A DNA stretch of 64,000 nt from Verrucomicrobiia bacterium (GTDB lineage: Bacteria > Verrucomicrobiota > Verrucomicrobiia > Limisphaerales > DASXHY01): the NCBI GenBank assembly GCA_035629175.1, contig DASPIL010000062.1, forward strand, positions 1 to 64,000. Direction: 5' to 3'. This document shows positions 1 to 64,000 of this stretch, piece after piece (the first letter of the stretch is position 1; each line of letters begins with the position of its first letter). The translations under genes were made by a program, and so were the position numbers. Below the pieces are notes generated by a model, which ran no database searches, was not told the origin of the DNA, and saw only the letters and a list, made by a program, of their open reading frames with translations.

Positions 1-673
1 TGTCCTTCACGTAGTAATAATTGGCATCGCTTGCCTCGGCGAGCCCCGCCATGAGGTCTTCGTTGTAATCGTCGCCCAGGCCAATCGTCGTGACCGCGAT
101 GCCTTCTGTGCTCAATTCTCGCCCAAGCTGGCGCAGGTCGCGCGTTGAACTTGGGCCGATGTTGGCGAGCCCATCCGAGAGCAGCATCACTCGATTGATG
201 CGGCGCCCCGAAAGATACTCGCGCAACTCAGCCGCGCCGGATTTCACTCCCGCATACAACGCGGTGCTTCCTCCCGCTTCGATTTTTGCGATTTCGCGCC
301 GAAGCTCGGATTTGTCGTCAACGCGGCGGGCGGGAATCAAGACGCGGGCGTTGTCGCTGTAGGCAATCAGGGAGAACACGTCTTCCGAGTCGAGACGATC
401 AACCAATTGCGTTGCGGCCTGTTTTGCCTTTTCCAGCTTGGCGCCCGTCATGGATCCGGATCGGTCCAGCACCACCGCGAGGTTCAAGGGCGTGCGTTTT
501 CCGCGCTTGGTGCGCTCGGCCGCCGCGAGATCGATCTTCACCACGACCTCCGATTTTGAGCCTTTCAGGATCACATCGCGATCCGGTTCCAGCTTGATGC
601 GCAGGGTTTCTCCGGCCGCGGGGCTGCTTGCCAGCGCGAGGACCAGACCAAGAAAGACGAGAGTTCGTTTCAT
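1..673 (-). CDS. Exported von Willebrand factor A domain protein (3' end beyond the window)
   Basis: Reading the minus strand from an ATG at 673 gives MKRTLVFLGLVLALASSPAAG, a clear Sec signal peptide, then a short beta-rich stretch and a vWA domain. The MIDAS motif DRSGSM (about residue 70) is present, as are the later Thr (GGSTALY) and Asp (LLSDG) positions used for metal binding. The frame stays open to position 1, so about 224 residues are seen and the C-terminus lies outside the window. vWA domains of this kind bind partners through a divalent metal, usually in the periplasm or at the surface; no partner is visible here. Start choice rests on the signal peptide. Confidence 0.85.
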   Translation of the reverse strand, partial: MKRTLVFLGLVLALASSPAAGETLRIKLEPDRDVILKGSKSEVVVKIDLAAAERTKRGKRTPLNLAVVLDRSGSMTGAKLEKAKQAATQLVDRLDSEDVFSLIAYSDNARVLIPARRVDDKSELRREIAKIEAGGSTALYAGVKSGAAELREYLSGRRINRVMLLSDGLANIGPSSTRDLRQLGRELSTEGIAVTTIGLGDDYNEDLMAGLAEASDANYYYVKD

Positions 674-790
674 GTCCAAACTCTTGCAGAACGGCGCAAC
701 CGATGTGTCAGCCTTGCGCGAAACAGTTGTAAAAATTTTGTGAGGGAATTCGTACGGAGCCGCCGAACGCTTCCAAACTTGAATGATTCG

Positions 791-1123
791 TTACAGCGTC
801 GGGGAGGGCGCGTATCGATTGGTGACCGGCTTTTCGAAGATGATCACTTTTTCGTCCGGCTTCGCGTACCGCAGGCGTTCACGAGCGAGGCGTTCGATCG
901 CTTTGGGATCGTTCTGCAGTGTTTCGGCAGTCGCCTTCAATTGTTTGTTGGCTTCCTTCTCCTGCTGGATGCTGGTCTCAAGGCGCAAGAGTTCGCGCCG
1001 CATGCGTTCGTTCTGCTTGATGACGGGAAGGTAGCAGAGGCCGACGTAGAGCACGCCGGCAGCCAGGAGGAGACCGATCACGACATTCGTGAGCTTGCCC
1101 CAAATGCCAAGATCCACATTCAC
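791..1123 (-). CDS. ftsB: FtsB/DivIC-like septum formation initiator
   Basis: A 110-residue protein with one N-terminal membrane segment (about residues 12-32, GLLLAAGVLYVGLCYLPV), then a coiled coil rich in Glu, Lys and Leu (about 35-75), then the family's characteristic end, NDPKAIERLARERLRYAKP. FtsB/DivIC proteins bridge early and late divisome proteins at the septum, with the coiled coil in the periplasm. Size and order of segments are normal for the family. The upstream neighbour on this strand is a lipoprotein gene 67 bp away. The symbol is by family; which of the FtsB/FtsL/DivIC relatives it corresponds to cannot be settled from sequence alone. Confidence 0.82.
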   Translation of the reverse strand: MNVDLGIWGKLTNVVIGLLLAAGVLYVGLCYLPVIKQNERMRRELLRLETSIQQEKEANKQLKATAETLQNDPKAIERLARERLRYAKPDEKVIIFEKPVTNRYAPSPTL

Positions 1124-1190
1124 GCGCGTGAGTAAATCACGCGGGATTGGGGTGCGGAAGCAGTAAATTCACCCAACTGTTGCCAAATGC

Positions 1191-1556
1191 TCACCGTGCA
1201 AAACGTTTCCAGCTCTGCAAACGGCGCTCAGGATCGAACGTGAGACGCAGATAATAATTGGGCGTTTCCACAATCTCGGGTGCCATCGGGACAGAGTAGC
1301 CGTAGGGATATCCGCGAGTGTAATGACTCGGGTAGACGATCGTTCCGCCGCGATCCGTAAGCCATTCGGCTACAGTTGTGCCATCCTGAAGCGTCGCCTG
1401 TTTGTCAGGCGGACCGAGTTCCAACACGGCGGAATCGAAGGTATAGTTGCCGACGCGGCTCTCCCAATCAATGCGCTGGGTGGCGCAGCCCGCAAGCAGC
1501 GCGATGACAAGGGCAAACAGAGCGGGTTTGAATGTGCCGAACCGTGTGGTTTGCAT
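1191..1556 (-). CDS. Small lipoprotein, unknown function
   Basis: A 121-residue protein with a typical lipoprotein signal: charged start, hydrophobic run, and lipobox LLAGC at about residues 20-24, so Cys24 is the likely lipidated residue. The mature part has an LGPPDKQ motif, a Thr/Val strand and a Tyr/Pro/Gly-rich patch (YTRGYPYGYSVP). The layout of a lipobox followed by a G-PP-K-like segment recalls small SmpA/OmlA-like envelope lipoproteins, but the match is too loose to name. It lies between lysC and the ftsB-like gene on the same strand with short gaps (69 and 67 bp). Confidence 0.7.
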   Translation of the reverse strand: MQTTRFGTFKPALFALVIALLAGCATQRIDWESRVGNYTFDSAVLELGPPDKQATLQDGTTVAEWLTDRGGTIVYPSHYTRGYPYGYSVPMAPEIVETPNYYLRLTFDPERRLQSWKRFAR

Positions 1557-1625
1557 GCTTCACGATAGAGCGGCGGCGCTTGAAATCAATAGGGCCACAA
1601 ACGCGGCGTCGAAACGGGTTCCCCG

Positions 1626-2843
1626 CTATCCCAGAAATGCCGCGTGGACGGCCTTCATCGCCTGGTCGCCCTTTGCGAGGTCAATCACGACCGAAACTTT
1701 GATTTCGCTGGTGGAGATCATTTCGATGTTCACACCTTCATTCGCAAGCGTTTCGAACATCCGGCCCGCAATGCCGCTGTGGCTCTTCATGCCGACGCCG
1801 ACAACCGAGAGCTTGCCGATCTGCTCGGCAACGATCGGTTCGCCGAATCCAATTTCCTGCCGCAAGTCCTCCATGACTTTCCTCGCTTTGAGCAGGTCAG
1901 GTTTATCGAGCGTGAACGAAATGTCGGTCGAAGGTGCTCCAGGGTTATGGCTGATGTTCTGGACGATCATGTCGACGTTTACGGCGGCTTCGCCGAGCGC
2001 CCTGAAAATGCGGGCGGCGACGCCAGGTTTATCGGGAACGCGCACCAGCGTGATCTTGGCCTGGTTTTTGTCGAGCGAGACGCCGCGCACCACGACGCCT
2101 TCCATGCTTTTTGTTTCTTCTTTCACAATGGTTCCGGGATTTTCGTTGAGGCTGGAGCGGACTTCAAAGATGACGCCAAACTTTTTGGCAAATTCAACAG
2201 AGCGCGATTGCATCACCTTCGCGCCGAGGCTGGCGAGCTCCAGCATTTCGTCGTAGGAGATTTCCTCAAGCTTGCGCGCCTTGGGAACGATCCGCGGATC
2301 CGCGGTATACACGCCGTCCACATCCGTGTAAATCTGGCAGAGGTTCGCCTTCAACGCAGCCGCCAGCGCGATGGCGGTGAGGTCGGAACCGCCGCGTCCG
2401 AGGGTTGTGATCTGGCGCTCTGAAGTTTCGCCCTGGAATCCAGCGACGATGACCACCTTGCCCTGGTTCAGCAGGTCATGCGCGGCTTTGGGCGTGATGT
2501 TTTGAATCTTCGCCTTGGTATGAACCTGGTCGGTGACAATGCCCGCCTGCGCGCCCGTGAGAGAGACCGCGGGAATGCCGAGCGAATGCAGCGCCATGGC
2601 CGTGAGAGCGATCGTGGTTTGTTCACCGGTTGCGAGCAACATGTCCATCTCGCGCTCGGTCGGGAGCGGCATGATCTCCTTTGCCAGCTTGATGAGATTG
2701 TCTGTGACACCGCTCATTGCGGAGACAACGACGACAATTTTATCGCCTTGCGCGTGGTATTTAGCGACGCGGGCGGCGACGTTTTTGATGCGGTCGGTGT
2801 TGCCTACTGAAGTGCCACCGTACTTTTGAACGATCAATGCCAT
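1626..2843 (-). CDS. lysC: Aspartate kinase
   Basis: A 405-residue enzyme that phosphorylates aspartate, the first step towards lysine, threonine, methionine and diaminopimelate, in the cytoplasm. The N-terminal kinase domain shows VQKYGGTSVG (residues 5-14), the GRGGSDLTA substrate loop (about 150) and YTDVDGVYTADPRIV (about 175-190). Two ACT domains follow: one from the VRVPDKPGVAARIF segment and one from VGVGMKSHSGIAGRMF to the end, so allosteric feedback by lysine and/or threonine is expected. Length and start (MALIVQKYGG) are standard for the monofunctional, roughly 400-residue class. Confidence 0.97.
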   Translation of the reverse strand: MALIVQKYGGTSVGNTDRIKNVAARVAKYHAQGDKIVVVVSAMSGVTDNLIKLAKEIMPLPTEREMDMLLATGEQTTIALTAMALHSLGIPAVSLTGAQAGIVTDQVHTKAKIQNITPKAAHDLLNQGKVVIVAGFQGETSERQITTLGRGGSDLTAIALAAALKANLCQIYTDVDGVYTADPRIVPKARKLEEISYDEMLELASLGAKVMQSRSVEFAKKFGVIFEVRSSLNENPGTIVKEETKSMEGVVVRGVSLDKNQAKITLVRVPDKPGVAARIFRALGEAAVNVDMIVQNISHNPGAPSTDISFTLDKPDLLKARKVMEDLRQEIGFGEPIVAEQIGKLSVVGVGMKSHSGIAGRMFETLANEGVNIEMISTSEIKVSVVIDLAKGDQAMKAVHAAFLG

Positions 2844-3136
2844 AAATTCTCGGGGCGCAGGTTCTCAACAGGACCGCGCCCCAAAAGGGAGCGGAAGAGT
2901 AGGGAGGGGGGGCGGCTTTGAAAAGTCCGGAGTTCAACCCCGTGGCGGCGGGCATCTTTGCCTGCCGTGGAGCCGGGCTTCCAGCCCGGTGGAAAGAACC
3001 TCAAAACGAAGCCGAGCGCATTGAAAGAATCTGAGTGCCTTCGTGTTTAACGTTTTCCCCGGGCGGCAAGGATGCACGCCCCCTACGCGAGGCAAGATGC
3101 CTGACGCCGCCCATCCCTCACCCGAATGCGGCGCAG
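2844..3136. other. Intergenic region between lpxD and lysC
   Basis: 293 bp without a supported gene. It begins with the lysC upstream region and contains a GC-rich inverted repeat at 2973-2989 plus a related-looking GC-rich stretch around 3055-3115 (GGCAAGATGCCTGACG and neighbours). These resemble intergenic palindromic filler rather than coding sequence. Confidence 0.5.
2973..2989. repeat. Short GC-rich inverted repeat, possible REP-like element
   Basis: CCGGGCT, a three-base loop, then AGCCCGG forms a perfect 7-bp hairpin. It is flanked by another local inverted repeat (GGCGGGCATCTTTGCCTGCC). No poly-T follows, so a terminator role is less likely than a dispersed palindromic element, but I see only this copy. 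Confidence 0.4.
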
Positions 3137-4171
3137 CTAGACCCTCGATCCTGACTCCTTCAGGAGGGCAACTTCCTTCTCAAGTTCTCGCATCCGGCGC
3201 ATCAATTCGGGCAAATGCTGCAGCGCGATCATCTGCCGTTTTGCTTGTTTATCCGGCGCGGCGGGAATCCCGAGAACTGTTCCTTTGTCAGGAATGTCGC
3301 GCATCACGCCCGACTTGGCGCCAACTGTCGCCTGATGTCCCAGACTCAAGTGCCCTGCAATTCCCGATTGTGAAGCGATGACGCAATAGTTCCCGAGTTT
3401 CGTGCTGCCGGCGAATCCGCATTGGCCCATCACAAGGCAATGTTCACCGATCACCACGTTGTGCGCGATGTGAACCAGGTTGTCGATCTTTGTGCCCTGG
3501 CCGATCACCGTGGAACCTAGCGCGCCGCGATCGATCGCGGTATTCGCGCCGATTTCAACGTCGTCGCCAATCGTGACATTCCCGACCTGCAAGACCTTGC
3601 GATGCCGCCCTTCATCAAAGACGTAACCATAGCCATCCGATCCAATCACGGTTCCGGCATGGATGTGAACGCGATTGCCGACCTGGCACTTGGCGTAGAT
3701 GACCACGTTTGGATAAAGGCAAACATCGGTGCCGATGGTGCAATCGCGGCCAATGGAATTGCCGCCGAGCAGAACGGACCGTGCTCCCAGGCTGGCCCTG
3801 TCGCCGACGATGCAGTTCGGTCCGATGTGCGCGGTTGGGTCAATCTGCGCGGACGCCGCAATGGTGGCGCTGGGATGAATTCCCTGCGGATGTTGTTCCA
3901 CCGGGAAGAAGACGGGGAGCAGCCGCGCGACGGCAATGCGCGGGTTGGCCACACGAATCAACACTTTTTTCGAAGACGCGAACCCGCCATTGACCAGGAT
4001 GGCAGAGGCGTGGCTGGCTTCCGCTGCGGCGAAGTAACTGTCCTTTTCGGCGAAGGTGAGATCCCCGGGCCGCGCGTGTGCGGCTGACGCGAATCCGGTG
4101 ATTTGAATCGTGCCATCCCCGAACACTTCACCACGGATTTGGCTGGCAATTTCAGCGGCGGTTAAGGACAT
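3137..4171 (-). CDS. lpxD: UDP-3-O-acylglucosamine N-acyltransferase (LpxD)
   Basis: A 344-residue LpxD, which adds the N-linked 3-hydroxyacyl chain to UDP-3-O-acylglucosamine in lipid A synthesis; its presence implies a lipopolysaccharide-bearing outer membrane. The N-terminal uridine-binding domain (about 1-100) is followed by a long left-handed beta-helix of hexapeptide repeats (about 105-300; for example IGPNCIVG, VTIGDDVEIGANTAIDRG). The catalytic-region segment NLVHIAHNVVIGEH with its His is present. The C-terminus is helical (residues about 310-340, QHLPELMRRMRELEKEVALL), as in the trimer's C-terminal bundle. Start MSLTAAEIASQI is the usual one. Confidence 0.95.
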   Translation of the reverse strand: MSLTAAEIASQIRGEVFGDGTIQITGFASAAHARPGDLTFAEKDSYFAAAEASHASAILVNGGFASSKKVLIRVANPRIAVARLLPVFFPVEQHPQGIHPSATIAASAQIDPTAHIGPNCIVGDRASLGARSVLLGGNSIGRDCTIGTDVCLYPNVVIYAKCQVGNRVHIHAGTVIGSDGYGYVFDEGRHRKVLQVGNVTIGDDVEIGANTAIDRGALGSTVIGQGTKIDNLVHIAHNVVIGEHCLVMGQCGFAGSTKLGNYCVIASQSGIAGHLSLGHQATVGAKSGVMRDIPDKGTVLGIPAAPDKQAKRQMIALQHLPELMRRMRELEKEVALLKESGSRV

Positions 4172-4290
4172 AAATTTGAATTTTTGACCGCGGGTTCAGG
4201 GAGCTTGGGGTGGCTGTCGAAAAATGATAGTTCAGATCGACCCAACGGTTGGATCGCCGGAGTTTCTCGCCGGACGGGAGAAGGCGGGGA

Positions 4291-5331
4291 TTATTCTGGA
4301 GAATCACTGCAGGCGTTCCGGGGGTTCGCGCGCGAATACTGGTCCTCTGCCGCGGGTTTGATCCGCGGGATCGCGATCATGCGTTGCGCTTCGACATCCC
4401 AGATCTTCAACCGCAAACAGCGCAGAATCTCCGCCGGGTGCAGTGACGTGGTTTTGGCCTGGCGCAATTCGGGGATCGCACGCATTACTTCCGGCAGACG
4501 ATAGAACGGAATTTTTGCGTTCAGATGATGGATGTGATGGTAGCCGATGTTTGCCGTGAACCATGCCATGATCGGCCCGGTTTCCATGTAGCTCGAGGAA
4601 TCCAGCGCCGCCTTGTCATACGCCCATCCCATCCGGTCGTGGAAGGTAACGGCCGGGAAATTGTGTTGCGCGTAAAACAGGTAGGTCCCAATCGCGCAGG
4701 CCACAAAATGCGGAATGATCTGCACCAGCAGCAGCGCCTGCCACCCGAGGAAAACGACGAGCGCGGTGGAAATCACGAAATGAACCACGAAAGCAATCGC
4801 GCAATCAAAATGTTCCTTCGGCTTGTTGAAGAAAGGGTACAGGCACATTCCAAACAGGAATGCAAAGACGTAGCCGAAGAGAATCGTCAACGGATGGCGA
4901 ATGAACAGGTATTTGGCCTGGCGCGCGGCCGATGACTTCAAGAACTGCGTGCGGGTCATGACAGGGAAGGATCCGATGTGCGAGCCGCGAAGCTGTGAAT
5001 TGTGATTGTGATGATGATTGTGGGAACTGCGCCAGATGCTGCTGGGGCTGAGCGCCAGGATTCCAAAGATCCTCATCAGCACCTCGGCCACTCGCGATCG
5101 CGCGAGGATCGCGTGATGCTGTTGGTCGTGATAGATCACGAACAGCCGCAGGATCAACAATCCCGAAAGCACGCTGCAGGCGACCTGCCCAACGAGATGA
5201 AAGTTCAAGATTGTTCCCACCAGGCTCGCTGCGAGCAGAAAAGCGGTCGAGAGGACATGCCACCAGCTTTTCGCCGCTGAATCAGAGGCGAACGGTTTGG
5301 TGGCGAGAATGAGTTCTTTTCCGGTTTTCAA
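4291..5331 (-). CDS. Membrane fatty acid desaturase
   Basis: An integral-membrane di-iron desaturase that would introduce a double bond into fatty-acyl chains of membrane lipids. The three histidine clusters are present: HDQQHH (about residue 68), HNHHHNH (about 104) and HHIHH in the C-terminal part (NIGYHHIHHLNAK). Four or more hydrophobic segments separate them. The open frame extends to 5631, but the first 100 residues are low in hydrophobicity and unlike the family. I place the start at a TTG at 5331 (then KTGKELILATKPF), giving 346 residues; another non-ATG start nearby is possible. Exact position specificity cannot be read from sequence. Confidence 0.82.
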   Translation of the reverse strand: MKTGKELILATKPFASDSAAKSWWHVLSTAFLLAASLVGTILNFHLVGQVACSVLSGLLILRLFVIYHDQQHHAILARSRVAEVLMRIFGILALSPSSIWRSSHNHHHNHNSQLRGSHIGSFPVMTRTQFLKSSAARQAKYLFIRHPLTILFGYVFAFLFGMCLYPFFNKPKEHFDCAIAFVVHFVISTALVVFLGWQALLLVQIIPHFVACAIGTYLFYAQHNFPAVTFHDRMGWAYDKAALDSSSYMETGPIMAWFTANIGYHHIHHLNAKIPFYRLPEVMRAIPELRQAKTTSLHPAEILRCLRLKIWDVEAQRMIAIPRIKPAAEDQYSRANPRNACSDSPE

Positions 5332-5425
5332 AAGGTGTAGGTCGAACAATCCTCCATATGGGGCAAAATGTCCATGCCGCGCACCAAGTTTCGCGTGGGC
5401 GCTCAAAAGCGCAAAGCCGGGAACT

Positions 5426-6796
5426 TCAGTTTCCTTTTGCCGGCATTGGTGCGATTCGCAATCGAAAGAACTTTTCAGACCCCAAGATCTGCACCATTGG
5501 ACGCCGCCACGCTCCGTCGCCCGCAGCCGTGCCTGTCGAATGCCAATCGCCTGTTTTGAGATCGGAAGTGAATTCGAGATCGTAAGCAAATCCCGGCTCC
5601 GTCGAATACGCAATCTGAAGGTCTTGGTCATCGATCGGTCGCAGGTGAAGAACGGACGGCGATGCTGCGCGTTCCGGATCAGAGGTGGAAACGGCGAGCG
5701 ATGTGATCACGAACTCCGCGGGGCGCGATTCGGCAACGCCGTAAAGAAGAATGGCCCGATGCTGCGCGATGTCGCCAGCCGTTGTGGTGGTCTCGTCACA
5801 ACGAACAAAGTACGCTTGTGAAGATGTGGTGCCCGCGAACGCGCCCTGCTGAAAAAGGGAGTGCAGGAAGTTTTCAGCCGCGGCGCGCAGCTGAGTCCAG
5901 AGCGGCGTTGCGTTGTGATTGGTGGCGGCAAATGCAACCGACCGTTGGATCGATGCTGCGATCCAGGATCGCGTGCGAATTGCGGCCAGTTGACGATTCT
6001 CAAGATCCTGGCGGTCCAGCGTGCGGGCGGACCAGGGCACGATGCCGGTGCCGGCAAAGTTGCGAATGGGATTTATATTGTTCGCCGCGAGCAGATCGGA
6101 CGCGGCGGAACTCACGATGGGCGTGGTGTTCGCGGCGTTGAGCGGATACGCGGAGCCCGCGGGAACATTCCATGGCGCTTGACCAGCGGCGCTGGTTGCA
6201 TGGATGGCAGCCATGGCGCCGGACGCCGCGACAGTCACAATTGCGCCGTTCAGGTTGAATTCCAGATAGGGAAAATAGATCGCGCAGTTTTTTGCATTGA
6301 GGGGCAACGCGGCGCCCGCCCATTGTATCATCGCTTCCGCGTTTGGTAATCCTGGTGGAGGATCAAGGATCATGAAAATCCTGCGTGGGTTCACGAAGGC
6401 ATGGAATATGGGGAATGCCGAACTGAACTCCTGCGCGTTGAGAAGTGCGAGTTCGGGAACGATCAACAGGCGGGTATTGCTTAACGGCGCGACGGCATTC
6501 AATCCTGTGAGCGCGTTCGAATCGCCAATCAGGTTGTCGTGCAGTGATCCTGTGTCGGTCACGCGAATCACGTGCAACGCGGCACCGCCGTTGGCGAAGA
6601 ATTGGCAGGCCTGGACTTCGGCCGGCCAACTTGCGGGATTGGTGGAACCAAACGTCGAATGGAATCCTGCTTCGTCGACCCACAGCGGAACTTCAAGAGG
6701 TCCGCGGGCGAAACGTCCGAGCAATACCGTCTCAGTGGCAGGCAACGGAGTGATTTCTTGCGCAACCGCGCGTGAGACGAAGGCCATCACAAACAT
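5426..6796 (-). CDS. Exported phage-tail-sheath-like protein with C-terminal FFRL module
   Basis: A protein of about 456 residues with an unexpected mix. The start (FVMAFVSRAVAQE) looks like the end of a Sec signal peptide. Residues about 20-85 resemble the tail sheath N-terminal region: LLGRFARGPLEVPLWV, an FGSTNPASW-like segment, then QFFANGGAALHVIRV. Residues about 235-370 resemble the sheath C-terminal domain: NPIRNFAGTGIVPWSARTL, then ENFLHSLFQQGAFAG, YFVRCDETT and PAEFVITSLAV. The last 80 residues match the C-terminal module common in secreted Verrucomicrobiota proteins (LEFTSDLKTGDW then KFFRLR). The frame is open to 7285, but the added N-terminus looks non-coding. The true start may lie upstream of the ATG at 6796 because the charged signal region (RNRSPSG) is in frame there. 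No other tail, T6SS or eCIS gene is in the window. Confidence 0.72.
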   Translation of the reverse strand: MFVMAFVSRAVAQEITPLPATETVLLGRFARGPLEVPLWVDEAGFHSTFGSTNPASWPAEVQACQFFANGGAALHVIRVTDTGSLHDNLIGDSNALTGLNAVAPLSNTRLLIVPELALLNAQEFSSAFPIFHAFVNPRRIFMILDPPPGLPNAEAMIQWAGAALPLNAKNCAIYFPYLEFNLNGAIVTVAASGAMAAIHATSAAGQAPWNVPAGSAYPLNAANTTPIVSSAASDLLAANNINPIRNFAGTGIVPWSARTLDRQDLENRQLAAIRTRSWIAASIQRSVAFAATNHNATPLWTQLRAAAENFLHSLFQQGAFAGTTSSQAYFVRCDETTTTAGDIAQHRAILLYGVAESRPAEFVITSLAVSTSDPERAASPSVLHLRPIDDQDLQIAYSTEPGFAYDLEFTSDLKTGDWHSTGTAAGDGAWRRPMVQILGSEKFFRLRIAPMPAKGN

Positions 6797-7027
6797 GACC
6801 GCTGCGACACAAACGAACCCCGACGGGGAACGGTTTCGAACTGTGATTTCATTTCGCGAGCAGTAGCGATGCTGTGAATTCTCTGCGGGAAGCACGCCGG
6901 AGAATACCCATGGATTATGACGATGACGAGCGCAATTGGTCTCCCGCGGGGCCCGCGGGTTGCGCCACGATTCAGAATGGAATTTCGGCTTTGTTCCCTT
7001 ACAAAAATCACGTAGAGAAGCAGAACC

Positions 7028-7516
7028 ATGACCACGAAGAAGAACACGATTTGCATTTGGTATGACCACGATGCGGAAGAAGCCGCGCGCTTCTACGCGA
7101 GGACTTTTCCCGACACCTCGGTTGGTGCTGTACTTCGGGCGCCGGCCGACTACCCAAGCGGCAAGGCAGGCGACGTCCTTACGGTTGAGTTCACCGTATG
7201 CGGAGTGCCGTGCATCGGCCTGAATGGCGGCGACGCGTTCAAGCAGACCGAGGCGTTTTCCTTTCAAATCGCCACCGAAGATCAAGCGGAGACCGATCGC
7301 TACTGGAACGCCATCGTTGGGAATGGCGGAACGGAGAGCGCGTGCGGGTGGTGCAAGGACAAATGGGGTGTGTCATGGCAGATAACGCCACGCGTCCTTT
7401 CTGAGGCGATGGCGAAGGGCGGCGACGTGGCAAAGCGCGCGTTTGAGGCCATGTTGGAAATGGGCAAGATTGACGTCGCCAGGATCGAAGCCGCCGTGCG
7501 CGGGGATGCCAAATAG
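7028..7516 (+). CDS. VOC-family (PhnB / 3-demethylubiquinone methyltransferase-like) protein
   Basis: A 162-residue small cytoplasmic protein of the vicinal-oxygen-chelate superfamily. The start TICIWYDHDAEEAARFYARTFPD is the standard opening of the PhnB/3-demethylubiquinone-3-methyltransferase-like group. The middle GVPCIGLNGGDAFKQTEAFSFQI and the later DKWGVSWQITP complete the two beta-alpha-beta modules. Despite the family name, members are mostly of unproven function and lack a methyltransferase fold. It is transcribed away from the sheath-like gene, with about 230 bp between them. Confidence 0.9.
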   Translation: MTTKKNTICIWYDHDAEEAARFYARTFPDTSVGAVLRAPADYPSGKAGDVLTVEFTVCGVPCIGLNGGDAFKQTEAFSFQIATEDQAETDRYWNAIVGNGGTESACGWCKDKWGVSWQITPRVLSEAMAKGGDVAKRAFEAMLEMGKIDVARIEAAVRGDAK

Positions 7517-7936
7517 TGGATGCGATAAAACTTCTCCTGCGCTGGGTCGCCGCTTTCCGTGACTTTGAAGCTGATAAAGAGCCCGATGGCCCCGACACTT
7601 CCGTTGCGATCCAACACGGCTTGTGCCGCGCTGACGACGCGGTCGTAAAACTTGCCTCGACCCGATTCGGACATCGCCTCGCAGCATGAGTATTCATGCT
7701 CATTCCATGAGCCGCCCGTGTCTGCCACTCTCGAGGACCGCTCTTTCAATCTCATGGCTACCGCTCCACAGAGCTCGATCGTTGCCTCGTGCATGTTGGG
7801 GGAACGGCTGGTGATGATGCCGACCCGCGTTACTCGCAGCTAGGGTTCAACGGGCAGTCGAACGGGCTGATGCGGTTTGGCATTGATGGAGCGCCTTGAT
7901 TCCCTGTTTCACAAAAGCAAGCAGTTCAGAAATCCT
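7517..7936. other. Intergenic region with possible gene remnants
   Basis: About 420 bp without a gene I can name. On the plus strand, 7800-7901 reads in frame as GDDADPRYSQLGFNGQSNG and on to a stop, which looks like the tail of a lost protein with no start. On the minus strand, an open frame from 7794 runs antisense into the VOC gene; its non-overlapping half (SGRGKFYDRVVSAAQAVLD) is protein-like but unrecognised. Both are at best remnants. Confidence 0.3.
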
Positions 7937-8578
7937 ATGAAGCACAAACACATTGCACTCATCGCGGGTGTATTGACGTCGACCGTCGCCGCCACCGCGC
8001 AGCCTATAACTACCTTGGAGAATGCCGATTTCGATGCCGGCGTCGCCAACGTCGCATCGGGCTTTGACAACCCGGGCGCCGATGTTCCCGGATGGCGGAA
8101 TCATACTGTCATAACCGATTCCGGAGTCGAAGGGCCGGGCGCGTGGTGGAATCCGTATGAAAATTTTTCCGCGTTCATGAAGGGTGGGGAAGCCGCTTAC
8201 ACAATGAGCGATTACACCATCCAGGCAGGTGATCAATTCAGCGTTTCATTTTTTGCAAAGAGCTGGGAATGGACCTCCGCCGGGATTGGTGAGTGGACAG
8301 TCACGTTGTTTTACGACAATCCCGCAAATGCGATTGGTTCGTACATAACGCCCGCACTTTCCGACAACAGCACCTGGACGGCTTACACCAGCGGGCCAAT
8401 CGCAGCGACTGTTGAATCGCAAGGCGGCAAACTGGGTGTTCTGTTTGCCAGCAGCGGCGGGGACATTGCACAACTGGATGAAGTCACGATCAATGTGGTT
8501 CCAGAGCCTTCCACGTTCAGTCTTTTGGCGTTGGCGGGACTTGCCTCGTTGCTGGGCCGGCGCCGGCTCGTGAAGTAA
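7937..8578 (+). CDS. PEP-CTERM-sorted exported protein
   Basis: A 213-residue protein from the ATG at 7937 (MKHKHIALIAGVLTSTVAATAQP, signal peptide). The body (residues about 25-190) is a beta-rich module with aromatic clusters (GAWWNPYENF, FFAKSWEWTS) like a carbohydrate-binding jelly roll. The C-terminus is a textbook PEP-CTERM tail: VPEPSTF, a hydrophobic stretch, then GRRR. Such tails are recognised by exosortases during export. The in-frame start 60 bp upstream adds residues unlike a signal sequence and is rejected. No exosortase gene is in the window. Confidence 0.9.
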   Translation: MKHKHIALIAGVLTSTVAATAQPITTLENADFDAGVANVASGFDNPGADVPGWRNHTVITDSGVEGPGAWWNPYENFSAFMKGGEAAYTMSDYTIQAGDQFSVSFFAKSWEWTSAGIGEWTVTLFYDNPANAIGSYITPALSDNSTWTAYTSGPIAATVESQGGKLGVLFASSGGDIAQLDEVTINVVPEPSTFSLLALAGLASLLGRRRLVK

Positions 8579-8631
8579 TCATCAGCGATTCGCCTGGTTG
8601 CGATCGCGCCGGCAGGGACGCCGACATCGGT

Positions 8632-11600
8632 ATGCAGAACGTGGCTCTCGCAGGAATTTTCTTTGTGCGCGCTGCCTGTCTCATGCTGTTGTTCTCCCTG
8701 CCGGCTTTGGCAGCCCCGACCGGGGCAGGGGCTTCTGACTTTCCGGGCATTACAAATCTGTCGCAGTTGCGGCTGAGCGCGGCTGAGAATATTCGCGTTG
8801 TTCGCTCCTTTCGCCTCATCGTCGAGGTGATTGATGTTGACCCGGCCGCCGGAGTGCTGGCGGTTCGTGACAGTTCGGGCACGGAGTTTCTTCGCGTGGA
8901 AGGGAGTGATCGCAATATCCACCCTGGCGCGACGTTAAGCATCGAAGGAAAGGGCTGCGGGCTGAAACTGGAGCGCTTCGGGATTGCCATCATTCCCGGC
9001 ATGGTGGTGGATAATGATGGGATCCATCCACAGGTGACAGAGTCGGGAAGGAGGCATCTCAGGCGGGGACTGAATCCGATCAAGCTTGCCTGGTTCAACT
9101 GGTTCGGGGATCAGGGACTGTCAGTCGAGTACGAAGGACCAAACATTCGCCGCCAAACCATTCCAGGTTCCGTGCTCATAAAAAAGAAAACAGAGGCTGC
9201 GGCCACAAACTTGTCCCACGGCCTGAACTACAGGTGCTACGAAGGGACGTGGGATTTGTTGCCTGATTTCCGAAAGCTGCAGCCGGTGCAGGTCGGAGTC
9301 GCAACACACTTTGACGTGGCTGTGCGAACACGAACCGACGCGGTAGGCATGGAATTTGACGGGTTTATTATGGTTCCCGAGGACGGTGAGTACACGTTTT
9401 ATGTCAGCTCCGATGACGGCGCCCGCCTGTACGTTGGGGAAGCCTCGCTGGTCTTGCGTGTGTTGCACCAGGGGAACTCCCGTGTGGAGACGGACGTCGA
9501 GAAACATGCCCCCAAGGGCGACCGCCGCTGGGTAGTGCTGGAGGGTGTTGCGGGTTCAGCGGGCATTTGGGGCGCAGGCGGGGAACTGCGATTGCGGGTT
9601 GGCGATGATGACATACGAGTTGAGCTTTTCCGAGGTGGCCATCTGGTGCCCGATCTCACTTCCTGCCGGCGGGTTCAAGTCTCGGGCCTTTATGAGGATG
9701 TGCTGAACCAGGATGGAGAGCTTGGGCCTGGCCGGGTTCTGGCGTTAAGCTGGAAATCCGTAAAACCTGCGGAAGGCGATACCGATCGGGGAGGTTCCGC
9801 CGATCTCGCGAATTCGGAAAATGCCTCGGCTTCTTCCCCGGCGCGCCTGACCACGGCAGCGGAGATTAAGGCCCTTTCGTCCAAACGCGCGAGCCAGCGA
9901 ATCCCGGTGTTGATCCGTGGAGTGGTGACGGCCTTCTCTTCAAAAAATTCAGGCGCTGTCATTCAGGATGCCACGAGGGGCGTCTTTGTTGATGTTTTCC
10001 GCTGGCGCGGCGCCGAGCCTTTGCAACGCGGGCAACTGTGCGAGATCGAAGGCGTAACCGACCCGGGCGGGTTTTCTCCCGTCGTGGTCGCACACCGGAT
10101 CAGGCATCTGGGCCCCGGCAAGCTGCCAAAACCCGTGCGCGCCACGTGGGATCAATTGGTAAACGGAAGCCTGGATACGGAGTTCGCCGAAATCGACGGC
10201 GTCGTGACGGAGGTCAAAGGTTCCCAACTCCTGTTGCTCACCGAAGGCGGCAAGATATCGGTGGACTTGAAGGATTTCCGGCCTGAAGCGCTCCTGGCTT
10301 TTGAGAACGCGTTGGTTCGGCTTCGTGGCTGCTTCCTGGTCAATTTCAATTTTGGAACGCGCAGGCTTGAAACGGGATCCCTCGTGATCAGCGGCGCCGA
10401 TGTGGAACTGCTCGAACTGCCGCCTGCAGATCCTTTTGAGACGCCTCGCAGAAGCATTGGCGAGCTGTTGTTTTACGATGCCAAGGCTGCACCGTTCCGT
10501 CGCGTGAAGATTGGCGGCCAGGTGATTTACAGCCGGGCTGGAGAGTGCTTTCTGACTGACGGCACGAACAGCGTGCAAGTGAAAGGGCGAAGCGCGGACA
10601 TCTTTGCCGTGGGTGACCTGGTGGATGCAGTCGGTTTCCTTCAACTCGGTGGCAACGCACCCGAATTGCGTCAAGCTGTGATGCGGAAGACCGGGCACGC
10701 GGCCTTGCGTGATCCACGGAAGCTCCCCGCGGACGAACTGTTCCTGGCGCGCAATTCGGGAGGCCTTGTCGAAGTGGACGCAACGTTGATCAATCACTGG
10801 CGCGACGCATCGGAACAGGTGTTGGAGCTGCAGTCAGGATTCCTCGCCTTCAAGGCGCGGCTGCACAAGGCCGGGCCCCCGCTTTCACTGCCACCGCTCG
10901 GCAGCCGCCTGGCACTAATCGGCGCCTATGCACCTCACGGAAACGCGACGGGCGACGGGTCAGTCAGCGGATTTGATTTGTTGCTCTCTTCGGCGAAAGG
11001 GATTCGGGTACTCGCAACCCCGCCGTGGTGGACGCTCAAGAGGGTATTGATCCTGGCCGGGATCCTTGCTGCGATCCTTTTCGGAGTGCTGATTTGGAAC
11101 AAGGAGTTGCACAGCAAAGTTGAGGAGCGGGGGAGGCTGTTGGAAGCAGAAATCCACAATCGCCAGAGGGCGGAGATGCAGCACGCGGCCGAAGCTGATC
11201 GGGCGCGTATCGCGCGGGACTTGCATGACGAGCTGGGCACCGGCCTGACAGAGGTCAGCCTCCTCGCAAGTGCGGGGCTCGGGCAATATCATGATGGCGA
11301 AAAAATCCGCAGCCGGTTTCACAACATCGCGGAAAAAGCCCGCGAACTCGTTTCCAGCCTGGATTTCATCGTTTGGGCGATCGATTCAAGACGCAACTCG
11401 CTGCAATCGTTCGCGGATTACCTGGGCCATTACTCCAGGGAGCTTATGGGTTCTGCTGGGATAGATTGCCGGCTGAGGATTCGGATGGAACGCGGTGAGA
11501 TTTCCCTCACCGAAGCCGAACGGCACAGCTTGTTTCTGGCGGTCAAGGAAGCGTTGAACAACGTCATCCGCCATGCCTCCGCGACCCAGGTTGAAGTCCA

Positions 11601-11826
11601 GGTTTCCCAGGCTGGAGATCGCATGTCCATCGTCATGACCGACGATGGCCGGGGGTTTAATTGGGATACAATCCAGCGCGGGGATGGCATCACAAACCTC
11701 CAGGAACGTTTGCAGGCGATGCAGGGCGAATGCCGATTCGATTCCCATCCTGGAAAAGGGACGACCGTCACGTTCATTGTTCCCGTCACGCAAGAACCCC
11801 ACCGAACCTCATCTGAAATCACATGA
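8632..11826 (+). CDS. Sensor histidine kinase with PA14 sensory domain (NarX/LuxR-type partner)
   Basis: A 1064-residue membrane sensor. Order: signal peptide (1-27), an OB-like segment, a PA14-type domain (about 185-340; GFIMVPEDGEYTFYVSSDDGARLYVG), two to three OB-like modules (about 405-780), one membrane helix (about 800-822), a short coiled coil, a HisKA_3 dimerisation domain with RDLHDELGTGL (phosphoacceptor His865), and a HATPase domain (EALNNVIRHA, DDGRGF, GITNLQERL). PA14 domains often bind sugars, so an extracytoplasmic polysaccharide signal is plausible but inferred. The stop overlaps the start of the response regulator gene by four bases (ATGA), so the two are translationally coupled. 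Confidence 0.92.
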   Translation: MQNVALAGIFFVRAACLMLLFSLPALAAPTGAGASDFPGITNLSQLRLSAAENIRVVRSFRLIVEVIDVDPAAGVLAVRDSSGTEFLRVEGSDRNIHPGATLSIEGKGCGLKLERFGIAIIPGMVVDNDGIHPQVTESGRRHLRRGLNPIKLAWFNWFGDQGLSVEYEGPNIRRQTIPGSVLIKKKTEAAATNLSHGLNYRCYEGTWDLLPDFRKLQPVQVGVATHFDVAVRTRTDAVGMEFDGFIMVPEDGEYTFYVSSDDGARLYVGEASLVLRVLHQGNSRVETDVEKHAPKGDRRWVVLEGVAGSAGIWGAGGELRLRVGDDDIRVELFRGGHLVPDLTSCRRVQVSGLYEDVLNQDGELGPGRVLALSWKSVKPAEGDTDRGGSADLANSENASASSPARLTTAAEIKALSSKRASQRIPVLIRGVVTAFSSKNSGAVIQDATRGVFVDVFRWRGAEPLQRGQLCEIEGVTDPGGFSPVVVAHRIRHLGPGKLPKPVRATWDQLVNGSLDTEFAEIDGVVTEVKGSQLLLLTEGGKISVDLKDFRPEALLAFENALVRLRGCFLVNFNFGTRRLETGSLVISGADVELLELPPADPFETPRRSIGELLFYDAKAAPFRRVKIGGQVIYSRAGECFLTDGTNSVQVKGRSADIFAVGDLVDAVGFLQLGGNAPELRQAVMRKTGHAALRDPRKLPADELFLARNSGGLVEVDATLINHWRDASEQVLELQSGFLAFKARLHKAGPPLSLPPLGSRLALIGAYAPHGNATGDGSVSGFDLLLSSAKGIRVLATPPWWTLKRVLILAGILAAILFGVLIWNKELHSKVEERGRLLEAEIHNRQRAEMQHAAEADRARIARDLHDELGTGLTEVSLLASAGLGQYHDGEKIRSRFHNIAEKARELVSSLDFIVWAIDSRRNSLQSFADYLGHYSRELMGSAGIDCRLRIRMERGEISLTEAERHSLFLAVKEALNNVIRHASATQVEVQVSQAGDRMSIVMTDDGRGFNWDTIQRGDGITNLQERLQAMQGECRFDSHPGKGTTVTFIVPVTQEPHRTSSEIT

Positions 11827-12467
11827 CCACAGTCGCCATCATCGAGGATAACAGCACGATGCGCCAAATGCTGACCGAACTGGTTGATAGCGAGCCGGGC
11901 TATCGCTGCATCTGTGCCTGCTCAACATCGAGACAGGCATTGGTTGACGTGCCGAGGCATCGTCCGGACATCGCGTTAATGGACATCCATCTGCCGGACG
12001 AATCCGGCATTGCGTGCACCGCTCGGTTAACGGAGAAGATGCCGGGTTTGCAGGTGATCATGGTTACGGTTTACCAGGACAGCAATCTGATCTTCCAGGC
12101 GTTGAAAGCGGGGGCTTGCGGTTACATTTTGAAACGGTTCCGCCCCAACGAAATCATTCAAGCCATTGCGGAAGTGCGGGCGGGGGGGGCGCCGATGACG
12201 AGCGAGATTGCCCGCATGGTGGTGCATTCATTCCGCGCACCCGCGGTGGTTCCCGATGGCGGCCTGACGGCGCGCGAGGCTGAGATCCTTGAACTCCTGG
12301 CAGAAGGGCTTTCGAACAAGGAAATCGCGAGCAAAAAAAATATTGCCGCCGGAACGGTTCGGAATCATCTCGGCAACATCTTCAAAAAGCTTCATGTCCG
12401 CTGCAGAACCGAGGCGACCGCGAAGTACTTTCGGAAAAAGCATGCGGCCCCCGGGGGCAACGCGTGA
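11823..12467 (+). CDS. NarL/FixJ-family response regulator
   Basis: A 214-residue regulator, partner of the kinase just upstream (ATGA overlap). The receiver domain has acidic residues at the N-terminus (IIEDNS), the phosphoacceptor Asp54 (DIALMDIHLPDESG), the Thr/Ser-equivalent switch (MVTVY) and the Lys in AGACGYILKR. The C-terminal LuxR-type HTH is LTAREAEILELLAEGLSNKE then GTVRNHLGNIFKKL. Phosphorylation should promote dimerisation and DNA binding. The first CRP-like palindrome of the window lies 21 bp after its stop, ahead of the pseudopilin gene; whether this regulator binds it is unknown. Confidence 0.95.
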   Translation: MTTVAIIEDNSTMRQMLTELVDSEPGYRCICACSTSRQALVDVPRHRPDIALMDIHLPDESGIACTARLTEKMPGLQVIMVTVYQDSNLIFQALKAGACGYILKRFRPNEIIQAIAEVRAGGAPMTSEIARMVVHSFRAPAVVPDGGLTAREAEILELLAEGLSNKEIASKKNIAAGTVRNHLGNIFKKLHVRCRTEATAKYFRKKHAAPGGNA

Positions 12468-12487
12468 GTTACCATCGGCGGAGTTGA

Positions 12488-12505
12488 ATGTGGCGTACGT
12501 CACAT
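12488..12505 (+). promoter_or_regulatory. CRP-like palindrome, copy 1
   Basis: ATGTGGCGTACGTCACAT, an almost perfect inverted repeat (TGTGG-N6-TCACA), about 150 bp before the pseudopilin gene. A TATCCT-like -10 lies about 35 bp downstream of its centre. It belongs to a set of seven similar sites in the window. Confidence 0.6.
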
Positions 12506-12657
12506 ACCAACCGTCCAGTTGTCGGTGTTATCCTGTCCCCGAAATCCATGCTTTCCGCCTCCGCGTCCGAGCGCGGGCGTGTTTTTGACGCTCATTCCGA
12601 AGAACACGGGCTGGATGCTGAGATCATCCCGCGGCGAAACAGGCGAACACGAGACTC

Positions 12658-13467
12658 ATGAAAAAGAACTCCTCCCAAAGCCGGCCGAACAGCGGTTTCA
12701 CATTGATCGAGCTGCTTGTTGTGATTGCAATCATCGCCATTCTGGCGGCGATGCTCCTTCCCGCCCTTGCGAAGGCGAAGGTGAAGGCACAGGGCATCCG
12801 TTGCGTGAACAATGGCAAGCAGTTCATTCTGGCCTGGCATATGTATTCCAGCGACTTTTCGGATAAATTAGTCCTGAATCCTGAAAGCGGCGGAGGCAAC
12901 AATCCCGCTGTCGCGTGGGCCACCGGCGACATGCAAATCCCCGCGCATCGGAACAACCGCGATTACATCGAAAAGGCCCTGTTGTTTCCGTACAGCAAAA
13001 GCATTGGGCTCTATAAATGCACGGGCAACACCAAGAAGGACATGCTGCGCGGCGTTTCGATGAACTCCACCATGGGACTGTGCAACAGCAGTGGAAAGTA
13101 CCTGCCAACGCCGGGTTGGGGCGGAATCGGAGGCGCCTTCAAGACCTTCATGAAATCCTCCGCGATTACGAAACCCGCCGACTATTTCGTCATCATCGAC
13201 GAGGACGACAACAGCATCAATGACGCACTGTTCCGCGTGGATTTTGCAAACGTTGCCACCAGTTTTCGCCTGAACGACATTCCGGCTGTTTATCACAACA
13301 AAGCGAGCGGCATTACGTTTGCCGATGGTCACGCCGAGATGCACAAATGGCGTTCCCTTCGCGTGCCCGTTCCGGGATGGGGAGGCGCGGCGGCAGGGGC
13401 GGGCGGTTGGGGTGCCAGCAATCGCGAAGACGCCCAGTGGCTGTTGCAACATACCGGCGAACGATAG
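12658..13467 (+). CDS. Type II/IV pseudopilin-like protein with H-X9-DG-type tail
   Basis: A 269-residue protein starting with a class III prepilin leader: [13 protein letters not shown] then [20 protein letters not shown], so cleavage would fall after the Gly before Phe. The rest is a large globular C-domain with [16 protein letters not shown] and the [11 protein letters not shown] ending. This layout is that of the abundant PulG/DUF1559-like proteins of Verrucomicrobiota and Planctomycetota, thought to be surface or pseudopilus-related proteins; their role is unproven. Gly-rich segment near the C-terminus. The CRP-like site at 12488 precedes it. Confidence 0.92.
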
Positions 13468-13526
13468 TAGCAACTGCGGATTCGTTGACACCTTTTCCAT
13501 GATTGGATTCCGCTACCTTCAGCAGG

Positions 13527-13544
13527 ATGTGACGTACATCACAT
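13527..13544 (+). promoter_or_regulatory. CRP-like palindrome, copy 2
   Basis: ATGTGACGTACATCACAT: both half-sites are perfect (TGTGA-N6-TCACA). A TATGCT -10-like element at 13562-13567 is about 29 bp from its centre, placing the palindrome near -40 as for a class II activator. It lies 164 bp before the LamG/PA14 giant. Confidence 0.65.
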
Positions 13545-13707
13545 TCAAGCCATCAGGCGGGTATGCTAATCATGGTGTCACGATCAGCCCAAATTCACCC
13601 GCATTACGTGATTCAGCCATTTCCAGTTTCACTTCAACCAGGATTCCATCCGGTGACAACGCAGGTGATTCAATCGTTAGCAACCAAAACGCCATAACAA
13701 AAACCCA

Positions 13708-16700
13708 ATGAAAAGACCGTTGTATAGAAGAGTCGCCCGCTATTTCTGCGTGGCAGCCTTGGGAGCGTGCACGTCGCTGCAAGCTCAGGTCGTCGACAAA
13801 ACCCCGGTATTGCATTTGTCTTTCGACAGTGTCAGCGGGTCCACCGTTATCAACGGCGGCACGGGGAGTTCGGCGATGAATGGCACCTTGAATGGCACCG
13901 CGACGATTGCCGCGGGTGGCCGGTTTGGAAATTGTTTGAGCGTTACCGGGGATGCGGCCAATAGCGGGTCGTGCCGGATTGCGAATGCGGTGGTACCGCT
14001 GAATGTCGGAGCCGGAAACACGTGGACGGTAGCCATGTGGGTCAAGACGGCCACGCCAGGCGGTGCCTATGCTTATCAGGGCGGAGGCGGTTGGGCTGAG
14101 GCCAACACGATGTTCTACTTGAACCCGGGCAACGCCAGTGCCGGAACCAAGGCTGGAGGTGTTCGCTGGGGTCAAAATTGGGAGACAGGAACTGCCGACA
14201 TCAACGACAACCAATGGCATCATGTGGTGTTGACGTGCGATGGCACGACGAAGGCGATGTATTTGGATGGGAATCTGGAAACATTCACCGCCAATGGGTG
14301 GAACGGCGCTGGTACCGGCAATCAGTTTTGGGTTGGCGGCAGCGGACAAACCGGTGACGGCGGAGCCAACTTGAACGGCTTTGTGGACGAAGTCTATGTG
14401 TTCAACAGGGCATTGACGCTCGCTGACGTTCAATTGCTGTACAGCAACAATACTGTCCCGAAGGTGCCGGTTTCAGTAGTGGCGAATCCTGCCAGCGGCT
14501 ACCGCGGACAATTTGTCACCCTCACCGCAACGGCCACGCCGGTCATTGGCACAGTGACAAATGCGAGAGCAGATCTCAGTGCAATTGGCCTGTCGGCGTC
14601 CGCAACCATGGGACAATCCAGCGCCAATGTATTCACCAATTCCTTTACTGTTCCGACCAATGCGCCTGTTGGCGCGGCCAACTTGCGGGTGACGGTGACG
14701 AGCACTGAACCGCTCATCGGAAGCAGCGGCGCCACCTACACAGTTTTGGCCCGGCCTCCAACGAATGCGATCATCGTGACCCAACTCACTAACTCGAGCG
14801 CCTATGAATACACCAAGGCCTCATTCTATTTTGGCACGACCAACGACGCCCCGAACGACGCCCCCTTCCCGATGACCTACTCGTGGTACAAGAACGGCCA
14901 GCTCGTCAGCACCAATCCGATGGGGCCGTACTACTCGTTCCTGACGACCCTTGCTGACAATGGATCGCAGATCTATGCCATCGCGCGCGTGGCGGATACC
15001 AATTTCAGCAGCCTTTCGCGCACGAGCGCGGTGGTGACACTTACGGTACTTTCCGGCACCCCGGTATTTACAAATGGTCTCAAGCAGGAATTTTTCGCCG
15101 GCGCGACCCGCGCTGACGTTCACATCGGAAATGTCGGTCCCGGGGTTGTGGGCCTGGTTACAAATGCTGACTCGTCCGGTGGATTCGGTGACAACCACTC
15201 CCGCCGATACAGCGGCTATTTCATTCCGCCGGCAACGGATGATTATGTCTTCTTTGTGGCGTCGGATGACGATTGCGACGTGTTTTTGAGTACCGACAGT
15301 TCTCCGGCTAACAAGCGGCTCATCGCGCAGGAATTGGTTTGGAGCCCGGTGCGCAGCTGGCAGACACCCGGACCGGGAACTCCTGGGCCGTTCGAAGCCT
15401 CGCAAAAGCGATCCGACCAATGGTCTCCTGACCCGCAAAACGGCGTACCCGCCCCTTATTCCGCCGGCATCCATCTGATCGGTGGGCAGAAGTATTACTT
15501 CGAATCCGTGATGCACAACGGAACGGGCGGCGACAATTGGGCTGTCACCTATCAGACCACGACTGAACTTGGTTTGGAGGGCGCGCCGGCCAATGGCACA
15601 GCATCGCGGATGACTGCGGCCAGCAACAACATCGCCGTAATCACGTATCCCGGCAGCGCGCTGACATGGGCACTTCAGCCGCCGTCGGCAGTGACGGTGT
15701 ATGAAGGCGCCAGCACCAATTTCATCAGCCGCGCGATCAGCGACGCTGAGATGAATCCGACCTACCAATGGTACCTCAACAACGTGCCGATCGCTGGAGC
15801 TGTTGGTGCCAATCTGACCATTTCCACTATCCCGACCAGCTACAACGGCGCCCAGGTGAAAGTGGTTGCCCGTCTCCCGGAAAGCAGTCTCAGCATCACC
15901 AGCTCGGTGAGCACCATTACCGTCCTCCAGGCGGTATTTGAACCGGGTTTCCTCAAGGTGGAACGCTGGAGTAATCAGAGCACGTTGACTGCATTGCTCG
16001 CGGGGACACTTGGGACTCCGAATTACCAGATGGCTGTGCCCGCCTTCGCGGCGAGTATCGATAATCCCAATCTGCCAAACAACTTTGTCCGTCGGGTCAG
16101 CGGTTTCTTCGTTCCGCCCCAGACGGCCAACTACGTTTTCTACACGACAGGGGACGACGCCACTCAGTTGTTCATCAGCACGGACAACACTCCTGGCAAC
16201 AAGCGTTTGGTCGCCCAACAGGCAGGCTGGAACACCGGTGGGAATTGGGCCTGGCTGCAAATTGGCGGTGGCGGGGGAATCGCGGACCAAACCCGGTCGA
16301 CCACCTGGACCCCGGACAATGGCGTCACATATCCATATGCCAACGGTATTCCGCTGAACGGCGGCCAACGATATTATATCGAGCAAGTCTTCCAACAAGG
16401 CGGCGGCGGGGCAAATAATGCCGCGACCTTTGTGCTCTTCGGCGAACCGGATCCACTGCCGGGAACTGAAACCCGGTTCAAAGGGAATCTCATCGGAACG
16501 ACCGCAGTGCGCAATTCCGGTGTCACGCTGACGCAACAGCCCACCAACACCACCGTTAAGCCGATGGGATATGCCACCTTCTCGGTGAACGGCACGACCG
16601 AATCCTCGTTGTCCATTGGCTCGATCTTCGGCGGGGAAGAAAATCAAACGAACAACTTCCTGATCGTTCAGTGGTATAAGAACGGCACGGCAATCCCCGG

Positions 16701-18957
16701 GGCCACATCCAGGACTGTCACGCTTGGACCGATCATGCCCAGTGACAACGGCGCCGAAATTCGTGCAGCCGTCAGGGCTCTGGGTTTCGCGAATCAGGCC
16801 CTGAATCCGATTTGGGTCACCAGCGCGGTCGCAACGGTTACCGTGGCCCCAGAGGCAGTGTTTGAAACAGGAGTGCTGCTCAAGAATTGGTGGACCAACA
16901 CTACCCGGCCCAATATCGAGGCCGGACTCGCGGGTCTGCCCCAATACACTTACACAACACCGAAGCTCGAAGGGCCGGTGGGTAATACAGGCATGCGGGG
17001 TTACGGCACCAGCGGCAACGGTTTCTTTATCCCGCCGACGACCGGTTTTTACACCTTCTTCATCAACTCTGACGGGGACTCCGATCTTTTCCTGAGCACC
17101 GACAGTAATCCCGCAAATAAGCGAAAAATTGCCGCGGAAAATATCTGGAGCAATCCGTTCCAATGGAACTCAGCGGGTGCAGGTGGCGCGGTTGCCATTG
17201 CGCAGAAGCGATCCGATCAGTTCGTGGACGCGACGGGTGCCGTGCCGAACGCCGGCGGTATTTCTCTGAACGCCGGCCAGAGGTACTACATCGAGGCCGT
17301 GTATCGCGCGGGTGGCGGAAACGATCACGTCCAGGTGACTTACAAGCTCATCAACGATCCGGATCCGCTAAACGGCAGCGCTGGGGCAATGAGCGGTGAT
17401 GTGATCGGCATTTATGCTCCTCGAATCCCGTGGGTGGCGTTCCTCCAGCACCCGACGAATCAGACAGTGTTAAGCGGTGGAAACCCCGTCACCTTCTCGG
17501 CGACCGGAACCAATCCCCCTTCGCTGGTGATTGGGACGACAGGCAATCCGTCCTCACTATTCACAAACCCGCCCACTGCGTCACTCCAGTATCAATGGTA
17601 TAAGAATGGCAATCCCATCCCGGGCGCAACCGCCAGGACCTATACGCAATCCAGCGTGCTGCCCTCGGACAATGGTGCGCAGTTCCATGTCGCCATTCGC
17701 GCCTTGGGTTACGCGGACAACGCGCTCAATCGGATTTGGAGCAACAGTATGCCGGCGGTCCTGAACGTCGTGACTGACGCCGTTCCGCCGATGATCAGCT
17801 ACGCCGCCACGTTCGAGAATTCGAGCCATGTGCCATTTACGGGCATGTCCCAGTTCATTGTAAACGTCACATTCAGCAAATGGATGGACGCGACTACGTT
17901 GAGCAATATCGCCAACTATTCGATTGCTGGTGTGACGATCACCAACATCAGTGTCGCCAGCGATCATCGGACCGTCCAATTGCTGGTAAATCAACTGCCG
18001 ACCCTTCCGTTGAACGTCGTCGTCAGCGGAGTCAAGGATCTGAGCGGCAACACCATTGTCGCCGGGTCAAGCTCACCCATCAACAATGTGAAGCTTACCT
18101 TCACTGATGTTGGGACACCCGCAGTCGATCCGGCCTATCCGTCCCTGGTCTCGGTGACTGGGGCAGGCGGATTCATCATCACGGCCCAAGGCAGCGACAT
18201 CTGGAATACTGCTGATGGTTTCAACTTCGCGTGGGAGTTGAAAACCAACGACTTCGATGTAGCCGTACGTCAGGTGAGCAACGGCCACAGTTCCCACTGG
18301 GCGAAGGGCGGCCTGATGGTGCGCGAGAGTCTGGATCCGTCCAGCCGCAACTGGAATATCATCAACGACCCCGCTTCGAGCGATGGCATCATGGCCCCTG
18401 ACAACAGCGGCTTTGGCGCGAACGTAGTCGAAAGCAATGCGCGTATCCAATACGGCGGCGCCACTGCACCGTGGGACAACATTACACGGCCCGCTGTGGC
18501 GTATCCGAACGCATGGGTGCGGCTGAAACGGACAGGGGCTGTCCTGCAAGCGTTCTATTCCACAAACGGCGTGAATTGGATTCAAACCGCATTCACTGAC
18601 ACATCAACCAACGCCTTCGAAGGCCCGTTGGTCAATCCTGTCTATGTCGGCCTCTGCACGACCGCGCGCAACAACGTTTGGGCTGGATTGCCGCCGCCAA
18701 CGCCGCTGCTGTATTACAACACGGTTGAGTATGCAAACTACAACTCCAGCTTCGTTGTTTCTGCTCCAGCTGCGCAGTTGACGGTCAGCCGCTCCGGAAA
18801 TTCCATCAATGTCTCATGGACTCCAGCTGGCGGGCATTTGGAATTCAGCCCTGCCATCGGCGGGCCGAATGTAAATTGGCAGCCTGTCGGCGGAGGTAAT
18901 CCGGCGAGCGTTCCGCTGGGAACGGGTTCGCAGTTCTTCCGGGTTGTGAATCCCTGA
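13708..18957 (+). CDS. Giant secreted LamG / Ig-like / triple PA14 surface protein
   Basis: A 1749-residue exported protein. After the signal peptide (residues 1-28) come a LamG/concanavalin-like domain (about 30-245), Ig-like modules, and three PA14-like domains beginning about residues 455, 744 and 1051. Each PA14 has the same skeleton: G-FF-PP--DDYVFF, then DDDCDVFLSTD, then G-KYY-E. They are separated by Ig-like segments with QWYKNG. A Big_5-like domain (about 1361-1470, FTGMSQFIVNVTFSKWMD) and a DUF1349-like concanavalin domain (about 1488-1680) follow, then the FFRVV ending. It probably binds polysaccharides at the cell surface; no catalytic motif is seen. The PA14 repeats suggest internal duplication. 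The upstream palindrome suggests control with the neighbouring exported proteins. Confidence 0.88.
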   Translation: MKRPLYRRVARYFCVAALGACTSLQAQVVDKTPVLHLSFDSVSGSTVINGGTGSSAMNGTLNGTATIAAGGRFGNCLSVTGDAANSGSCRIANAVVPLNVGAGNTWTVAMWVKTATPGGAYAYQGGGGWAEANTMFYLNPGNASAGTKAGGVRWGQNWETGTADINDNQWHHVVLTCDGTTKAMYLDGNLETFTANGWNGAGTGNQFWVGGSGQTGDGGANLNGFVDEVYVFNRALTLADVQLLYSNNTVPKVPVSVVANPASGYRGQFVTLTATATPVIGTVTNARADLSAIGLSASATMGQSSANVFTNSFTVPTNAPVGAANLRVTVTSTEPLIGSSGATYTVLARPPTNAIIVTQLTNSSAYEYTKASFYFGTTNDAPNDAPFPMTYSWYKNGQLVSTNPMGPYYSFLTTLADNGSQIYAIARVADTNFSSLSRTSAVVTLTVLSGTPVFTNGLKQEFFAGATRADVHIGNVGPGVVGLVTNADSSGGFGDNHSRRYSGYFIPPATDDYVFFVASDDDCDVFLSTDSSPANKRLIAQELVWSPVRSWQTPGPGTPGPFEASQKRSDQWSPDPQNGVPAPYSAGIHLIGGQKYYFESVMHNGTGGDNWAVTYQTTTELGLEGAPANGTASRMTAASNNIAVITYPGSALTWALQPPSAVTVYEGASTNFISRAISDAEMNPTYQWYLNNVPIAGAVGANLTISTIPTSYNGAQVKVVARLPESSLSITSSVSTITVLQAVFEPGFLKVERWSNQSTLTALLAGTLGTPNYQMAVPAFAASIDNPNLPNNFVRRVSGFFVPPQTANYVFYTTGDDATQLFISTDNTPGNKRLVAQQAGWNTGGNWAWLQIGGGGGIADQTRSTTWTPDNGVTYPYANGIPLNGGQRYYIEQVFQQGGGGANNAATFVLFGEPDPLPGTETRFKGNLIGTTAVRNSGVTLTQQPTNTTVKPMGYATFSVNGTTESSLSIGSIFGGEENQTNNFLIVQWYKNGTAIPGATSRTVTLGPIMPSDNGAEIRAAVRALGFANQALNPIWVTSAVATVTVAPEAVFETGVLLKNWWTNTTRPNIEAGLAGLPQYTYTTPKLEGPVGNTGMRGYGTSGNGFFIPPTTGFYTFFINSDGDSDLFLSTDSNPANKRKIAAENIWSNPFQWNSAGAGGAVAIAQKRSDQFVDATGAVPNAGGISLNAGQRYYIEAVYRAGGGNDHVQVTYKLINDPDPLNGSAGAMSGDVIGIYAPRIPWVAFLQHPTNQTVLSGGNPVTFSATGTNPPSLVIGTTGNPSSLFTNPPTASLQYQWYKNGNPIPGATARTYTQSSVLPSDNGAQFHVAIRALGYADNALNRIWSNSMPAVLNVVTDAVPPMISYAATFENSSHVPFTGMSQFIVNVTFSKWMDATTLSNIANYSIAGVTITNISVASDHRTVQLLVNQLPTLPLNVVVSGVKDLSGNTIVAGSSSPINNVKLTFTDVGTPAVDPAYPSLVSVTGAGGFIITAQGSDIWNTADGFNFAWELKTNDFDVAVRQVSNGHSSHWAKGGLMVRESLDPSSRNWNIINDPASSDGIMAPDNSGFGANVVESNARIQYGGATAPWDNITRPAVAYPNAWVRLKRTGAVLQAFYSTNGVNWIQTAFTDTSTNAFEGPLVNPVYVGLCTTARNNVWAGLPPPTPLLYYNTVEYANYNSSFVVSAPAAQLTVSRSGNSINVSWTPAGGHLEFSPAIGGPNVNWQPVGGGNPASVPLGTGSQFFRVVNP

Positions 18958-18983
18958 GGTTTGCTGACTTGATGACGGTTGAC

Positions 18984-19019
18984 AGAGGCCGCAGGGAAAC
19001 CTGCGGCCTCTTAGTTTTT
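18984..19019 (+). terminator. Rho-independent terminator after the PA14 giant
   Basis: A perfect 12-bp stem (AGAGGCCGCAGG / CCTGCGGCCTCT) closes a GAAA loop and is followed by TTAGTTTTT. It ends transcription of 13708-18957. Confidence 0.88.
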
Positions 19020-19065
19020 CCGACGTTTGAATTGAGTTTTCCATGCGATCCTCAAATCCTGAGGT

Positions 19066-21351
19066 ATGAAGCGAAGGTCCAGCCGCAACCGTGAACGGTC
19101 AGTGGCCCGTGCCGGGCGGGCTGCAGACATTCATTCCAAGGCAGGGCTGACCCGCGGACGAAAATGGCTGTTTCGCCTTGTGGCAATTTTCGTGGTGCCC
19201 CTGGTTGTCTTCGGAGCAGCGGAAGTTGTCCTGCGGCTTGTCGGGGCGGGATACGATCATCATTTCTTCAAACGGACAAAGGTTGGTGGACGCGATTTGT
19301 ATGTCGCCAACGAGGATTTTGGCCTCCGATTCTTTCCACGCAGCCAGGCGCGTTTCCCTCCGCCGGTGGTTCTCGATGCCGTCAAACGTCCCGGGACATT
19401 CCGGGTTTTCATTTTTGGAGAGTCCGCAGCGATGGGAGATCCTCGCCCGAATTACGGCGTCGCGAATTATTTCGAAGTGCTATTGGCGGAGCGCTTTCCC
19501 CAGGCAAAATTTGAGATCATCAACACCGGTGTGACTGCGATCAGTTCCCACGCAATCCTGCCCATTGCCCGAGAATGCGCGGGGCACGCCGGCGACCTTT
19601 GGATCATCTATATGGGAAACAATGAGATGGTTGGGCCGTTTGGTGCAGCCACTGTTTTCGGCAGCCGGGCACCGCCCATCTGGATGGTTCGATCGCAACT
19701 GCAACTCCAGCGGCTGCGTTTTTTTCAAGTGGCGACCGACTTGGTGGGGAAGTTTCGAAGCGGGGGCTCGGATGTCGCGGGCTGGCAGGGGATGGAGATG
19801 TTCGCGAAAAACCAAATCGCTCCAGATGATCAAGGCCGCCAACGGGCGTACCGAAATTTCCAGCGGAACCTGGAGGACATCCTCAAAGCGGGAAAGAATT
19901 CCGGCGCCAGAATCCTGCTTTCCACAGTGGCGGTGAATCTCAAAGACTGCGCGCCATTCGGGACACTATCCAGCGGGAACCTGCCTGAGGCGGATCGCAA
20001 GACTTTCGACGAACTCTGCGCGGAGGGAATGACGGCCGAAATACAGGGGCGTTGTGCCGCGGGCATTTCCGCCTTCCAGCGGGCAACTGAAATGTTCCCG
20101 CATTCCGCGGATGCGTCCTATCATCTCGCAACATGCCAGATGCTGGCGACCAATGACCTGGAGGCTCGACACAATTTCCTCAAGGCTGCGGACAACGACA
20201 CCTTGCCGTTCCGTGCTGATTCGCGAATCAACGATGTCATTCGGACTGCGGCCAGGCAGAACGAGGAAAAATCTGTGCTCCTGTGCGACGCCGCCGAAAC
20301 GTTGAATGCGGCGAGCCCGGGAGGAGTTTCTGGGGACGAGTTGTTTTACGAGCATGTCCACCCAAATCCAAATGGCAATTACGCGCTGGCTCTTGCCTGG
20401 GCTGAACGGGTTGAGAGCATGTTGCCGCCGGAACTGAAAGCCGGGGCAAAATCATCCTGGCCTTCGCAGGACGAGTGCGAACAGTGGCTCGGGCTTACGG
20501 ACTGGAATCGTGTCTCGATATTGGAAGACGTTCTCCGGCGCATGGGGCGTCCACCTTTCGTCGGCCGATTCGGCCACTCCAACCAGGTCGCGCGGCTGCA
20601 GGCTGCAATCGCCGTTCGACGCCAGCGTATGACGGACGAGGCAGCGGCGCAGGCGCGGGAGGTGTATGTGGACGCCCTGCGGAGGTCGCCTGAGGATTTT
20701 CGTTTGCATGCGAACTATGCGGAATTTCTCGAGGACCGGCGCGACTGGAAGCCCGCCATTGCCGCGCGGAGAAAAGTCTGCGAGTTGATTCCCGGCTATT
20801 ACTTTCCGCATTACGTCCTGGGTGTGGACTTGAAAGAGGCCGGCGAGCTGGCGGAAGCGCGTGAGGCGCTGCTCCGTTCGATCGCGTTGAAGGCCGATGG
20901 GTGCGACGTCTGGTTGGAACTGGGCACCGTTTCGGCGCGGCAGGGCGAGTGGGAACGGGCACGGCAGGAACTTGAGTCCGCCCGGGGCTTCGATCCCGCG
21001 GAGCCGCGCGCAGCGTTGTTCCTGGGCGAAGTATTGTGGAAACTGGAGCGTCGCGACGAGGCGATGGCCAACTGGCGCGAAGCGATTCAATTAGATCCCA
21101 TGAACTGGCAGCCGCATTATCGTCTGGCCCGCGGCCTGGCGCAGATGAGTGATTTCTCGGGATCCGCCGCGGAGTATCGTGCAGTGCTCGGCCTGAATCC
21201 TGCCAACCTCAAAGCGAAAGTGGAATTCGCAGCCGTTTTGTTGAGCCTCGGGCACCAATTGGAGGCGTTGCAGCAACTGGATGAAACCTTGCGGCTTGAT
21301 CCGACGAACCGGATGGCTCAGGAACTGGCAGGAAAGATCCGGCAACGGTAA
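19066..21351 (+). CDS. Membrane-anchored SGNH-like / TPR protein
   Basis: A 761-residue protein with a charged N-terminus, one membrane segment (about residues 37-60, LVAIFVVPLVVFGAAEVVLRL), then an SGNH/GDSL-like domain: FIFGESAAMGDP (GxS-like block I, about 120), INTGVTAISS (block II) and IYMGNNEMVGPFG (block III, GxNE), plus HPNPNGNYALA as the likely Asp/His block V equivalent. The C-terminal half (about 500-761) is TPR repeats (WLELGTVSARQGEWERARQEL and similar). The SGNH part may de-acylate or modify a cell-surface glycan. The gene is followed 20 bp later by a DUF5989-like microprotein, a pairing I recall from glycan or envelope loci. Confidence 0.82.
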   Translation: MKRRSSRNRERSVARAGRAADIHSKAGLTRGRKWLFRLVAIFVVPLVVFGAAEVVLRLVGAGYDHHFFKRTKVGGRDLYVANEDFGLRFFPRSQARFPPPVVLDAVKRPGTFRVFIFGESAAMGDPRPNYGVANYFEVLLAERFPQAKFEIINTGVTAISSHAILPIARECAGHAGDLWIIYMGNNEMVGPFGAATVFGSRAPPIWMVRSQLQLQRLRFFQVATDLVGKFRSGGSDVAGWQGMEMFAKNQIAPDDQGRQRAYRNFQRNLEDILKAGKNSGARILLSTVAVNLKDCAPFGTLSSGNLPEADRKTFDELCAEGMTAEIQGRCAAGISAFQRATEMFPHSADASYHLATCQMLATNDLEARHNFLKAADNDTLPFRADSRINDVIRTAARQNEEKSVLLCDAAETLNAASPGGVSGDELFYEHVHPNPNGNYALALAWAERVESMLPPELKAGAKSSWPSQDECEQWLGLTDWNRVSILEDVLRRMGRPPFVGRFGHSNQVARLQAAIAVRRQRMTDEAAAQAREVYVDALRRSPEDFRLHANYAEFLEDRRDWKPAIAARRKVCELIPGYYFPHYVLGVDLKEAGELAEAREALLRSIALKADGCDVWLELGTVSARQGEWERARQELESARGFDPAEPRAALFLGEVLWKLERRDEAMANWREAIQLDPMNWQPHYRLARGLAQMSDFSGSAAEYRAVLGLNPANLKAKVEFAAVLLSLGHQLEALQQLDETLRLDPTNRMAQELAGKIRQR

Positions 21352-21371
21352 TTGCATTCTTCACCGAACTT

Positions 21372-21518
21372 ATGTGGGCCTTATTTCGAGAATTTCTTCA
21401 GTTCTGCGCGAGAGAAAAGAAATGGTGGCTGCTTCCGTTTGGGGTCTTGATTTTCCTGATCGCGGTGATTGTCATCTTTTCCACGAGTTCGGGAGTGGTT
21501 TGGTCACTGTACCGGTAG
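21372..21518 (+). CDS. DUF5989-like membrane microprotein (48 residues)
   Basis: ATG at 21372 to TAG at 21516-21518 encodes MWALFREFLQFCAREKKWWL, then one membrane helix (LPFGVLIFLIAVIVIF) and a short polar end (STSSGVVWSLYR). The pattern M-W-FLREF...REKKWWLLP followed by one helix is that of the DUF5989 family (about 50 residues), commonly next to SGNH-type genes. It lies 20 bp after the SGNH-TPR gene, so it is probably co-transcribed. Function is unknown; a small membrane partner for the SGNH protein is a reasonable guess. Confidence 0.8.
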   Translation: MWALFREFLQFCAREKKWWLLPFGVLIFLIAVIVIFSTSSGVVWSLYR

Positions 21519-21615
21519 GTTCGAGCGAGAGCGCCAGCAGCGCGGACGCCGGTGCCATCCCTCAAGCAGCACCCATTCCCGCGGTTGCGTGCCCTTAAAA
21601 CTGCGTCATCCTGGC

Positions 21616-21633
21616 ATATGACGTACGTCACAT
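21616..21633 (+). promoter_or_regulatory. CRP-like palindrome, copy 3
   Basis: ATATGACGTACGTCACAT with a perfect palindromic core GACGTACGTC, 150 bp before the secreted protein gene at 21784. A GTATCG -10-like element lies about 37 bp from its centre. Confidence 0.62.
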
Positions 21634-21783
21634 TGCGCCCAGGCTTCCCGTGGTGAGAGTATCGCCGCAATCACACGCAATTACTCGGACCGGTTCTTCG
21701 ATCGGTCTGCCGCTTAACTGAACAAGCACGTCCACGAAGGTTGGAGGCCGCACCTCCCTAACGTCGGAGAAGAAAAACTCAGC

Positions 21784-23757
21784 ATGAAAACCAAACACGC
21801 AGCTGGAATTTTTGTCGCGATGGCACTCGCGGCGGGCGGCGCTTCCCTTAAAGCCCAGTCCACGAACTTGACCCTCTATCCATTCGACACCGACCAGGTT
21901 TCGGACACAGGTTACGGAACGATTTGGGCAAACTGGTTCGGCGGCATCTTTGGAGGGGTTGCATGGGATAGCTCGGTTGACGCCAGCAACAATCCGAATT
22001 CAGGATCGATGTTGTTGACTCTAAACGCCCTTGGATCCGATCAATACGTTTTATGGGACGGAGCTACTCCCACCTACTTCCCGTTGGATTTAAGCACGTG
22101 GACGAACCTTTCGTTTGATATTCGCTACGACATTAATTCGGCGATTCGAACCAATACCGGGGCGGCGGGCCTCAATGGTTCACTCGGGCCTGGGTCTTTG
22201 GACTTCGGCTTCATGCGCGTTGGATCCCGGGGGCCGAGCTTCAACCAGAATTGGATTCAATACTTTGCCATTTCAGCCACAAACGGCGCCGGCCTGCCCA
22301 ACACGAACTGGACGCGGGTGAATGTGGACCTGCGGCAAGTCCCGCAGAATTTCAGCGATCTGAGCGGCGGCCTGGTGGACATCATATTTGGTTTGGACAA
22401 CGGGGCTTGGGGCAACAATTCGTTGGTGGGACCCCAAACCATCTGGATCGATAATATTCAACTCAACGGTGTGATTGCGACTCCTCCGCCACCCAGGTTG
22501 ACCATCGAGAAGGCTGTCCCGGCCCTTCGATTATTCGGAGGTTCAGGGCAATTCGGCAGGTCTCAACTCCAGGTGGTTGGGGGGAACGAAAGCTGGGTCG
22601 GCGGTGCCTTTCCCGTGACGTATTCGTTCACTGTGCTGGACAACGCCACGTCGCCCGGCGGGCTGGATTATCATATCCATTTCATCCAAGGCAGCTATGG
22701 GTATTCCGGGGCCGATTACACGCAACCCAACGTCCTCTGGCTGCAAATCATCAGCGGCAGCGGAACCAACACCGCGGCCGTTGCAAACGTCTCATGGAAA
22801 ACGAACGCGCCTTCCACCAATCCAGACCAGACCGCAAGCGGAGCCGTTGCCCTGAGAATTACGAATTCGGTTCTGGCCGGGACGTGGACACTGACATTCA
22901 ACAGCAATACAAACGGCACCCTGACGGCCCCGGGTTCTGCTCCAGTTCCATTCAGCCTCGCACTGACCGAAGAAGACGTTGTGACGTACTTTGGCAATCC
23001 ACTGGAAGTGCGGTTCGGAATGCAGAACTATGGAAATCCAGCGAACGGCGGCATCCCGCACGATTGGGCAGCAATCTCCGTTTCAGGGACTGCCGGGATT
23101 CAGATCAACGAGGATTACACCAAACAGGGAGTCAGCCAGCTTGATCCCGCAGTCTGGGATCTCACGCACAGCGACGGTCTGGATCTGATCAATCTGGTGT
23201 CCACCAACGCCGCTTACTGGGTGAAATGGACTTTGCCCGACAGCGGTTTCACCCTTGTCGGCGGCGCCTCTCTCTTGGATCGAACGAATTGGAATAATCT
23301 TCCGAATGTCACTCCGATTTCACAGGGCGGCGTTCGATGGGCGCTCGTTCCCCGTGAGTCCCTTCCGTCTGCGAGCTCCAGTTTCTTCGGCTTGATTAAG
23401 CGCCCCTTCACTCAACTGCAGGTCCTCCTTCCCGGAGAAACCAATGCGCCGAACACGGCGACCGGAAAAGTCGGCACGCCTGATCCTGTGGCCCTGAGTG
23501 CGGGTGGTATCATGGACGTGACCATCAATGCAGTCGATCCGACGTTCCATATCGTCACAGCGGCGCCAGGTAACACAATCGCGCTTACCACCACGGACAA
23601 CACTGCCGCGCTGCCTGCTCCCGCGGCGTTGGTGAACGGAACGGTCACCCAGCAGATTTTCTTTGGGAGCCCGGGCACTTTCACGGTTACGGCAACGAAT
23701 GTATCCAATGTCTCCATCCCGAACGCAACCAGTTCGCCGGTGACGGTGGATTTCTAA
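21784..23757 (+). CDS. Secreted protein, unknown function, with carbohydrate-binding-like N-terminus
   Basis: A 657-residue exported protein. Signal peptide MKTKHAAGIFVAMALAAGG (cleavage near LKA-QS). Residues about 30-225 form a beta-sandwich-like module resembling galactose-binding domains: FDTDQVSDTGYGTIWANWFG, DLSTWTNLSFDIRYD, TIWIDNIQLNG. The C-terminal two thirds contain several Ig-like strands without catalytic motifs. It follows palindrome copy 3 and precedes an intergenic region with copy 4. I cannot assign a function. Confidence 0.75.
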   Translation: MKTKHAAGIFVAMALAAGGASLKAQSTNLTLYPFDTDQVSDTGYGTIWANWFGGIFGGVAWDSSVDASNNPNSGSMLLTLNALGSDQYVLWDGATPTYFPLDLSTWTNLSFDIRYDINSAIRTNTGAAGLNGSLGPGSLDFGFMRVGSRGPSFNQNWIQYFAISATNGAGLPNTNWTRVNVDLRQVPQNFSDLSGGLVDIIFGLDNGAWGNNSLVGPQTIWIDNIQLNGVIATPPPPRLTIEKAVPALRLFGGSGQFGRSQLQVVGGNESWVGGAFPVTYSFTVLDNATSPGGLDYHIHFIQGSYGYSGADYTQPNVLWLQIISGSGTNTAAVANVSWKTNAPSTNPDQTASGAVALRITNSVLAGTWTLTFNSNTNGTLTAPGSAPVPFSLALTEEDVVTYFGNPLEVRFGMQNYGNPANGGIPHDWAAISVSGTAGIQINEDYTKQGVSQLDPAVWDLTHSDGLDLINLVSTNAAYWVKWTLPDSGFTLVGGASLLDRTNWNNLPNVTPISQGGVRWALVPRESLPSASSSFFGLIKRPFTQLQVLLPGETNAPNTATGKVGTPDPVALSAGGIMDVTINAVDPTFHIVTAAPGNTIALTTTDNTAALPAPAALVNGTVTQQIFFGSPGTFTVTATNVSNVSIPNATSSPVTVDF

Positions 23758-24137
23758 ATTCAACGGCTGAAACTTTTTTCGGACCCCCGTTCGATCGGTT
23801 GGAAGAGGGAGCGGAGCGGCGGCTCACCAGCAGAGCCCCGCTCCGTTCCGCTTGAGAATCCACCCAACTTTCTCGAACTTCAGCTCACTCGATGTCAAAT
23901 CCAGCCGGTATTGTTGCCGTAACTGTATATCACTCTCTTACCCGCCGCTGCGTCCAGCCCTCTCCAGATATGTGACGAATGTCGCATTGCTTTGGAACCT
24001 CGTTTTCGTGTGATACTGCGCGTTGTTCCGGCGCAGAATGAAAGAGGCGCAGGGAGCAGAGCAGTTTTTGGATCCACTAGATACGATTTGTCAGCGCAGC
24101 CGCGTTGGATATATCCGCGCGCTAAACTAAAAATACA
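23758..24137. other. Intergenic region with an imperfect hairpin and a CRP-like site
   Basis: 380 bp. Near its start an imperfect GC hairpin (GGGAGCGGAGCGG paired with CCCCGCTCCGTTCC, about 23808-23850) may end transcription, but it has no clear T-tract. The palindrome at 23970 and a GATACT -10-like box at 24012-24017 suggest the promoter of the oxidoreductase gene. No gene seen. Confidence 0.5.
23970..23987 (+). promoter_or_regulatory. CRP-like palindrome, copy 4
   Basis: ATGTGACGAATGTCGCAT (TGTGA-N6-TCGCA), 150 bp before the Gfo/Idh/MocA gene; GATACT about 36 bp downstream of its centre. Confidence 0.6.
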
Positions 24138-25553
24138 ATGCAACAGAAACGTCGCGTCACATCAAACCCTTCGCTCTCCCTTAGCCGCCGCAAGTTCCTG
24201 AAGTCGGCTGGGGCCGCAATCATCCTCCCAACCATTCTGCCAGGCAGTGTTCTCGGCCGCGGCGGAGTCGCGCCGTCCGGCAGGATCAACATGGGAGTCG
24301 TCGGCTTTGGCGCCCAGGGAAACGCCAATGCGGGATCATTCCTGGGCAATCCCGACTGCCGAATCGTCGCTGTCTGCGACGTGGATAAAAATCATTTGGG
24401 TAATGGCGTGGCGGCAGTCAACAAACACTACGAGAACAGCGATTGCGCCTCCTATTCCGATTACCGCGAAATGCTGGCGCGGCCCGACCTCGATGCGATC
24501 ATGATCGCCACGCCCGACCATTGGCATGCGATGGTCGCCGTCGATGCTGCCAAGCAAGGTCTGGACATCTATGGTGAAAAGCCGCTCGCCCGCACCGTGG
24601 CCGAACAGCAGGCGATCGTCAAAGCGGTTCAGGCGAACAAGGTCATCTGGCAGACCGGCTCGTGGCAGCGGTCGCAATTGTCGTTCCGGAAAGCTGCTGA
24701 AATTGTTCGCAATGGTTTGATTGGCGAGGTCACCCGCATCGAGGTTGGCCTTCCCGGTGGGCACAGTGACAGCGGTGCGTCCCGGCGCTTGCGCGAGGAA
24801 CTCAGGGCGCTCCCCGGCGGAGTTACCAATCTCTCCCGCGTCACTCCCGACACCGAGTCGTGGAAAGTCGCCGTGGGCACGCCGCCGCCGGAACTCGACT
24901 ACGAAATGTGGATTGGACCCTCTCAAATGGAACCCTACATCGCGGCGCGCATCCACTGGAACTGGCGCTGGAATTACAACACGGGCGGCGGACAGCTGCT
25001 GGACTGGATCAGCCATCATTGCGATATCGCCCACTGGGGCATGGACTGGGACAACAGCGGCCCGTTGGAGGTCGAAGGGCAGGGGGAATTTCCTCCCAAA
25101 GATGCGATCTTCAATACGTCTCCGAGATATCGCGTTGAATTGAAGTATCCCAAGAATGTTACGATGGTGATCGCGGGCGGCCATCGCGATATTCGAATGG
25201 GCACGAAATGGATCGGAACGGACGGTTGGGTGTGGGTCGATCGCGGCGGTTTCGACGCATCAAATCCCGAGTGGGCGAAGGGCTGGGTGTTGCCGGACGA
25301 GTTGCGCAAGGTCAAGCTTTATGAATCGCGCAATCATTACCGCAATTTTCTCGACTGCATCAAGTCCCGCCAGCCGACCATCACCCCCGTTGAAACCGCC
25401 CATCACTCTGCTGTGCCCGGGCATCTCGGATTGATCTCTATGATGACGGGGCGAAAGATCCGCTGGGACGTCAAAACAGAAACGATTCAGGACGACGCAG
25501 AAGCCAGCAAGCTCCTCACCCGCGGCTATCGCGGGCCGTGGAAACTTTCATGA
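24138..25553 (+). CDS. Tat-exported Gfo/Idh/MocA-family oxidoreductase
   Basis: A 471-residue NAD(P)-dependent oxidoreductase carrying a Tat-type signal (LSRRKFLKSAGAAIILPTIL, residues about 14-33). The Rossmann fold begins with INMGVVGFGAQGNANAGSF, VAVCDVDKNHLGNG follows, and the family signature EKPLARTVAEQQAIV is at about 150. The C-terminal domain carries the GGGQLLDWISHHCDIAHWGM segment with the catalytic-region His. Exported members act on sugars or sugar acids; the substrate is unknown. The stop overlaps by 6 bp the end of the convergent kinase gene. A CRP-like site lies upstream. Confidence 0.93.
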   Translation: MQQKRRVTSNPSLSLSRRKFLKSAGAAIILPTILPGSVLGRGGVAPSGRINMGVVGFGAQGNANAGSFLGNPDCRIVAVCDVDKNHLGNGVAAVNKHYENSDCASYSDYREMLARPDLDAIMIATPDHWHAMVAVDAAKQGLDIYGEKPLARTVAEQQAIVKAVQANKVIWQTGSWQRSQLSFRKAAEIVRNGLIGEVTRIEVGLPGGHSDSGASRRLREELRALPGGVTNLSRVTPDTESWKVAVGTPPPELDYEMWIGPSQMEPYIAARIHWNWRWNYNTGGGQLLDWISHHCDIAHWGMDWDNSGPLEVEGQGEFPPKDAIFNTSPRYRVELKYPKNVTMVIAGGHRDIRMGTKWIGTDGWVWVDRGGFDASNPEWAKGWVLPDELRKVKLYESRNHYRNFLDCIKSRQPTITPVETAHHSAVPGHLGLISMMTGRKIRWDVKTETIQDDAEASKLLTRGYRGPWKLS

Positions 25554-28500
25554 TGTGATTGATGTAAGCGGAGCAGGGGAGACGCCGCACGCATCGGTGC
25601 GTTCCGGCGGGCTAACGGGAACAATGGGTAAATCGAGCATGAACGTGGCGCCTTTTCCCGGCCCTTCGCTGCTGCAATGAAGCACCGCGCCCATCTCTTT
25701 TGCTGCCAAAGCACCGCTGTGAAGGCCGAATCCGTGGCCGTTTTTGCGAGTGGTGAAACCGTGGCGGAAGATCAACGCCAGGTTCTCCGCAGGAATCCCG
25801 ACGCCGTTGTCCACGACCGTGATGTGCAGACGCTGCCCTGCATGCATGACCCGCACACGGATTTCTTTATTATCAGAGGCTGAGTCATTGCACGCGTGTT
25901 TTGCGTTTCGAATGAGGTTCAGGAGGATTTGCATCACCTTGTGGCGGTCGACCGTGATCTCCGGCAACGGCCGGTGATAGTCGCGAATGAGCGATATACC
26001 GTGATGTTCCAGGGATGCTTCATTCATCCGGAGAGCGTCTTCCACTAGGTCAATCACGTTTTCACGCGTCGTCACTCCCGCCACGCGCGCGTAACTCTGC
26101 TGCATGGCGACGATCTGCTTGATGTGATCGATGTGTTTGGTCAGCGACTTCAGCTCGTCGATTGCGCCCTCCTGGTCGCGGGCAAGATGTTTCGCGAGAC
26201 TGCTTAGGTAGGCTGGAAGCTGTTGTCCTTTCGGGTTCGAATTGAAGAACGATCCCAGGTCAGGCTCGTGCTTTTTCAGCAACTCGGCAACCTGTCCGAC
26301 GTAGCTGACCCTCGACTTTCGAACAAGCTCCGTCAGAATGGTTGTTGAGACATTGACGCTGTTCAGGACATTCCCGACGTTGTGCAGGACGCCGGTGGCG
26401 ACTTCAGCCATGCCGGCAAGTCGTGAGGCATCCAGCAGTTTCCGGTGGACGCGCTCGACTTCGGTCTGGATCTGTTTGCGCTCTTCAATTTCCTTTTCGA
26501 GCAGGCCGGTTTTGACACGGAGTTCAGATGTGCGATGGCGCACCTCCGCTTCAAGCACCTCCTGCCTGCGTTTCATCACTCGAACGCGCCAGGAATAGGT
26601 GCCGGCCAGCGTCGTCGCGCATGCCACGGTGCAAAGGACATAAAACCAGGTTGTTTGATAAACGAACGGGAGGAATTCGACCTCAAAGTGATCAGGTGTT
26701 CCGCCTGTTCCATCTCCTCCGAAGGCTTCCACGCGAAACGTGTAGCGGCCCGGTTTCAGGTTCGTAAAGAACGCGGAGCGCCGCGTGCCGGCTTGTTCCC
26801 AATTTGATTGATAGCCTTCCAGCTGATACCGGAACTGCAGTTTCTGCGGTGTGACAAACGTGGGCGCCGTGAATTGGACCTCCAGCTCGCCGCGCCCCGG
26901 CGGCACTGTGAATTTCCGTGTGTGCTGATATTCCACACCGTTGGCACGCACCATTTCAACTCGAACCGGCGGAACGCTCGCCCCGGCCGCGATCCGGTCC
27001 GGATCCACCATGATCAAACCTCCCGGACTGGGGAACCAGATCCGTCCATCACTCGTCATGCAGGCGGAGTATTCGGTTTCGCGAGTGTCAGTGGTTTTAA
27101 CCGATTCGGGACCGTCGTAAGGCACACATTCCACTTCGCCGGTCTCTTCAAGTTTGTTTTTGCGGACTGAGAATATTCCCTGGTTGGATTGAACCCAGAG
27201 CCGGTCATGCCTGTCCGCCACAAACGAGCGAATGAAGTTGTCGAGCAGGCCGTCTTCGCGTGTCCAGCTGCGCACCTGGGTCCCTTTAACGCGCGCCAGA
27301 CCTCCTGCTGTTCCCGCCCAAATAGCGCCCTGGTTGTCCTCCCAAAGCCAGGTGACGGTGTCCGATGGCAGCCCTTGTGCCCTTCCAACGTGCTCGTAAT
27401 TCCCGTCCTTGACTCGGAACATTCCATTCACGGTGGAAACGAGGATCGATCCGTCTCGCGCGCATCCGAGATTATTGATCCAGTCAAAGGGCGGTTTCGC
27501 GTTGTTCCCGAAATCGTATGCCTGGGTTCCATTCGGAGTTACGCGGACGAGTTCGTTGTGAAACGAAGCGATGACGCCCTGGGCGTCTTCAGTTAAGGCC
27601 GTTCCCCACTCACCGTGCCAGGTGTGTCTTGCGATCACTTTCCGATCTCGAAATATTTCGACCTCCCGGTTTGCATTGAGCAGATACACATCACCGTCGC
27701 GCGCTTCGAGCACCCTTTTAATCCATGTGCTCGACAATCCCGATTCCCCCGAATAGGTCTCGATTTTCGATCCTTCGTAATGCGCGATTCCCGCGCTGGT
27801 CCCTGCCCAAAGTCCTCCCCGGGCTGAGGGATAAAGTGCGAGGCTCCACGCTTTCCAGAGACCTTCCTTCGCTGAAAACAATGGCAGTTTCGCATCGGAA
27901 AGAAGAGTCACTCCCGTGCGACCACCCACCCAGAGATTCCCGTCCTGGTCCTCGAATAGCGCAGTGACGTAATCATCCGCCAACCCGTCGGTCTGCCGAA
28001 GGGATGTCGAAACACCATTCACGAAACGATGAAGGCCGTCAGTTGTGCCGACCCAAAGGACTCCTTTCGAATCCCATAGCAGCTTCGTGATTGCGGCGCC
28101 CAGCCATTTGTCAGAAATGGGTCGAAAGGATGCATCGAAGGTATGAAGGCGGCCGTCTGGCGATCCGATCCAGATTTGGCCCGACGCATCCTCGGTAATA
28201 GCCCGCGCCGACTGCTCATTCGTCGTTCCCTGGAGACCGAGCCCCGGTTGTTGGCTGTTCCACCAATAGAGGCCGCCACCGTGACTTCCGAGCCAGACGC
28301 GTTTGCTCGAGTCCTCGAAGATGGAACCGCACTCGGTGATATTGGTGAATGCCGATACATCGCCGCCTCTTTTCCAGCGATACGCACCCAGGGTCGCCCC
28401 AATCCAGAGCGCGCCGTCGCTTGTCTCTAAAAGATCCCTGACGTTCATTCGAGGATCAATCCACGTTTCGTTCGTGAACGCCTCAAATCCCGTGTCGGGA

Positions 28501-28886
28501 CGGTAGTATGCGAGGGTGCCGTTGCGGATCCCGAGCCACAACCCGTCATCCGCGGAACAGGCCAGTGCGGAGATTTCGGAATACTGGAAGTCCCGCGTCA
28601 TGGGCAACGCGAGGAGTTTGAACTCCAGGCCGTCGTATCGGATCAATCCTTTGCGCGTCCCCATCCATATGAAACCGTCGCGCGTCTGCTTGATCGAACT
28701 GATTTCGTAACTGGGAAAACCGCTTTGCGCCGTCCAGGCGCGGCAGATGTACTGGGAGAGGCTTTGATCGGGCGAGAGCGCGAGCGCGGAGAAATGGAGG
28801 ATCAACTGGATTGCGGTCGATATGACCGTCCAGTGGACGCGGCAACGCGTGCAATGAACGCGCGCAGACCTGAGGAACCAATTCAT
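25548..28886 (-). CDS. Beta-propeller (Reg_prop / Y_Y_Y) sensor histidine kinase
   Basis: A protein of about 1112 residues with the hybrid-sensor layout used for glycan sensing. It has a membrane segment near the N-terminus and then two seven-bladed propellers made of Reg_prop repeats (TRDGFIWMGTRKGLIRYDG, DASGQIWIGSPDGRLHTF, DNQGAIWAGTAGGLARV). A Y_Y_Y domain follows (LQFRYQLEGYQSNWEQ, LKPGRYTFRVEAFGGDG), then a second membrane helix, a coiled coil, a HisKA-like region with GVLHNVGNVLNSV and a HATPase domain (NLIRNAKHA, DNGVGIP, GFGLHSG). No receiver or AraC output domain is fused, so it is a kinase only and needs a separate regulator. It is convergent with the oxidoreductase gene. The ATG at 28886 is chosen over 28901 without strong evidence. 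Confidence 0.9.
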   Translation of the reverse strand: MNWFLRSARVHCTRCRVHWTVISTAIQLILHFSALALSPDQSLSQYICRAWTAQSGFPSYEISSIKQTRDGFIWMGTRKGLIRYDGLEFKLLALPMTRDFQYSEISALACSADDGLWLGIRNGTLAYYRPDTGFEAFTNETWIDPRMNVRDLLETSDGALWIGATLGAYRWKRGGDVSAFTNITECGSIFEDSSKRVWLGSHGGGLYWWNSQQPGLGLQGTTNEQSARAITEDASGQIWIGSPDGRLHTFDASFRPISDKWLGAAITKLLWDSKGVLWVGTTDGLHRFVNGVSTSLRQTDGLADDYVTALFEDQDGNLWVGGRTGVTLLSDAKLPLFSAKEGLWKAWSLALYPSARGGLWAGTSAGIAHYEGSKIETYSGESGLSSTWIKRVLEARDGDVYLLNANREVEIFRDRKVIARHTWHGEWGTALTEDAQGVIASFHNELVRVTPNGTQAYDFGNNAKPPFDWINNLGCARDGSILVSTVNGMFRVKDGNYEHVGRAQGLPSDTVTWLWEDNQGAIWAGTAGGLARVKGTQVRSWTREDGLLDNFIRSFVADRHDRLWVQSNQGIFSVRKNKLEETGEVECVPYDGPESVKTTDTRETEYSACMTSDGRIWFPSPGGLIMVDPDRIAAGASVPPVRVEMVRANGVEYQHTRKFTVPPGRGELEVQFTAPTFVTPQKLQFRYQLEGYQSNWEQAGTRRSAFFTNLKPGRYTFRVEAFGGDGTGGTPDHFEVEFLPFVYQTTWFYVLCTVACATTLAGTYSWRVRVMKRRQEVLEAEVRHRTSELRVKTGLLEKEIEERKQIQTEVERVHRKLLDASRLAGMAEVATGVLHNVGNVLNSVNVSTTILTELVRKSRVSYVGQVAELLKKHEPDLGSFFNSNPKGQQLPAYLSSLAKHLARDQEGAIDELKSLTKHIDHIKQIVAMQQSYARVAGVTTRENVIDLVEDALRMNEASLEHHGISLIRDYHRPLPEITVDRHKVMQILLNLIRNAKHACNDSASDNKEIRVRVMHAGQRLHITVVDNGVGIPAENLALIFRHGFTTRKNGHGFGLHSGALAAKEMGAVLHCSSEGPGKGATFMLDLPIVPVSPPERTDACGVSPAPLTSITS

Positions 28887-29420
28887 TTTCGTGCGCGCCA
28901 AGCAACGGGTAAACGCTATTCCCCAGAAACATGAATCCGGCGCAGCTACTGAACACGATGTTCGGGCGTCAAATCACATCGGAACATGACACCACCGCTT
29001 GAGATCATTTCAACGGAAGGAGCAAGCCGGTCGCCTTCCCTAATGGTCTAGCGTGAGGCGCGCCAGGCCGCCCTGGTCGGCAGGCACTCGCGGTAACCAA
29101 CGAGAAAATCCTCAGTGCTCGCCGCCGGAACACAGACGGACACAGGCGAGACTGGCTGCATTGATCGGCGACGATCCGGGATAATTCGCATGGACGCACC
29201 ATTGTGAATTTGAGATTCGGTGGCGGGCTCAGAAAGGAACTGATGATAACCATTCCACGCTCCGGTGATGCGGGCTGCGAAATCGTTTTGGCTTCTTCTA
29301 TACGGACGCCTCCGGGCACTCCTGTCCGCCCGCATCGTTCGGCGATCAATTCCGTTCTGCTGTGTGAACGCTGCGTTCCACGGCCGCACCTTCGCCGTTG
29401 CGCAGGCTGGGGCATCGCAC
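28887..29420. other. Intergenic region upstream of the CRISPR-Cas operon
   Basis: About 530 bp between the divergent propeller kinase gene and the Myb-like gene. It must carry the promoters of both, but no clear -35/-10 pair, no CRP-like palindrome and no direct repeats of CRISPR type are visible. Open frames here are short and not protein-like. A tracrRNA could be hidden here and cannot be recognised without the array repeat. Confidence 0.45.
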
Positions 29421-29927
29421 ATGGAACATGTGGTGACGTTCAAGCGCCGTTCGCTGGCAATACCCCCGTTTGATCCCCGCCGGAAAGAACCATGGACCGC
29501 AGCCGAACTCAAATTAGTTGGAACGATGCCCGACGAGGAGGTGGCCCGCAGAACGGGGCGTTCGGTTGGTGCGGTCGGCCGCCGCCGTGGTCAGAGCCAG
29601 CCGCAGGAACCGGGATCGAAGATTGAACCCTGGACCTCCGAGGAAGACAAACTTCTGGGCACGGTCACCGACAGGGAAGCGGCACGGTTGCTGGATCGGA
29701 GTGTGGCGGCGGTCTCGCATCGCCGCGCCCGGTTGGGAATTCCCGCGCGGCATCCAAAGGCAACGCGCCGCTGGACGCGGGATGAGGAGAAATTGCTAGG
29801 TACTCAGCCTGATCCTGAAATTGCGCGCCGATTGAACCGCACAACGAAAAGTGTCCTTCACCGCCGCACCCGTCTGAAAATTCCACCATGGCGGCCAGCC
29901 TGGAATCTCAAACTCCCAACCAAATAA
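29421..29927 (+). CDS. Three-repeat Myb/SANT-like DNA-binding protein
   Basis: A 168-residue protein whose body is three copies of a Myb/SANT-like helix-turn-helix unit of about 45 residues: EPWTAAELKLVGTMPDEEVA..., EPWTSEEDKLLGTVTDREAA... and RRWTRDEEKLLGTQPDPEIA.... Each is followed by an R-rich recognition helix (AVGRRR, AVSHRRARLGIP, VLHRRTRLKIP). The leading Trp, the acidic ED and the LLGT motif recur in each unit. It should bind DNA. It ends 15 bp before cas12b on the same strand, so it is probably in the same transcript; a local regulator of the cas operon is a plausible role. I do not know it as a standard V-B gene. Start ATG at 29421 is preferred; the frame is open from 29265. Confidence 0.78.
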   Translation: MEHVVTFKRRSLAIPPFDPRRKEPWTAAELKLVGTMPDEEVARRTGRSVGAVGRRRGQSQPQEPGSKIEPWTSEEDKLLGTVTDREAARLLDRSVAAVSHRRARLGIPARHPKATRRWTRDEEKLLGTQPDPEIARRLNRTTKSVLHRRTRLKIPPWRPAWNLKLPTK

Positions 29928-29942
29928 TCGTGAACCTGCACA

Positions 29943-32900
29943 ATGAACCGCATCTACCAAGGAAAAGTCAGCCAAGCAGAACTCCTCGACGCGAAGGGGA
30001 ACGCCATCGAACCACAGCCGCAGGATTGGGATGGGGAATCCGCGCTCTGGGATCACCATGCGCTGTTTCAGGATGCGGTGAATCACAACACCCTTGCCTT
30101 GGCGGCAATGGCAGTGGGCGTGGCGGGCAATGGTGAGCGAGAGAGCGCAGTGCAAGCTTGGGCCAAGGAAGTGCGTGATTCGTGGATGACGGCACGGCGC
30201 AAGGCTGTCGTGTTTGACGGACCGCACCAGCGCGTTGCGCCGCTGCTTGGCCTCGATCCAGTGGCGAGCGACTTCGACGCTTGCGCGGCACGGATTCTCG
30301 CCGGGAGCAAGGCGACAAAAGAACAAATGGCGGCGGCACTGTTACAGTTACTTGAGGAGGCGAACGCGAGCGACTTGAGCCAGCTTGCGAACGATCGCCT
30401 CGGTTGGTTTTGCAGCCCGAAAGGAAAGAACGACAAGACTTCAAAATCCATCGTTGCGGTGCAGGAGACGAAAATGATTGCGGCCATCAAGGCAGTGCAT
30501 GGTGCCAGCGACACTGAACTCGAAACTGTCGCGTCATCTTTTGAACCCGGCTACTTCGTGACGCAGTTTCCAAAGGAGAGGATGACTGGGGTCGAATCCC
30601 GTGCGGAAGCGGAGCGGCAATTCGACATGGCGGCCAAGAAGCACACCGCTCTCATGGGGCTTCGCGAGAGGTTCTGTGTTCGACTCGCCGAGATAGCCGA
30701 CGGCCTTTCCCTTGCTCGTCTCGGGCGCAGGTCAAAGGGCGCATATCCGTTGGCGGTGGTGTTCAAGCTGTTCCCGATTGCACCTGTAGCTGCGGTTTTT
30801 CGCGAAGCAACAGCAACGATGGCAAAGAGGCGGCCTTCGGCAGCAGGTGCCGACAGGATTGCCGAGGCGCGGGTGGACGACACTCCCGTGTTTGAATACT
30901 TCACCAACCGAGTTCTCAATCGGGACGTGAACAACGACAATGCTGCCGTGTGGGGTGAGTTCGATCACGCTGCGTTTGTTGAGGCCATCAAATCTCCTCA
31001 CCGCTATTTTCAAGACACACAAAAGCGTGAGAAGGCGGCGGACGAGTTGCGGACAAAGCTGGTTGCAATGGAAGGCGAGGGCGGAAAGCTTGATGACGAG
31101 AACGACGAAGATGAGAGGGAGGGGCGGGCGATAGGTTTCGCAGGTGATTCGAGGATCACACTTATCACGAAGCTCGTTTTCAGCACGCATTACGTCGGTG
31201 AGGAGGGCGACCATCACTCGGAGGTTGCGCTGCGTCCGTTCATTCGCGATGTGCTCACGCAGGCCGGTATCAAGGTCGAGCCAAACCGCCCCGAATACAC
31301 CATCCAGGAGCGCACGCTGCGCGGCTGGGGCGAAGTGCGAAAGAAATGGCGCACACTTGCTGCGAAAGGTCCGGTGACGGAGCAGCAACTCCTCGCCGCG
31401 CAGGCGGAGGAACAGGGTAAACACCGCGATGACTACGGCAGTGCCTCACTCTACACAGCGTTGGCAAAACCGGAGTTCCATCCAGTCTGGATGGAACCAG
31501 GCGCGGACAAACCGAAGTGGCACGCCGACGATCCGCTGCGGGCTTGGTGCGCCTACCGGGAACTTCGTTTCGAACTGGCCGACAAGACGCGGCCAATCCG
31601 CTTCACGCCCGCGCATCCGGTCGAGTCGCCGCGTTATTTCATCATTCCGAAAGCTGGACGCTTCGGCACCGAGCATCTACCCGGCAGGCTCGCGCTCACT
31701 TGCGGCATCGTGTGGAGAACGGAGCACGGCTTGGAGCCGTGCGCGGTGCGGCTGACGTATTCCGCCCCGCGTCTTTGTCGCGATGAGTTGCGTTCGGACG
31801 GTGATGCAAACCTAGCCGCTGTGAATTGGCTCCAGCCGATGATGAAGGCGCTCGGCATCCCGAATTCCGACATGCAGGATTTTTCCAATTGCCGCGTGAC
31901 GCTTCAGCCGTCCGGGCCGAAGAACATCCAACTCACATTCCCGGTCGAGATGGAGGTAGGGAAACTCCAGGCTGCGCTGAAACACAAAGAGCGATGGAGC
32001 TACCAAGCATCGGGAAAGGCCGGGCAGATGAACTTCGCCCAGTTCAACTACTCCGCTGAAGAGCCGCGCTATGAAGTCTCGTTACGCTGGCCGAGTGATA
32101 TTCAGCATTCCAAAGATGCCGGCCAACCGAGGAAGCGAGAACCCGAGCCGTGGCACCAAAAGTTCGACTCCTTCACTTGTCTCGCCACCGACCTCGGCCA
32201 GCGCGATGCTGGAGCGTTTGCATTGCTAGACGTGAAGGCGAATTCCGACTTCAACGGGAAGCCGTTTCGGTTCATTGGCGAAACGCCAGGCAAGCAGTGG
32301 CGGGCTCGTCTTGCAGCGAGCGGGATTTTCCGTCTACCAGGCGAAGACCGCAAGGAGTGGCGCGCGCCTACGCGTGCGGAAGAGCAGCGCGGCGAAAGCG
32401 GTTTTGCATTCCGGCCCGAGTTGTGGGGTGAGCGCGGGCGGGCAGCAACTCCCCACGAGACAGAGGATTGTGCGCGGCTGCTCGCAGCATTTGCCTGTGC
32501 CGAGGTGGACTTGATGCCGGATGACTGGCGCACTTCGCTTTCCTTCCCCGAGCGGAACGACAAGTTGCTTCGTGCCGCCGGCCGCGCGCAGTCGCGTGCG
32601 GCGCGGCTGCATCGCTGGTGCTGGTTCCTCACCGACGAAAAGCTCAAGGGCAGAGTCGAGGGCATGCTGAAGGAAATCGCGGAACTCGAAGACGAGTGCT
32701 TGCTGCCGGATACAACAAAGAAGCTCGCCACGGCCGAAAAGACAAAGGAACTGGTGGTCGCGCTGTCTGGCGAATTGCGCAGTTTGCGGGACAAACTGCC
32801 CGGCCTGCTTGTCCGTGTTGCCAATCGCTGCGCGCCATTGCGCGGACGCTCGTGGCACTGGGGCGCACATCCACGCAAACCCGACGATTGTTTTCTTCTC

Positions 32901-34244
32901 TCGCAGGAAGGCTCCGCGTGCCCGAACGCAAAGCAGCGCCGGCCCGATGCCACCGAGCGCGACGTGACGTGGATTCGGGGGCAGCGCGGCCTCTCTTTCG
33001 AGCGCATCGAGCAGATTGAATCGTTGCGCCAGCGTTTCCAGTCGTTGAATCAAGTGATGCGGCGTGACATCGGCAGCCCGCCAAAGAAGCGGCGTGATGA
33101 CGCCATTCCCGATCCGTGCCCCGACCTGCTCGACAAGCTCGACGCTTTGAAAGAGCAGCGCGTGAACCAGACCGCGCACATGATCCTCGCCGAGGCCCTC
33201 GGCGTGCGGCTTGCGTCGCCGCCAGCGGACAAGGCGCGCTTGCGTGCCGAGTGCGACCAGCACGGCGTCTATGTCCGCATACGTCCGCCGGTGGATTTCA
33301 TCGTCATCGAAGATCTATCGCGCTACCGGGCCAGCCAGGGTCGCGCGCCGCGTGAGAACTCACGGCTGATGAAGTGGTGTCACGGCCAGGTTCGCGGAAA
33401 GCTCAAGCAACTCTGCGAAGTCTTCGGACTGCCTGTCGTGGAAGCGCCCGCCGCTTGGAGTTCCCGTTTCTGCGCGCGGAGCGGGGTGCCGGGCTTTCGT
33501 GCCGTGGAGGTTCATCCCGCGATGAAAGATTCCGCGCCCTGGCGCTGGCATCTGGAACGGCTGGCGAAATACGAGCATGACGCGAAAGCAAATCCGCTCA
33601 AGCCGAAGGCGCTTCGAGAATGCCGTGCGGTGCATGAGCTTTTCCGACAGCTCGACGAACTCAACGCAAGCGTGGATCGCACTGCGCTACGTCCAAAATG
33701 GCGCACACTTCTTGCACCTGTCGCGGGCGGCCCTATTTTCGTTCCACTCTACGACCGTGCGCTTCTCGCCTCTGGCGAGACACTCCAACCTGCTGTTGTG
33801 CAGGCAGACATCAATGCCGCCATCAACCTCGCTCTGCGCGCCATCGCTGACCCGCGACTATGGAGCATCCACCCGCGACTTCGCACTGCCCGCACTGAGG
33901 CTGAGGCGAAAAGCGGTGTGAAAAAGGGCGCGCGGAACAAGGTTGCGGTGACGGAACCAGCACCGGATGGCACGTTGCTTTTCTTCACGCGCGAGAAGCG
34001 AAAGTTTGGCGAGAAGCAGCAGCGGCTCACCGTGCCCAGCCCATCGAAAGAACTGCGGGAAACCACCGGTTCACCAAACTTTTTCGCCTTCCTGGCAGAT
34101 CGCCGTCGAGAGGCAGGGGAGGCATTCCTGCCCGAAGGTGACGTGCGCCTTCTCAGCGGATCGAAACTTTGGGGCACCGTGAAGGCATTGCAGTGGTGGC
34201 GCTGCACGATGCTGAACAAGCGCCGCGGCAAACACCAGTTATGA
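29943..34244 (+). CDS. cas12b: Cas12b (C2c1) RNA-guided DNA endonuclease, type V-B effector
   Basis: A 1433-residue single-effector nuclease that should use a crRNA with tracrRNA to cut double-stranded DNA. The opening MNRIYQGKVSQAELL is the Cas12b WED start. The RuvC domain is split and complete: LATDLGQRDAGAFAL (Asp750), VIEDLSRYRASQGRAPREN (Glu1123) and VQADINAAINLALRAI (Asp1289). The Arg-rich bridge helix is near 872-895 (LLRAAGRAQSRAARLHRW). The Nuc-region segment AAWSSRFCARSGVPGFRAV carries the conserved Arg. As I recall, Opitutaceae Cas12b shares the same blocks (GQRG-ERIEQIE, LMKWCH, PWLQPMM) and is similarly long, so this is the long Verrucomicrobiota branch rather than the roughly 1100-residue Firmicutes type. 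The frame is intact. Its stop overlaps the next ATG by four bases (ATGA). Confidence 0.95.
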   Translation: MNRIYQGKVSQAELLDAKGNAIEPQPQDWDGESALWDHHALFQDAVNHNTLALAAMAVGVAGNGERESAVQAWAKEVRDSWMTARRKAVVFDGPHQRVAPLLGLDPVASDFDACAARILAGSKATKEQMAAALLQLLEEANASDLSQLANDRLGWFCSPKGKNDKTSKSIVAVQETKMIAAIKAVHGASDTELETVASSFEPGYFVTQFPKERMTGVESRAEAERQFDMAAKKHTALMGLRERFCVRLAEIADGLSLARLGRRSKGAYPLAVVFKLFPIAPVAAVFREATATMAKRRPSAAGADRIAEARVDDTPVFEYFTNRVLNRDVNNDNAAVWGEFDHAAFVEAIKSPHRYFQDTQKREKAADELRTKLVAMEGEGGKLDDENDEDEREGRAIGFAGDSRITLITKLVFSTHYVGEEGDHHSEVALRPFIRDVLTQAGIKVEPNRPEYTIQERTLRGWGEVRKKWRTLAAKGPVTEQQLLAAQAEEQGKHRDDYGSASLYTALAKPEFHPVWMEPGADKPKWHADDPLRAWCAYRELRFELADKTRPIRFTPAHPVESPRYFIIPKAGRFGTEHLPGRLALTCGIVWRTEHGLEPCAVRLTYSAPRLCRDELRSDGDANLAAVNWLQPMMKALGIPNSDMQDFSNCRVTLQPSGPKNIQLTFPVEMEVGKLQAALKHKERWSYQASGKAGQMNFAQFNYSAEEPRYEVSLRWPSDIQHSKDAGQPRKREPEPWHQKFDSFTCLATDLGQRDAGAFALLDVKANSDFNGKPFRFIGETPGKQWRARLAASGIFRLPGEDRKEWRAPTRAEEQRGESGFAFRPELWGERGRAATPHETEDCARLLAAFACAEVDLMPDDWRTSLSFPERNDKLLRAAGRAQSRAARLHRWCWFLTDEKLKGRVEGMLKEIAELEDECLLPDTTKKLATAEKTKELVVALSGELRSLRDKLPGLLVRVANRCAPLRGRSWHWGAHPRKPDDCFLLSQEGSACPNAKQRRPDATERDVTWIRGQRGLSFERIEQIESLRQRFQSLNQVMRRDIGSPPKKRRDDAIPDPCPDLLDKLDALKEQRVNQTAHMILAEALGVRLASPPADKARLRAECDQHGVYVRIRPPVDFIVIEDLSRYRASQGRAPRENSRLMKWCHGQVRGKLKQLCEVFGLPVVEAPAAWSSRFCARSGVPGFRAVEVHPAMKDSAPWRWHLERLAKYEHDAKANPLKPKALRECRAVHELFRQLDELNASVDRTALRPKWRTLLAPVAGGPIFVPLYDRALLASGETLQPAVVQADINAAINLALRAIADPRLWSIHPRLRTARTEAEAKSGVKKGARNKVAVTEPAPDGTLLFFTREKRKFGEKQQRLTVPSPSKELRETTGSPNFFAFLADRRREAGEAFLPEGDVRLLSGSKLWGTVKALQWWRCTMLNKRRGKHQL

Positions 34245-34331
34245 GCGACGCGCCCGTTCAAACCCAAGGCGGATTGGAACCGCAACCGTCGTTGCCGGTG
34301 CGGCGGCGCCACAAATTCATCTATTGCCCGC
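34241..34331 (+). pseudogene. Duplicated 5' fragment of cas4-cas1
   Basis: An ATG overlapping the cas12b stop starts about 30 residues (MSDAPVQTQGGLEPQPSLPV then HKFIYCP) that match the start of the real Cas4-Cas1 at 34777. The two 91-bp copies differ at about 10 positions, several synonymous. After CP the homology stops. The frame happens to stay open through the hicBA insert and ends at 34780, overlapping the real cas4-cas1 ATG by four bases, so translational coupling may survive. The first copy is probably what remains of the original gene start or of a second cas4. Confidence 0.82.
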
Positions 34332-34342
34332 AGGAGAAGCGC

Positions 34343-34471
34343 TCATCGAAAGTCGTCCACGTTCAATCCGCTTCCTTCGATGATGCTCTTGAGGGTGCCG
34401 ATCGGAATGGGTTTGTTGCCGTGCATCGCGACAATCACTTGCCATCCACAAACTGGAAAGCGTTCGCTCAC
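34343..34471 (-). pseudogene. hicA: Truncated HicA toxin (C-terminal half only)
   Basis: A 42-residue reading frame from a GTG that overlaps the hicB stop (GTGA). Its end, QVIVAMHGNKPIPIGTLKSI then EGSGLNVDDFR, is the C-terminal half of a HicA mRNA interferase (double-stranded-RBD-like fold). The N-terminal 40 or so residues, including the first helix and the G-S-H catalytic segment of the family, are missing. The toxin is thus probably inactive. Confidence 0.72.
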
Positions 34472-34671
34472 GTGAGCGCGACTTCCACCACTTTAGCGCC
34501 TGCGGGAATTGAATCAGGCGACGGTTCGAACCACAGTGCCAACGCTTCTTTCGCGTTGCGAATGGCCTCCTCCTCACTATCGCCAGCGGAGGCACAACCA
34601 GGTAGTTCTGGGAAGAACGCGGACCAGCGTTTCGTTTCCTGGTCGTGCTCCACGACCAATCGCAGTTTCAT
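34468..34671 (-). CDS. hicB: HicB-type antitoxin
   Basis: A 67-residue protein (MKLRLVVEHDQETKRWSAFF, PELPGCASAGDSEEEAIRNA, KEALALWFEP and end). This is the partial RNase H-like HicB fold: a beta-hairpin, then P-LPGC-S-G-S-EEA--N-KEA. No C-terminal DNA-binding domain is present, as in the short HicB class. It is antisense to the cas operon, between the two cas4 5' copies, and overlaps the truncated hicA start by four bases. The start at 34671 is the only one giving a HicB beginning. Confidence 0.85.
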   Translation of the reverse strand: MKLRLVVEHDQETKRWSAFFPELPGCASAGDSEEEAIRNAKEALALWFEPSPDSIPAGAKVVEVALT

Positions 34672-34776
34672 AGCGGGAAAGATAGGCGCGCACAGGACCG
34701 CGGACAAGGCAGCAGTCCCTTTGATTCTGAAACCATCGAAACCAGGACACCAGGCCCTGGCACACGCTGTCAGGCC

Positions 34777-36587
34777 ATGAGCGACGCTCCGGTTCAAACC
34801 CAAGGCGGACTGGAATCGCAGCCGCCGTTGCCGGTGCGTCGGCTTCACAACTTCATCTATTGCCCGCGCCTATTTTATTTCCAGTGGGTTGAAAACATTT
34901 TCCAGGAGGATGCGGACACCGTGGCGGGCAGCCATGTTCATCGCAACGTGGATGCGCCGTCCAGGCTGGACGATCCAAAGGAACTCGGTCTGCCGGAAGG
35001 CGCAAAGCTCCGCAGCCTGCGCCTGGAAAGTGAGTCGCTCGGGCTCATCGGCGTGGTGGACATTGTCGAAGGCGGGCTGGACGGCGCGGAGATCATTGAT
35101 TACAAACGCGGTTCAGCCCGGCGCGATTCCGAAGGCGAGCGCGTGGCCAAGGAACCGGACGCCATGCAGGTTGCCGCACACGCGCTGCTCTTGCGCGAAC
35201 ATGGCCTCAATGCGGTCAGTGGAGCAATCTATTACGCGGCGGACAAGCGCCGCGTGCCGGTGGAATTGACGGAGGAATTGTTTGCCAAGGTCAGGACTTC
35301 TATTGAGGATGCAAAGCGTATTGCCCGCAGCGGAACCTGCCCGCCGCCGTTGAAGAACGATGCGCGCTGTCTGTACTGCTCCGCGTATCCAATTTGTCTG
35401 CCCAACGAATCGCATTGGTGGGCGAAGGCGAAAAAAGCCGTCGCCACCGACAAGCAGCTTCATTTCGGCTTCTCCCCATTCGCTGCATCCAACGAAGACG
35501 CCGTACGGGATCGCATCCTGGAGGCTTTGGACTTTGCCGCCGAATCCGGCAAGGGCGCGCCGACATTGGAACCGCCGCGGCCTGGCGGTGACGACAGCGA
35601 AGTCCTGGTGGTGCAGACGCCCGGCGCGCAGATCGGACAGAGGGGCGAGCAGTTGATCGTGAGCGTCAAGGGCGAGGATATGCGCAAGATTCCAAGTCAG
35701 CAGGTCCGCGCGATCTTTTGCTATGGCGCCGTTCAGATCACCGCGCAGGCCGTTGAAACATGTCTCGATCTGGGGATTGATGTTTCCTACTTCTCCCCCG
35801 CTGGACGTTTTCTTGGGCTTCTGCGCGGGTTGCCGGCCAGCGGGGTGGATGCGCGGCGCGGCCAGTATCGGCTGTTTGAGTTGCCAGGCGTCCGCCTGCA
35901 GCTCGCGAAGGAATCGATTCGCGCCAAGATTCACAACCAGCGCGTCATGCTCATGCGCAATGGCGAGGTGCCGGATCGCGTGTTGAAGCTCATGGCAGGT
36001 TTCCGCGACGCCGCGGCGTCCGCCCGTGATTTGACGGAATGCTCGGCATCGAAGGCAGCGCCGCCGCACTCTACTTCGAGCAATTCGAATCGATGTTGAA
36101 ACAGCGCGACGACTGGAAATTCGACTGGCGCGGGCGGAATCGACGGCCGCCGCGCGACCCGGTAAACGCGCTGCTGTCTCTGGGATATTCCATGCTCGCG
36201 AAGGAACTGACGGGAGTCTGCCACACGGTGGGATTGGATCCGTTTCTTGGTTTCATGCACCAACCGCGTTACGGGCGTCCCGCGCTGGCGCTGGATCTGA
36301 TGGAGGAGTTTCGACCGCTCATTGCGGACAGTGTTGCCATCTCATTGATCAATCGCAGCGAACTCGGCCCGGAAGATTTTATTCGCAATGCCAATGGAAC
36401 ATTCCTCAACGACCGTGGAAGGAAAGCGTTTTGGGAAGCATGGTTTCGCAGACTGGATGCGGAGGTGAGTCATCCGGAGTTCAGCTACAAAATGGCCTAT
36501 CGCCGGATGCTGGAAGTGCAGGGCCGCCAGTTGTGGCGTTTCGTTCGCGGGGAAGCGACGGCATATCACGGTTTCACAACACGCTGA
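34777..36587 (+). CDS. cas4-cas1: Cas4-Cas1 fusion, frameshifted at about 36039
   Basis: A fused adaptation protein typical of type V-B (and I-G). The Cas4 part (residues 1-about 250) has its 4Fe-4S cysteines C29, C197, C200 and C206 and a RecB-type nuclease motif (GVVDIVEG, IIDYKRG). The Cas1 part starts near 275 (VLVVQTPGAQIGQRGEQLIV). The frame running from 34777 ends at 36099, while the continuation from 36039 encodes the Cas1 catalytic domain: LGIEGSAA (Glu), GFMHQPRYGRP (His) and LALDLMEEFRP (Asp). Inserting one base after GAA at 36037-36039 restores DLTELLGIEGS and a protein of about 603 residues, so a one-base deletion, or a sequencing error, is the simplest view. As written, no single product contains both Cas4 and the Cas1 catalytic residues. 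The start overlaps the previous frame's stop (ATGA). Confidence 0.9.
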
Positions 36588-36730
36588 CACGTTGCACGTG
36601 AACCGCCGATGGCAAATGGCAGATGGCAGATGGAGCAGCAAAAGGTGCCGATGAAGTCGCTGAATCCAACGATCTTGGACCCGTTGGCCATTTGTACTAT
36701 GCCATTGGTCATGGCGAACGAAGTGAGCGC

Positions 36731-37021
36731 ATGAGCCGAATCCGTTATCTGGTCAGCTACGACATCAGCAATCCTAAACGGCTGCGACGGGTGGCAAGGG
36801 TGTTGGAAGGGTTCGGAGTTCGGCTGCAATACTCGGTTTTTGAATGTCCTCTGGACGGGACGCGGCTGGCTATGCTTCAGGCGGCTCTGCAGCCGATCAT
36901 CAAGGAAGATGAAGACCAGGTGCTCTTCGTTTCGCTCGGGCCGAGTTCGGGGGATGCGAGTTTGATCATTGATGCCCTGGGCCTGCCCTATGTAGTGCGC
37001 TCGCGGGTGACAATTATTTAA
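36731..37021 (+). CDS. cas2: Cas2
   Basis: A 96-residue Cas2, the structural partner of Cas1 in spacer integration. It has the ferredoxin-like fold start RIRYLVSYDISNPKRLRRVA with the first-strand Asp (SYDIS), followed by LEGFGVRLQYSVFECPLDG. Upstream in-frame ATGs to 36623 add unrelated residues (MADGAAKGADEV), so ATG 36731 is chosen. The gap to cas1 is 143 bp and contains short ATGGCA-type tandem repeats, unlike the tight coupling expected in an intact adaptation module. Confidence 0.93.
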   Translation: MSRIRYLVSYDISNPKRLRRVARVLEGFGVRLQYSVFECPLDGTRLAMLQAALQPIIKEDEDQVLFVSLGPSSGDASLIIDALGLPYVVRSRVTII

Positions 37022-37855
37022 GCTGACCGGAGCTTTCGCCGCATTTTTGAAAGTCGAGATTGACGAACCGGGCCAAGCTTGCTGTTATTTCGCCGGGGAT
37101 TCCCCACCGACCATCAACCTTCCGCCATTGGGTTGACATGTTTTTTGAAATCGCGAACGACTGCGCCTGATTTTTGCGGCCACGCGGTTCGAGTGCGGCA
37201 GTGCTGGCGCTCGCCCGCACGGACGCTCGCATAGTAGATTTCCACACATTCGGAGGCGTTTATGCACAAGGACTGCTGAACCTCCATATGATTCCCGGCC
37301 AGAGCTGCCTTGCGCTCGCAAAAATGCAAGGCAGACGCTGGCCTTCAACAGGTTCCGTGGCGTGACTCGCAGTCTCCGCGCTTTCAGGAATCGTGAGGCG
37401 GTCTGGGGATTCTCGAAGCGGAGCGTCTTCGACTTCCACCGTCTTCCCCCATTAAAGAATCGTAACGCGTGGACCCCTGCGGGCATTTGGCAAGCAGCCA
37501 GGTAATAATCCGTTTTTTCCGGACATGCAGGCTTTAGCGAGTGCGGCGCACTGGGTGTCGGGGTCGTTGGTATGCTGGGGCAACCGAAAGATAACGTGTC
37601 CTTCCGGACATCAAAATCATTGCAATTTGCTGGCGGGCGCAGGAGGAAACCTTTGCCCTGTGCCGTTTGTCCTATTGGAGATCCGATGGCCTTGCTTTAG
37701 CGTCGGCGGCACCCGATGTGTCGCAGCCGCTTTTTGCCTTGCGTGAACCAGCCTGACGTTACGTTCAGCTGGAAGAAATCCAATCAGCTGTCGCCTTGCC
37801 GCCCCTGTAGCATCTACAACCCGACATCCAAAATCGTTCCCTTCCTAGCCCAACA
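37022..37855. other. Region after cas2 with no gene and no CRISPR array
   Basis: 834 bp where the array would normally sit in a V-B locus. Reading both strands I find no 25-40 bp direct repeat and no protein-like open frame. The first 120 bp (from GAGATTGACGAACCGGGCC to the T-rich stretch at 37140) could be a leader relic, but this is a guess. Near 37753 the sequence TGACGTTACGTTCA resembles the palindromic regulatory core but has a longer spacer. Confidence 0.55.
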
Positions 37856-39040
37856 ATGAACCCAAAGCTATATCTCCTGGCGCTGGCCTCCCTCGTAATG
37901 GCTGCCCACCCTTGCGCCGCGCAGACAAATGCGCCAGCCGACGATTGGAAGCCCGCGACATCCAATCAGCGGGGGAAAAATTATCCGCAGGTCAACTCTG
38001 AAGGACGCGTCCGCGCGCGAGTGATCGCGCCGCAAGCGCACAGCGTCGCGCTCGACATCGGAGGCGTGAAGTATCCGCTCGCGAAGGGCGAAGATGGCGC
38101 GTGGATCGGCGATTCCAATCCGCAGGACGAAGGGTTTCATTACTACCAGCTGGTGATCGATGGCGCACAGGTGCCCGATCCGAACAGCCTTTACTATTAT
38201 GGCGCAAGCCGCTGGGGCAGCGGTGTTGAAGTGCCTGCGCAGGACCAGGAAATCTATGCGTTGAAGAACATTCCGCATGGCCAGCTTCGGGAAGTTCTGT
38301 TTTATTCCGCCAGCGCGAAGACCAACCTGCGCTGCTTCGTTTACACACCGCCTGATTACGACAAAGACACCACAAAGCGCTATCCAGTCCTGTATTTGCA
38401 GCATGGCGGTGGCGAAGATGAAACGAGCTGGGGACGCCAGGGTTGTGCGGGACTTATCATGGACAACATGATCGCATCGGGGAAGTCGAAGCCGTTTATT
38501 ATTGTAATGGCGAACAGCTACGTTCCGGGAACGAGCTTTGGTTTTGGGGGCACCAATCAACCCGCTGCAACCAACAGCTCGTACTCCCGCTCCATCTCTG
38601 GCCCCGGCGGACGCAGCTATAATCCCGCCGCCTTTGCGCAAATGCTCGTTGAAGACTTGATCCCCTGCATTGATGCGAACTTCCGCACGCGGGCCGATCA
38701 GCCGAATCGCGCGATGGCAGGCTTTTCAATGGGCGGCATGCAGACCCGCGCGATCGCGCTGGCGAATCTCGACCGCTTTTCGCACATCGGAATCCTGAGC
38801 GGCGGGAGCATTGCGCTTGCGGACATCCCCGACCTCGCGGCGTTCAAGCAGAAGGTAAAGTGCGTTTTCGTCAGCTACGGCAGTCGCGAAAACGGGAGAA
38901 CGTCGGCCAAACCAAACGTCGAAGCACTAAACCAGGCGGGAACCAAAAGCGTTTACTACGAATCGCCAAACACGGGTCACGAGTGGCAGAGCCTGCGCCG
39001 GAGTTTGTATCAATTCGCACCGATGCTGTTTCAGAATTAA
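37856..39040 (+). CDS. Secreted CE1-type esterase (feruloyl/acetyl esterase-like), paralogue 1
   Basis: A 394-residue exported alpha/beta hydrolase of the esterase-D/CE1 type. Signal peptide 1-22 (LVMAAHPCAAQT), an E-set-like N-domain (about 40-130; VNSEGRVRARVIAPQAHSVA), then the hydrolase: [20 protein letters not shown], the nucleophile elbow GFSMGGMQ and a late His (NTGHEWQSLRRSL). It likely removes ferulate or acetate from xylan side chains. It is one of three related copies (with 42163 and 46504) that share the YTPP-YD, YPVLYL, IMDN and SMGG blocks. GH51 follows 53 bp later. Confidence 0.9.
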   Translation: MNPKLYLLALASLVMAAHPCAAQTNAPADDWKPATSNQRGKNYPQVNSEGRVRARVIAPQAHSVALDIGGVKYPLAKGEDGAWIGDSNPQDEGFHYYQLVIDGAQVPDPNSLYYYGASRWGSGVEVPAQDQEIYALKNIPHGQLREVLFYSASAKTNLRCFVYTPPDYDKDTTKRYPVLYLQHGGGEDETSWGRQGCAGLIMDNMIASGKSKPFIIVMANSYVPGTSFGFGGTNQPAATNSSYSRSISGPGGRSYNPAAFAQMLVEDLIPCIDANFRTRADQPNRAMAGFSMGGMQTRAIALANLDRFSHIGILSGGSIALADIPDLAAFKQKVKCVFVSYGSRENGRTSAKPNVEALNQAGTKSVYYESPNTGHEWQSLRRSLYQFAPMLFQN

Positions 39041-39093
39041 GCGTTCCAAACGTTCGTACGCTACAACCGCCATCCCAAAACAAATCGATCGCA

Positions 39094-42057
39094 ATGAGAA
39101 CCCTGATACTGTTGCTCGTCTTTCTCACACTCCCCTGCAGGATCCTGGCAGCGGACGTGACGGGTACCTGGAAATCTGAATTCGATTCTCAGATCGGGCA
39201 TCAGAAATACACGTTCACGCTCAAGCAGGAGGGCGCCGCGCTGACGGGCAAAGCCAGCTCCGAAGTCGATGACCGCAAGCGCGAAGCGGAACTCAGGGAC
39301 GGCAAGGTCGATGGCGGCAATGTCTCCTTCGTGGAGCCGCTTTCGATCCAGGAAAACGAGATTCGCATTGTCTACACAGGGAAACTTTCGGCCGACGGGA
39401 ATGAAATCAAGTTCACGCGTGAAGTGGGAGATTTCGGCAAGACCGAGATTGTTGCAAAGCGAGAGGCTGCTGGCGGCGCTGCAGCTACCGCTCCGAAGGC
39501 GATCCGCATCAAGGCGGGTGCCATCTCACCGGTCACGGATGCGGATGGAAATGTTTGGCTTGCTGATCAGGGTTTCCAAGGGGGCGAGATCACGGAGCGC
39601 CCGGACGTTCCCATCGCTGGCTCAAAGAGCCCGGCGCTCTATCGCTCGGAACATTACAGCATGGAATCCTTCTCGTGGCCTGTGCCAAACGGGAAGTATG
39701 TTGTGAAGCTTCATTTCGCCGAAACCTTCGAAGGAATCAACGGCCCGGGTGAACGCATCTTCTCCTTCAACGTCCAGGGGAAAGAGTTCAAGAATTTTGA
39801 CGTCATGGCCGTGGCTGGCGCCCATTCCAAGGCTTACGTCGAGACCGTGCCGGTCGAAGTCACTGACGGCAAAATTACGATTACATTTACGCCGCAGGTT
39901 GAAAACCCCCAGATCTGCGCGATCGAGATCATCCCGCAGGATGGCCAGGTGATCCCTGCGGCGACTTCCTCCTCCACCGCAGCGCAACCGGCGACGCAAA
40001 CGGCCTCGACCTCGGCTCCGACGCCAGCTGCCACATCGACTGCAACCTCCACGTCCACAGGCCCAATCGTTCTGAATATCGATGCCAGCAAGGTCACAGG
40101 CAAGGTCAGCCCGATGCTTTACGGCTTGATGACTGAAGAAATTAATTTTGCGTACGAAGGGGGGCTTTACGCGGAGCTGATTCGAAATCGCTCGTTCAAG
40201 GCCGATGCCATCGTGCCGCGTGTGAGTCCAACCAATTACGTTGCGGGAGAGTATCTTCCAGTCACGTTTGCGGCCAATACAAAGCCGAGATTCTGGACCG
40301 AGGTTGGCGGTGCCTCGATGGTGCTGGATACGAACACACCGTTGAACGAATTCTTGAACGTCAGCCTCAAGCTCGACGCTTCGACGGCATCGCCAACTTC
40401 TCCCGCAGGTGTGGCGAACGGCGGCTTCTGGGGGATTCCTGTGAAGCCCAGCACCACATATCGCGTGACGTTCTTTGCCAGGGCAGTTGATGGCTTCAAA
40501 GGGCCAGTAACGGTGAGCCTCGCCAGTGCGGATGGCCAGACGACGTTCGCGAGTGCGAAAGTCTCGGGGTTGACCGGCAAGTGGAAGAAGTTCGAAACAA
40601 CGCTCAAGACCAGGCGCGTCGCGGAGTCGAAAGACAATGTCTTCAAGCTCACAACGAGCACGCCGGGAACGTTGTGGCTGCAAAACGTCTCGCTCTTCCC
40701 GCCCACCTACAAGAATCGCGAGAACGGATTTCGTCCTGATCTCATGCAGTTGATGGCCGACATGAAGCCGAAGTTCCTGCGTTTTCCCGGCGGGAATTAT
40801 CTTGAAGGCAATGCCTTCAATCAACGGTTCATCTGGAAGGAAACCATCGGGCCGGTGGAGCGGCGCCCGGGTCATCCGAGTCCCTGGGGATATTGGTCGA
40901 CCGACGGGATGGGATTGCTCGAGTTTGCGGAATGGTGCGAAGACATCGATGTGGAGCCGATCCTTGGCGTGTTTGCGGGGTATTGCCTTGGCCGTGGCGG
41001 GGTCATCCCGACTGGTCCTGCGCTCGAACCTTATGTGCAGGAGGCGCTCGAGGAAATTGAGTATCTCATCGGCGACTCCAAAAGCACCAGGTGGGGCGCG
41101 CAGCGCGCGAAGGACGGCCATCCCAAGCCGTTCAAGCTTACTTACGTTGAGGTGGGCAATGAGGATTTCTTTGATCGCAGCGGCAGCTACGACGGCCGCT
41201 TTGCGCAGTTTTACGACGCCATCAAAAAGAAATATCCACACCTGCAGGTGATTTCTTCCGTCGGCTATGAGCAACCAAGGAACCTGTGGGTCAAGAGCCG
41301 CACGCCAGACTTGGTGGACGAACACTTTTACCGCAACATGGAAGAAATGATGGCCCAGTCGTTCCGCTACGACACGTATTCGCGAACGAATCCGACGAAG
41401 ATCTTCGTCGGGGAATGGGCGACGCGGGTGGGTTCACCAACCCCGAACATGGCTGGCGCGCTGGGCGATGGCGCATGGATGACCTGCATGGAGCGCAATT
41501 CCGACATCGTTCTGCTCTCGTGTTACGCGCCACTGTTCGTGAATGTGAGCCAGTTGACGGGGAACGGACGTTCGATGCAGTGGAGCTCCGACCTGATCGG
41601 TTACGATGCGTTGAACAGCTATGGTTCGCCTGCGTATCACGTTCAAAAGATGTTCAGCACGCTGCATGGAAACGAGATTCTCGCGGCCGATTCGGAGAAC
41701 ATCCCCATGCGCACTTGGGAACGGCGGGGTCGCGGCGGTGCGTCCGGGACGTCGGAGCAGTTGCGGGAAGTCTTCTTCAACGCCACACGGGCTGCGAAGA
41801 GCAAAGTGATTTATCTTAAAATCGTGAACACCGCTGGAGCGCCTCGTCAGATCAACGTTCAAATCAAAGGTACGAAGACGATCAGTTCCAAGGGTGAAGC
41901 GGTGGTGCTGTCAGCCAGCAAAATCGACGACACCAACAGCATCACTGAGCCAGACAAAATCGTGCCCCGAACCGAAACGTTCGATGGGTTGAGCGCCAAC
42001 TTCAGCCGCGAGTTCCCGGCGTATTCCGTTACAGTGCTGAAACTGAAGTCCAGGTAA
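39094..42057 (+). CDS. Secreted GH51-type alpha-L-arabinofuranosidase with malectin-like domain
   Basis: A 987-residue exported enzyme that should release arabinose from arabinoxylan. Signal peptide MRTLILLLVFLTLPCRILA. A small beta-rich N-domain (about 20-125) is followed by a malectin-like sugar-binding domain (about 140-290; VRFAETFEGINGPG-type sequence, FNVQGKEFKNFDV), a Ser/Thr/Ala linker (about 290-320) and the GH51 catalytic part: GLMTEEINFAYEGGLYAELI, FLRFPGGNYLEG, EVGNEDFFD (acid/base Glu690) and FVGEWATR (nucleophile Glu774), then a C-terminal beta domain. The frame is open from 38860, but that part overlaps the upstream gene; ATG 39094 gives the signal peptide. Confidence 0.92.
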   Translation: MRTLILLLVFLTLPCRILAADVTGTWKSEFDSQIGHQKYTFTLKQEGAALTGKASSEVDDRKREAELRDGKVDGGNVSFVEPLSIQENEIRIVYTGKLSADGNEIKFTREVGDFGKTEIVAKREAAGGAAATAPKAIRIKAGAISPVTDADGNVWLADQGFQGGEITERPDVPIAGSKSPALYRSEHYSMESFSWPVPNGKYVVKLHFAETFEGINGPGERIFSFNVQGKEFKNFDVMAVAGAHSKAYVETVPVEVTDGKITITFTPQVENPQICAIEIIPQDGQVIPAATSSSTAAQPATQTASTSAPTPAATSTATSTSTGPIVLNIDASKVTGKVSPMLYGLMTEEINFAYEGGLYAELIRNRSFKADAIVPRVSPTNYVAGEYLPVTFAANTKPRFWTEVGGASMVLDTNTPLNEFLNVSLKLDASTASPTSPAGVANGGFWGIPVKPSTTYRVTFFARAVDGFKGPVTVSLASADGQTTFASAKVSGLTGKWKKFETTLKTRRVAESKDNVFKLTTSTPGTLWLQNVSLFPPTYKNRENGFRPDLMQLMADMKPKFLRFPGGNYLEGNAFNQRFIWKETIGPVERRPGHPSPWGYWSTDGMGLLEFAEWCEDIDVEPILGVFAGYCLGRGGVIPTGPALEPYVQEALEEIEYLIGDSKSTRWGAQRAKDGHPKPFKLTYVEVGNEDFFDRSGSYDGRFAQFYDAIKKKYPHLQVISSVGYEQPRNLWVKSRTPDLVDEHFYRNMEEMMAQSFRYDTYSRTNPTKIFVGEWATRVGSPTPNMAGALGDGAWMTCMERNSDIVLLSCYAPLFVNVSQLTGNGRSMQWSSDLIGYDALNSYGSPAYHVQKMFSTLHGNEILAADSENIPMRTWERRGRGGASGTSEQLREVFFNATRAAKSKVIYLKIVNTAGAPRQINVQIKGTKTISSKGEAVVLSASKIDDTNSITEPDKIVPRTETFDGLSANFSREFPAYSVTVLKLKSR

Positions 42058-43392
<1,335 letters not shown>

Positions 43393-43432
43393 GCTTTTCA
43401 GCTGCAATGCAGGAAAGACCGGCGGTAAAGGC

Positions 43433-43450
43433 CTACGACGAATGTCGTAT
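43433..43450 (+). promoter_or_regulatory. CRP-like palindrome, copy 5
   Basis: CTACGACGAATGTCGTAT, a near-perfect inverted repeat with half-sites TACGA/TCGTA, 71 bp before the PEP-CTERM gene. TATAGT at 43472-43477 is about 33 bp from its centre, consistent with an activator position near -40. Confidence 0.62.
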
Positions 43451-43521
43451 TACATACCCTGCGGGCTGACCTATAGTCGCGGCATCAGCATCGGAACCCA
43501 CAATTCACCAACAACCCTATT

Positions 43522-44352
43522 ATGAACCCTTCGAATCGCGGTCTGTTCTCACAGCTCAGAAATCGGCGCGGTCTGGCGATTTCCGCTGTCGTCGCCCTTG
43601 GGGCAACGTGTTCCACCTTTGGCGTGGACGTCACGGTATCCGGAATCAGCCAGGAGCGTAATCAGGACATCCTCAATTTCCTCCAGCAGAACTTTCAGGA
43701 TGTGAACATTACCTTCGGAGACTACAGCAATCCCGCCAACATTCCCGCCGGCACCGACTTGTTTGTCGTCGGACGAATCGTGTCCAGCAGTGCTTATGGC
43801 AATGCCGCGAATGCCGCGATTTTTAATGGTCTCAGTATTCCAGTTGTCTCGCTCACGAGTTATGTGACTCGTCCCGATGGTGACCGCTGGAATTGGCACT
43901 CGGGTGGTGTGGCAAACGGCGGGAATGTGAGTGGCAGCGAAACCACGATCACCCTCGCGGGCCAAAACGCTTTCGGAGCGTCGGGCACGGCTGATTGGTG
44001 GACGGTCACCGATGCCGGCTCGGGCTTTAACGCTGCTGGCACGGGGACCGTTGGAACGGGCGACATCCTAGCGACGATGGGTGGGAACATTCTCGCCGCG
44101 GGCTGGGATGCCGGAGACACGTCCGCGGGCGGTGTCGTCTTCTCTTCCAGCCGCCTGTTGTTCAACCTTCCGGATTCCGATCCCAACGCCGGCAACGGAG
44201 TGGTCCCTGACACCGCGGCCGGCCGGCAGGCGTTCATCGATGCGTTTGAGACCTACACGCCGCTCGTTGCCATTCCGGAGCCATCTGCAATGGCGCTGTT
44301 TGGCATCGGAGCCGCAACCGTGGCCTTCATGGTCCGCCGTCGCCGCAGCTAG
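43522..44352 (+). CDS. PEP-CTERM-sorted exported protein
   Basis: A 276-residue protein with an N-terminal signal (LAISAVVALGATCSTFGVDV), a middle rich in Gly, Asn and Thr (VTVSGISQERNQDILNFLQQ, then NWHSGGVANGGNVSGSE), and a PEP-CTERM tail (IPEPSAMALFGIGAATVAF then RRRRS). The fold is unrecognised; the start suggests a Rossmann-like or flavodoxin-like segment (DLFVVGRIVSSSAYG). It is preceded by CRP-like palindrome copy 5 and followed by a terminator, so it is a single-gene unit. It is the second PEP-CTERM protein of the window. Confidence 0.88.
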   Translation: MNPSNRGLFSQLRNRRGLAISAVVALGATCSTFGVDVTVSGISQERNQDILNFLQQNFQDVNITFGDYSNPANIPAGTDLFVVGRIVSSSAYGNAANAAIFNGLSIPVVSLTSYVTRPDGDRWNWHSGGVANGGNVSGSETTITLAGQNAFGASGTADWWTVTDAGSGFNAAGTGTVGTGDILATMGGNILAAGWDAGDTSAGGVVFSSSRLLFNLPDSDPNAGNGVVPDTAAGRQAFIDAFETYTPLVAIPEPSAMALFGIGAATVAFMVRRRRS

Positions 44353-44369
44353 GATTTATTCCCCCGACC

Positions 44370-44400
44370 AACAGCCGCTGTCGCGAGGCAGCGGCTGTTT
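44370..44400 (+). terminator. Rho-independent terminator after the PEP-CTERM gene
   Basis: AACAGCCGCTG pairs with CAGCGGCTGTT around an 8-base loop, giving a 10-11 bp GC-rich stem that ends in TTT. It lies 18 bp after the stop. Confidence 0.78.
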
Positions 44401-44486
44401 GCATTCGGGGGTCTCACGGTGAGTGCCTGCCCGTAGGATAATCGTCGTATTCCTTGTCACGAGGCAAACGGCCATTCTTCGCGCAA

Positions 44487-46487
44487 ATGCAAGAGACATT
44501 TCCAACCCGCTGCGTGCGGCGCAATGAAACGGCTTTCTTCGGAACCCTTCGTCAACCCAGCTTCTGGTTTGCGGCCGCAATGCTGGCAATCGTCACCCCA
44601 GCATTGACGGCGCAGGAAGTCGCAAGCCCGGGCCGGAATGTGGTGGCAAATGTTGCGCTCACCAACGGTGCCCTCACGTATGACGTCCGCCTGCGCGGCA
44701 AAACGTTTCTCGAACCCTCGCCGCTTGGACTGGAAACAAGCATTGGCAGTTTTGCATCGGGCCTGGCGTTGGCCGGGTCAGAGATCAGGTCGCTGGATGA
44801 AGCCTATGAACTGCCACACGGGAAAGTCAGGCGCGTGCACTACAAGGCAAACGAGCTGACGAGTCGTTTCACGAATGCGCAGAACGATTCATTGGAAGTG
44901 ATTTTCCGCGTCAGTGACCGGGACGTCGCCTTTGCGTATCGGATTTCGTCCTCGCGCAAACGACGGGTTGTGATTCAGCGCGAGCTCACCGGTTTCAAAT
45001 TGCCTTCCACCGCCACCGCATTTGTCACGCCTCAGGTGCGATGGGGCGGGGGATTCGCCGCTTCCAAGCCGAGTTACGAAGAGGCGTATATGATGGAGGT
45101 GGCGGTTGGCACGAAGTCGCGGACGACGCTTGGCTTCACGTTTCCAGCGCTCTTTCGGAATGCCGACGCAGGCTGGATGCTGATTTCAGAAACGGGAGTT
45201 TCATCCGGTTACGCGGGAACGCGATTGAGTGACCCAACGTCCGACGGCCTTTATTCCGTCGCATTTCCAGATGCTGCGGAGAATGGCGGGGTGGGAGACG
45301 CGACGGTTTCCGGCGCGTTGCCGTTGCTGACTTCCTGGAAGACAATCACGGTTGGAGAAACGCTTGCCCCGATTGTTGAAACCACGGTGGCCACCGACGT
45401 CGTGAAGCCGCTGTATGAACCATCGCAGGTCTATCGGCCGGGCCGCGCCACCTGGAGCTGGCTCTTGTGGCAGGATCCAAGCATGAACGTCGCGGATCAG
45501 CAACGATTCATCAAACTCGCTGCTGACCTCGGCTAGGAGTACATGTTGATCGACGCGTTTTGGGACCAGAAGATCGGGCGCGAAAAAATGGCGGATCTGG
45601 TCCGGGAAGCCCGTGCGCAAAAAGTCGACGTGCTGCTCTGGTACAATTCCAATGGCTCGTGGAACGACGCCCCGCAAACGCCATTGCACGGCATGGACAC
45701 CGCGCCCGCGCGCCATCGCGAAATGGCCTGGATGAAATCGATCGGCGTCAAGGGGATCAAGGTGGATTTCTTCGGAGGAGACAAACAGGTGACGATGAAG
45801 CTCTACGAGGACATTTTGACCGACGCCAACGTGCATGGGTTGCACGTAAATTTCCACGGCGCGACGCTGCCTCGCGGGTGGGAAAGGATGTATCCCAATC
45901 ACATGACGAGCGAAGCCGTGACGGCTTCCGAGAACCTCGTCTTCAGCCAGGGCTTCGCGGATCGGGAAGCGTTCAACAGCACTGTGTTTCCGTTCGTTCG
46001 CAATCCTGTGAGTGCGATGGATTACGGCCCCCTCGTGCTGAACAAGCGATTCTCGCGGGACCAGCGCCGCGGCACGGAACGCAAGACGACGGACGCGTTC
46101 CAGCTTGCGACGGCCGTGCTGTATCAGTCGCCAGTGCAGCACTTTGGCCTGGCGCCAAACAACCTTGAGGAACAGCCTGCGCACGTGATCGATTTCTTGA
46201 AGCGCGTGCCGGTTGTCTGGGACGAGACGCGCTTCGTGGACGGGTACCCCGGCCGCTTCGCCGTTCTTGCGCGGCGGTCAGGGGAGCAATGGTATGTGGC
46301 CGCCACACACGCCGGGCGGGAGCGACGGGAGTTGACGATCTCGTTGCCGTGGCTGGAGGGAAAGACACTTTCCTTGATTCACGATCAATCGGATCGATCG
46401 GCGGGGATCAAGCAGGTGACCGTTCATCGTGACGGCGTCGTGCCGCTTGTGCTGGAGCCGGGCGGCGGCGCGGTTTTGTTCCAATGA
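44487..46487 (+). CDS. GH97-type glycosidase interrupted by an in-frame amber codon
   Basis: A secreted glycoside hydrolase of about 665 residues if TAG at 45534-45536 is read through. The N-terminal super-sandwich domain (SPGRNVVANVALTNGALTYD, DVRLRGKTFLEPSPLGL) and the start of the barrel (TWSWLLWQDPSMNVADQQRF) lie before the stop; EYMLIDAFWD, GSWNDAPQTPLHGM and GVKGIKVDFFGGD lie after it in the same frame. Family members read G-W-E-Y here, so a TGG to TAG change is the simplest cause. The KVDFF Asp suggests the retaining, alpha-galactosidase-like GH97 subgroup (inference). Amber readthrough, a sequencing error or true loss cannot be told apart. ATG 44487 is preferred to 44454 for the signal region. 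Confidence 0.85.
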
Positions 46488-46503
46488 CAATCGAGGTCCT
46501 CGC

Positions 46504-47706
46504 ATGAAACCAAACTCTGGCGCATCGAAGTACCACGTTCTCACCGCCGTTCTGTGTGTTATCGGAATGGCAACGGCATCCGGGCAGCAGGCCAATGTGA
46601 ACCTTGACCATAACCCGCAGAAGAACACGGAAAACCTGGTTCCATTCAGTGCGCCGCTGAATTCTCCCGATGTGCGGGATGATCGGACGGTGACATTCCG
46701 ATTGCGGGCGCCCACCGCGAAGGAGGTGCGATTGGCCGGGGTCGCAGTCCTCACCGGTATCGGAACGAATCAGCCGGTGCCGTTCACGAAGGGCGATGAC
46801 GGCATCTGGACGTTAACCATCGGTCCACTGCGACCTGACATGTATGCGTATCATCTAAGTGTCGACGGCGTGCAGATGGCAGATCCGAACAACACATACG
46901 CTGCGTTCACTGCGATGCCCCCGTACAGCCAGTTGATTGTGCACGGGAGCGGGCCTGCCTACTACGATGCACGCAACGTTCCGCATGGGAACGTGACGCG
47001 CCATGTTTATCGTTCCGAAGTCACCCGGGGCGAACGGGAACTTTATGTTTACACGCCGCCCGGTTATGACCGCACCAATACGTATCCAGTGCTCTACCTG
47101 GTCGGCGGAAGCGGGGAGTTGCCGTCAAATTGGATTTACGATGGACGCGTGAATTTCATCATGGACAATTTGCTCGCGGAGAAGAAGGCGCTCCCCATGG
47201 TGATCGTCATTCCGAACAATCAGGTGGTTCATCGGAATCATCGGCAACACGCAGAACTGACCTTTAAGACGTTTGAGGCGGAACTCCGGCAGCACGTCAT
47301 TCCGCTCGCGGAACGGGAGTATTCGATCCGTCGCGATCCAAAAGGCAGGGCGCTTTCGGGCCTCTCCATGGGTGGCCGTCATGCCATGTTTGTGGGATTC
47401 AACTCGCTCGATCTGTTTGCCTCGTTCGGTGTCCTCAGCGCTGGTGATATGGAAGCCGAGAAATCGCTCGCCACGTTCCTCAACGACGCGGACGCAAACC
47501 GCAAGATCGATTACCTGTTCGTGGGCGAGGGTTCACTGGAAGCGGAAGGCCGATTCGGCGCGCGCGTGGCTGCGCTGGTGAAGGCGCTGAAGTCGCACGG
47601 GATCGAGCATGAGTATTATGCCGGCGGACACGGAGGGCACGACTGGGCAACGTGGCGGCACTTGTTGTATCACCGATTTCTCCCCAACCTGTGGCGCACC
47701 GAATGA
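46504..47706 (+). CDS. Secreted CE1-type esterase, paralogue 3
   Basis: A 400-residue exported esterase starting 16 bp after the GH97 gene (signal peptide about 1-28, VLCVIGMATASGQQ). An N-terminal E-set domain (VTFRLRAPTAKEVRLAGVAV, about 60-160) precedes the hydrolase: VYTPPGYDRTNTYPVLYLVG, FIMDNLLAEKKALPMVIVIP, elbow GLSMGGRH and the late GGHGGHDWATWRH with the catalytic His. It is the most divergent of the three copies. This architecture (E-set plus CE1) matches feruloyl and acetyl-xylan esterases in xylan loci. ATG 46504 is chosen because it gives the signal peptide. Confidence 0.9.
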   Translation: MKPNSGASKYHVLTAVLCVIGMATASGQQANVNLDHNPQKNTENLVPFSAPLNSPDVRDDRTVTFRLRAPTAKEVRLAGVAVLTGIGTNQPVPFTKGDDGIWTLTIGPLRPDMYAYHLSVDGVQMADPNNTYAAFTAMPPYSQLIVHGSGPAYYDARNVPHGNVTRHVYRSEVTRGERELYVYTPPGYDRTNTYPVLYLVGGSGELPSNWIYDGRVNFIMDNLLAEKKALPMVIVIPNNQVVHRNHRQHAELTFKTFEAELRQHVIPLAEREYSIRRDPKGRALSGLSMGGRHAMFVGFNSLDLFASFGVLSAGDMEAEKSLATFLNDADANRKIDYLFVGEGSLEAEGRFGARVAALVKALKSHGIEHEYYAGGHGGHDWATWRHLLYHRFLPNLWRTE

Positions 47707-47775
47707 CGTCGAACCACCGCAGGCTCGTGAAGCTTCCGTCACGTTCACGGACGCTGCCTGACACCACCAAGCATC

Positions 47776-49176
47776 GTGACTACATCGTCCACCACGCCGC
47801 AGCACGACGGGCTTAAAGTTCGCGAGTACGTCGGTTACGCGCTGGGCGACACCGCGTCGAATTTCTTTTTCCAGACGTTCAACATTTTTCTCATCTACTA
47901 CTTCGTGGATGTGTGGGGAATTCCCGCAGGCGCGATTGCCACCATGATGCTCCTCACGCGGTTGTGGGACGCAATCAATGATCCCATGATGGGCCTCATT
48001 GCCGACCGCACCCAAAGCCGCTGGGGCAAGTTCCGTCCTTACCTGCTTTGGGGTGCCATTCCCTACGGAGTGTGCGGCTATCTGTTGTTTGCAGGACCTG
48101 AGCTCGATGCAAACGGCAAGCTCATCTACGCGTATGTCACCTACACCCTGATGCTCATGGCCTACACGGTGATCAATGTGCCGTATTCATCGCTGCTGGG
48201 CGTCATCAGTCCGTCATCGCGCACCCGCGGAGTGGCTTCGAGCTTTCGTTTCGTCGGCGCGTTTGCCGGAGGTTTCCTCGTGTCGCTGCTCTGCCGGCCG
48301 CTGGTGAAGCATCTGGGTGGGGGCAACGACGTGCTGGGTTTTCAATATACGATTGCGATCTTTGCCGTCGCTTCGGTGCTGATGTTCTGGATTTGTTTTG
48401 CCATGACGCGCGAGCGTGTGAGCCCGCCGCCGCACCAAAAATCTAACGTCCGTGCCGAACTCGGCGAACTCCTGCGCAATCGTGCGTGGCTGATGCTCCT
48501 GATCGCCACGATCTTTTCGACTACCTTTATTGCGCTTCGGCAAGGCAGCACGATTTTCTATTTCAAGTATGTCGCGGGCGACGACGGCTCGCCGATCCTG
48601 TTTGGAACGCTCGATCGCAGCACGGTGTTCCTCGCCACCGGGATGTTGGGCCAGATTCTCGGCACCATGACGCTTGGTTTTGTTGTGAGGCGCGTGGACA
48701 AGAAGAAGCTGGCCGCGGTGTTGAGTTGGATCACGGGCATCAGCTTTGCGACGTTCTTTGCTTTGCCGCCGGACAACTACTGGCTGCTCGTTGCTGTAAA
48801 CGCAATTGGCACGTTCTGCATGGGTCCGACCTCCGCGCTCACTTGGGCGATGTATGGCGATGTCGCGGATTATGGCGAATGGAAATTCCACCGCCGCTCG
48901 ACAGCCCTTGTTTATTCGGCATCCTTGTTTTCAATCATGACGGGCATCATGATCGGCGGCTTCCTCGTGCCGGTGTTCCTCGGGCAATTCGGGTTCATGA
49001 GCAACATGGAGCAAACTGCAACGGCCCTGCTTGGGATCACGCTCGCGTTCTCAGTGATGCCCGGATTGTTCGCGGCGCTGAAGGGTGTGGCTCTTTGGAT
49101 TTACCCGCTCGACCAGGGGCGAGTGGATGAAATCGAACGTGACCTGGCCGCCAGGAGGGGGGCAGCTGCCGCTTGA
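47776..49176 (+). CDS. GPH-family sugar:cation symporter
   Basis: A 466-residue inner-membrane transporter with 12 hydrophobic segments, of the glycoside-pentoside-hexuronide:cation symporter family (MelB/XynB-type). The typical pattern is seen in VREYVGYALGDTASNFFFQT and then LWDAINDPMMGLIADRTQSR with WGKFRPYLLWGA. It should import the oligosaccharides released by the surrounding enzymes, with Na+ or H+. A GTG at 47776 begins the protein (MTTSSTTPQHDG); the next start would cut into the first helix. A cytoplasmic GH43 follows 26 bp later, which supports uptake followed by intracellular hydrolysis. Confidence 0.93.
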   Translation: MTTSSTTPQHDGLKVREYVGYALGDTASNFFFQTFNIFLIYYFVDVWGIPAGAIATMMLLTRLWDAINDPMMGLIADRTQSRWGKFRPYLLWGAIPYGVCGYLLFAGPELDANGKLIYAYVTYTLMLMAYTVINVPYSSLLGVISPSSRTRGVASSFRFVGAFAGGFLVSLLCRPLVKHLGGGNDVLGFQYTIAIFAVASVLMFWICFAMTRERVSPPPHQKSNVRAELGELLRNRAWLMLLIATIFSTTFIALRQGSTIFYFKYVAGDDGSPILFGTLDRSTVFLATGMLGQILGTMTLGFVVRRVDKKKLAAVLSWITGISFATFFALPPDNYWLLVAVNAIGTFCMGPTSALTWAMYGDVADYGEWKFHRRSTALVYSASLFSIMTGIMIGGFLVPVFLGQFGFMSNMEQTATALLGITLAFSVMPGLFAALKGVALWIYPLDQGRVDEIERDLAARRGAAAA

Positions 49177-49202
49177 CGTTTTTGTGACGAAAACATGCGC
49201 CT

Positions 49203-50903
49203 ATGATCATTCGCAATCCCATTCTCCGCGGCTTTAATCCTGACCCGTCGATTGTGCGCGTCGGCGAGGATTATTACATCGCGACTTCCACCTTCGAGTG
49301 GTATCCCGGCGTGCAGATTCATCATTCGCGGGACCTTGTTAACTGGAAGCTGCTCACGCGTCCCCTCAATCGATCGAGCCAGCTGAATATGCTGGGGGCT
49401 CCCGATTCCTGCGGCGTGTGGGCGCCGTGCCTCACCTTTGCCGATTACACCGACGTAAAACGCTATGGCCGCACGACGGTTGGCGGGGCAAGCGGTGCGT
49501 CGCTGCGCGACTTTCACAATTACCTCGTCACAAGTTCACGCGTGGATGGCGAGTGGTCGGATCCGGTTTGCCTGAACAGCAGCGGTTTCGACCCCTCGCT
49601 CTTTCACGATGACGATGGACGCAAGTATTTGCTGAACATGCTGTGGGATCATCGGCCCGGGAACAATCGATTCGCCGGGATTGTGCTGCAGCAATACTCC
49701 GTTGCGGAACGCAAGCTCATTGGGGAACGCGTCAATATTTTCAAAGGCACAGCCCTGGGTTTTACCGAAGCGCCGCATCTCTACAGGCGTGGCGGCTGGT
49801 ATTACTTGATCACCGCAGAAGGCGGAACGGGGTGGGGGCACGCCGTAACCATGGCACGTTCGCGGAATCTCACGGGACCTTACGAGCTGCATCCTGACAC
49901 TTGCATCCTGAGCGCGCGGCACCGGCCTGACGTGGCGCTGCAGCGGGCGGGCCATGCTGACCTGGTTGAGACGCCGGCGGGCGACACCTACATGGTTTAC
50001 CTTTGCGGCAGGCCGCTGCGGAATCGCGGCCGATGCACGCTTGGCCGTGAGACCGCGATTCAGAAGATGGCCTGGGACGCGGATGGCTGGTTGCGGACCT
50101 TGGACGGGCAGGGGATTCCGACGACCGAAACGCCTGCACCATCGGAGTGTGAAAGCCTTCTCTCCCCAGCGCTCTCCTCCATTCCGAATGGAGGAGAGGG
50201 TGGCGGCGGGCTGGGTAAGGAGGTTTTGACTCACCGGTCTCATTCGTCCTGCCGCTATGAATTCGATTCACCGCAGCTTCCAATTGACTTTCAATGGCTG
50301 CGCACGCCATGGCCGGAGGAGTTGTTCAGCCTTGCGGCGCGACCCGGGTTTTTGCGGTTGTTCGGTCGCGAAAGCATCGGCAGCCAGTTCAAGCAATCGC
50401 TCGTCGCGCGCCGCCAGCAATCGCATTGCTTCAGCGCGAGCACCGTCATCGAGTTTGAGCCGGAACATTTCCAGCAGGGCGCGGGGCTGGTCTGTTACTA
50501 CAACAGCGCCAAGTTTCATTACCTCCATCTCTCGCACGATGAAACCATCGGGAAACATTTGCGCGTGATGACCTGCACGCCCGACTCGCCGCAGGCCGAT
50601 GCCTTCACGCCGCCGATTCCGATTTCATCCGGAAAACCTGTGCAACTGCGCGTGGAAGTCGATTACGAACGCCTCCGTTTTGCCTATCGCGTTGCAGGTG
50701 TGGATCAGGACTGGCACTGGCTGCCGCAACAGTTCGATGCGAGCATCCTTTCCGATGAAGCAACTGCGCCGGGCCAGCCGAATTTCACGGGTGCATTCGT
50801 CGGCGTAGCCTGCCAGGACACGGCCGGAACAGCGCGTACCGCGGATTTCGATTTCTTCGAATACCAGGAGCGGGATTACTGCGCTGAACTTCCACCCCAT
50901 TAA
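49203..50903 (+). CDS. Cytoplasmic GH43 beta-xylosidase-like enzyme with an in-frame palindrome insertion
   Basis: A 566-residue GH43 enzyme without a signal peptide, matching its place after the symporter: it should cleave imported xylo-oligosaccharides. The five-bladed propeller starts with ILRGFNPDPSIVRVGEDYYI (catalytic-base Asp in NPDPS), and includes WAPCLTF, GFDPSLFHDDDGRKYLLNM, GFTEAPHLYRRGGWYYL (acid-region Glu) and GHADLVETPAGDTYMVYL. A C-terminal concanavalin-type domain (about 370-560) follows, as in GH43_11/12-type xylosidases. Between the two domains (about residues 315-345, ESLLSPALSSIPNGGEGGGG) an inserted repeat carries a perfect palindrome (50172-50198) and keeps the frame open, so the linker contains repeat-derived residues. 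Confidence 0.92.
   Translation: MIIRNPILRGFNPDPSIVRVGEDYYIATSTFEWYPGVQIHHSRDLVNWKLLTRPLNRSSQLNMLGAPDSCGVWAPCLTFADYTDVKRYGRTTVGGASGASLRDFHNYLVTSSRVDGEWSDPVCLNSSGFDPSLFHDDDGRKYLLNMLWDHRPGNNRFAGIVLQQYSVAERKLIGERVNIFKGTALGFTEAPHLYRRGGWYYLITAEGGTGWGHAVTMARSRNLTGPYELHPDTCILSARHRPDVALQRAGHADLVETPAGDTYMVYLCGRPLRNRGRCTLGRETAIQKMAWDADGWLRTLDGQGIPTTETPAPSECESLLSPALSSIPNGGEGGGGLGKEVLTHRSHSSCRYEFDSPQLPIDFQWLRTPWPEELFSLAARPGFLRLFGRESIGSQFKQSLVARRQQSHCFSASTVIEFEPEHFQQGAGLVCYYNSAKFHYLHLSHDETIGKHLRVMTCTPDSPQADAFTPPIPISSGKPVQLRVEVDYERLRFAYRVAGVDQDWHWLPQQFDASILSDEATAPGQPNFTGAFVGVACQDTAGTARTADFDFFEYQERDYCAELPPH
50172..50198. repeat. Perfect palindrome inserted in the GH43 gene
   Basis: CTCTCCTCCATTC, one base, then GAATGGAGGAGAG: a 13-bp perfect arm. 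The surrounding 50155-50225 (TCTCCCCAGCG...GGGCTGGGTAAGG) looks like a complete dispersed palindromic element of the kind found in many genomes between genes. Here it lies in frame inside a coding region, between two domains. Confidence 0.75.
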
Positions 50904-50977
50904 GGATCATTCCAGATCTTACCGAGTCACCTGTTCCTTGTCGCAAGCGTCTGTGATCAACTGAACCCTTACCCAAA

Positions 50978-52111
50978 ATGAAGCAATACATCACCTTCGG
51001 CCTGATTGCGTGCGGGCTATTTACTTGTCAGGCCTTCGCCCAAACCAACGACAGCGTCAACTTGACGGCAGCGCCAGTGGCGGCGTTGAAGGACGCCTAT
51101 GCGGGCAAGTTTCTCATCGGCTGTGCGGGAGACCTCAGGGGGTTCTCGGCTGCGGAACTCGAGAACATCAAGACGCATTACAACGTCATCACTCCGGAGA
51201 ATTCCATGAAGCCCCAGCCGACGCATCCTTCCGAGGACGAATACAACTTCACCACGCCGGATGCATTGGTGAAGTGGGCGGGTGAGAACGGCCTGAAGGT
51301 CTGGGGACACACGCTTGTCTGGCACGCGCAAACGGGAAGATGGTTCTTCGAGGGAGGAACCAATGGACAGCCGGTCACGCGTGAACTGGCGCTGGAACGT
51401 TTGAAGAAACACATCATGACGGTCGCCGGTCGATACAAGGGCAGGGTCATTGGGTGGGACGTTGTGAACGAATCCATCGCTGACCGGAATGCGGGGGAAA
51501 CCGAGAATCTTCGGAATTCAAGCTGGTATCGCGTGGTCGGGCCGGACGTTCTGACATTCGCCTTCAAGTGGGCGCATGAGGCCGATCCAGGCGCGCAACT
51601 GTATTACAACGATTACAACATCGAGCAGGGCGCAGTATCGAACACAGGCAAACACGCCAGTTCGTTGCTGCTGCTGAAACGCCTCAAGGCGGAAGGCGCT
51701 CCCATTCATGGAGTGGGAATCCAGGGTCACTGGCATCTCAACACAAACCTGGAAGACGTCGACCAAGCCATTGAGAACTATGCCTCCCTCGGGCTTCGGG
51801 TTGCCATCACGGAACTCGACGTCACCGCGTTTGGTGAGAACAGCGGCGCATTTCCTTCCGGGGAGCAGGCGGCAACGATGTCAGCCGCCGCGCTTCAAAA
51901 GCAGGCGGACGTCTACGCCCGGCTTTTCCAAATCTTCAAGAAACATGAGAAGTCGATCGACCGAGTTACCTTCTGGGGCATCAGTGACCGCCGATCATGG
52001 CGCGCCCGTCAGCGGCCGCTGCTGTTCGATGCGCAACTGCAACCCAAACCGGCGTTTGAAGCTGTTGTCAACGTTGGCCTGGGCAAAGCCACGACACCCA
52101 AGTCCCAATAA
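50978..52111 (+). CDS. Secreted GH10 endo-1,4-beta-xylanase
   Basis: A 377-residue exported xylanase that cuts the xylan backbone. Signal peptide 1-22 (LIACGLFTCQAFAQT). Hallmarks of GH10 are present in order: FLIGCAGDL, ITPENSMKPQPTHPSEDEYN, VWGHTLVWHAQTGRWFF, GWDVVNESIADR (acid/base Glu165), IQGHWHLNT and VAITELDVTAF (nucleophile Glu279), FWGISDRRSWR near the end. Length is that of a single-domain GH10. It is convergent with the GH43 gene at 52126, whose stop is 14 bp away. Confidence 0.96.
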   Translation: MKQYITFGLIACGLFTCQAFAQTNDSVNLTAAPVAALKDAYAGKFLIGCAGDLRGFSAAELENIKTHYNVITPENSMKPQPTHPSEDEYNFTTPDALVKWAGENGLKVWGHTLVWHAQTGRWFFEGGTNGQPVTRELALERLKKHIMTVAGRYKGRVIGWDVVNESIADRNAGETENLRNSSWYRVVGPDVLTFAFKWAHEADPGAQLYYNDYNIEQGAVSNTGKHASSLLLLKRLKAEGAPIHGVGIQGHWHLNTNLEDVDQAIENYASLGLRVAITELDVTAFGENSGAFPSGEQAATMSAAALQKQADVYARLFQIFKKHEKSIDRVTFWGISDRRSWRARQRPLLFDAQLQPKPAFEAVVNVGLGKATTPKSQ

Positions 52112-52125
52112 ACGCGTTAACGCAA

Positions 52126-53649
52126 TCAGTTCGGCGATCTAAGGCTCCAGCGCGCTTTGTCGCTGGCGGGATCAAACTTAGTGAGACTTGGAGTGCTGCC
52201 GCCAACAGCAGTGAGGGCGAGCGGTTCGTCAGTGCCGGGCACCGCCTTGGGCATGATGCGGTAAGTGCCATCCGTCAATTGATCAATGCGCCACAATTGT
52301 TCGGGAGCGCCGGTAAATTTGGGTGCCGTGACAACCTCGCGCTCCGCAGTCGCAGTGAGCGAACGATCCGTTCCCGCGATGCTGATCCTGTAGCACGGCG
52401 ACCCCAAATATCCCCCGGCATTGGTCACCGCAGTGATGGACCACTTCTGATGCGGCCGAAGCATGTAATCGCCCATCCTGACGTCGATGTTTCCAGCGGG
52501 CCAGTTCATCGACACCTCCCCAAGCGTCTGGAGCGGGATGGAAGTCACAGTGGCTGCGGCTGCGCTGGCACCACTCGCTGATCCCGGGGCACCCGGCGCA
52601 TTCGTGCTGCCAGCGGCACTGGGACCGCCAGGACCGCCGAATCCCCCGCGGCGGCCGGGCATCCGCACGAAATCCACAGCCAGTTCGAGCGCGTAACCTT
52701 TTCGCTCCGAATGGATCTGAAAATCACCGCCCCTGAAGTTCTCACCTGCAACAGGCCAGCCGTCTTTCCAAAGCAGCGCGCGAATGTCCAGGATGCTGCG
52801 GCCACTGCGGTCCAGGTCAGCTTCGTAATGACAGGAAAATTTCTGGACGCCATCTCCAAGGTTGATCCAACCGAAGTGCCCGGGTCCGAGATAGCGCCCG
52901 TTCGCGGCGACCACGAGCTTGCCGCCGCCCTTGAGCATATCGATGCCCATGTTATCCAGAAACGGGCCCGTCACTTTCCTGGATCGGCCCACACGGATGT
53001 TATAGGTGGAGTTGGCGCCGTCGCAGCAGGTGCCATGTGTTCCCAGGAGATAATACCAGCCCTCATGATACATCAGCGCGGTGGCTTCACAGTCGATCGC
53101 GATATTCACAGCCTCATTCCCCGAAACGCGCGCTCCTGTTTTTGGATCAAGTTCGACAATGCGAATAAATCCAAAATACGTGCCGTAGGTGAGCCACAGC
53201 CGCCCGTCGTTCGGATCGAGCAGGAGTGACGGATCGATTGCGTCGCAGTCTTCAATGCCATCGCTCGATGCAACGACGATTGCTTCCGTGTATTGGAAGT
53301 CCGGCGAATTCGGATCGAGCGTTCTGTTCCACATCGTGAGGATTCGGCCGTTATGGCCGCCGCCCAAACCGCCTCCTGTCGCGCCATAGGCGATAAGATA
53401 CCGATCTCCAATTTTAACGACATCAGGAGCCGCGCCGCCGCCCGGCCGAACTCCACCGCTGCGCCACGTCCAGCCATCCTCGGAAATCAATCCGCCTCTC
53501 CCTGTGCCGAACGTGTAAAACTTGCCGTCACATTCCATAATCGTGGACGGATCGTGGATGTAAGGTTCCCCGTCGAGGGCAACGGCTGAACTCGATACGC
53601 AAAGAGCGCACAGGCTGGCAACTGCGAACGCTGGAATTCGGGATTTCAT
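52126..53649 (-). CDS. Secreted GH43 arabinanase-like protein
   Basis: A 507-residue exported enzyme. Signal peptide (MKSRIPAFAVASLCALCVSS) is followed by the GH43 propeller: EPYIHDPSTIMECDGKFYTF (catalytic-base Asp), AAPDVVKIGDRYLIAY, DCDAIDPSLLLDPNDGRLWL, IDCEATALMYHEGWYYLLGT (Glu region) and YLGPGHFGWINLGDG. This pattern is that of endo-1,5-alpha-L-arabinanases (GH43_4/5). A Gly/Ala/Ser/Pro-rich linker (about 330-365) leads to a beta C-domain (about 380-500) that resembles ricin-like or bacterial carbohydrate-binding modules (MSITAVTNAGGYLG-type, GTYRIMPKAVPGTDEP). It probably acts on arabinan or arabinoxylan side chains. Confidence 0.88.
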   Translation of the reverse strand: MKSRIPAFAVASLCALCVSSSAVALDGEPYIHDPSTIMECDGKFYTFGTGRGGLISEDGWTWRSGGVRPGGGAAPDVVKIGDRYLIAYGATGGGLGGGHNGRILTMWNRTLDPNSPDFQYTEAIVVASSDGIEDCDAIDPSLLLDPNDGRLWLTYGTYFGFIRIVELDPKTGARVSGNEAVNIAIDCEATALMYHEGWYYLLGTHGTCCDGANSTYNIRVGRSRKVTGPFLDNMGIDMLKGGGKLVVAANGRYLGPGHFGWINLGDGVQKFSCHYEADLDRSGRSILDIRALLWKDGWPVAGENFRGGDFQIHSERKGYALELAVDFVRMPGRRGGFGGPGGPSAAGSTNAPGAPGSASGASAAAATVTSIPLQTLGEVSMNWPAGNIDVRMGDYMLRPHQKWSITAVTNAGGYLGSPCYRISIAGTDRSLTATAEREVVTAPKFTGAPEQLWRIDQLTDGTYRIMPKAVPGTDEPLALTAVGGSTPSLTKFDPASDKARWSLRSPN

Positions 53650-53685
53650 GAATTCAGGGACGAAACAAAACCAAAATCGGAAGCC

Positions 53686-54459
53686 TCATTGAATTTCGGC
53701 TGTCGCAACTTTCAACGAAAGATCTGTAATCGCATCACCATTTTCATCGATGAACCGCGCGCAGAAGTCGCTCATACCCGGGCCGTTGATGACGGCGCCG
53801 CGAATGATGTTCGTGCCCTTGTTGAGCGTGAGACGTTTCGAGACGCAGTCGTCCATCACCATGCGCCGATCTCCAGAAAGCACAACCGCCTCCCGCCCGT
53901 TCACCCACCATAGGGATGCTGAATTCGAGCCGACCGCGAGTCGCACGTTCTTCATCTCGCGTGGGGACTCGACGACGGTAACAGCCCAGAAAAGAACGCC
54001 GTAAGTGGGCTTGTGAACACCATCCGCGAAGCGGAACAATTTGACGTTGAAGTTTGTGGTGTCGAGAGCGTGCCACGCCAGTTCTTCGCCCGCGACTGTC
54101 ACCGTGTCACCGTGGCGTGGCACAACCGTAAACTGGTTTGGAAAATATTCTGCGTGAAAGGCATCGCGAATGTAGCTGTCCGTGAACACGGTGTTGCTGC
54201 GATTCGGCTTCCGGATCGGCTCCAGCAGCGTCCACCGCTGCAGAAAACCTTCCTTGTCAGGCGCCTTCGGAGCCGCTGTTGCCGGAGTAAAGTAAGGTGC
54301 GAGGCTTCGCGGATGATCGGGCGTGTAGTCGCGAGCGCCTGGACCGGATGAAGGACGGTTGGTCGCATTGCCTGCGGGCGGGCTGGGTTCGGCGGAGAAG
54401 GCTTGAGACGCTGATACCGCCAGGACACAAACCACAATACCGATTGTTTTTCGAAGCAT
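53686..54459 (-). CDS. Secreted protein of unknown function (beta-rich)
   Basis: A 257-residue exported protein from the ATG at 54459 (MLRKTIGIVVCVLAVSASQA, signal peptide). The mature part looks like a jelly-roll, with PTYGVLFWAVTVVESPREMK, LAVGSNSASLWWVNGREAVV and LNKGTNIIRGAVINGPGMSD. That module resembles the ligand-binding C-terminal part of some secreted esterases and glycosidases. No catalytic motif is visible. It lies between the GH43 arabinanase and the GH43-GH30 giant on the same strand (36 and 69 bp away), so the three may form one operon. Confidence 0.72.
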   Translation of the reverse strand: MLRKTIGIVVCVLAVSASQAFSAEPSPPAGNATNRPSSGPGARDYTPDHPRSLAPYFTPATAAPKAPDKEGFLQRWTLLEPIRKPNRSNTVFTDSYIRDAFHAEYFPNQFTVVPRHGDTVTVAGEELAWHALDTTNFNVKLFRFADGVHKPTYGVLFWAVTVVESPREMKNVRLAVGSNSASLWWVNGREAVVLSGDRRMVMDDCVSKRLTLNKGTNIIRGAVINGPGMSDFCARFIDENGDAITDLSLKVATAEIQ

Positions 54460-54528
54460 AGTTTCAGCAGGGTTCGCCGGGGATTCTCCCGGCATTTCTG
54501 ATCGACTCAATTGCCACTACACCCGCGT

Positions 54529-57500
54529 TTATCTGGTCAAACGATAAAACGTCCCCGGAATGTTTTCTGAAACCGGCAAGACCAATTGCCATTGTCCGTC
54601 TATGATCTGCGGTGCCGGCGAGGTCACATTCAACCAGTCCCCGAGCACGAGGTTCGTGCGGGATTGAACCGTGAATCCGGCCGACGCCAATGGCCAGGTC
54701 ATCGTCAATGTCGTGGGTGTTGCGGCCACGCTGAGCGGCGGGTGGGCGTTGCTTAACAACTCGTTGGCACCCAGCGCGTGCATCGCGGCGATTTCCGCGG
54801 CCGTGTGCGACACACTGTAAATGCGGAACTCGTCGAACGTGGAATTCAAATACGCATCGCCTGCATATTGGGATCGCGCCAGGTAGTTGTTCACCGTGCT
54901 GCCCAGGCTCGCAGGCTTGAGTGTCAGCGCGTTGGTTCCCACCGGAACTCCGTTCAAATACAACGTTCCCGTGTTGCCGTTGAGCGTCACAGCGACGTGA
55001 TGCCAGACGCCCGCGCTCAAACTTGTGCTGCCATTGATCTGCTGCTCGCCGCCAGCACCGCCCGTCGTGATTGCAAACCGCAGGCGGCTCGTGCTTCCGT
55101 TTTGCGGCGTCAGGAACATGTAGCTCGTGGTGTTGTTTCCGAAATCGAAGATGCGCGTCCAGTTTGCGACGGAATTCAGACGAACCCACGTGGTGATCGT
55201 GAAATTGCTCAACGTACTGACGATCCCTGCCGGGAGTCTCACGTATTGTTGCGCACCGGAGGCGAGCGTCAATTGGCCGCTCGCGAACGTCCCGCCATTG
55301 AACACGGTTCCGTTCCAACCGAGGCCGCCCTCGGAATCTGCTGCGATCGTTCCGCCGGTCTCGCTAAAACTGTAACGGTGCGCCAACGCCGCAAGCGGCA
55401 CGGTGCTGAAGCTCCAGATTCGGCCCAAGTTGGTGTTGCCCCCGGCGATTTCGTCCACGCGCCAGTAATACGTGGTCCCGCCAAATAGTGCTGGCGTGAA
55501 CACGGTGTTGGTCAACATGCCCCTGAATTCGGGCGATGCAGCAGCCGCTTGCGCAACAGCGTTGGAACTTGTGCCGAGATAAATCGCGTGCGCCAACGCG
55601 TTGCTGCCTGGTAACCAACTTAACGTGGCGCTGAGCGGCACACTCGTGGCATTCACTTCGGGCGACGGATCGCTGGCCGCTCCCACATTGACAAATTTGT
55701 CCAACACCACCGTCGTCAGCGACGCGGGCGGCATCGTCAACTGGGATCCTGCCGCGCCAAGGAACTGAAACTTGTTCGTGCCGGCCGTTTGAAAGACGCT
55801 TGAGTTAACGAATGGAAATGAAGCGAAGTTGAGATCCACCGTGGACGTTGCGCTGCTGCTGCGATTGATGAATACCGCCACAAGGCGCAGGTTGTCCGCC
55901 GTGACGTATGCCGATACGCGCACATTGGGATCCGTGGCGCTCGCCGCGACCCGCCGGCTTCCAGGCGTGATGTAGTAGGAGAAATGTTTCATCGCCCAAT
56001 AGCTGGGCGACAGCCAGTAACCGCGCGACTGCGTCGGCGTTCCGGGCGGGGCATTGGTCCATTGAGCCTGATTCCATGGAAACTCAATCTGGATCAATCC
56101 TCCATCCGTCCCCGGCCAGATCAGGCTCCAGTGGTTGTATCCGCTGGCCAATCCTTCGGTCAGGCAGTTGTGGATCAACGTCGCGGAATCCACCATGTTG
56201 GAAACGCCGTACTCCGTCATGAAGTGCGGCTTGCCGGGGAAAATATTGGTGGAGGATCGCAGACTCCCGTTATAGCCATCGATCGTGCCATCGGTGCTGT
56301 CGCCATAAAGATGATACGCTACGCCGTAAAAATGATTCGGGTTCAACGTGGCCGCATAGTTCGCCAGCGTGTTGTAACGAATGTGAACCACTTCCGGCGC
56401 GAGAAGCTTTGGCGCCGACGGCAAATTCGTCAGCCTTGAATAGACCGCGTCGAGCGCCTTCGAATAGCTCGCGTAGTTCGTGCCATTCACCACACCTTCG
56501 GCCGGACGAAAAATGCACGAGTCATAGCTCGCTTCCCAGTCAGGTTCGTTCTGGATGCTGATCCATGTGGGTGAAACGCCAACGGCGCGATACGCGACCA
56601 GGGCGTCGTGCCAGTAGTTGGCAAACGCGCTGTAGGCAAAGCCGCCGTTCGTGAAGATCAGCGTCCCGCCGTTGCCGACCTGTCCGTTGCTTTTAAGAAA
56701 CGCGGGCGGCGCCCAAGAGCTCATGTAAACCGGCACCGGCCGTCCAAGGATTTGACTGGCGCGTGCAACAAATTCAGGGGCGTCGGGATCGAAGTTGGGC
56801 GTTCCCTGGTAGCGGAACCAGTTTCCCAGCCGCAGCATCGACAGGTTCAGGCCTGCAAAGGCGTTCGTATAAATCTCGTTCTTGTAAGGATGCGCCGTCA
56901 CCCATCCGTTGTAGAAGCAAATCGCGCCGCCGAACCCTTCAATGGTTTGAAACACATTACTCGTGTTTACCGTCGCGGTGGGCATGGGCGCCGTGCCCGT
57001 TCCGCCAGCGTCGAGATTCGCGACGGTAAAGTTGAAGCCCGATGGTCCAAATGCGAACTGGTCCAGGTCGAGGCCATCCTCGCGCGCGCCGATTTGAAAC
57101 GTTTGGGTCAAGCCGCCGGGCGGCACAGTAAACGTAATGGGCGTCTCTCCGCCGCCTGTCGTGAATTGCGATAGGTTAACCCATTTCCACACGCCGCCGC
57201 CCGCTTCCCCGCTGCCGGCAACGACTTCGCTGGGGCTCGCAAAACCCGCGATGGCGAGGCCGTTGACGAAAATCCAGTCTCCGTTCGACGTCGGGGATTT
57301 GGCGCCAAAACCATTCGCGTAAAACAAACTGTCGTCGTTAAATCCCCCGGGTCCGACACGAAGCCGTGCGTAAAGGTTGTAGGTGCCCGCCGCCGGGAAC
57401 GTGACCGTGTAACTCGCAATACGCGCAGCGCTGCCGGGATTTCCCGTGTTGACGTTCGTGGTCGATATCGAAACGAACTGCACACCGCCCGCGATTCCAT

Positions 57501-58917
57501 TGGTGAAGTTGGCTCCCAGCGTTGCCGACTCGGCTTCGATGGTTAACGGCGACGCGTTGCCAGTTCCCGAACCGTATTGAAATTGCCACCAGTTGAGGTT
57601 GAACAGTTCGCCGGGGCCGCCGCCAAATCGAAGATAAAGATCGTGCACTCCCGATGCGCCGCTGACTGCCGACGAGGCAATCGTCCATGTCTGTTCGTCT
57701 CCCGTGGAGGGAACGATGCATGTGCCCACAAGTGGGCCCGTCACACTATCCAGCCGCAACTCAACAATACCGCCGCTCCCCGCGCTGGCGACTCGCGCGT
57801 AAAACGCAGATGCTCCCGCGCCAAAATCCACGCCGCGGACACGAATCCACGAACCGTTGGTGATGAAAGTCACGTTCAGCCCGCCCTCGGAGCAAACTTC
57901 CGTGCGGATTCCACTTTGCCGATGCATGGTTTCCGCTTCAACACGGAGATACGGATTCACATTCTTAAGTTGCGCCAGGCCATCCGTTGTGGGCGTGACC
58001 TGCTGAATGGAACCGTCCGCGTTGTAATGGATTTGATCGACACAGATGCTGCGCTTGTAAACCGCCTGTGAATCGGGAAGGCCGTTCTGCAGGGCTGCGG
58101 CGCGGTTGTGATAGACGATGTACCAATTGCCTTTGAACGAAACCGTCGAGTGATGATTGTTGTTGAAGACGTTCTGCGGCGGATTCGCCAGGACGGTGCC
58201 TTGGGCGGCAAACCCATTCGTCGGATTGGAATTGGTGACGCAGCCAATCACCATGCCCGCGTTGGGCCGCGTGGAATAGGTGAGGTAATATTGGCCCGCG
58301 CGCTTGTGCATGTGCGCGGCTTCAAAAAAATCCGGGGTGTTCAGAGGTTGCGCGGACCCGCTCACGCTCGTCAGGTTCGGATTGAGCCTGATGACGCGCG
58401 AATTCGTGGGATATTGCCCGCCGAAATAGAGGTACGTCTGACCGTCATCATCAATAAAGGCGCCCGGATCAAACAACCATTGAGTCGAGGATGTTGCGCC
58501 CGGCGTCGAATGCGTGATCAGCGCGCTGCCCCGCGCATCGATGAAAGGGCCCGTCGGAACGCTGCTCGTGGCGACGCCAATGTTCCCCGCGCCATTTGCA
58601 AAATAGAGGTAAACCGTGTTTTGATTCGACACTGCCGACGGTGCCCAGGTGAGGTTCGCCCATGAAGTCGAATTCGCGCGAAAGACAACGCCGTGATCGG
58701 TCCAGTTCTTCAGGTCGTCGCTTGAGAAACAGGTGATCGACGACATTAAGTAGCCGTTCGTCCCGTTCTCGTCGTCGTTCGAGCAGTAGATGTAAAGCCG
58801 TCCGTTGAATTCCATCGCGGCCGGGTCCGCGGCGTAACGATGCGAAACGATTGGGTAATCCGCAAACGCCGTCACGGCAATGCCCAGCGCGAGCGTCATC
58901 AGGATGGTCTTGAGCAT
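54529..58917 (-). CDS. Giant secreted GH43-CBM6-GH30-LamG enzyme
   Basis: About 1462 residues if started at 58917 (MLKTILMTLALGIAVTAFAD, signal peptide; the ATG at 58962 is the alternative). Order: GH43 propeller (about 20-315; RYAADPAAMEFNGRLYIYCS, HSTVSFKGNWYIVYHN), a CBM6-type module (about 320-455; LRVEAETMHRQ, DLYLRFGG), a second CBM-like module (about 460-620), a GH30-like barrel (about 640-1045; TIEGFGGAICFYNGW, QNEPDW with acid/base Glu791, FMTEYGVSN with nucleophile Glu902), a linker/Fn3-like part, and a LamG domain (about 1178-1370) with the FFRLTR end. This joins an arabinofuranosidase- or xylosidase-like unit to a glucuronoxylanase-like GH30. The divergent region upstream holds CRP-like palindromes. 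Confidence 0.9.
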   Translation of the reverse strand: MLKTILMTLALGIAVTAFADYPIVSHRYAADPAAMEFNGRLYIYCSNDDENGTNGYLMSSITCFSSDDLKNWTDHGVVFRANSTSWANLTWAPSAVSNQNTVYLYFANGAGNIGVATSSVPTGPFIDARGSALITHSTPGATSSTQWLFDPGAFIDDDGQTYLYFGGQYPTNSRVIRLNPNLTSVSGSAQPLNTPDFFEAAHMHKRAGQYYLTYSTRPNAGMVIGCVTNSNPTNGFAAQGTVLANPPQNVFNNNHHSTVSFKGNWYIVYHNRAAALQNGLPDSQAVYKRSICVDQIHYNADGSIQQVTPTTDGLAQLKNVNPYLRVEAETMHRQSGIRTEVCSEGGLNVTFITNGSWIRVRGVDFGAGASAFYARVASAGSGGIVELRLDSVTGPLVGTCIVPSTGDEQTWTIASSAVSGASGVHDLYLRFGGGPGELFNLNWWQFQYGSGTGNASPLTIEAESATLGANFTNGIAGGVQFVSISTTNVNTGNPGSAARIASYTVTFPAAGTYNLYARLRVGPGGFNDDSLFYANGFGAKSPTSNGDWIFVNGLAIAGFASPSEVVAGSGEAGGGVWKWVNLSQFTTGGGETPITFTVPPGGLTQTFQIGAREDGLDLDQFAFGPSGFNFTVANLDAGGTGTAPMPTATVNTSNVFQTIEGFGGAICFYNGWVTAHPYKNEIYTNAFAGLNLSMLRLGNWFRYQGTPNFDPDAPEFVARASQILGRPVPVYMSSWAPPAFLKSNGQVGNGGTLIFTNGGFAYSAFANYWHDALVAYRAVGVSPTWISIQNEPDWEASYDSCIFRPAEGVVNGTNYASYSKALDAVYSRLTNLPSAPKLLAPEVVHIRYNTLANYAATLNPNHFYGVAYHLYGDSTDGTIDGYNGSLRSSTNIFPGKPHFMTEYGVSNMVDSATLIHNCLTEGLASGYNHWSLIWPGTDGGLIQIEFPWNQAQWTNAPPGTPTQSRGYWLSPSYWAMKHFSYYITPGSRRVAASATDPNVRVSAYVTADNLRLVAVFINRSSSATSTVDLNFASFPFVNSSVFQTAGTNKFQFLGAAGSQLTMPPASLTTVVLDKFVNVGAASDPSPEVNATSVPLSATLSWLPGSNALAHAIYLGTSSNAVAQAAAASPEFRGMLTNTVFTPALFGGTTYYWRVDEIAGGNTNLGRIWSFSTVPLAALAHRYSFSETGGTIAADSEGGLGWNGTVFNGGTFASGQLTLASGAQQYVRLPAGIVSTLSNFTITTWVRLNSVANWTRIFDFGNNTTSYMFLTPQNGSTSRLRFAITTGGAGGEQQINGSTSLSAGVWHHVAVTLNGNTGTLYLNGVPVGTNALTLKPASLGSTVNNYLARSQYAGDAYLNSTFDEFRIYSVSHTAAEIAAMHALGANELLSNAHPPLSVAATPTTLTMTWPLASAGFTVQSRTNLVLGDWLNVTSPAPQIIDGQWQLVLPVSENIPGTFYRLTR

Positions 58918-59107
58918 CGCTGCGATACTCTTCCGCACGGTGAACGTTAATGTCATTGTCATTTCGGCGCTCAGGCCGTCGATCGGACAGCCAAATTGGA
59001 GTTCACTGTCTCGACCGCAGGCGATGCGAAGCAGTTGAAGGACGCACAACAAGGCTGGGTGTGTGAACGGCTTGGCGCAATGTAGCCGACCGTCTCCGGC
59101 CCGGCCT

Positions 59108-59125
59108 ATACGACGAACGTCATAC
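59108..59125 (+). promoter_or_regulatory. CRP-like palindrome, copy 6
   Basis: ATACGACGAACGTCATAC, in the divergent region between the GH43-GH30 giant and the GH43 gene at 59324. TATCGC about 42 bp downstream is a weak -10 candidate for the plus-strand gene. Confidence 0.58.
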
Positions 59126-59177
59126 CCGGAGTTCCGAGCCACAGGCTTGCGCGCGTATCGCAGCTTCAAACCAGCCG

Positions 59178-59195
59178 CTATGACGTTTGTCGTAT
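59178..59195 (-). promoter_or_regulatory. CRP-like palindrome, copy 7
   Basis: CTATGACGTTTGTCGTAT on the plus strand, 71 bp from copy 6. Read on the minus strand it has GATACG about 30 bp downstream, suiting the giant GH43-GH30 gene. The paired sites suggest control of both divergent genes. Confidence 0.58.
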
Positions 59196-59323
59196 AGGAG
59201 ACGCCAAGGCCTTCATTTAGCGTCCGCACACATTCGCCTCATGTTTTCCGATTCCGTAATCTCGAATAGGAATTTGCCCGTCCGCACGCCAAACTCATCC
59301 GAAGCCCATTTCAAATCAATGCC

Positions 59324-60928
59324 ATGAAATCCCTCCTTGGAACACTTGTTGGAATTGCAGCGTTTTCCTTCTGCGCGACAACGCCCCTGAACGCAGCGGA
59401 ACCCGCCGTGGGCGCCCAGAACCCGATCATCCACGCCGACGTTCCCGACATCGCCATGATCCGCGTGGGCGACACGTATTACATGAGCAGCACCACCATG
59501 CACATGAGCCCCGGCGTGCCGATCATGAAGTCAAAGGACCTGGTGAACTGGGAGATTGTGAACTACGCCTGCGACGTTCTCGATGACCTGGACGAATTGA
59601 ACCTCGCCAACGGGAAACACACGTATGGCCGCGGATCCTGGGCGAGCAGCATTCGATTTCACAAAGGTGTTTACTACGTCACCACGTTCGCGGCGACGAC
59701 CGGGAAGACTCACGTTTACACGACGCGGGACATCGAGAAAGGTCCGTGGGAAGCGAAGTCGTTCCGTCCATCGCTGCACGATCATTCGCTTTTCTTCGAC
59801 GATGACGGCCGCGTTTACATGATTTACGGCGGAGGCAACTTGCGCCTCGTGGAATTGAAGGAGGATCTTTCCGGGCTTTTGGAAGGCGGCTTGAACCAGG
59901 TCGTCGTCACCAACGCCCACCTGATTGCGTCAACGAATGTCGGGTTGAACGCTGAAGGTTCGCAGCTCATGAAGGTGAACGGCAAGTATTACCTGTTCAA
60001 CATCTGCTGGCCTCGCGGCGGAATGCGCACCGTGCTCATTCATCGCGCCGACAAACTCGCAGGCCCCTGGGAAGGCCGGGTCGCGCTGCAGGACAAAGGC
60101 GTCGCACAGGGAAGCATCATCGACACTCCCGCCGGCGAATGGTTCGCCTATCTCTTCCAGGATTCCGGCGCGGTCGGCCGGATTCCCTACCTTGTGCCCG
60201 TCAAATCGGAGGATGGCTGGCCCGTGCTCGGTGTTGAGGGAAAAGTCCCAATGACCCTCAACCTGCCGCCGAGCCGCGGCTTGATTCCGGGAATCGTTGC
60301 ACCCGATGAATTCGATCGCGACGCCGGAGACCGTCCGCTGCCGCTGGTGTGGCAGTGGAATCATAATCCCGACAACAAACTCTGGTCGCTGACCGAACGC
60401 CCCGGGTTCCTGCGTCTGACCACGGGCCGAACCGATCAACATTTCCTATCCGCCCGAAACACACTCACGCAGCGCACGATCGGCCCGGAATGTTCGGGCA
60501 TCACGGCCCTGGATATCCGTCATTTGAAGGACGGAGACTTTGCGGGGCTCGCATTGCTGCAGGCGCAATACGGATTGGTGGGCGTAAAGGCCGAAGCCGG
60601 CACAAATTTCGTGGTGATGGCAAGCGCGCAATCGAGCGGACTACGCGGCCGGGCGAGTGAAGCGCGCGAAGTAGAGCGGGTGCCGATCGGCGCGACGCAG
60701 GTGTTCTTGCGGGCGGAGTGCGATTTCCGGAACAAGACCGACAGGGCGCGCTTTTCCTACAGCCTGGACGGTCAATCGTGGAACCGCATCGGCAATGAAT
60801 TAAGGATGAGCTACACGCTTCCGCATTTCATGGGTTATCGCTTCGGCCTGTTTAATTTCGCAACCAAGGAAGCAGGCGGTCACGCTGATTTCGATTACTT
60901 TCGAATCACCGACAAAATCTCGAATTGA
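59324..60928 (+). CDS. Secreted GH43 xylosidase/arabinofuranosidase-like enzyme
   Basis: A 534-residue exported GH43. Signal peptide MKSLLGTLVGIAAFSFCATT. The propeller shows VPDIAMIRVGDTYYMSSTTM (with VGDTYY), IMKSKDLVNWEIVN, RGSWASSIRFHKGVYYVTTF, HDHSLFFDDDGRVYMIYGGG and AEGSQLMKVNGKYYLFNICW (Glu region). A concanavalin-like C-terminal domain (about 350-530; VWQWNHNPDNKLWSL, RPGFLRLTTG, HFMGYRFGLFNFATKEAGGH) is the GH43 C-terminal xylosidase-type module. It faces the divergent giant across a region with CRP-like palindromes. Whether it acts on xylo-oligosaccharides or arabinose side chains is not decided by sequence. Confidence 0.92.
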   Translation: MKSLLGTLVGIAAFSFCATTPLNAAEPAVGAQNPIIHADVPDIAMIRVGDTYYMSSTTMHMSPGVPIMKSKDLVNWEIVNYACDVLDDLDELNLANGKHTYGRGSWASSIRFHKGVYYVTTFAATTGKTHVYTTRDIEKGPWEAKSFRPSLHDHSLFFDDDGRVYMIYGGGNLRLVELKEDLSGLLEGGLNQVVVTNAHLIASTNVGLNAEGSQLMKVNGKYYLFNICWPRGGMRTVLIHRADKLAGPWEGRVALQDKGVAQGSIIDTPAGEWFAYLFQDSGAVGRIPYLVPVKSEDGWPVLGVEGKVPMTLNLPPSRGLIPGIVAPDEFDRDAGDRPLPLVWQWNHNPDNKLWSLTERPGFLRLTTGRTDQHFLSARNTLTQRTIGPECSGITALDIRHLKDGDFAGLALLQAQYGLVGVKAEAGTNFVVMASAQSSGLRGRASEAREVERVPIGATQVFLRAECDFRNKTDRARFSYSLDGQSWNRIGNELRMSYTLPHFMGYRFGLFNFATKEAGGHADFDYFRITDKISN

Positions 60929-60998
60929 ATCAGCACTCCTCGCTCGTCCGGAACTTTAACCACGAATCACACAGCGCGGCAGAGCCGCAACCAAAGAG

Positions 60999-62036
60999 GG
61001 AAGGGAAAAACGGGTTTACGCGAATTGCGCGAATTGAAGAGAGGAAGTTCAACCGCGAATCACACGAACCACACGAACCAGACGAAGAGACAGCAGCAGA
61101 ATTGAAAATCCAACCACGAATGGAGACGGATGAACCTGGATTCAGAAACAGCTTCCTTTGCCCTTTCTCTGCTGCCTCTGTGTGCTCCTGTTAAACGTCT
61201 TCTCTTTGTGCCCGTCCCGTAAGGCAGCTTCTTTTAAGTTCTGGAGGCAGATCGGGAAAGCAAAAACGGGTTGACACGAATTGCACGGATTGAAGGGAGG
61301 AAGTTCAACCACGAACCACACGAACCACACGAACCACACGAACCACACGAACCACACGAACCAGACGAAGAGACAGCAGCGGAATTGAAAATCCAACTAC
61401 GGATGGAGACGGATGAACAAGGATTCGGAAACAGCTTCCTCTGCCCTTTCTCTGCTGCCTCTGCGTGCTCCGGGTAAACGTCTTCTCTTTGTGCCCGTCC
61501 CGTGAGGCAGCTTCTATTGAGTTCGGGAGGCAGATCGGGGACAAAACGGGTTGACACGAATTGCACGGATTGAAGAGAGGAAGTTCAACCACGAATCACA
61601 CGAACTACACGAAAAAACAGCAGTGGAGATGAAAATCTAATCACGGATGGAGACGGATGAACACGGATTCGGAAACAGCTTCCTTTGCCCTTTCTCTGCT
61701 GCCTCTGCGTGCTCCTGTTAAACGTCTTCTCTTTGTGCCCGTCCCGTGAGGCAGCTTCTTTTGAGTTCTGGAGGCAGATCGGGGACAAAACGGGTTGACA
61801 CGAATTGCACGGATTGAAGGGAGGAAGTTCAACCACGAACCACACGAACCACACGAACCACACGAACCACACGAACCACACGAACCACACGAACCACACG
61901 AACCAGACGAAGAGACCGCAGCGGAATTGAAAATCCAACTAAGGATGGAGATGGATGAACACCGATTCGGAAACAGCTTCCTTTGCCCTTTCTCTGCTGC
62001 CTCTGCGTGCTCCTGTTGAACGTTTTCACTCCGTCT
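60999..62036. repeat. Four-unit tandem repeat (244-280 bp) with a 9-bp variable core
   Basis: Four imperfect copies start with GAGGAAGTTCAACC at 61041, 61297, 61577 and 61821, spaced 256, 280 and 244 bp. Each carries GACGGATGAAC, GAAACAGCTTCCT(T/C)TGCCCT and CGTCTTCTCTTTGTGCCC. Each has a run of the 9-mer ACACGAACC: about 2 units in copy 1, 6 in copy 2, degenerate in copy 3, 8 in copy 4. Apparent frames such as HEP repeats are a by-product of the 9-bp period. No gene is supported in this 1.1 kb. Confidence 0.85.
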
Positions 62037-62109
62037 CCTGCGGATGACGCAGGTTCTCGCAGAAGAAAGCATTCAGAAGATCTGCGTTCATCTGCGTGAT
62101 TCGTCATTC

Positions 62110-62946
62110 TCACGGGGTTGCAGATGGCGATGCAGGAACAACAAGCCTCAGGCGATGCTTTCGCGGCGGATAGCCCATCACGCGCTTGAACACGCGATGA
62201 AATTGGGGGTAACTGCCGAAACCGGCTTCCAATGCCGCATCCAACGTCGTGACGCGATTTCCCGTTCCGTAATGGAGCAAAAATTTTTCGATGCGCTGTC
62301 GATTGCGGAAATCGACCAGCGCAATCCCGGTTTGCTGCTTGAACAAGCGGCTCAGGCGTTGCGCGCTCAAACCTGATCGTCGCGCAAGCTCATCCAATCC
62401 GAGACTGGAGTCGTTCCGAATCAATCGCGCCGCGCGTTCAACCGCGGGATGCACGTCATGGAAGGGAACTTCCGCAGCGCGATCGAAGTATCGCCACGCG
62501 TTGAGCAGCACGTAGGCAAGTCCTGCGTTCAACAGGTTGACCGGTTCGGATCCGCCCGCGATTTCCTGCAGCAACAATTCAAGACGGGCGAGCTCTCGTT
62601 CCTGCAGGCGGCGGCGGAAATCGCCCGCAGGATTGGATTCGCGCAACACCGACCCGTAGTGCGGCGTCGTGATGCGGCCGATGGCGGCAGGTTTGAACAC
62701 CCCGATCCACATTTCGAAGTCCAGGGTTTGTTCGATCAGCAGATGTTCCTGCGCGGGGAAAAGCCAGAGCAGGTCGCCGCGGCGTATTTCATACTTTCGA
62801 TTTGCGAGGAGATAGAGGCCGCGTCCCTGCGTCACGAGGTTGAATTCCAGTTCGGCATGGTGATGCATCGCATGCGTGCGGCCCAGGTTGCGATAGTGCC
62901 AAAGGTTTCCATCCCAATCAGAAGGCAATTTCAGGTTCTGGCGCAT
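62110..62946 (-). CDS. AraC-family transcriptional regulator
   Basis: A 278-residue cytoplasmic regulator. The N-terminal cupin-like ligand domain (about 10-100) has HHHAELEFNLVTQGRGLYLL with YEIRRGDLLWLFPAQEH, typical of sugar-sensing AraC proteins. The C-terminal double HTH (about 170-265) has LGLDELARRSGLSAQRLSRL, FKQQTGIALVDFRNRQRIEK and FGSYPQFHRVFKRVMGYPP. The ligand may be an arabinose, xylose or xylo-oligosaccharide signal, given the neighbours (inference). It is divergent from the PhyH gene with a gap of about 80 bp, the usual place for its operator. A 1.1 kb repeat tract separates it from GH43. Confidence 0.93.
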   Translation of the reverse strand: MRQNLKLPSDWDGNLWHYRNLGRTHAMHHHAELEFNLVTQGRGLYLLANRKYEIRRGDLLWLFPAQEHLLIEQTLDFEMWIGVFKPAAIGRITTPHYGSVLRESNPAGDFRRRLQERELARLELLLQEIAGGSEPVNLLNAGLAYVLLNAWRYFDRAAEVPFHDVHPAVERAARLIRNDSSLGLDELARRSGLSAQRLSRLFKQQTGIALVDFRNRQRIEKFLLHYGTGNRVTTLDAALEAGFGSYPQFHRVFKRVMGYPPRKHRLRLVVPASPSATP

Positions 62947-63029
62947 GACAATTCAATGGCGACAAAAAACGATAACAATTCGACCCGGAAATGAGAAGCA
63001 CCGGGGCTGTAGCGCAACTAATCTTTTGC

Positions 63030-63851
63030 ATGATCACGATTTCCAAAGAGCAGCGGGAACTCTATTCCACGGAAGGCTACATGATCCTGCCCGGCGTGAT
63101 TCCGCCGGACCTGCTGGAGATGTTGCGCGAGGAATGTTCGTATTACCTCGGTTACATGGACGGGCTGATGGATTCCAAGGGAGTTCAATCAGTCGGCATC
63201 ACGCATCGCGGCAAGCGATACTTCATCAACAACCGCTATCGACTCAGCAATCGTCTCTGGCAATTCGTCTTCAGCGATCTGATGGCCAAGGTCGCCGAAG
63301 CGACCGTCGGGCCTGATGCCTGCCTGTTCCATGAACAATGGGTCGTCAAGGGCGCCGAGCAGGGGATGAAGTTTTCATGGCACCAGGACAGCGGCTATGT
63401 GAAGTGGTATGACCCGAGCACGAATCACAAGCCATACGTCACCTGCTGGTGCACGCTCGATGCAGTGAACGAGGAGAATGGGACGGTTTACATCCTGCCG
63501 CACTCGCGCGCGGGAACACGCGGCAGAATCATCGATCACCAAAAGGAGGAGGGGAGCAACGACTTGATCGGCTACACAGGATCGGATCCGGGCGATCCGC
63601 TGATTGTGCCCGCGGGAAGCATCGTCGCGTTCGACAGCTTCGTGTTTCATCGCAGCGGACCGAACCGCACGAATCGCATGCGGCGCATTTATCTTCCGCA
63701 ATACAGCGGCGAGCCAATTCGGCGTCCTGACGGCAAACCGTGGGCGATGGCGACTCCGTTCCTGCAGAACGGTAAGAACGTTTACAACCATGCAGAGGAC
63801 AGCGAACAGAAGTACGGACCGTTTCCCGACGAGAAAAAAGAATCGATTTGA
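63030..63851 (+). CDS. Phytanoyl-CoA dioxygenase (PhyH) family protein
   Basis: A 273-residue protein of the Fe(II)/2-oxoglutarate oxygenase superfamily. The start MITISKEQRELYSTEGYMIL is the usual PhyH opening (ATG 63030 chosen; 62991 adds an unrelated lead). Metal and cosubstrate positions are visible: HQDSGYVKW (His-x-Asp), TCWCTLDAVNEENGTVYILP and SFVFHRSGPNRTNRMRRIYL (distal His plus Arg). Related genes in Verrucomicrobiota and Planctomycetota are often next to AraC regulators and glycoside hydrolases; substrates are mostly unknown. The GH31-like gene starts 8 bp later, so the two are probably co-transcribed. Confidence 0.92.
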   Translation: MITISKEQRELYSTEGYMILPGVIPPDLLEMLREECSYYLGYMDGLMDSKGVQSVGITHRGKRYFINNRYRLSNRLWQFVFSDLMAKVAEATVGPDACLFHEQWVVKGAEQGMKFSWHQDSGYVKWYDPSTNHKPYVTCWCTLDAVNEENGTVYILPHSRAGTRGRIIDHQKEEGSNDLIGYTGSDPGDPLIVPAGSIVAFDSFVFHRSGPNRTNRMRRIYLPQYSGEPIRRPDGKPWAMATPFLQNGKNVYNHAEDSEQKYGPFPDEKKESI

Positions 63852-63858
63852 GACGCGA

Positions 63859-64000
63859 ATGCCCCCCAGTTCTTTTACGCGCGATGGCAGCCGCCTTGTC
63901 TGGCGAAGCAAGGAACAAACGTTGTGGCTGGAAGCGTGGGGCCGCGACAGCATTCGCGTGAGGGCGACGACACTCGCGGACATGACGCAGCGCGACTGGA
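63859..64000 (+). CDS. Start of a GH31-like glycosidase (cut by the window edge)
   Basis: From ATG 63859 the first 47 residues read MPPSSFTRDGSRLVWRSKEQ, TLWLEAWGRDSIRVRATTLA and on. The LEAWGRDSIRVRAT segment is the usual opening of GH31 enzymes (alpha-xylosidase/alpha-glucosidase type), part of the N-terminal beta domain. No signal peptide is seen. An alpha-xylosidase would suit xyloglucan or xylan side chains. Evidence is limited to this short stretch. Confidence 0.65.
   Translation, partial: MPPSSFTRDGSRLVWRSKEQTLWLEAWGRDSIRVRATTLADMTQRDW

Follow-up and report, generated by a model that had tools for sequence, protein, structure and literature searches.

A sheath-fold protein of Verrucomicrobiota, predicted to be exported and very probably outside any contractile injection system

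Known contractile sheaths are leaderless and function as part of tube-sheath-baseplate assemblies. Both terminal segments of an R-type sheath subunit extend away from it and complete four-stranded sheets of adjacent subunits, which weaves the sheath into a mesh (PMC6088184; PMC8195476). In the sheath of the T6SS, the N-terminal strand is the inter-protofilament link, while the C-terminal strand is the intra-protofilament link between subunits (PMC5807055). The pre-assembled monomer of the diffocin sheath CD1363 shows the C-terminal strand folded back within its own chain (PMC6088184). No exported or solitary sheath is described in the freely accessible journal literature that we searched; one candidate paper concerned a different protein without a signal peptide. 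Here we analyze a sheath-fold gene from a 64,000-nucleotide stretch of a Verrucomicrobiia genome (contig DASPIL010000062.1, positions 1 to 64,000), hereafter the window.

Sheath homology and predicted fold

The gene occupies 5426..6796 on the minus strand and encodes 456 residues, counted from the in-frame ATG at 6796. By phmmer against solved structures, the window protein matches Pvc2 (E=2.9e-27) and the Streptomyces CIS sheath (E about 1e-26 to 2.7e-26), and it matches the PHROG tail sheath at 2.1e-30. Pfam assigns no domain to the window protein, the sheath models not reaching E 0.1, and PF04984 and PF17482 are matched by 26 of its 28 aligned relatives. Since the phmmer, PHROG and relatives' Pfam matches agree, chance is excluded as the source of this likeness.

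The AlphaFold model of the mature protein, built on an alignment with 27 relatives, reaches pLDDT 95 and pTM 0.92, and Foldseek matches it to solved sheaths at 6.5e-24. Specifically, VIA-align superposes the Streptomyces CIS sheath on the model with Z 36.8 and rmsd of 1.8–1.9 Å over 323–332 residues, followed by R2 pyocin (Z 32.7) and contracted Pvc2 (Z 31.0). The initial annotation had called the protein sheath-like and had proposed fold prediction and comparison with contractile sheaths as the check; sequence searches and predicted structure both confirm that assignment. The sheath core (5723..6757, minus strand; mature residues 1–345) aligns with solved sheaths from their residue ~20 on, with residue ~1 of the model paired with sheath residue ~20 (R2 pyocin 18–363; Pvc2 21–338), so the N-terminal arm of sheaths has no counterpart in the model. 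The alignment ends at residue 345 against most assembled sheaths and at 356–359 against free-monomer crystals, which is weak evidence for a free monomer because monomer predictions tend to look like free monomers. Additionally, the family-invariant residues were inspected for a catalytic role, and they contain no catalytic-looking set.

Leader, linking strands and C-terminal module

The leader (6758..6820, minus strand) consists of a hydrophobic stretch and a predicted cleavage between VAQ and E, reading FVCVAAVMFVMAFVSRAVAQ up to the cleavage and E after it. The hydrophobic stretch itself, FVCVAAVMFVMAFVS, is followed by RAVAQ and, past the cleavage, E, immediately ahead of the sheath core. 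Under a plain rule based on hydrophobicity and cleavage, the window leader reaches a hydrophobicity of 2.94 (11 residues, extended frame) and of 1.85 when read from ATG 6796 alone. The scored exported members (six) range from 1.97 to 2.94, while the maximum across 28 ordinary sheaths is 1.80; in two members found later (L097 and L098) the leader was recognized by eye, and all eight members carry one. The signal-peptide-like start claimed initially is thus a Sec-type hydrophobic leader, by which the window protein would, on its sequence, exit the cytoplasm via the Sec route.

The open frame around the gene spans 5426–7285 on the minus strand, and ATG 6796 is the first in-frame ATG near the sheath core, with no other in-frame ATG within 50 codons upstream. 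This start leaves 13 leader residues, and the true start may lie 5' of it because the hydrophobic stretch begins seven codons further upstream; farther upstream lie a GTG in the same frame (6895) and an ATG in another frame (6852). The leader would become longer, and would not be lost, if translation began upstream or if a base error lay between 6852 and about 6820. An upstream frameshift that abolishes the leader, which the initial annotation had listed as a refutation of its proposal, is ruled out: the hydrophobic residues share the reading frame of the sheath, and a clear leader is present in each of the seven orthologues. As a separate observation on the window copy (6796–6852), the short leader and the out-of-frame ATG 6852 ahead of it suggest a start or assembly problem.

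Of 41 ordinary sheaths, 40 have the 'PGVYxEE' N-terminal arm, and none of the eight exported members does. The C-terminal sheath strand, or 'C-arm' (PAEFVITSLAV; 5687..5722, minus strand), was placed by sequence alignment and the model; with its PAEFxITSL motif of alternating hydrophobics it is kept in 8/8 members, which then continue into a further module. Past the PAEF strand, the exported members have 87–94 residues versus 10–17 in ordinary sheaths, two of which gave no PAEF match. Of the two T6SS-type linking strands, the exported proteins have therefore kept the C-terminal one and are without the N-terminal one. With the mesh arm replaced by a leader, a normal contractile sleeve is unlikely; with the C-terminal strand kept, chain-like polymerization has room. 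As a sheath, the window protein possesses the domain I core fold, the sequence homology and the C-terminal strand; it lacks the protofilament-linking arm and, given its predicted leader, the leaderless (cytoplasmic) state.

The C-terminal module (5429..5686, minus strand) is an FN3-like β-sandwich ending in FFRLR and common to about 20 other proteins of the genome. Residues 371–456 form a six-stranded β-sandwich (pLDDT 91). Its resemblance to FN3-like chains is weak, with a top VIA Z of about 7, which is below the level that separates kin from common β-sandwiches. Its consensus is G..Y.LE....L....W....GDG......FFRLR. A search of the window protein's own genome returned 46 module matches at E<=1, and among the best 20 of these, 19 other proteins carry the module right at their C-terminal end, no more than a few residues from the stop codon. 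Other long module-bearing proteins, for instance L036 11750–17485 and L037 178–6588, found with an HMM of the module, have leaders at their start. When PEP-CTERM and other named C-terminal sorting signals were considered for the module, no Pfam model covered it across 24 members, save two weak single matches, and the whole window protein had no relevant NCBIfam match. The initial description, a module of secreted proteins, holds as far as a shared module at the extreme C-terminus is concerned; its link to secretion comes from this distribution, which suggests that the module may steer surface placement or secretion.

The module occurs at 46 places in the window genome (e.g. L077–L095) and at 54529–59229 of the window, at the C-terminal end of many proteins, and might serve as a sorting or anchoring signal in Verrucomicrobiota. 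Contig C103 of the same genome, at ~179162–179980, belongs to an 8124-residue open frame with weak internal module matches.

Family, selection and genomic setting

Members were sought in the window genome's own order (320 genomes), its class and phylum, the orders of two carriers and GTDB species contigs. These searches yielded seven further full-length members, eight in total, spread over at least three orders of one Verrucomicrobiota class: G265 (Verrucomicrobia subdivision 3 bacterium UBA693), G119 (RI_55), G190 (NC_groundwater_1051), G415 (Opitutales bacterium Super_Day6_Bin.11), G413, G1188 and G927. Occurrence is sporadic, with 4 of the 320 genomes of the order positive in a single-protein search. 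The exported members form one clade with 100/100 support in two trees, the first with six of them and the second with all eight, both computed without the module; the long stem branches (1.2–1.3 changes per column) point to a split that was either ancient or rapid. The search for leader-bearing sheath homologues in Verrucomicrobiota and the inspection of their neighborhoods, both proposed initially, thus returned seven orthologues of the same architecture with no shared neighbors across orders. A viral-contig scan gave a single distant match (23% identity over 200 residues), phage records held only ordinary sheaths at 24–29% identity, and what plasmid records contained was limited to sheath-family matches under 60% identity. 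These searches thus revealed no source of the exported form in phages or plasmids.

G413 and G1188, which share a genus code, carry intact syntenic sheath genes (L067 9401–10789 and L115 960–2342) beside genes that we take, from their sequences, to be homoserine-kinase-like, purE-like and purK-like. The two sheath proteins are 57% identical with dN/dS about 0.33, compared with 87–94% identity and dN/dS 0.06–0.12 for the neighbors; the sheath gene is thus constrained yet fast, although the Nei-Gojobori estimate is rough at this divergence. Recombination is possible, because dS of the sheath gene exceeds that of its neighbors. Within this one genus, the exported sheath shows protein change several times faster than that of its syntenic neighbors.

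One flank of the window gene holds a desaturase and LpxD, the other an unrelated small protein. No phage or CIS genes stand beside the sheath gene in the window or in the flanks of the other carriers, and no partner gene is shared across orders; serpin, NADH dehydrogenase-like, MIOX, Na-solute symporter, DUF1501, CotH/LTD protein, TrpA, LpxD and desaturase genes are met in one carrier or another. Tube, gp25 and baseplate-J genes (PF06841, PF04965, PF04865) were found neither in the window genome assembly (G000, 96% complete), which also holds no second sheath, nor in G190 (94% complete) and G413 (98% complete). The absence of tube and baseplate partners, noted initially for the window, therefore extends to whole assemblies. 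G265 and G415 have their own tube, gp25 and baseplate-J genes together with a separate ordinary sheath, and the sole match in G119 (56% complete) is to gp25.

Lone ordinary sheaths, with the arm and without leader or C-terminal module, were seen in two further genomes (L037 8628–9752 in G193, 85% complete; L069 8165–9286 in G496, 97% complete). Tube, gp25 and baseplate-J were not found in either, and these are possible solitary cytoplasmic sheaths.

Interpretation and comparison with known sheaths

Together, these data indicate with high confidence an exported sheath-fold protein outside any CIS. The proposal that it is a lone exported sheath with an adapted surface role gains support from the fold, the leader, the module, the absence of CIS genes and the seven orthologues, localization and role being deduced from these. 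Verrucomicrobiota have apparently, on a single occasion, turned a contractile-sheath subunit into an exported protein that stands alone. The full reading, that of an exported, non-contractile sheath-fold subunit acting without an assembly in a binding or scaffold role, is one towards which we lean modestly. Under this reading, the Sec route would carry the protein out of the cytoplasm, and the C-terminal module may contribute to its positioning on the surface of the cell or beyond it. Because the N-terminal arm that links protofilaments is missing, the six-stranded contractile mesh could not form, so that the protein would act as a non-contractile single subunit or small oligomer. Its task could then be binding or scaffolding in the envelope or the extracellular matrix, and its rapid evolution would be that of a surface protein; such a role appears most likely, as a guess by analogy with other module-bearing proteins.

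Polymerization is a different fate for an exported subunit. Through swapping of the C-terminal strand outside the cytoplasm, the subunits could form single protofilaments, fibers or a simple tube lacking an inner one, decorated with the module, and both the retention of that strand in every member and its role as the intra-protofilament link of T6SS sheaths (PMC5807055) speak for such assembly. However, loss of the N-terminal arm leaves one of two donor strands missing, swapping could be blocked by the module, which begins right after the strand, and the sheath initiator gp25 was not found in G000, G190 and G413; the longer fit of the model to free-monomer crystals (356–359 vs 345) also weighs against it, although a monomer prediction is expected to behave so anyway. 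We consider polymerization rather doubtful, and its most specific form, an extracellular fiber or tube that has neither inner tube nor baseplate and is built solely through exchange of the C-terminal strand, quite unlikely. If true, a polymerizing exported sheath would be an extracellular structural polymer of phage-tail origin.

The predicted sheath fold on an exported protein, its fast evolution relative to neighbors and its sporadic occurrence would also suit a surface decoy, receptor or inhibitor acting against incoming phage tails or contractile weapons. Sheaths, however, assemble within the producing cell, so an exported subunit would seldom encounter free sheath subunits, and no defense-type neighbors were seen in the carriers' flanks, which makes this role improbable. 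Still less probable is a working part of a CIS encoded elsewhere in the genome. Such systems do exist in G265 and G415, yet with their own ordinary sheath, and the gp25 match of G119 stands alone in an incomplete genome; the three nearly complete genomes G000, G190 and G413 have none of the tube, gp25 and baseplate-J genes, and the leader would remove the protein from the compartment in which CIS sheaths assemble. For the window genome this explanation is largely refuted. The awkward start of the window copy, with 13 leader residues after the ATG, would fit the remnant of a prophage or eCIS in decay, with a leader and tail of accidental origin; eight intact members of one architecture in at least three orders and one clade, synteny, purifying selection and the lack of adjoining phage or CIS genes contradict it, since the family is conserved, and leave it scarcely credible.

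The exported, non-contractile subunit that we favor would be a clear case of a phage-tail part co-opted for another task, its mesh arm exchanged for a leader and a module gained. The exported clade is also a natural test of which sheath elements a contractile mesh requires, and the protein is open to direct expression and imaging.

Compared with eCIS and R-pyocin-type sheaths (Pvc2, Afp2, the Streptomyces CIS sheath and R2 pyocin FIR2), the exported protein has the same core fold (Z 30–37) at 20–27% identity, and the C-terminal strand and many invariant residues (WGAR, PAG, NGG, FVxCD, PAEF) are common to both. Unlike them, it has no N-terminal arm and carries a leader and an FN3-like module, and its genome of origin lacks tube, gp25 and baseplate genes. 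Several residues near-invariant in ordinary sheaths are lost in the exported form, e.g. R206, K210, R273, E280, E293 and G346 (pre-protein numbering). The model aligns to residue 356–359 with the structures of the pre-assembled monomers CD1363 and Lin1278; CD1363, however, retains an N-terminal segment that refolds into the arm upon assembly, which is absent from the exported protein. The C-terminal module is as in other proteins of the genome, and here it is joined to a phage-derived fold.
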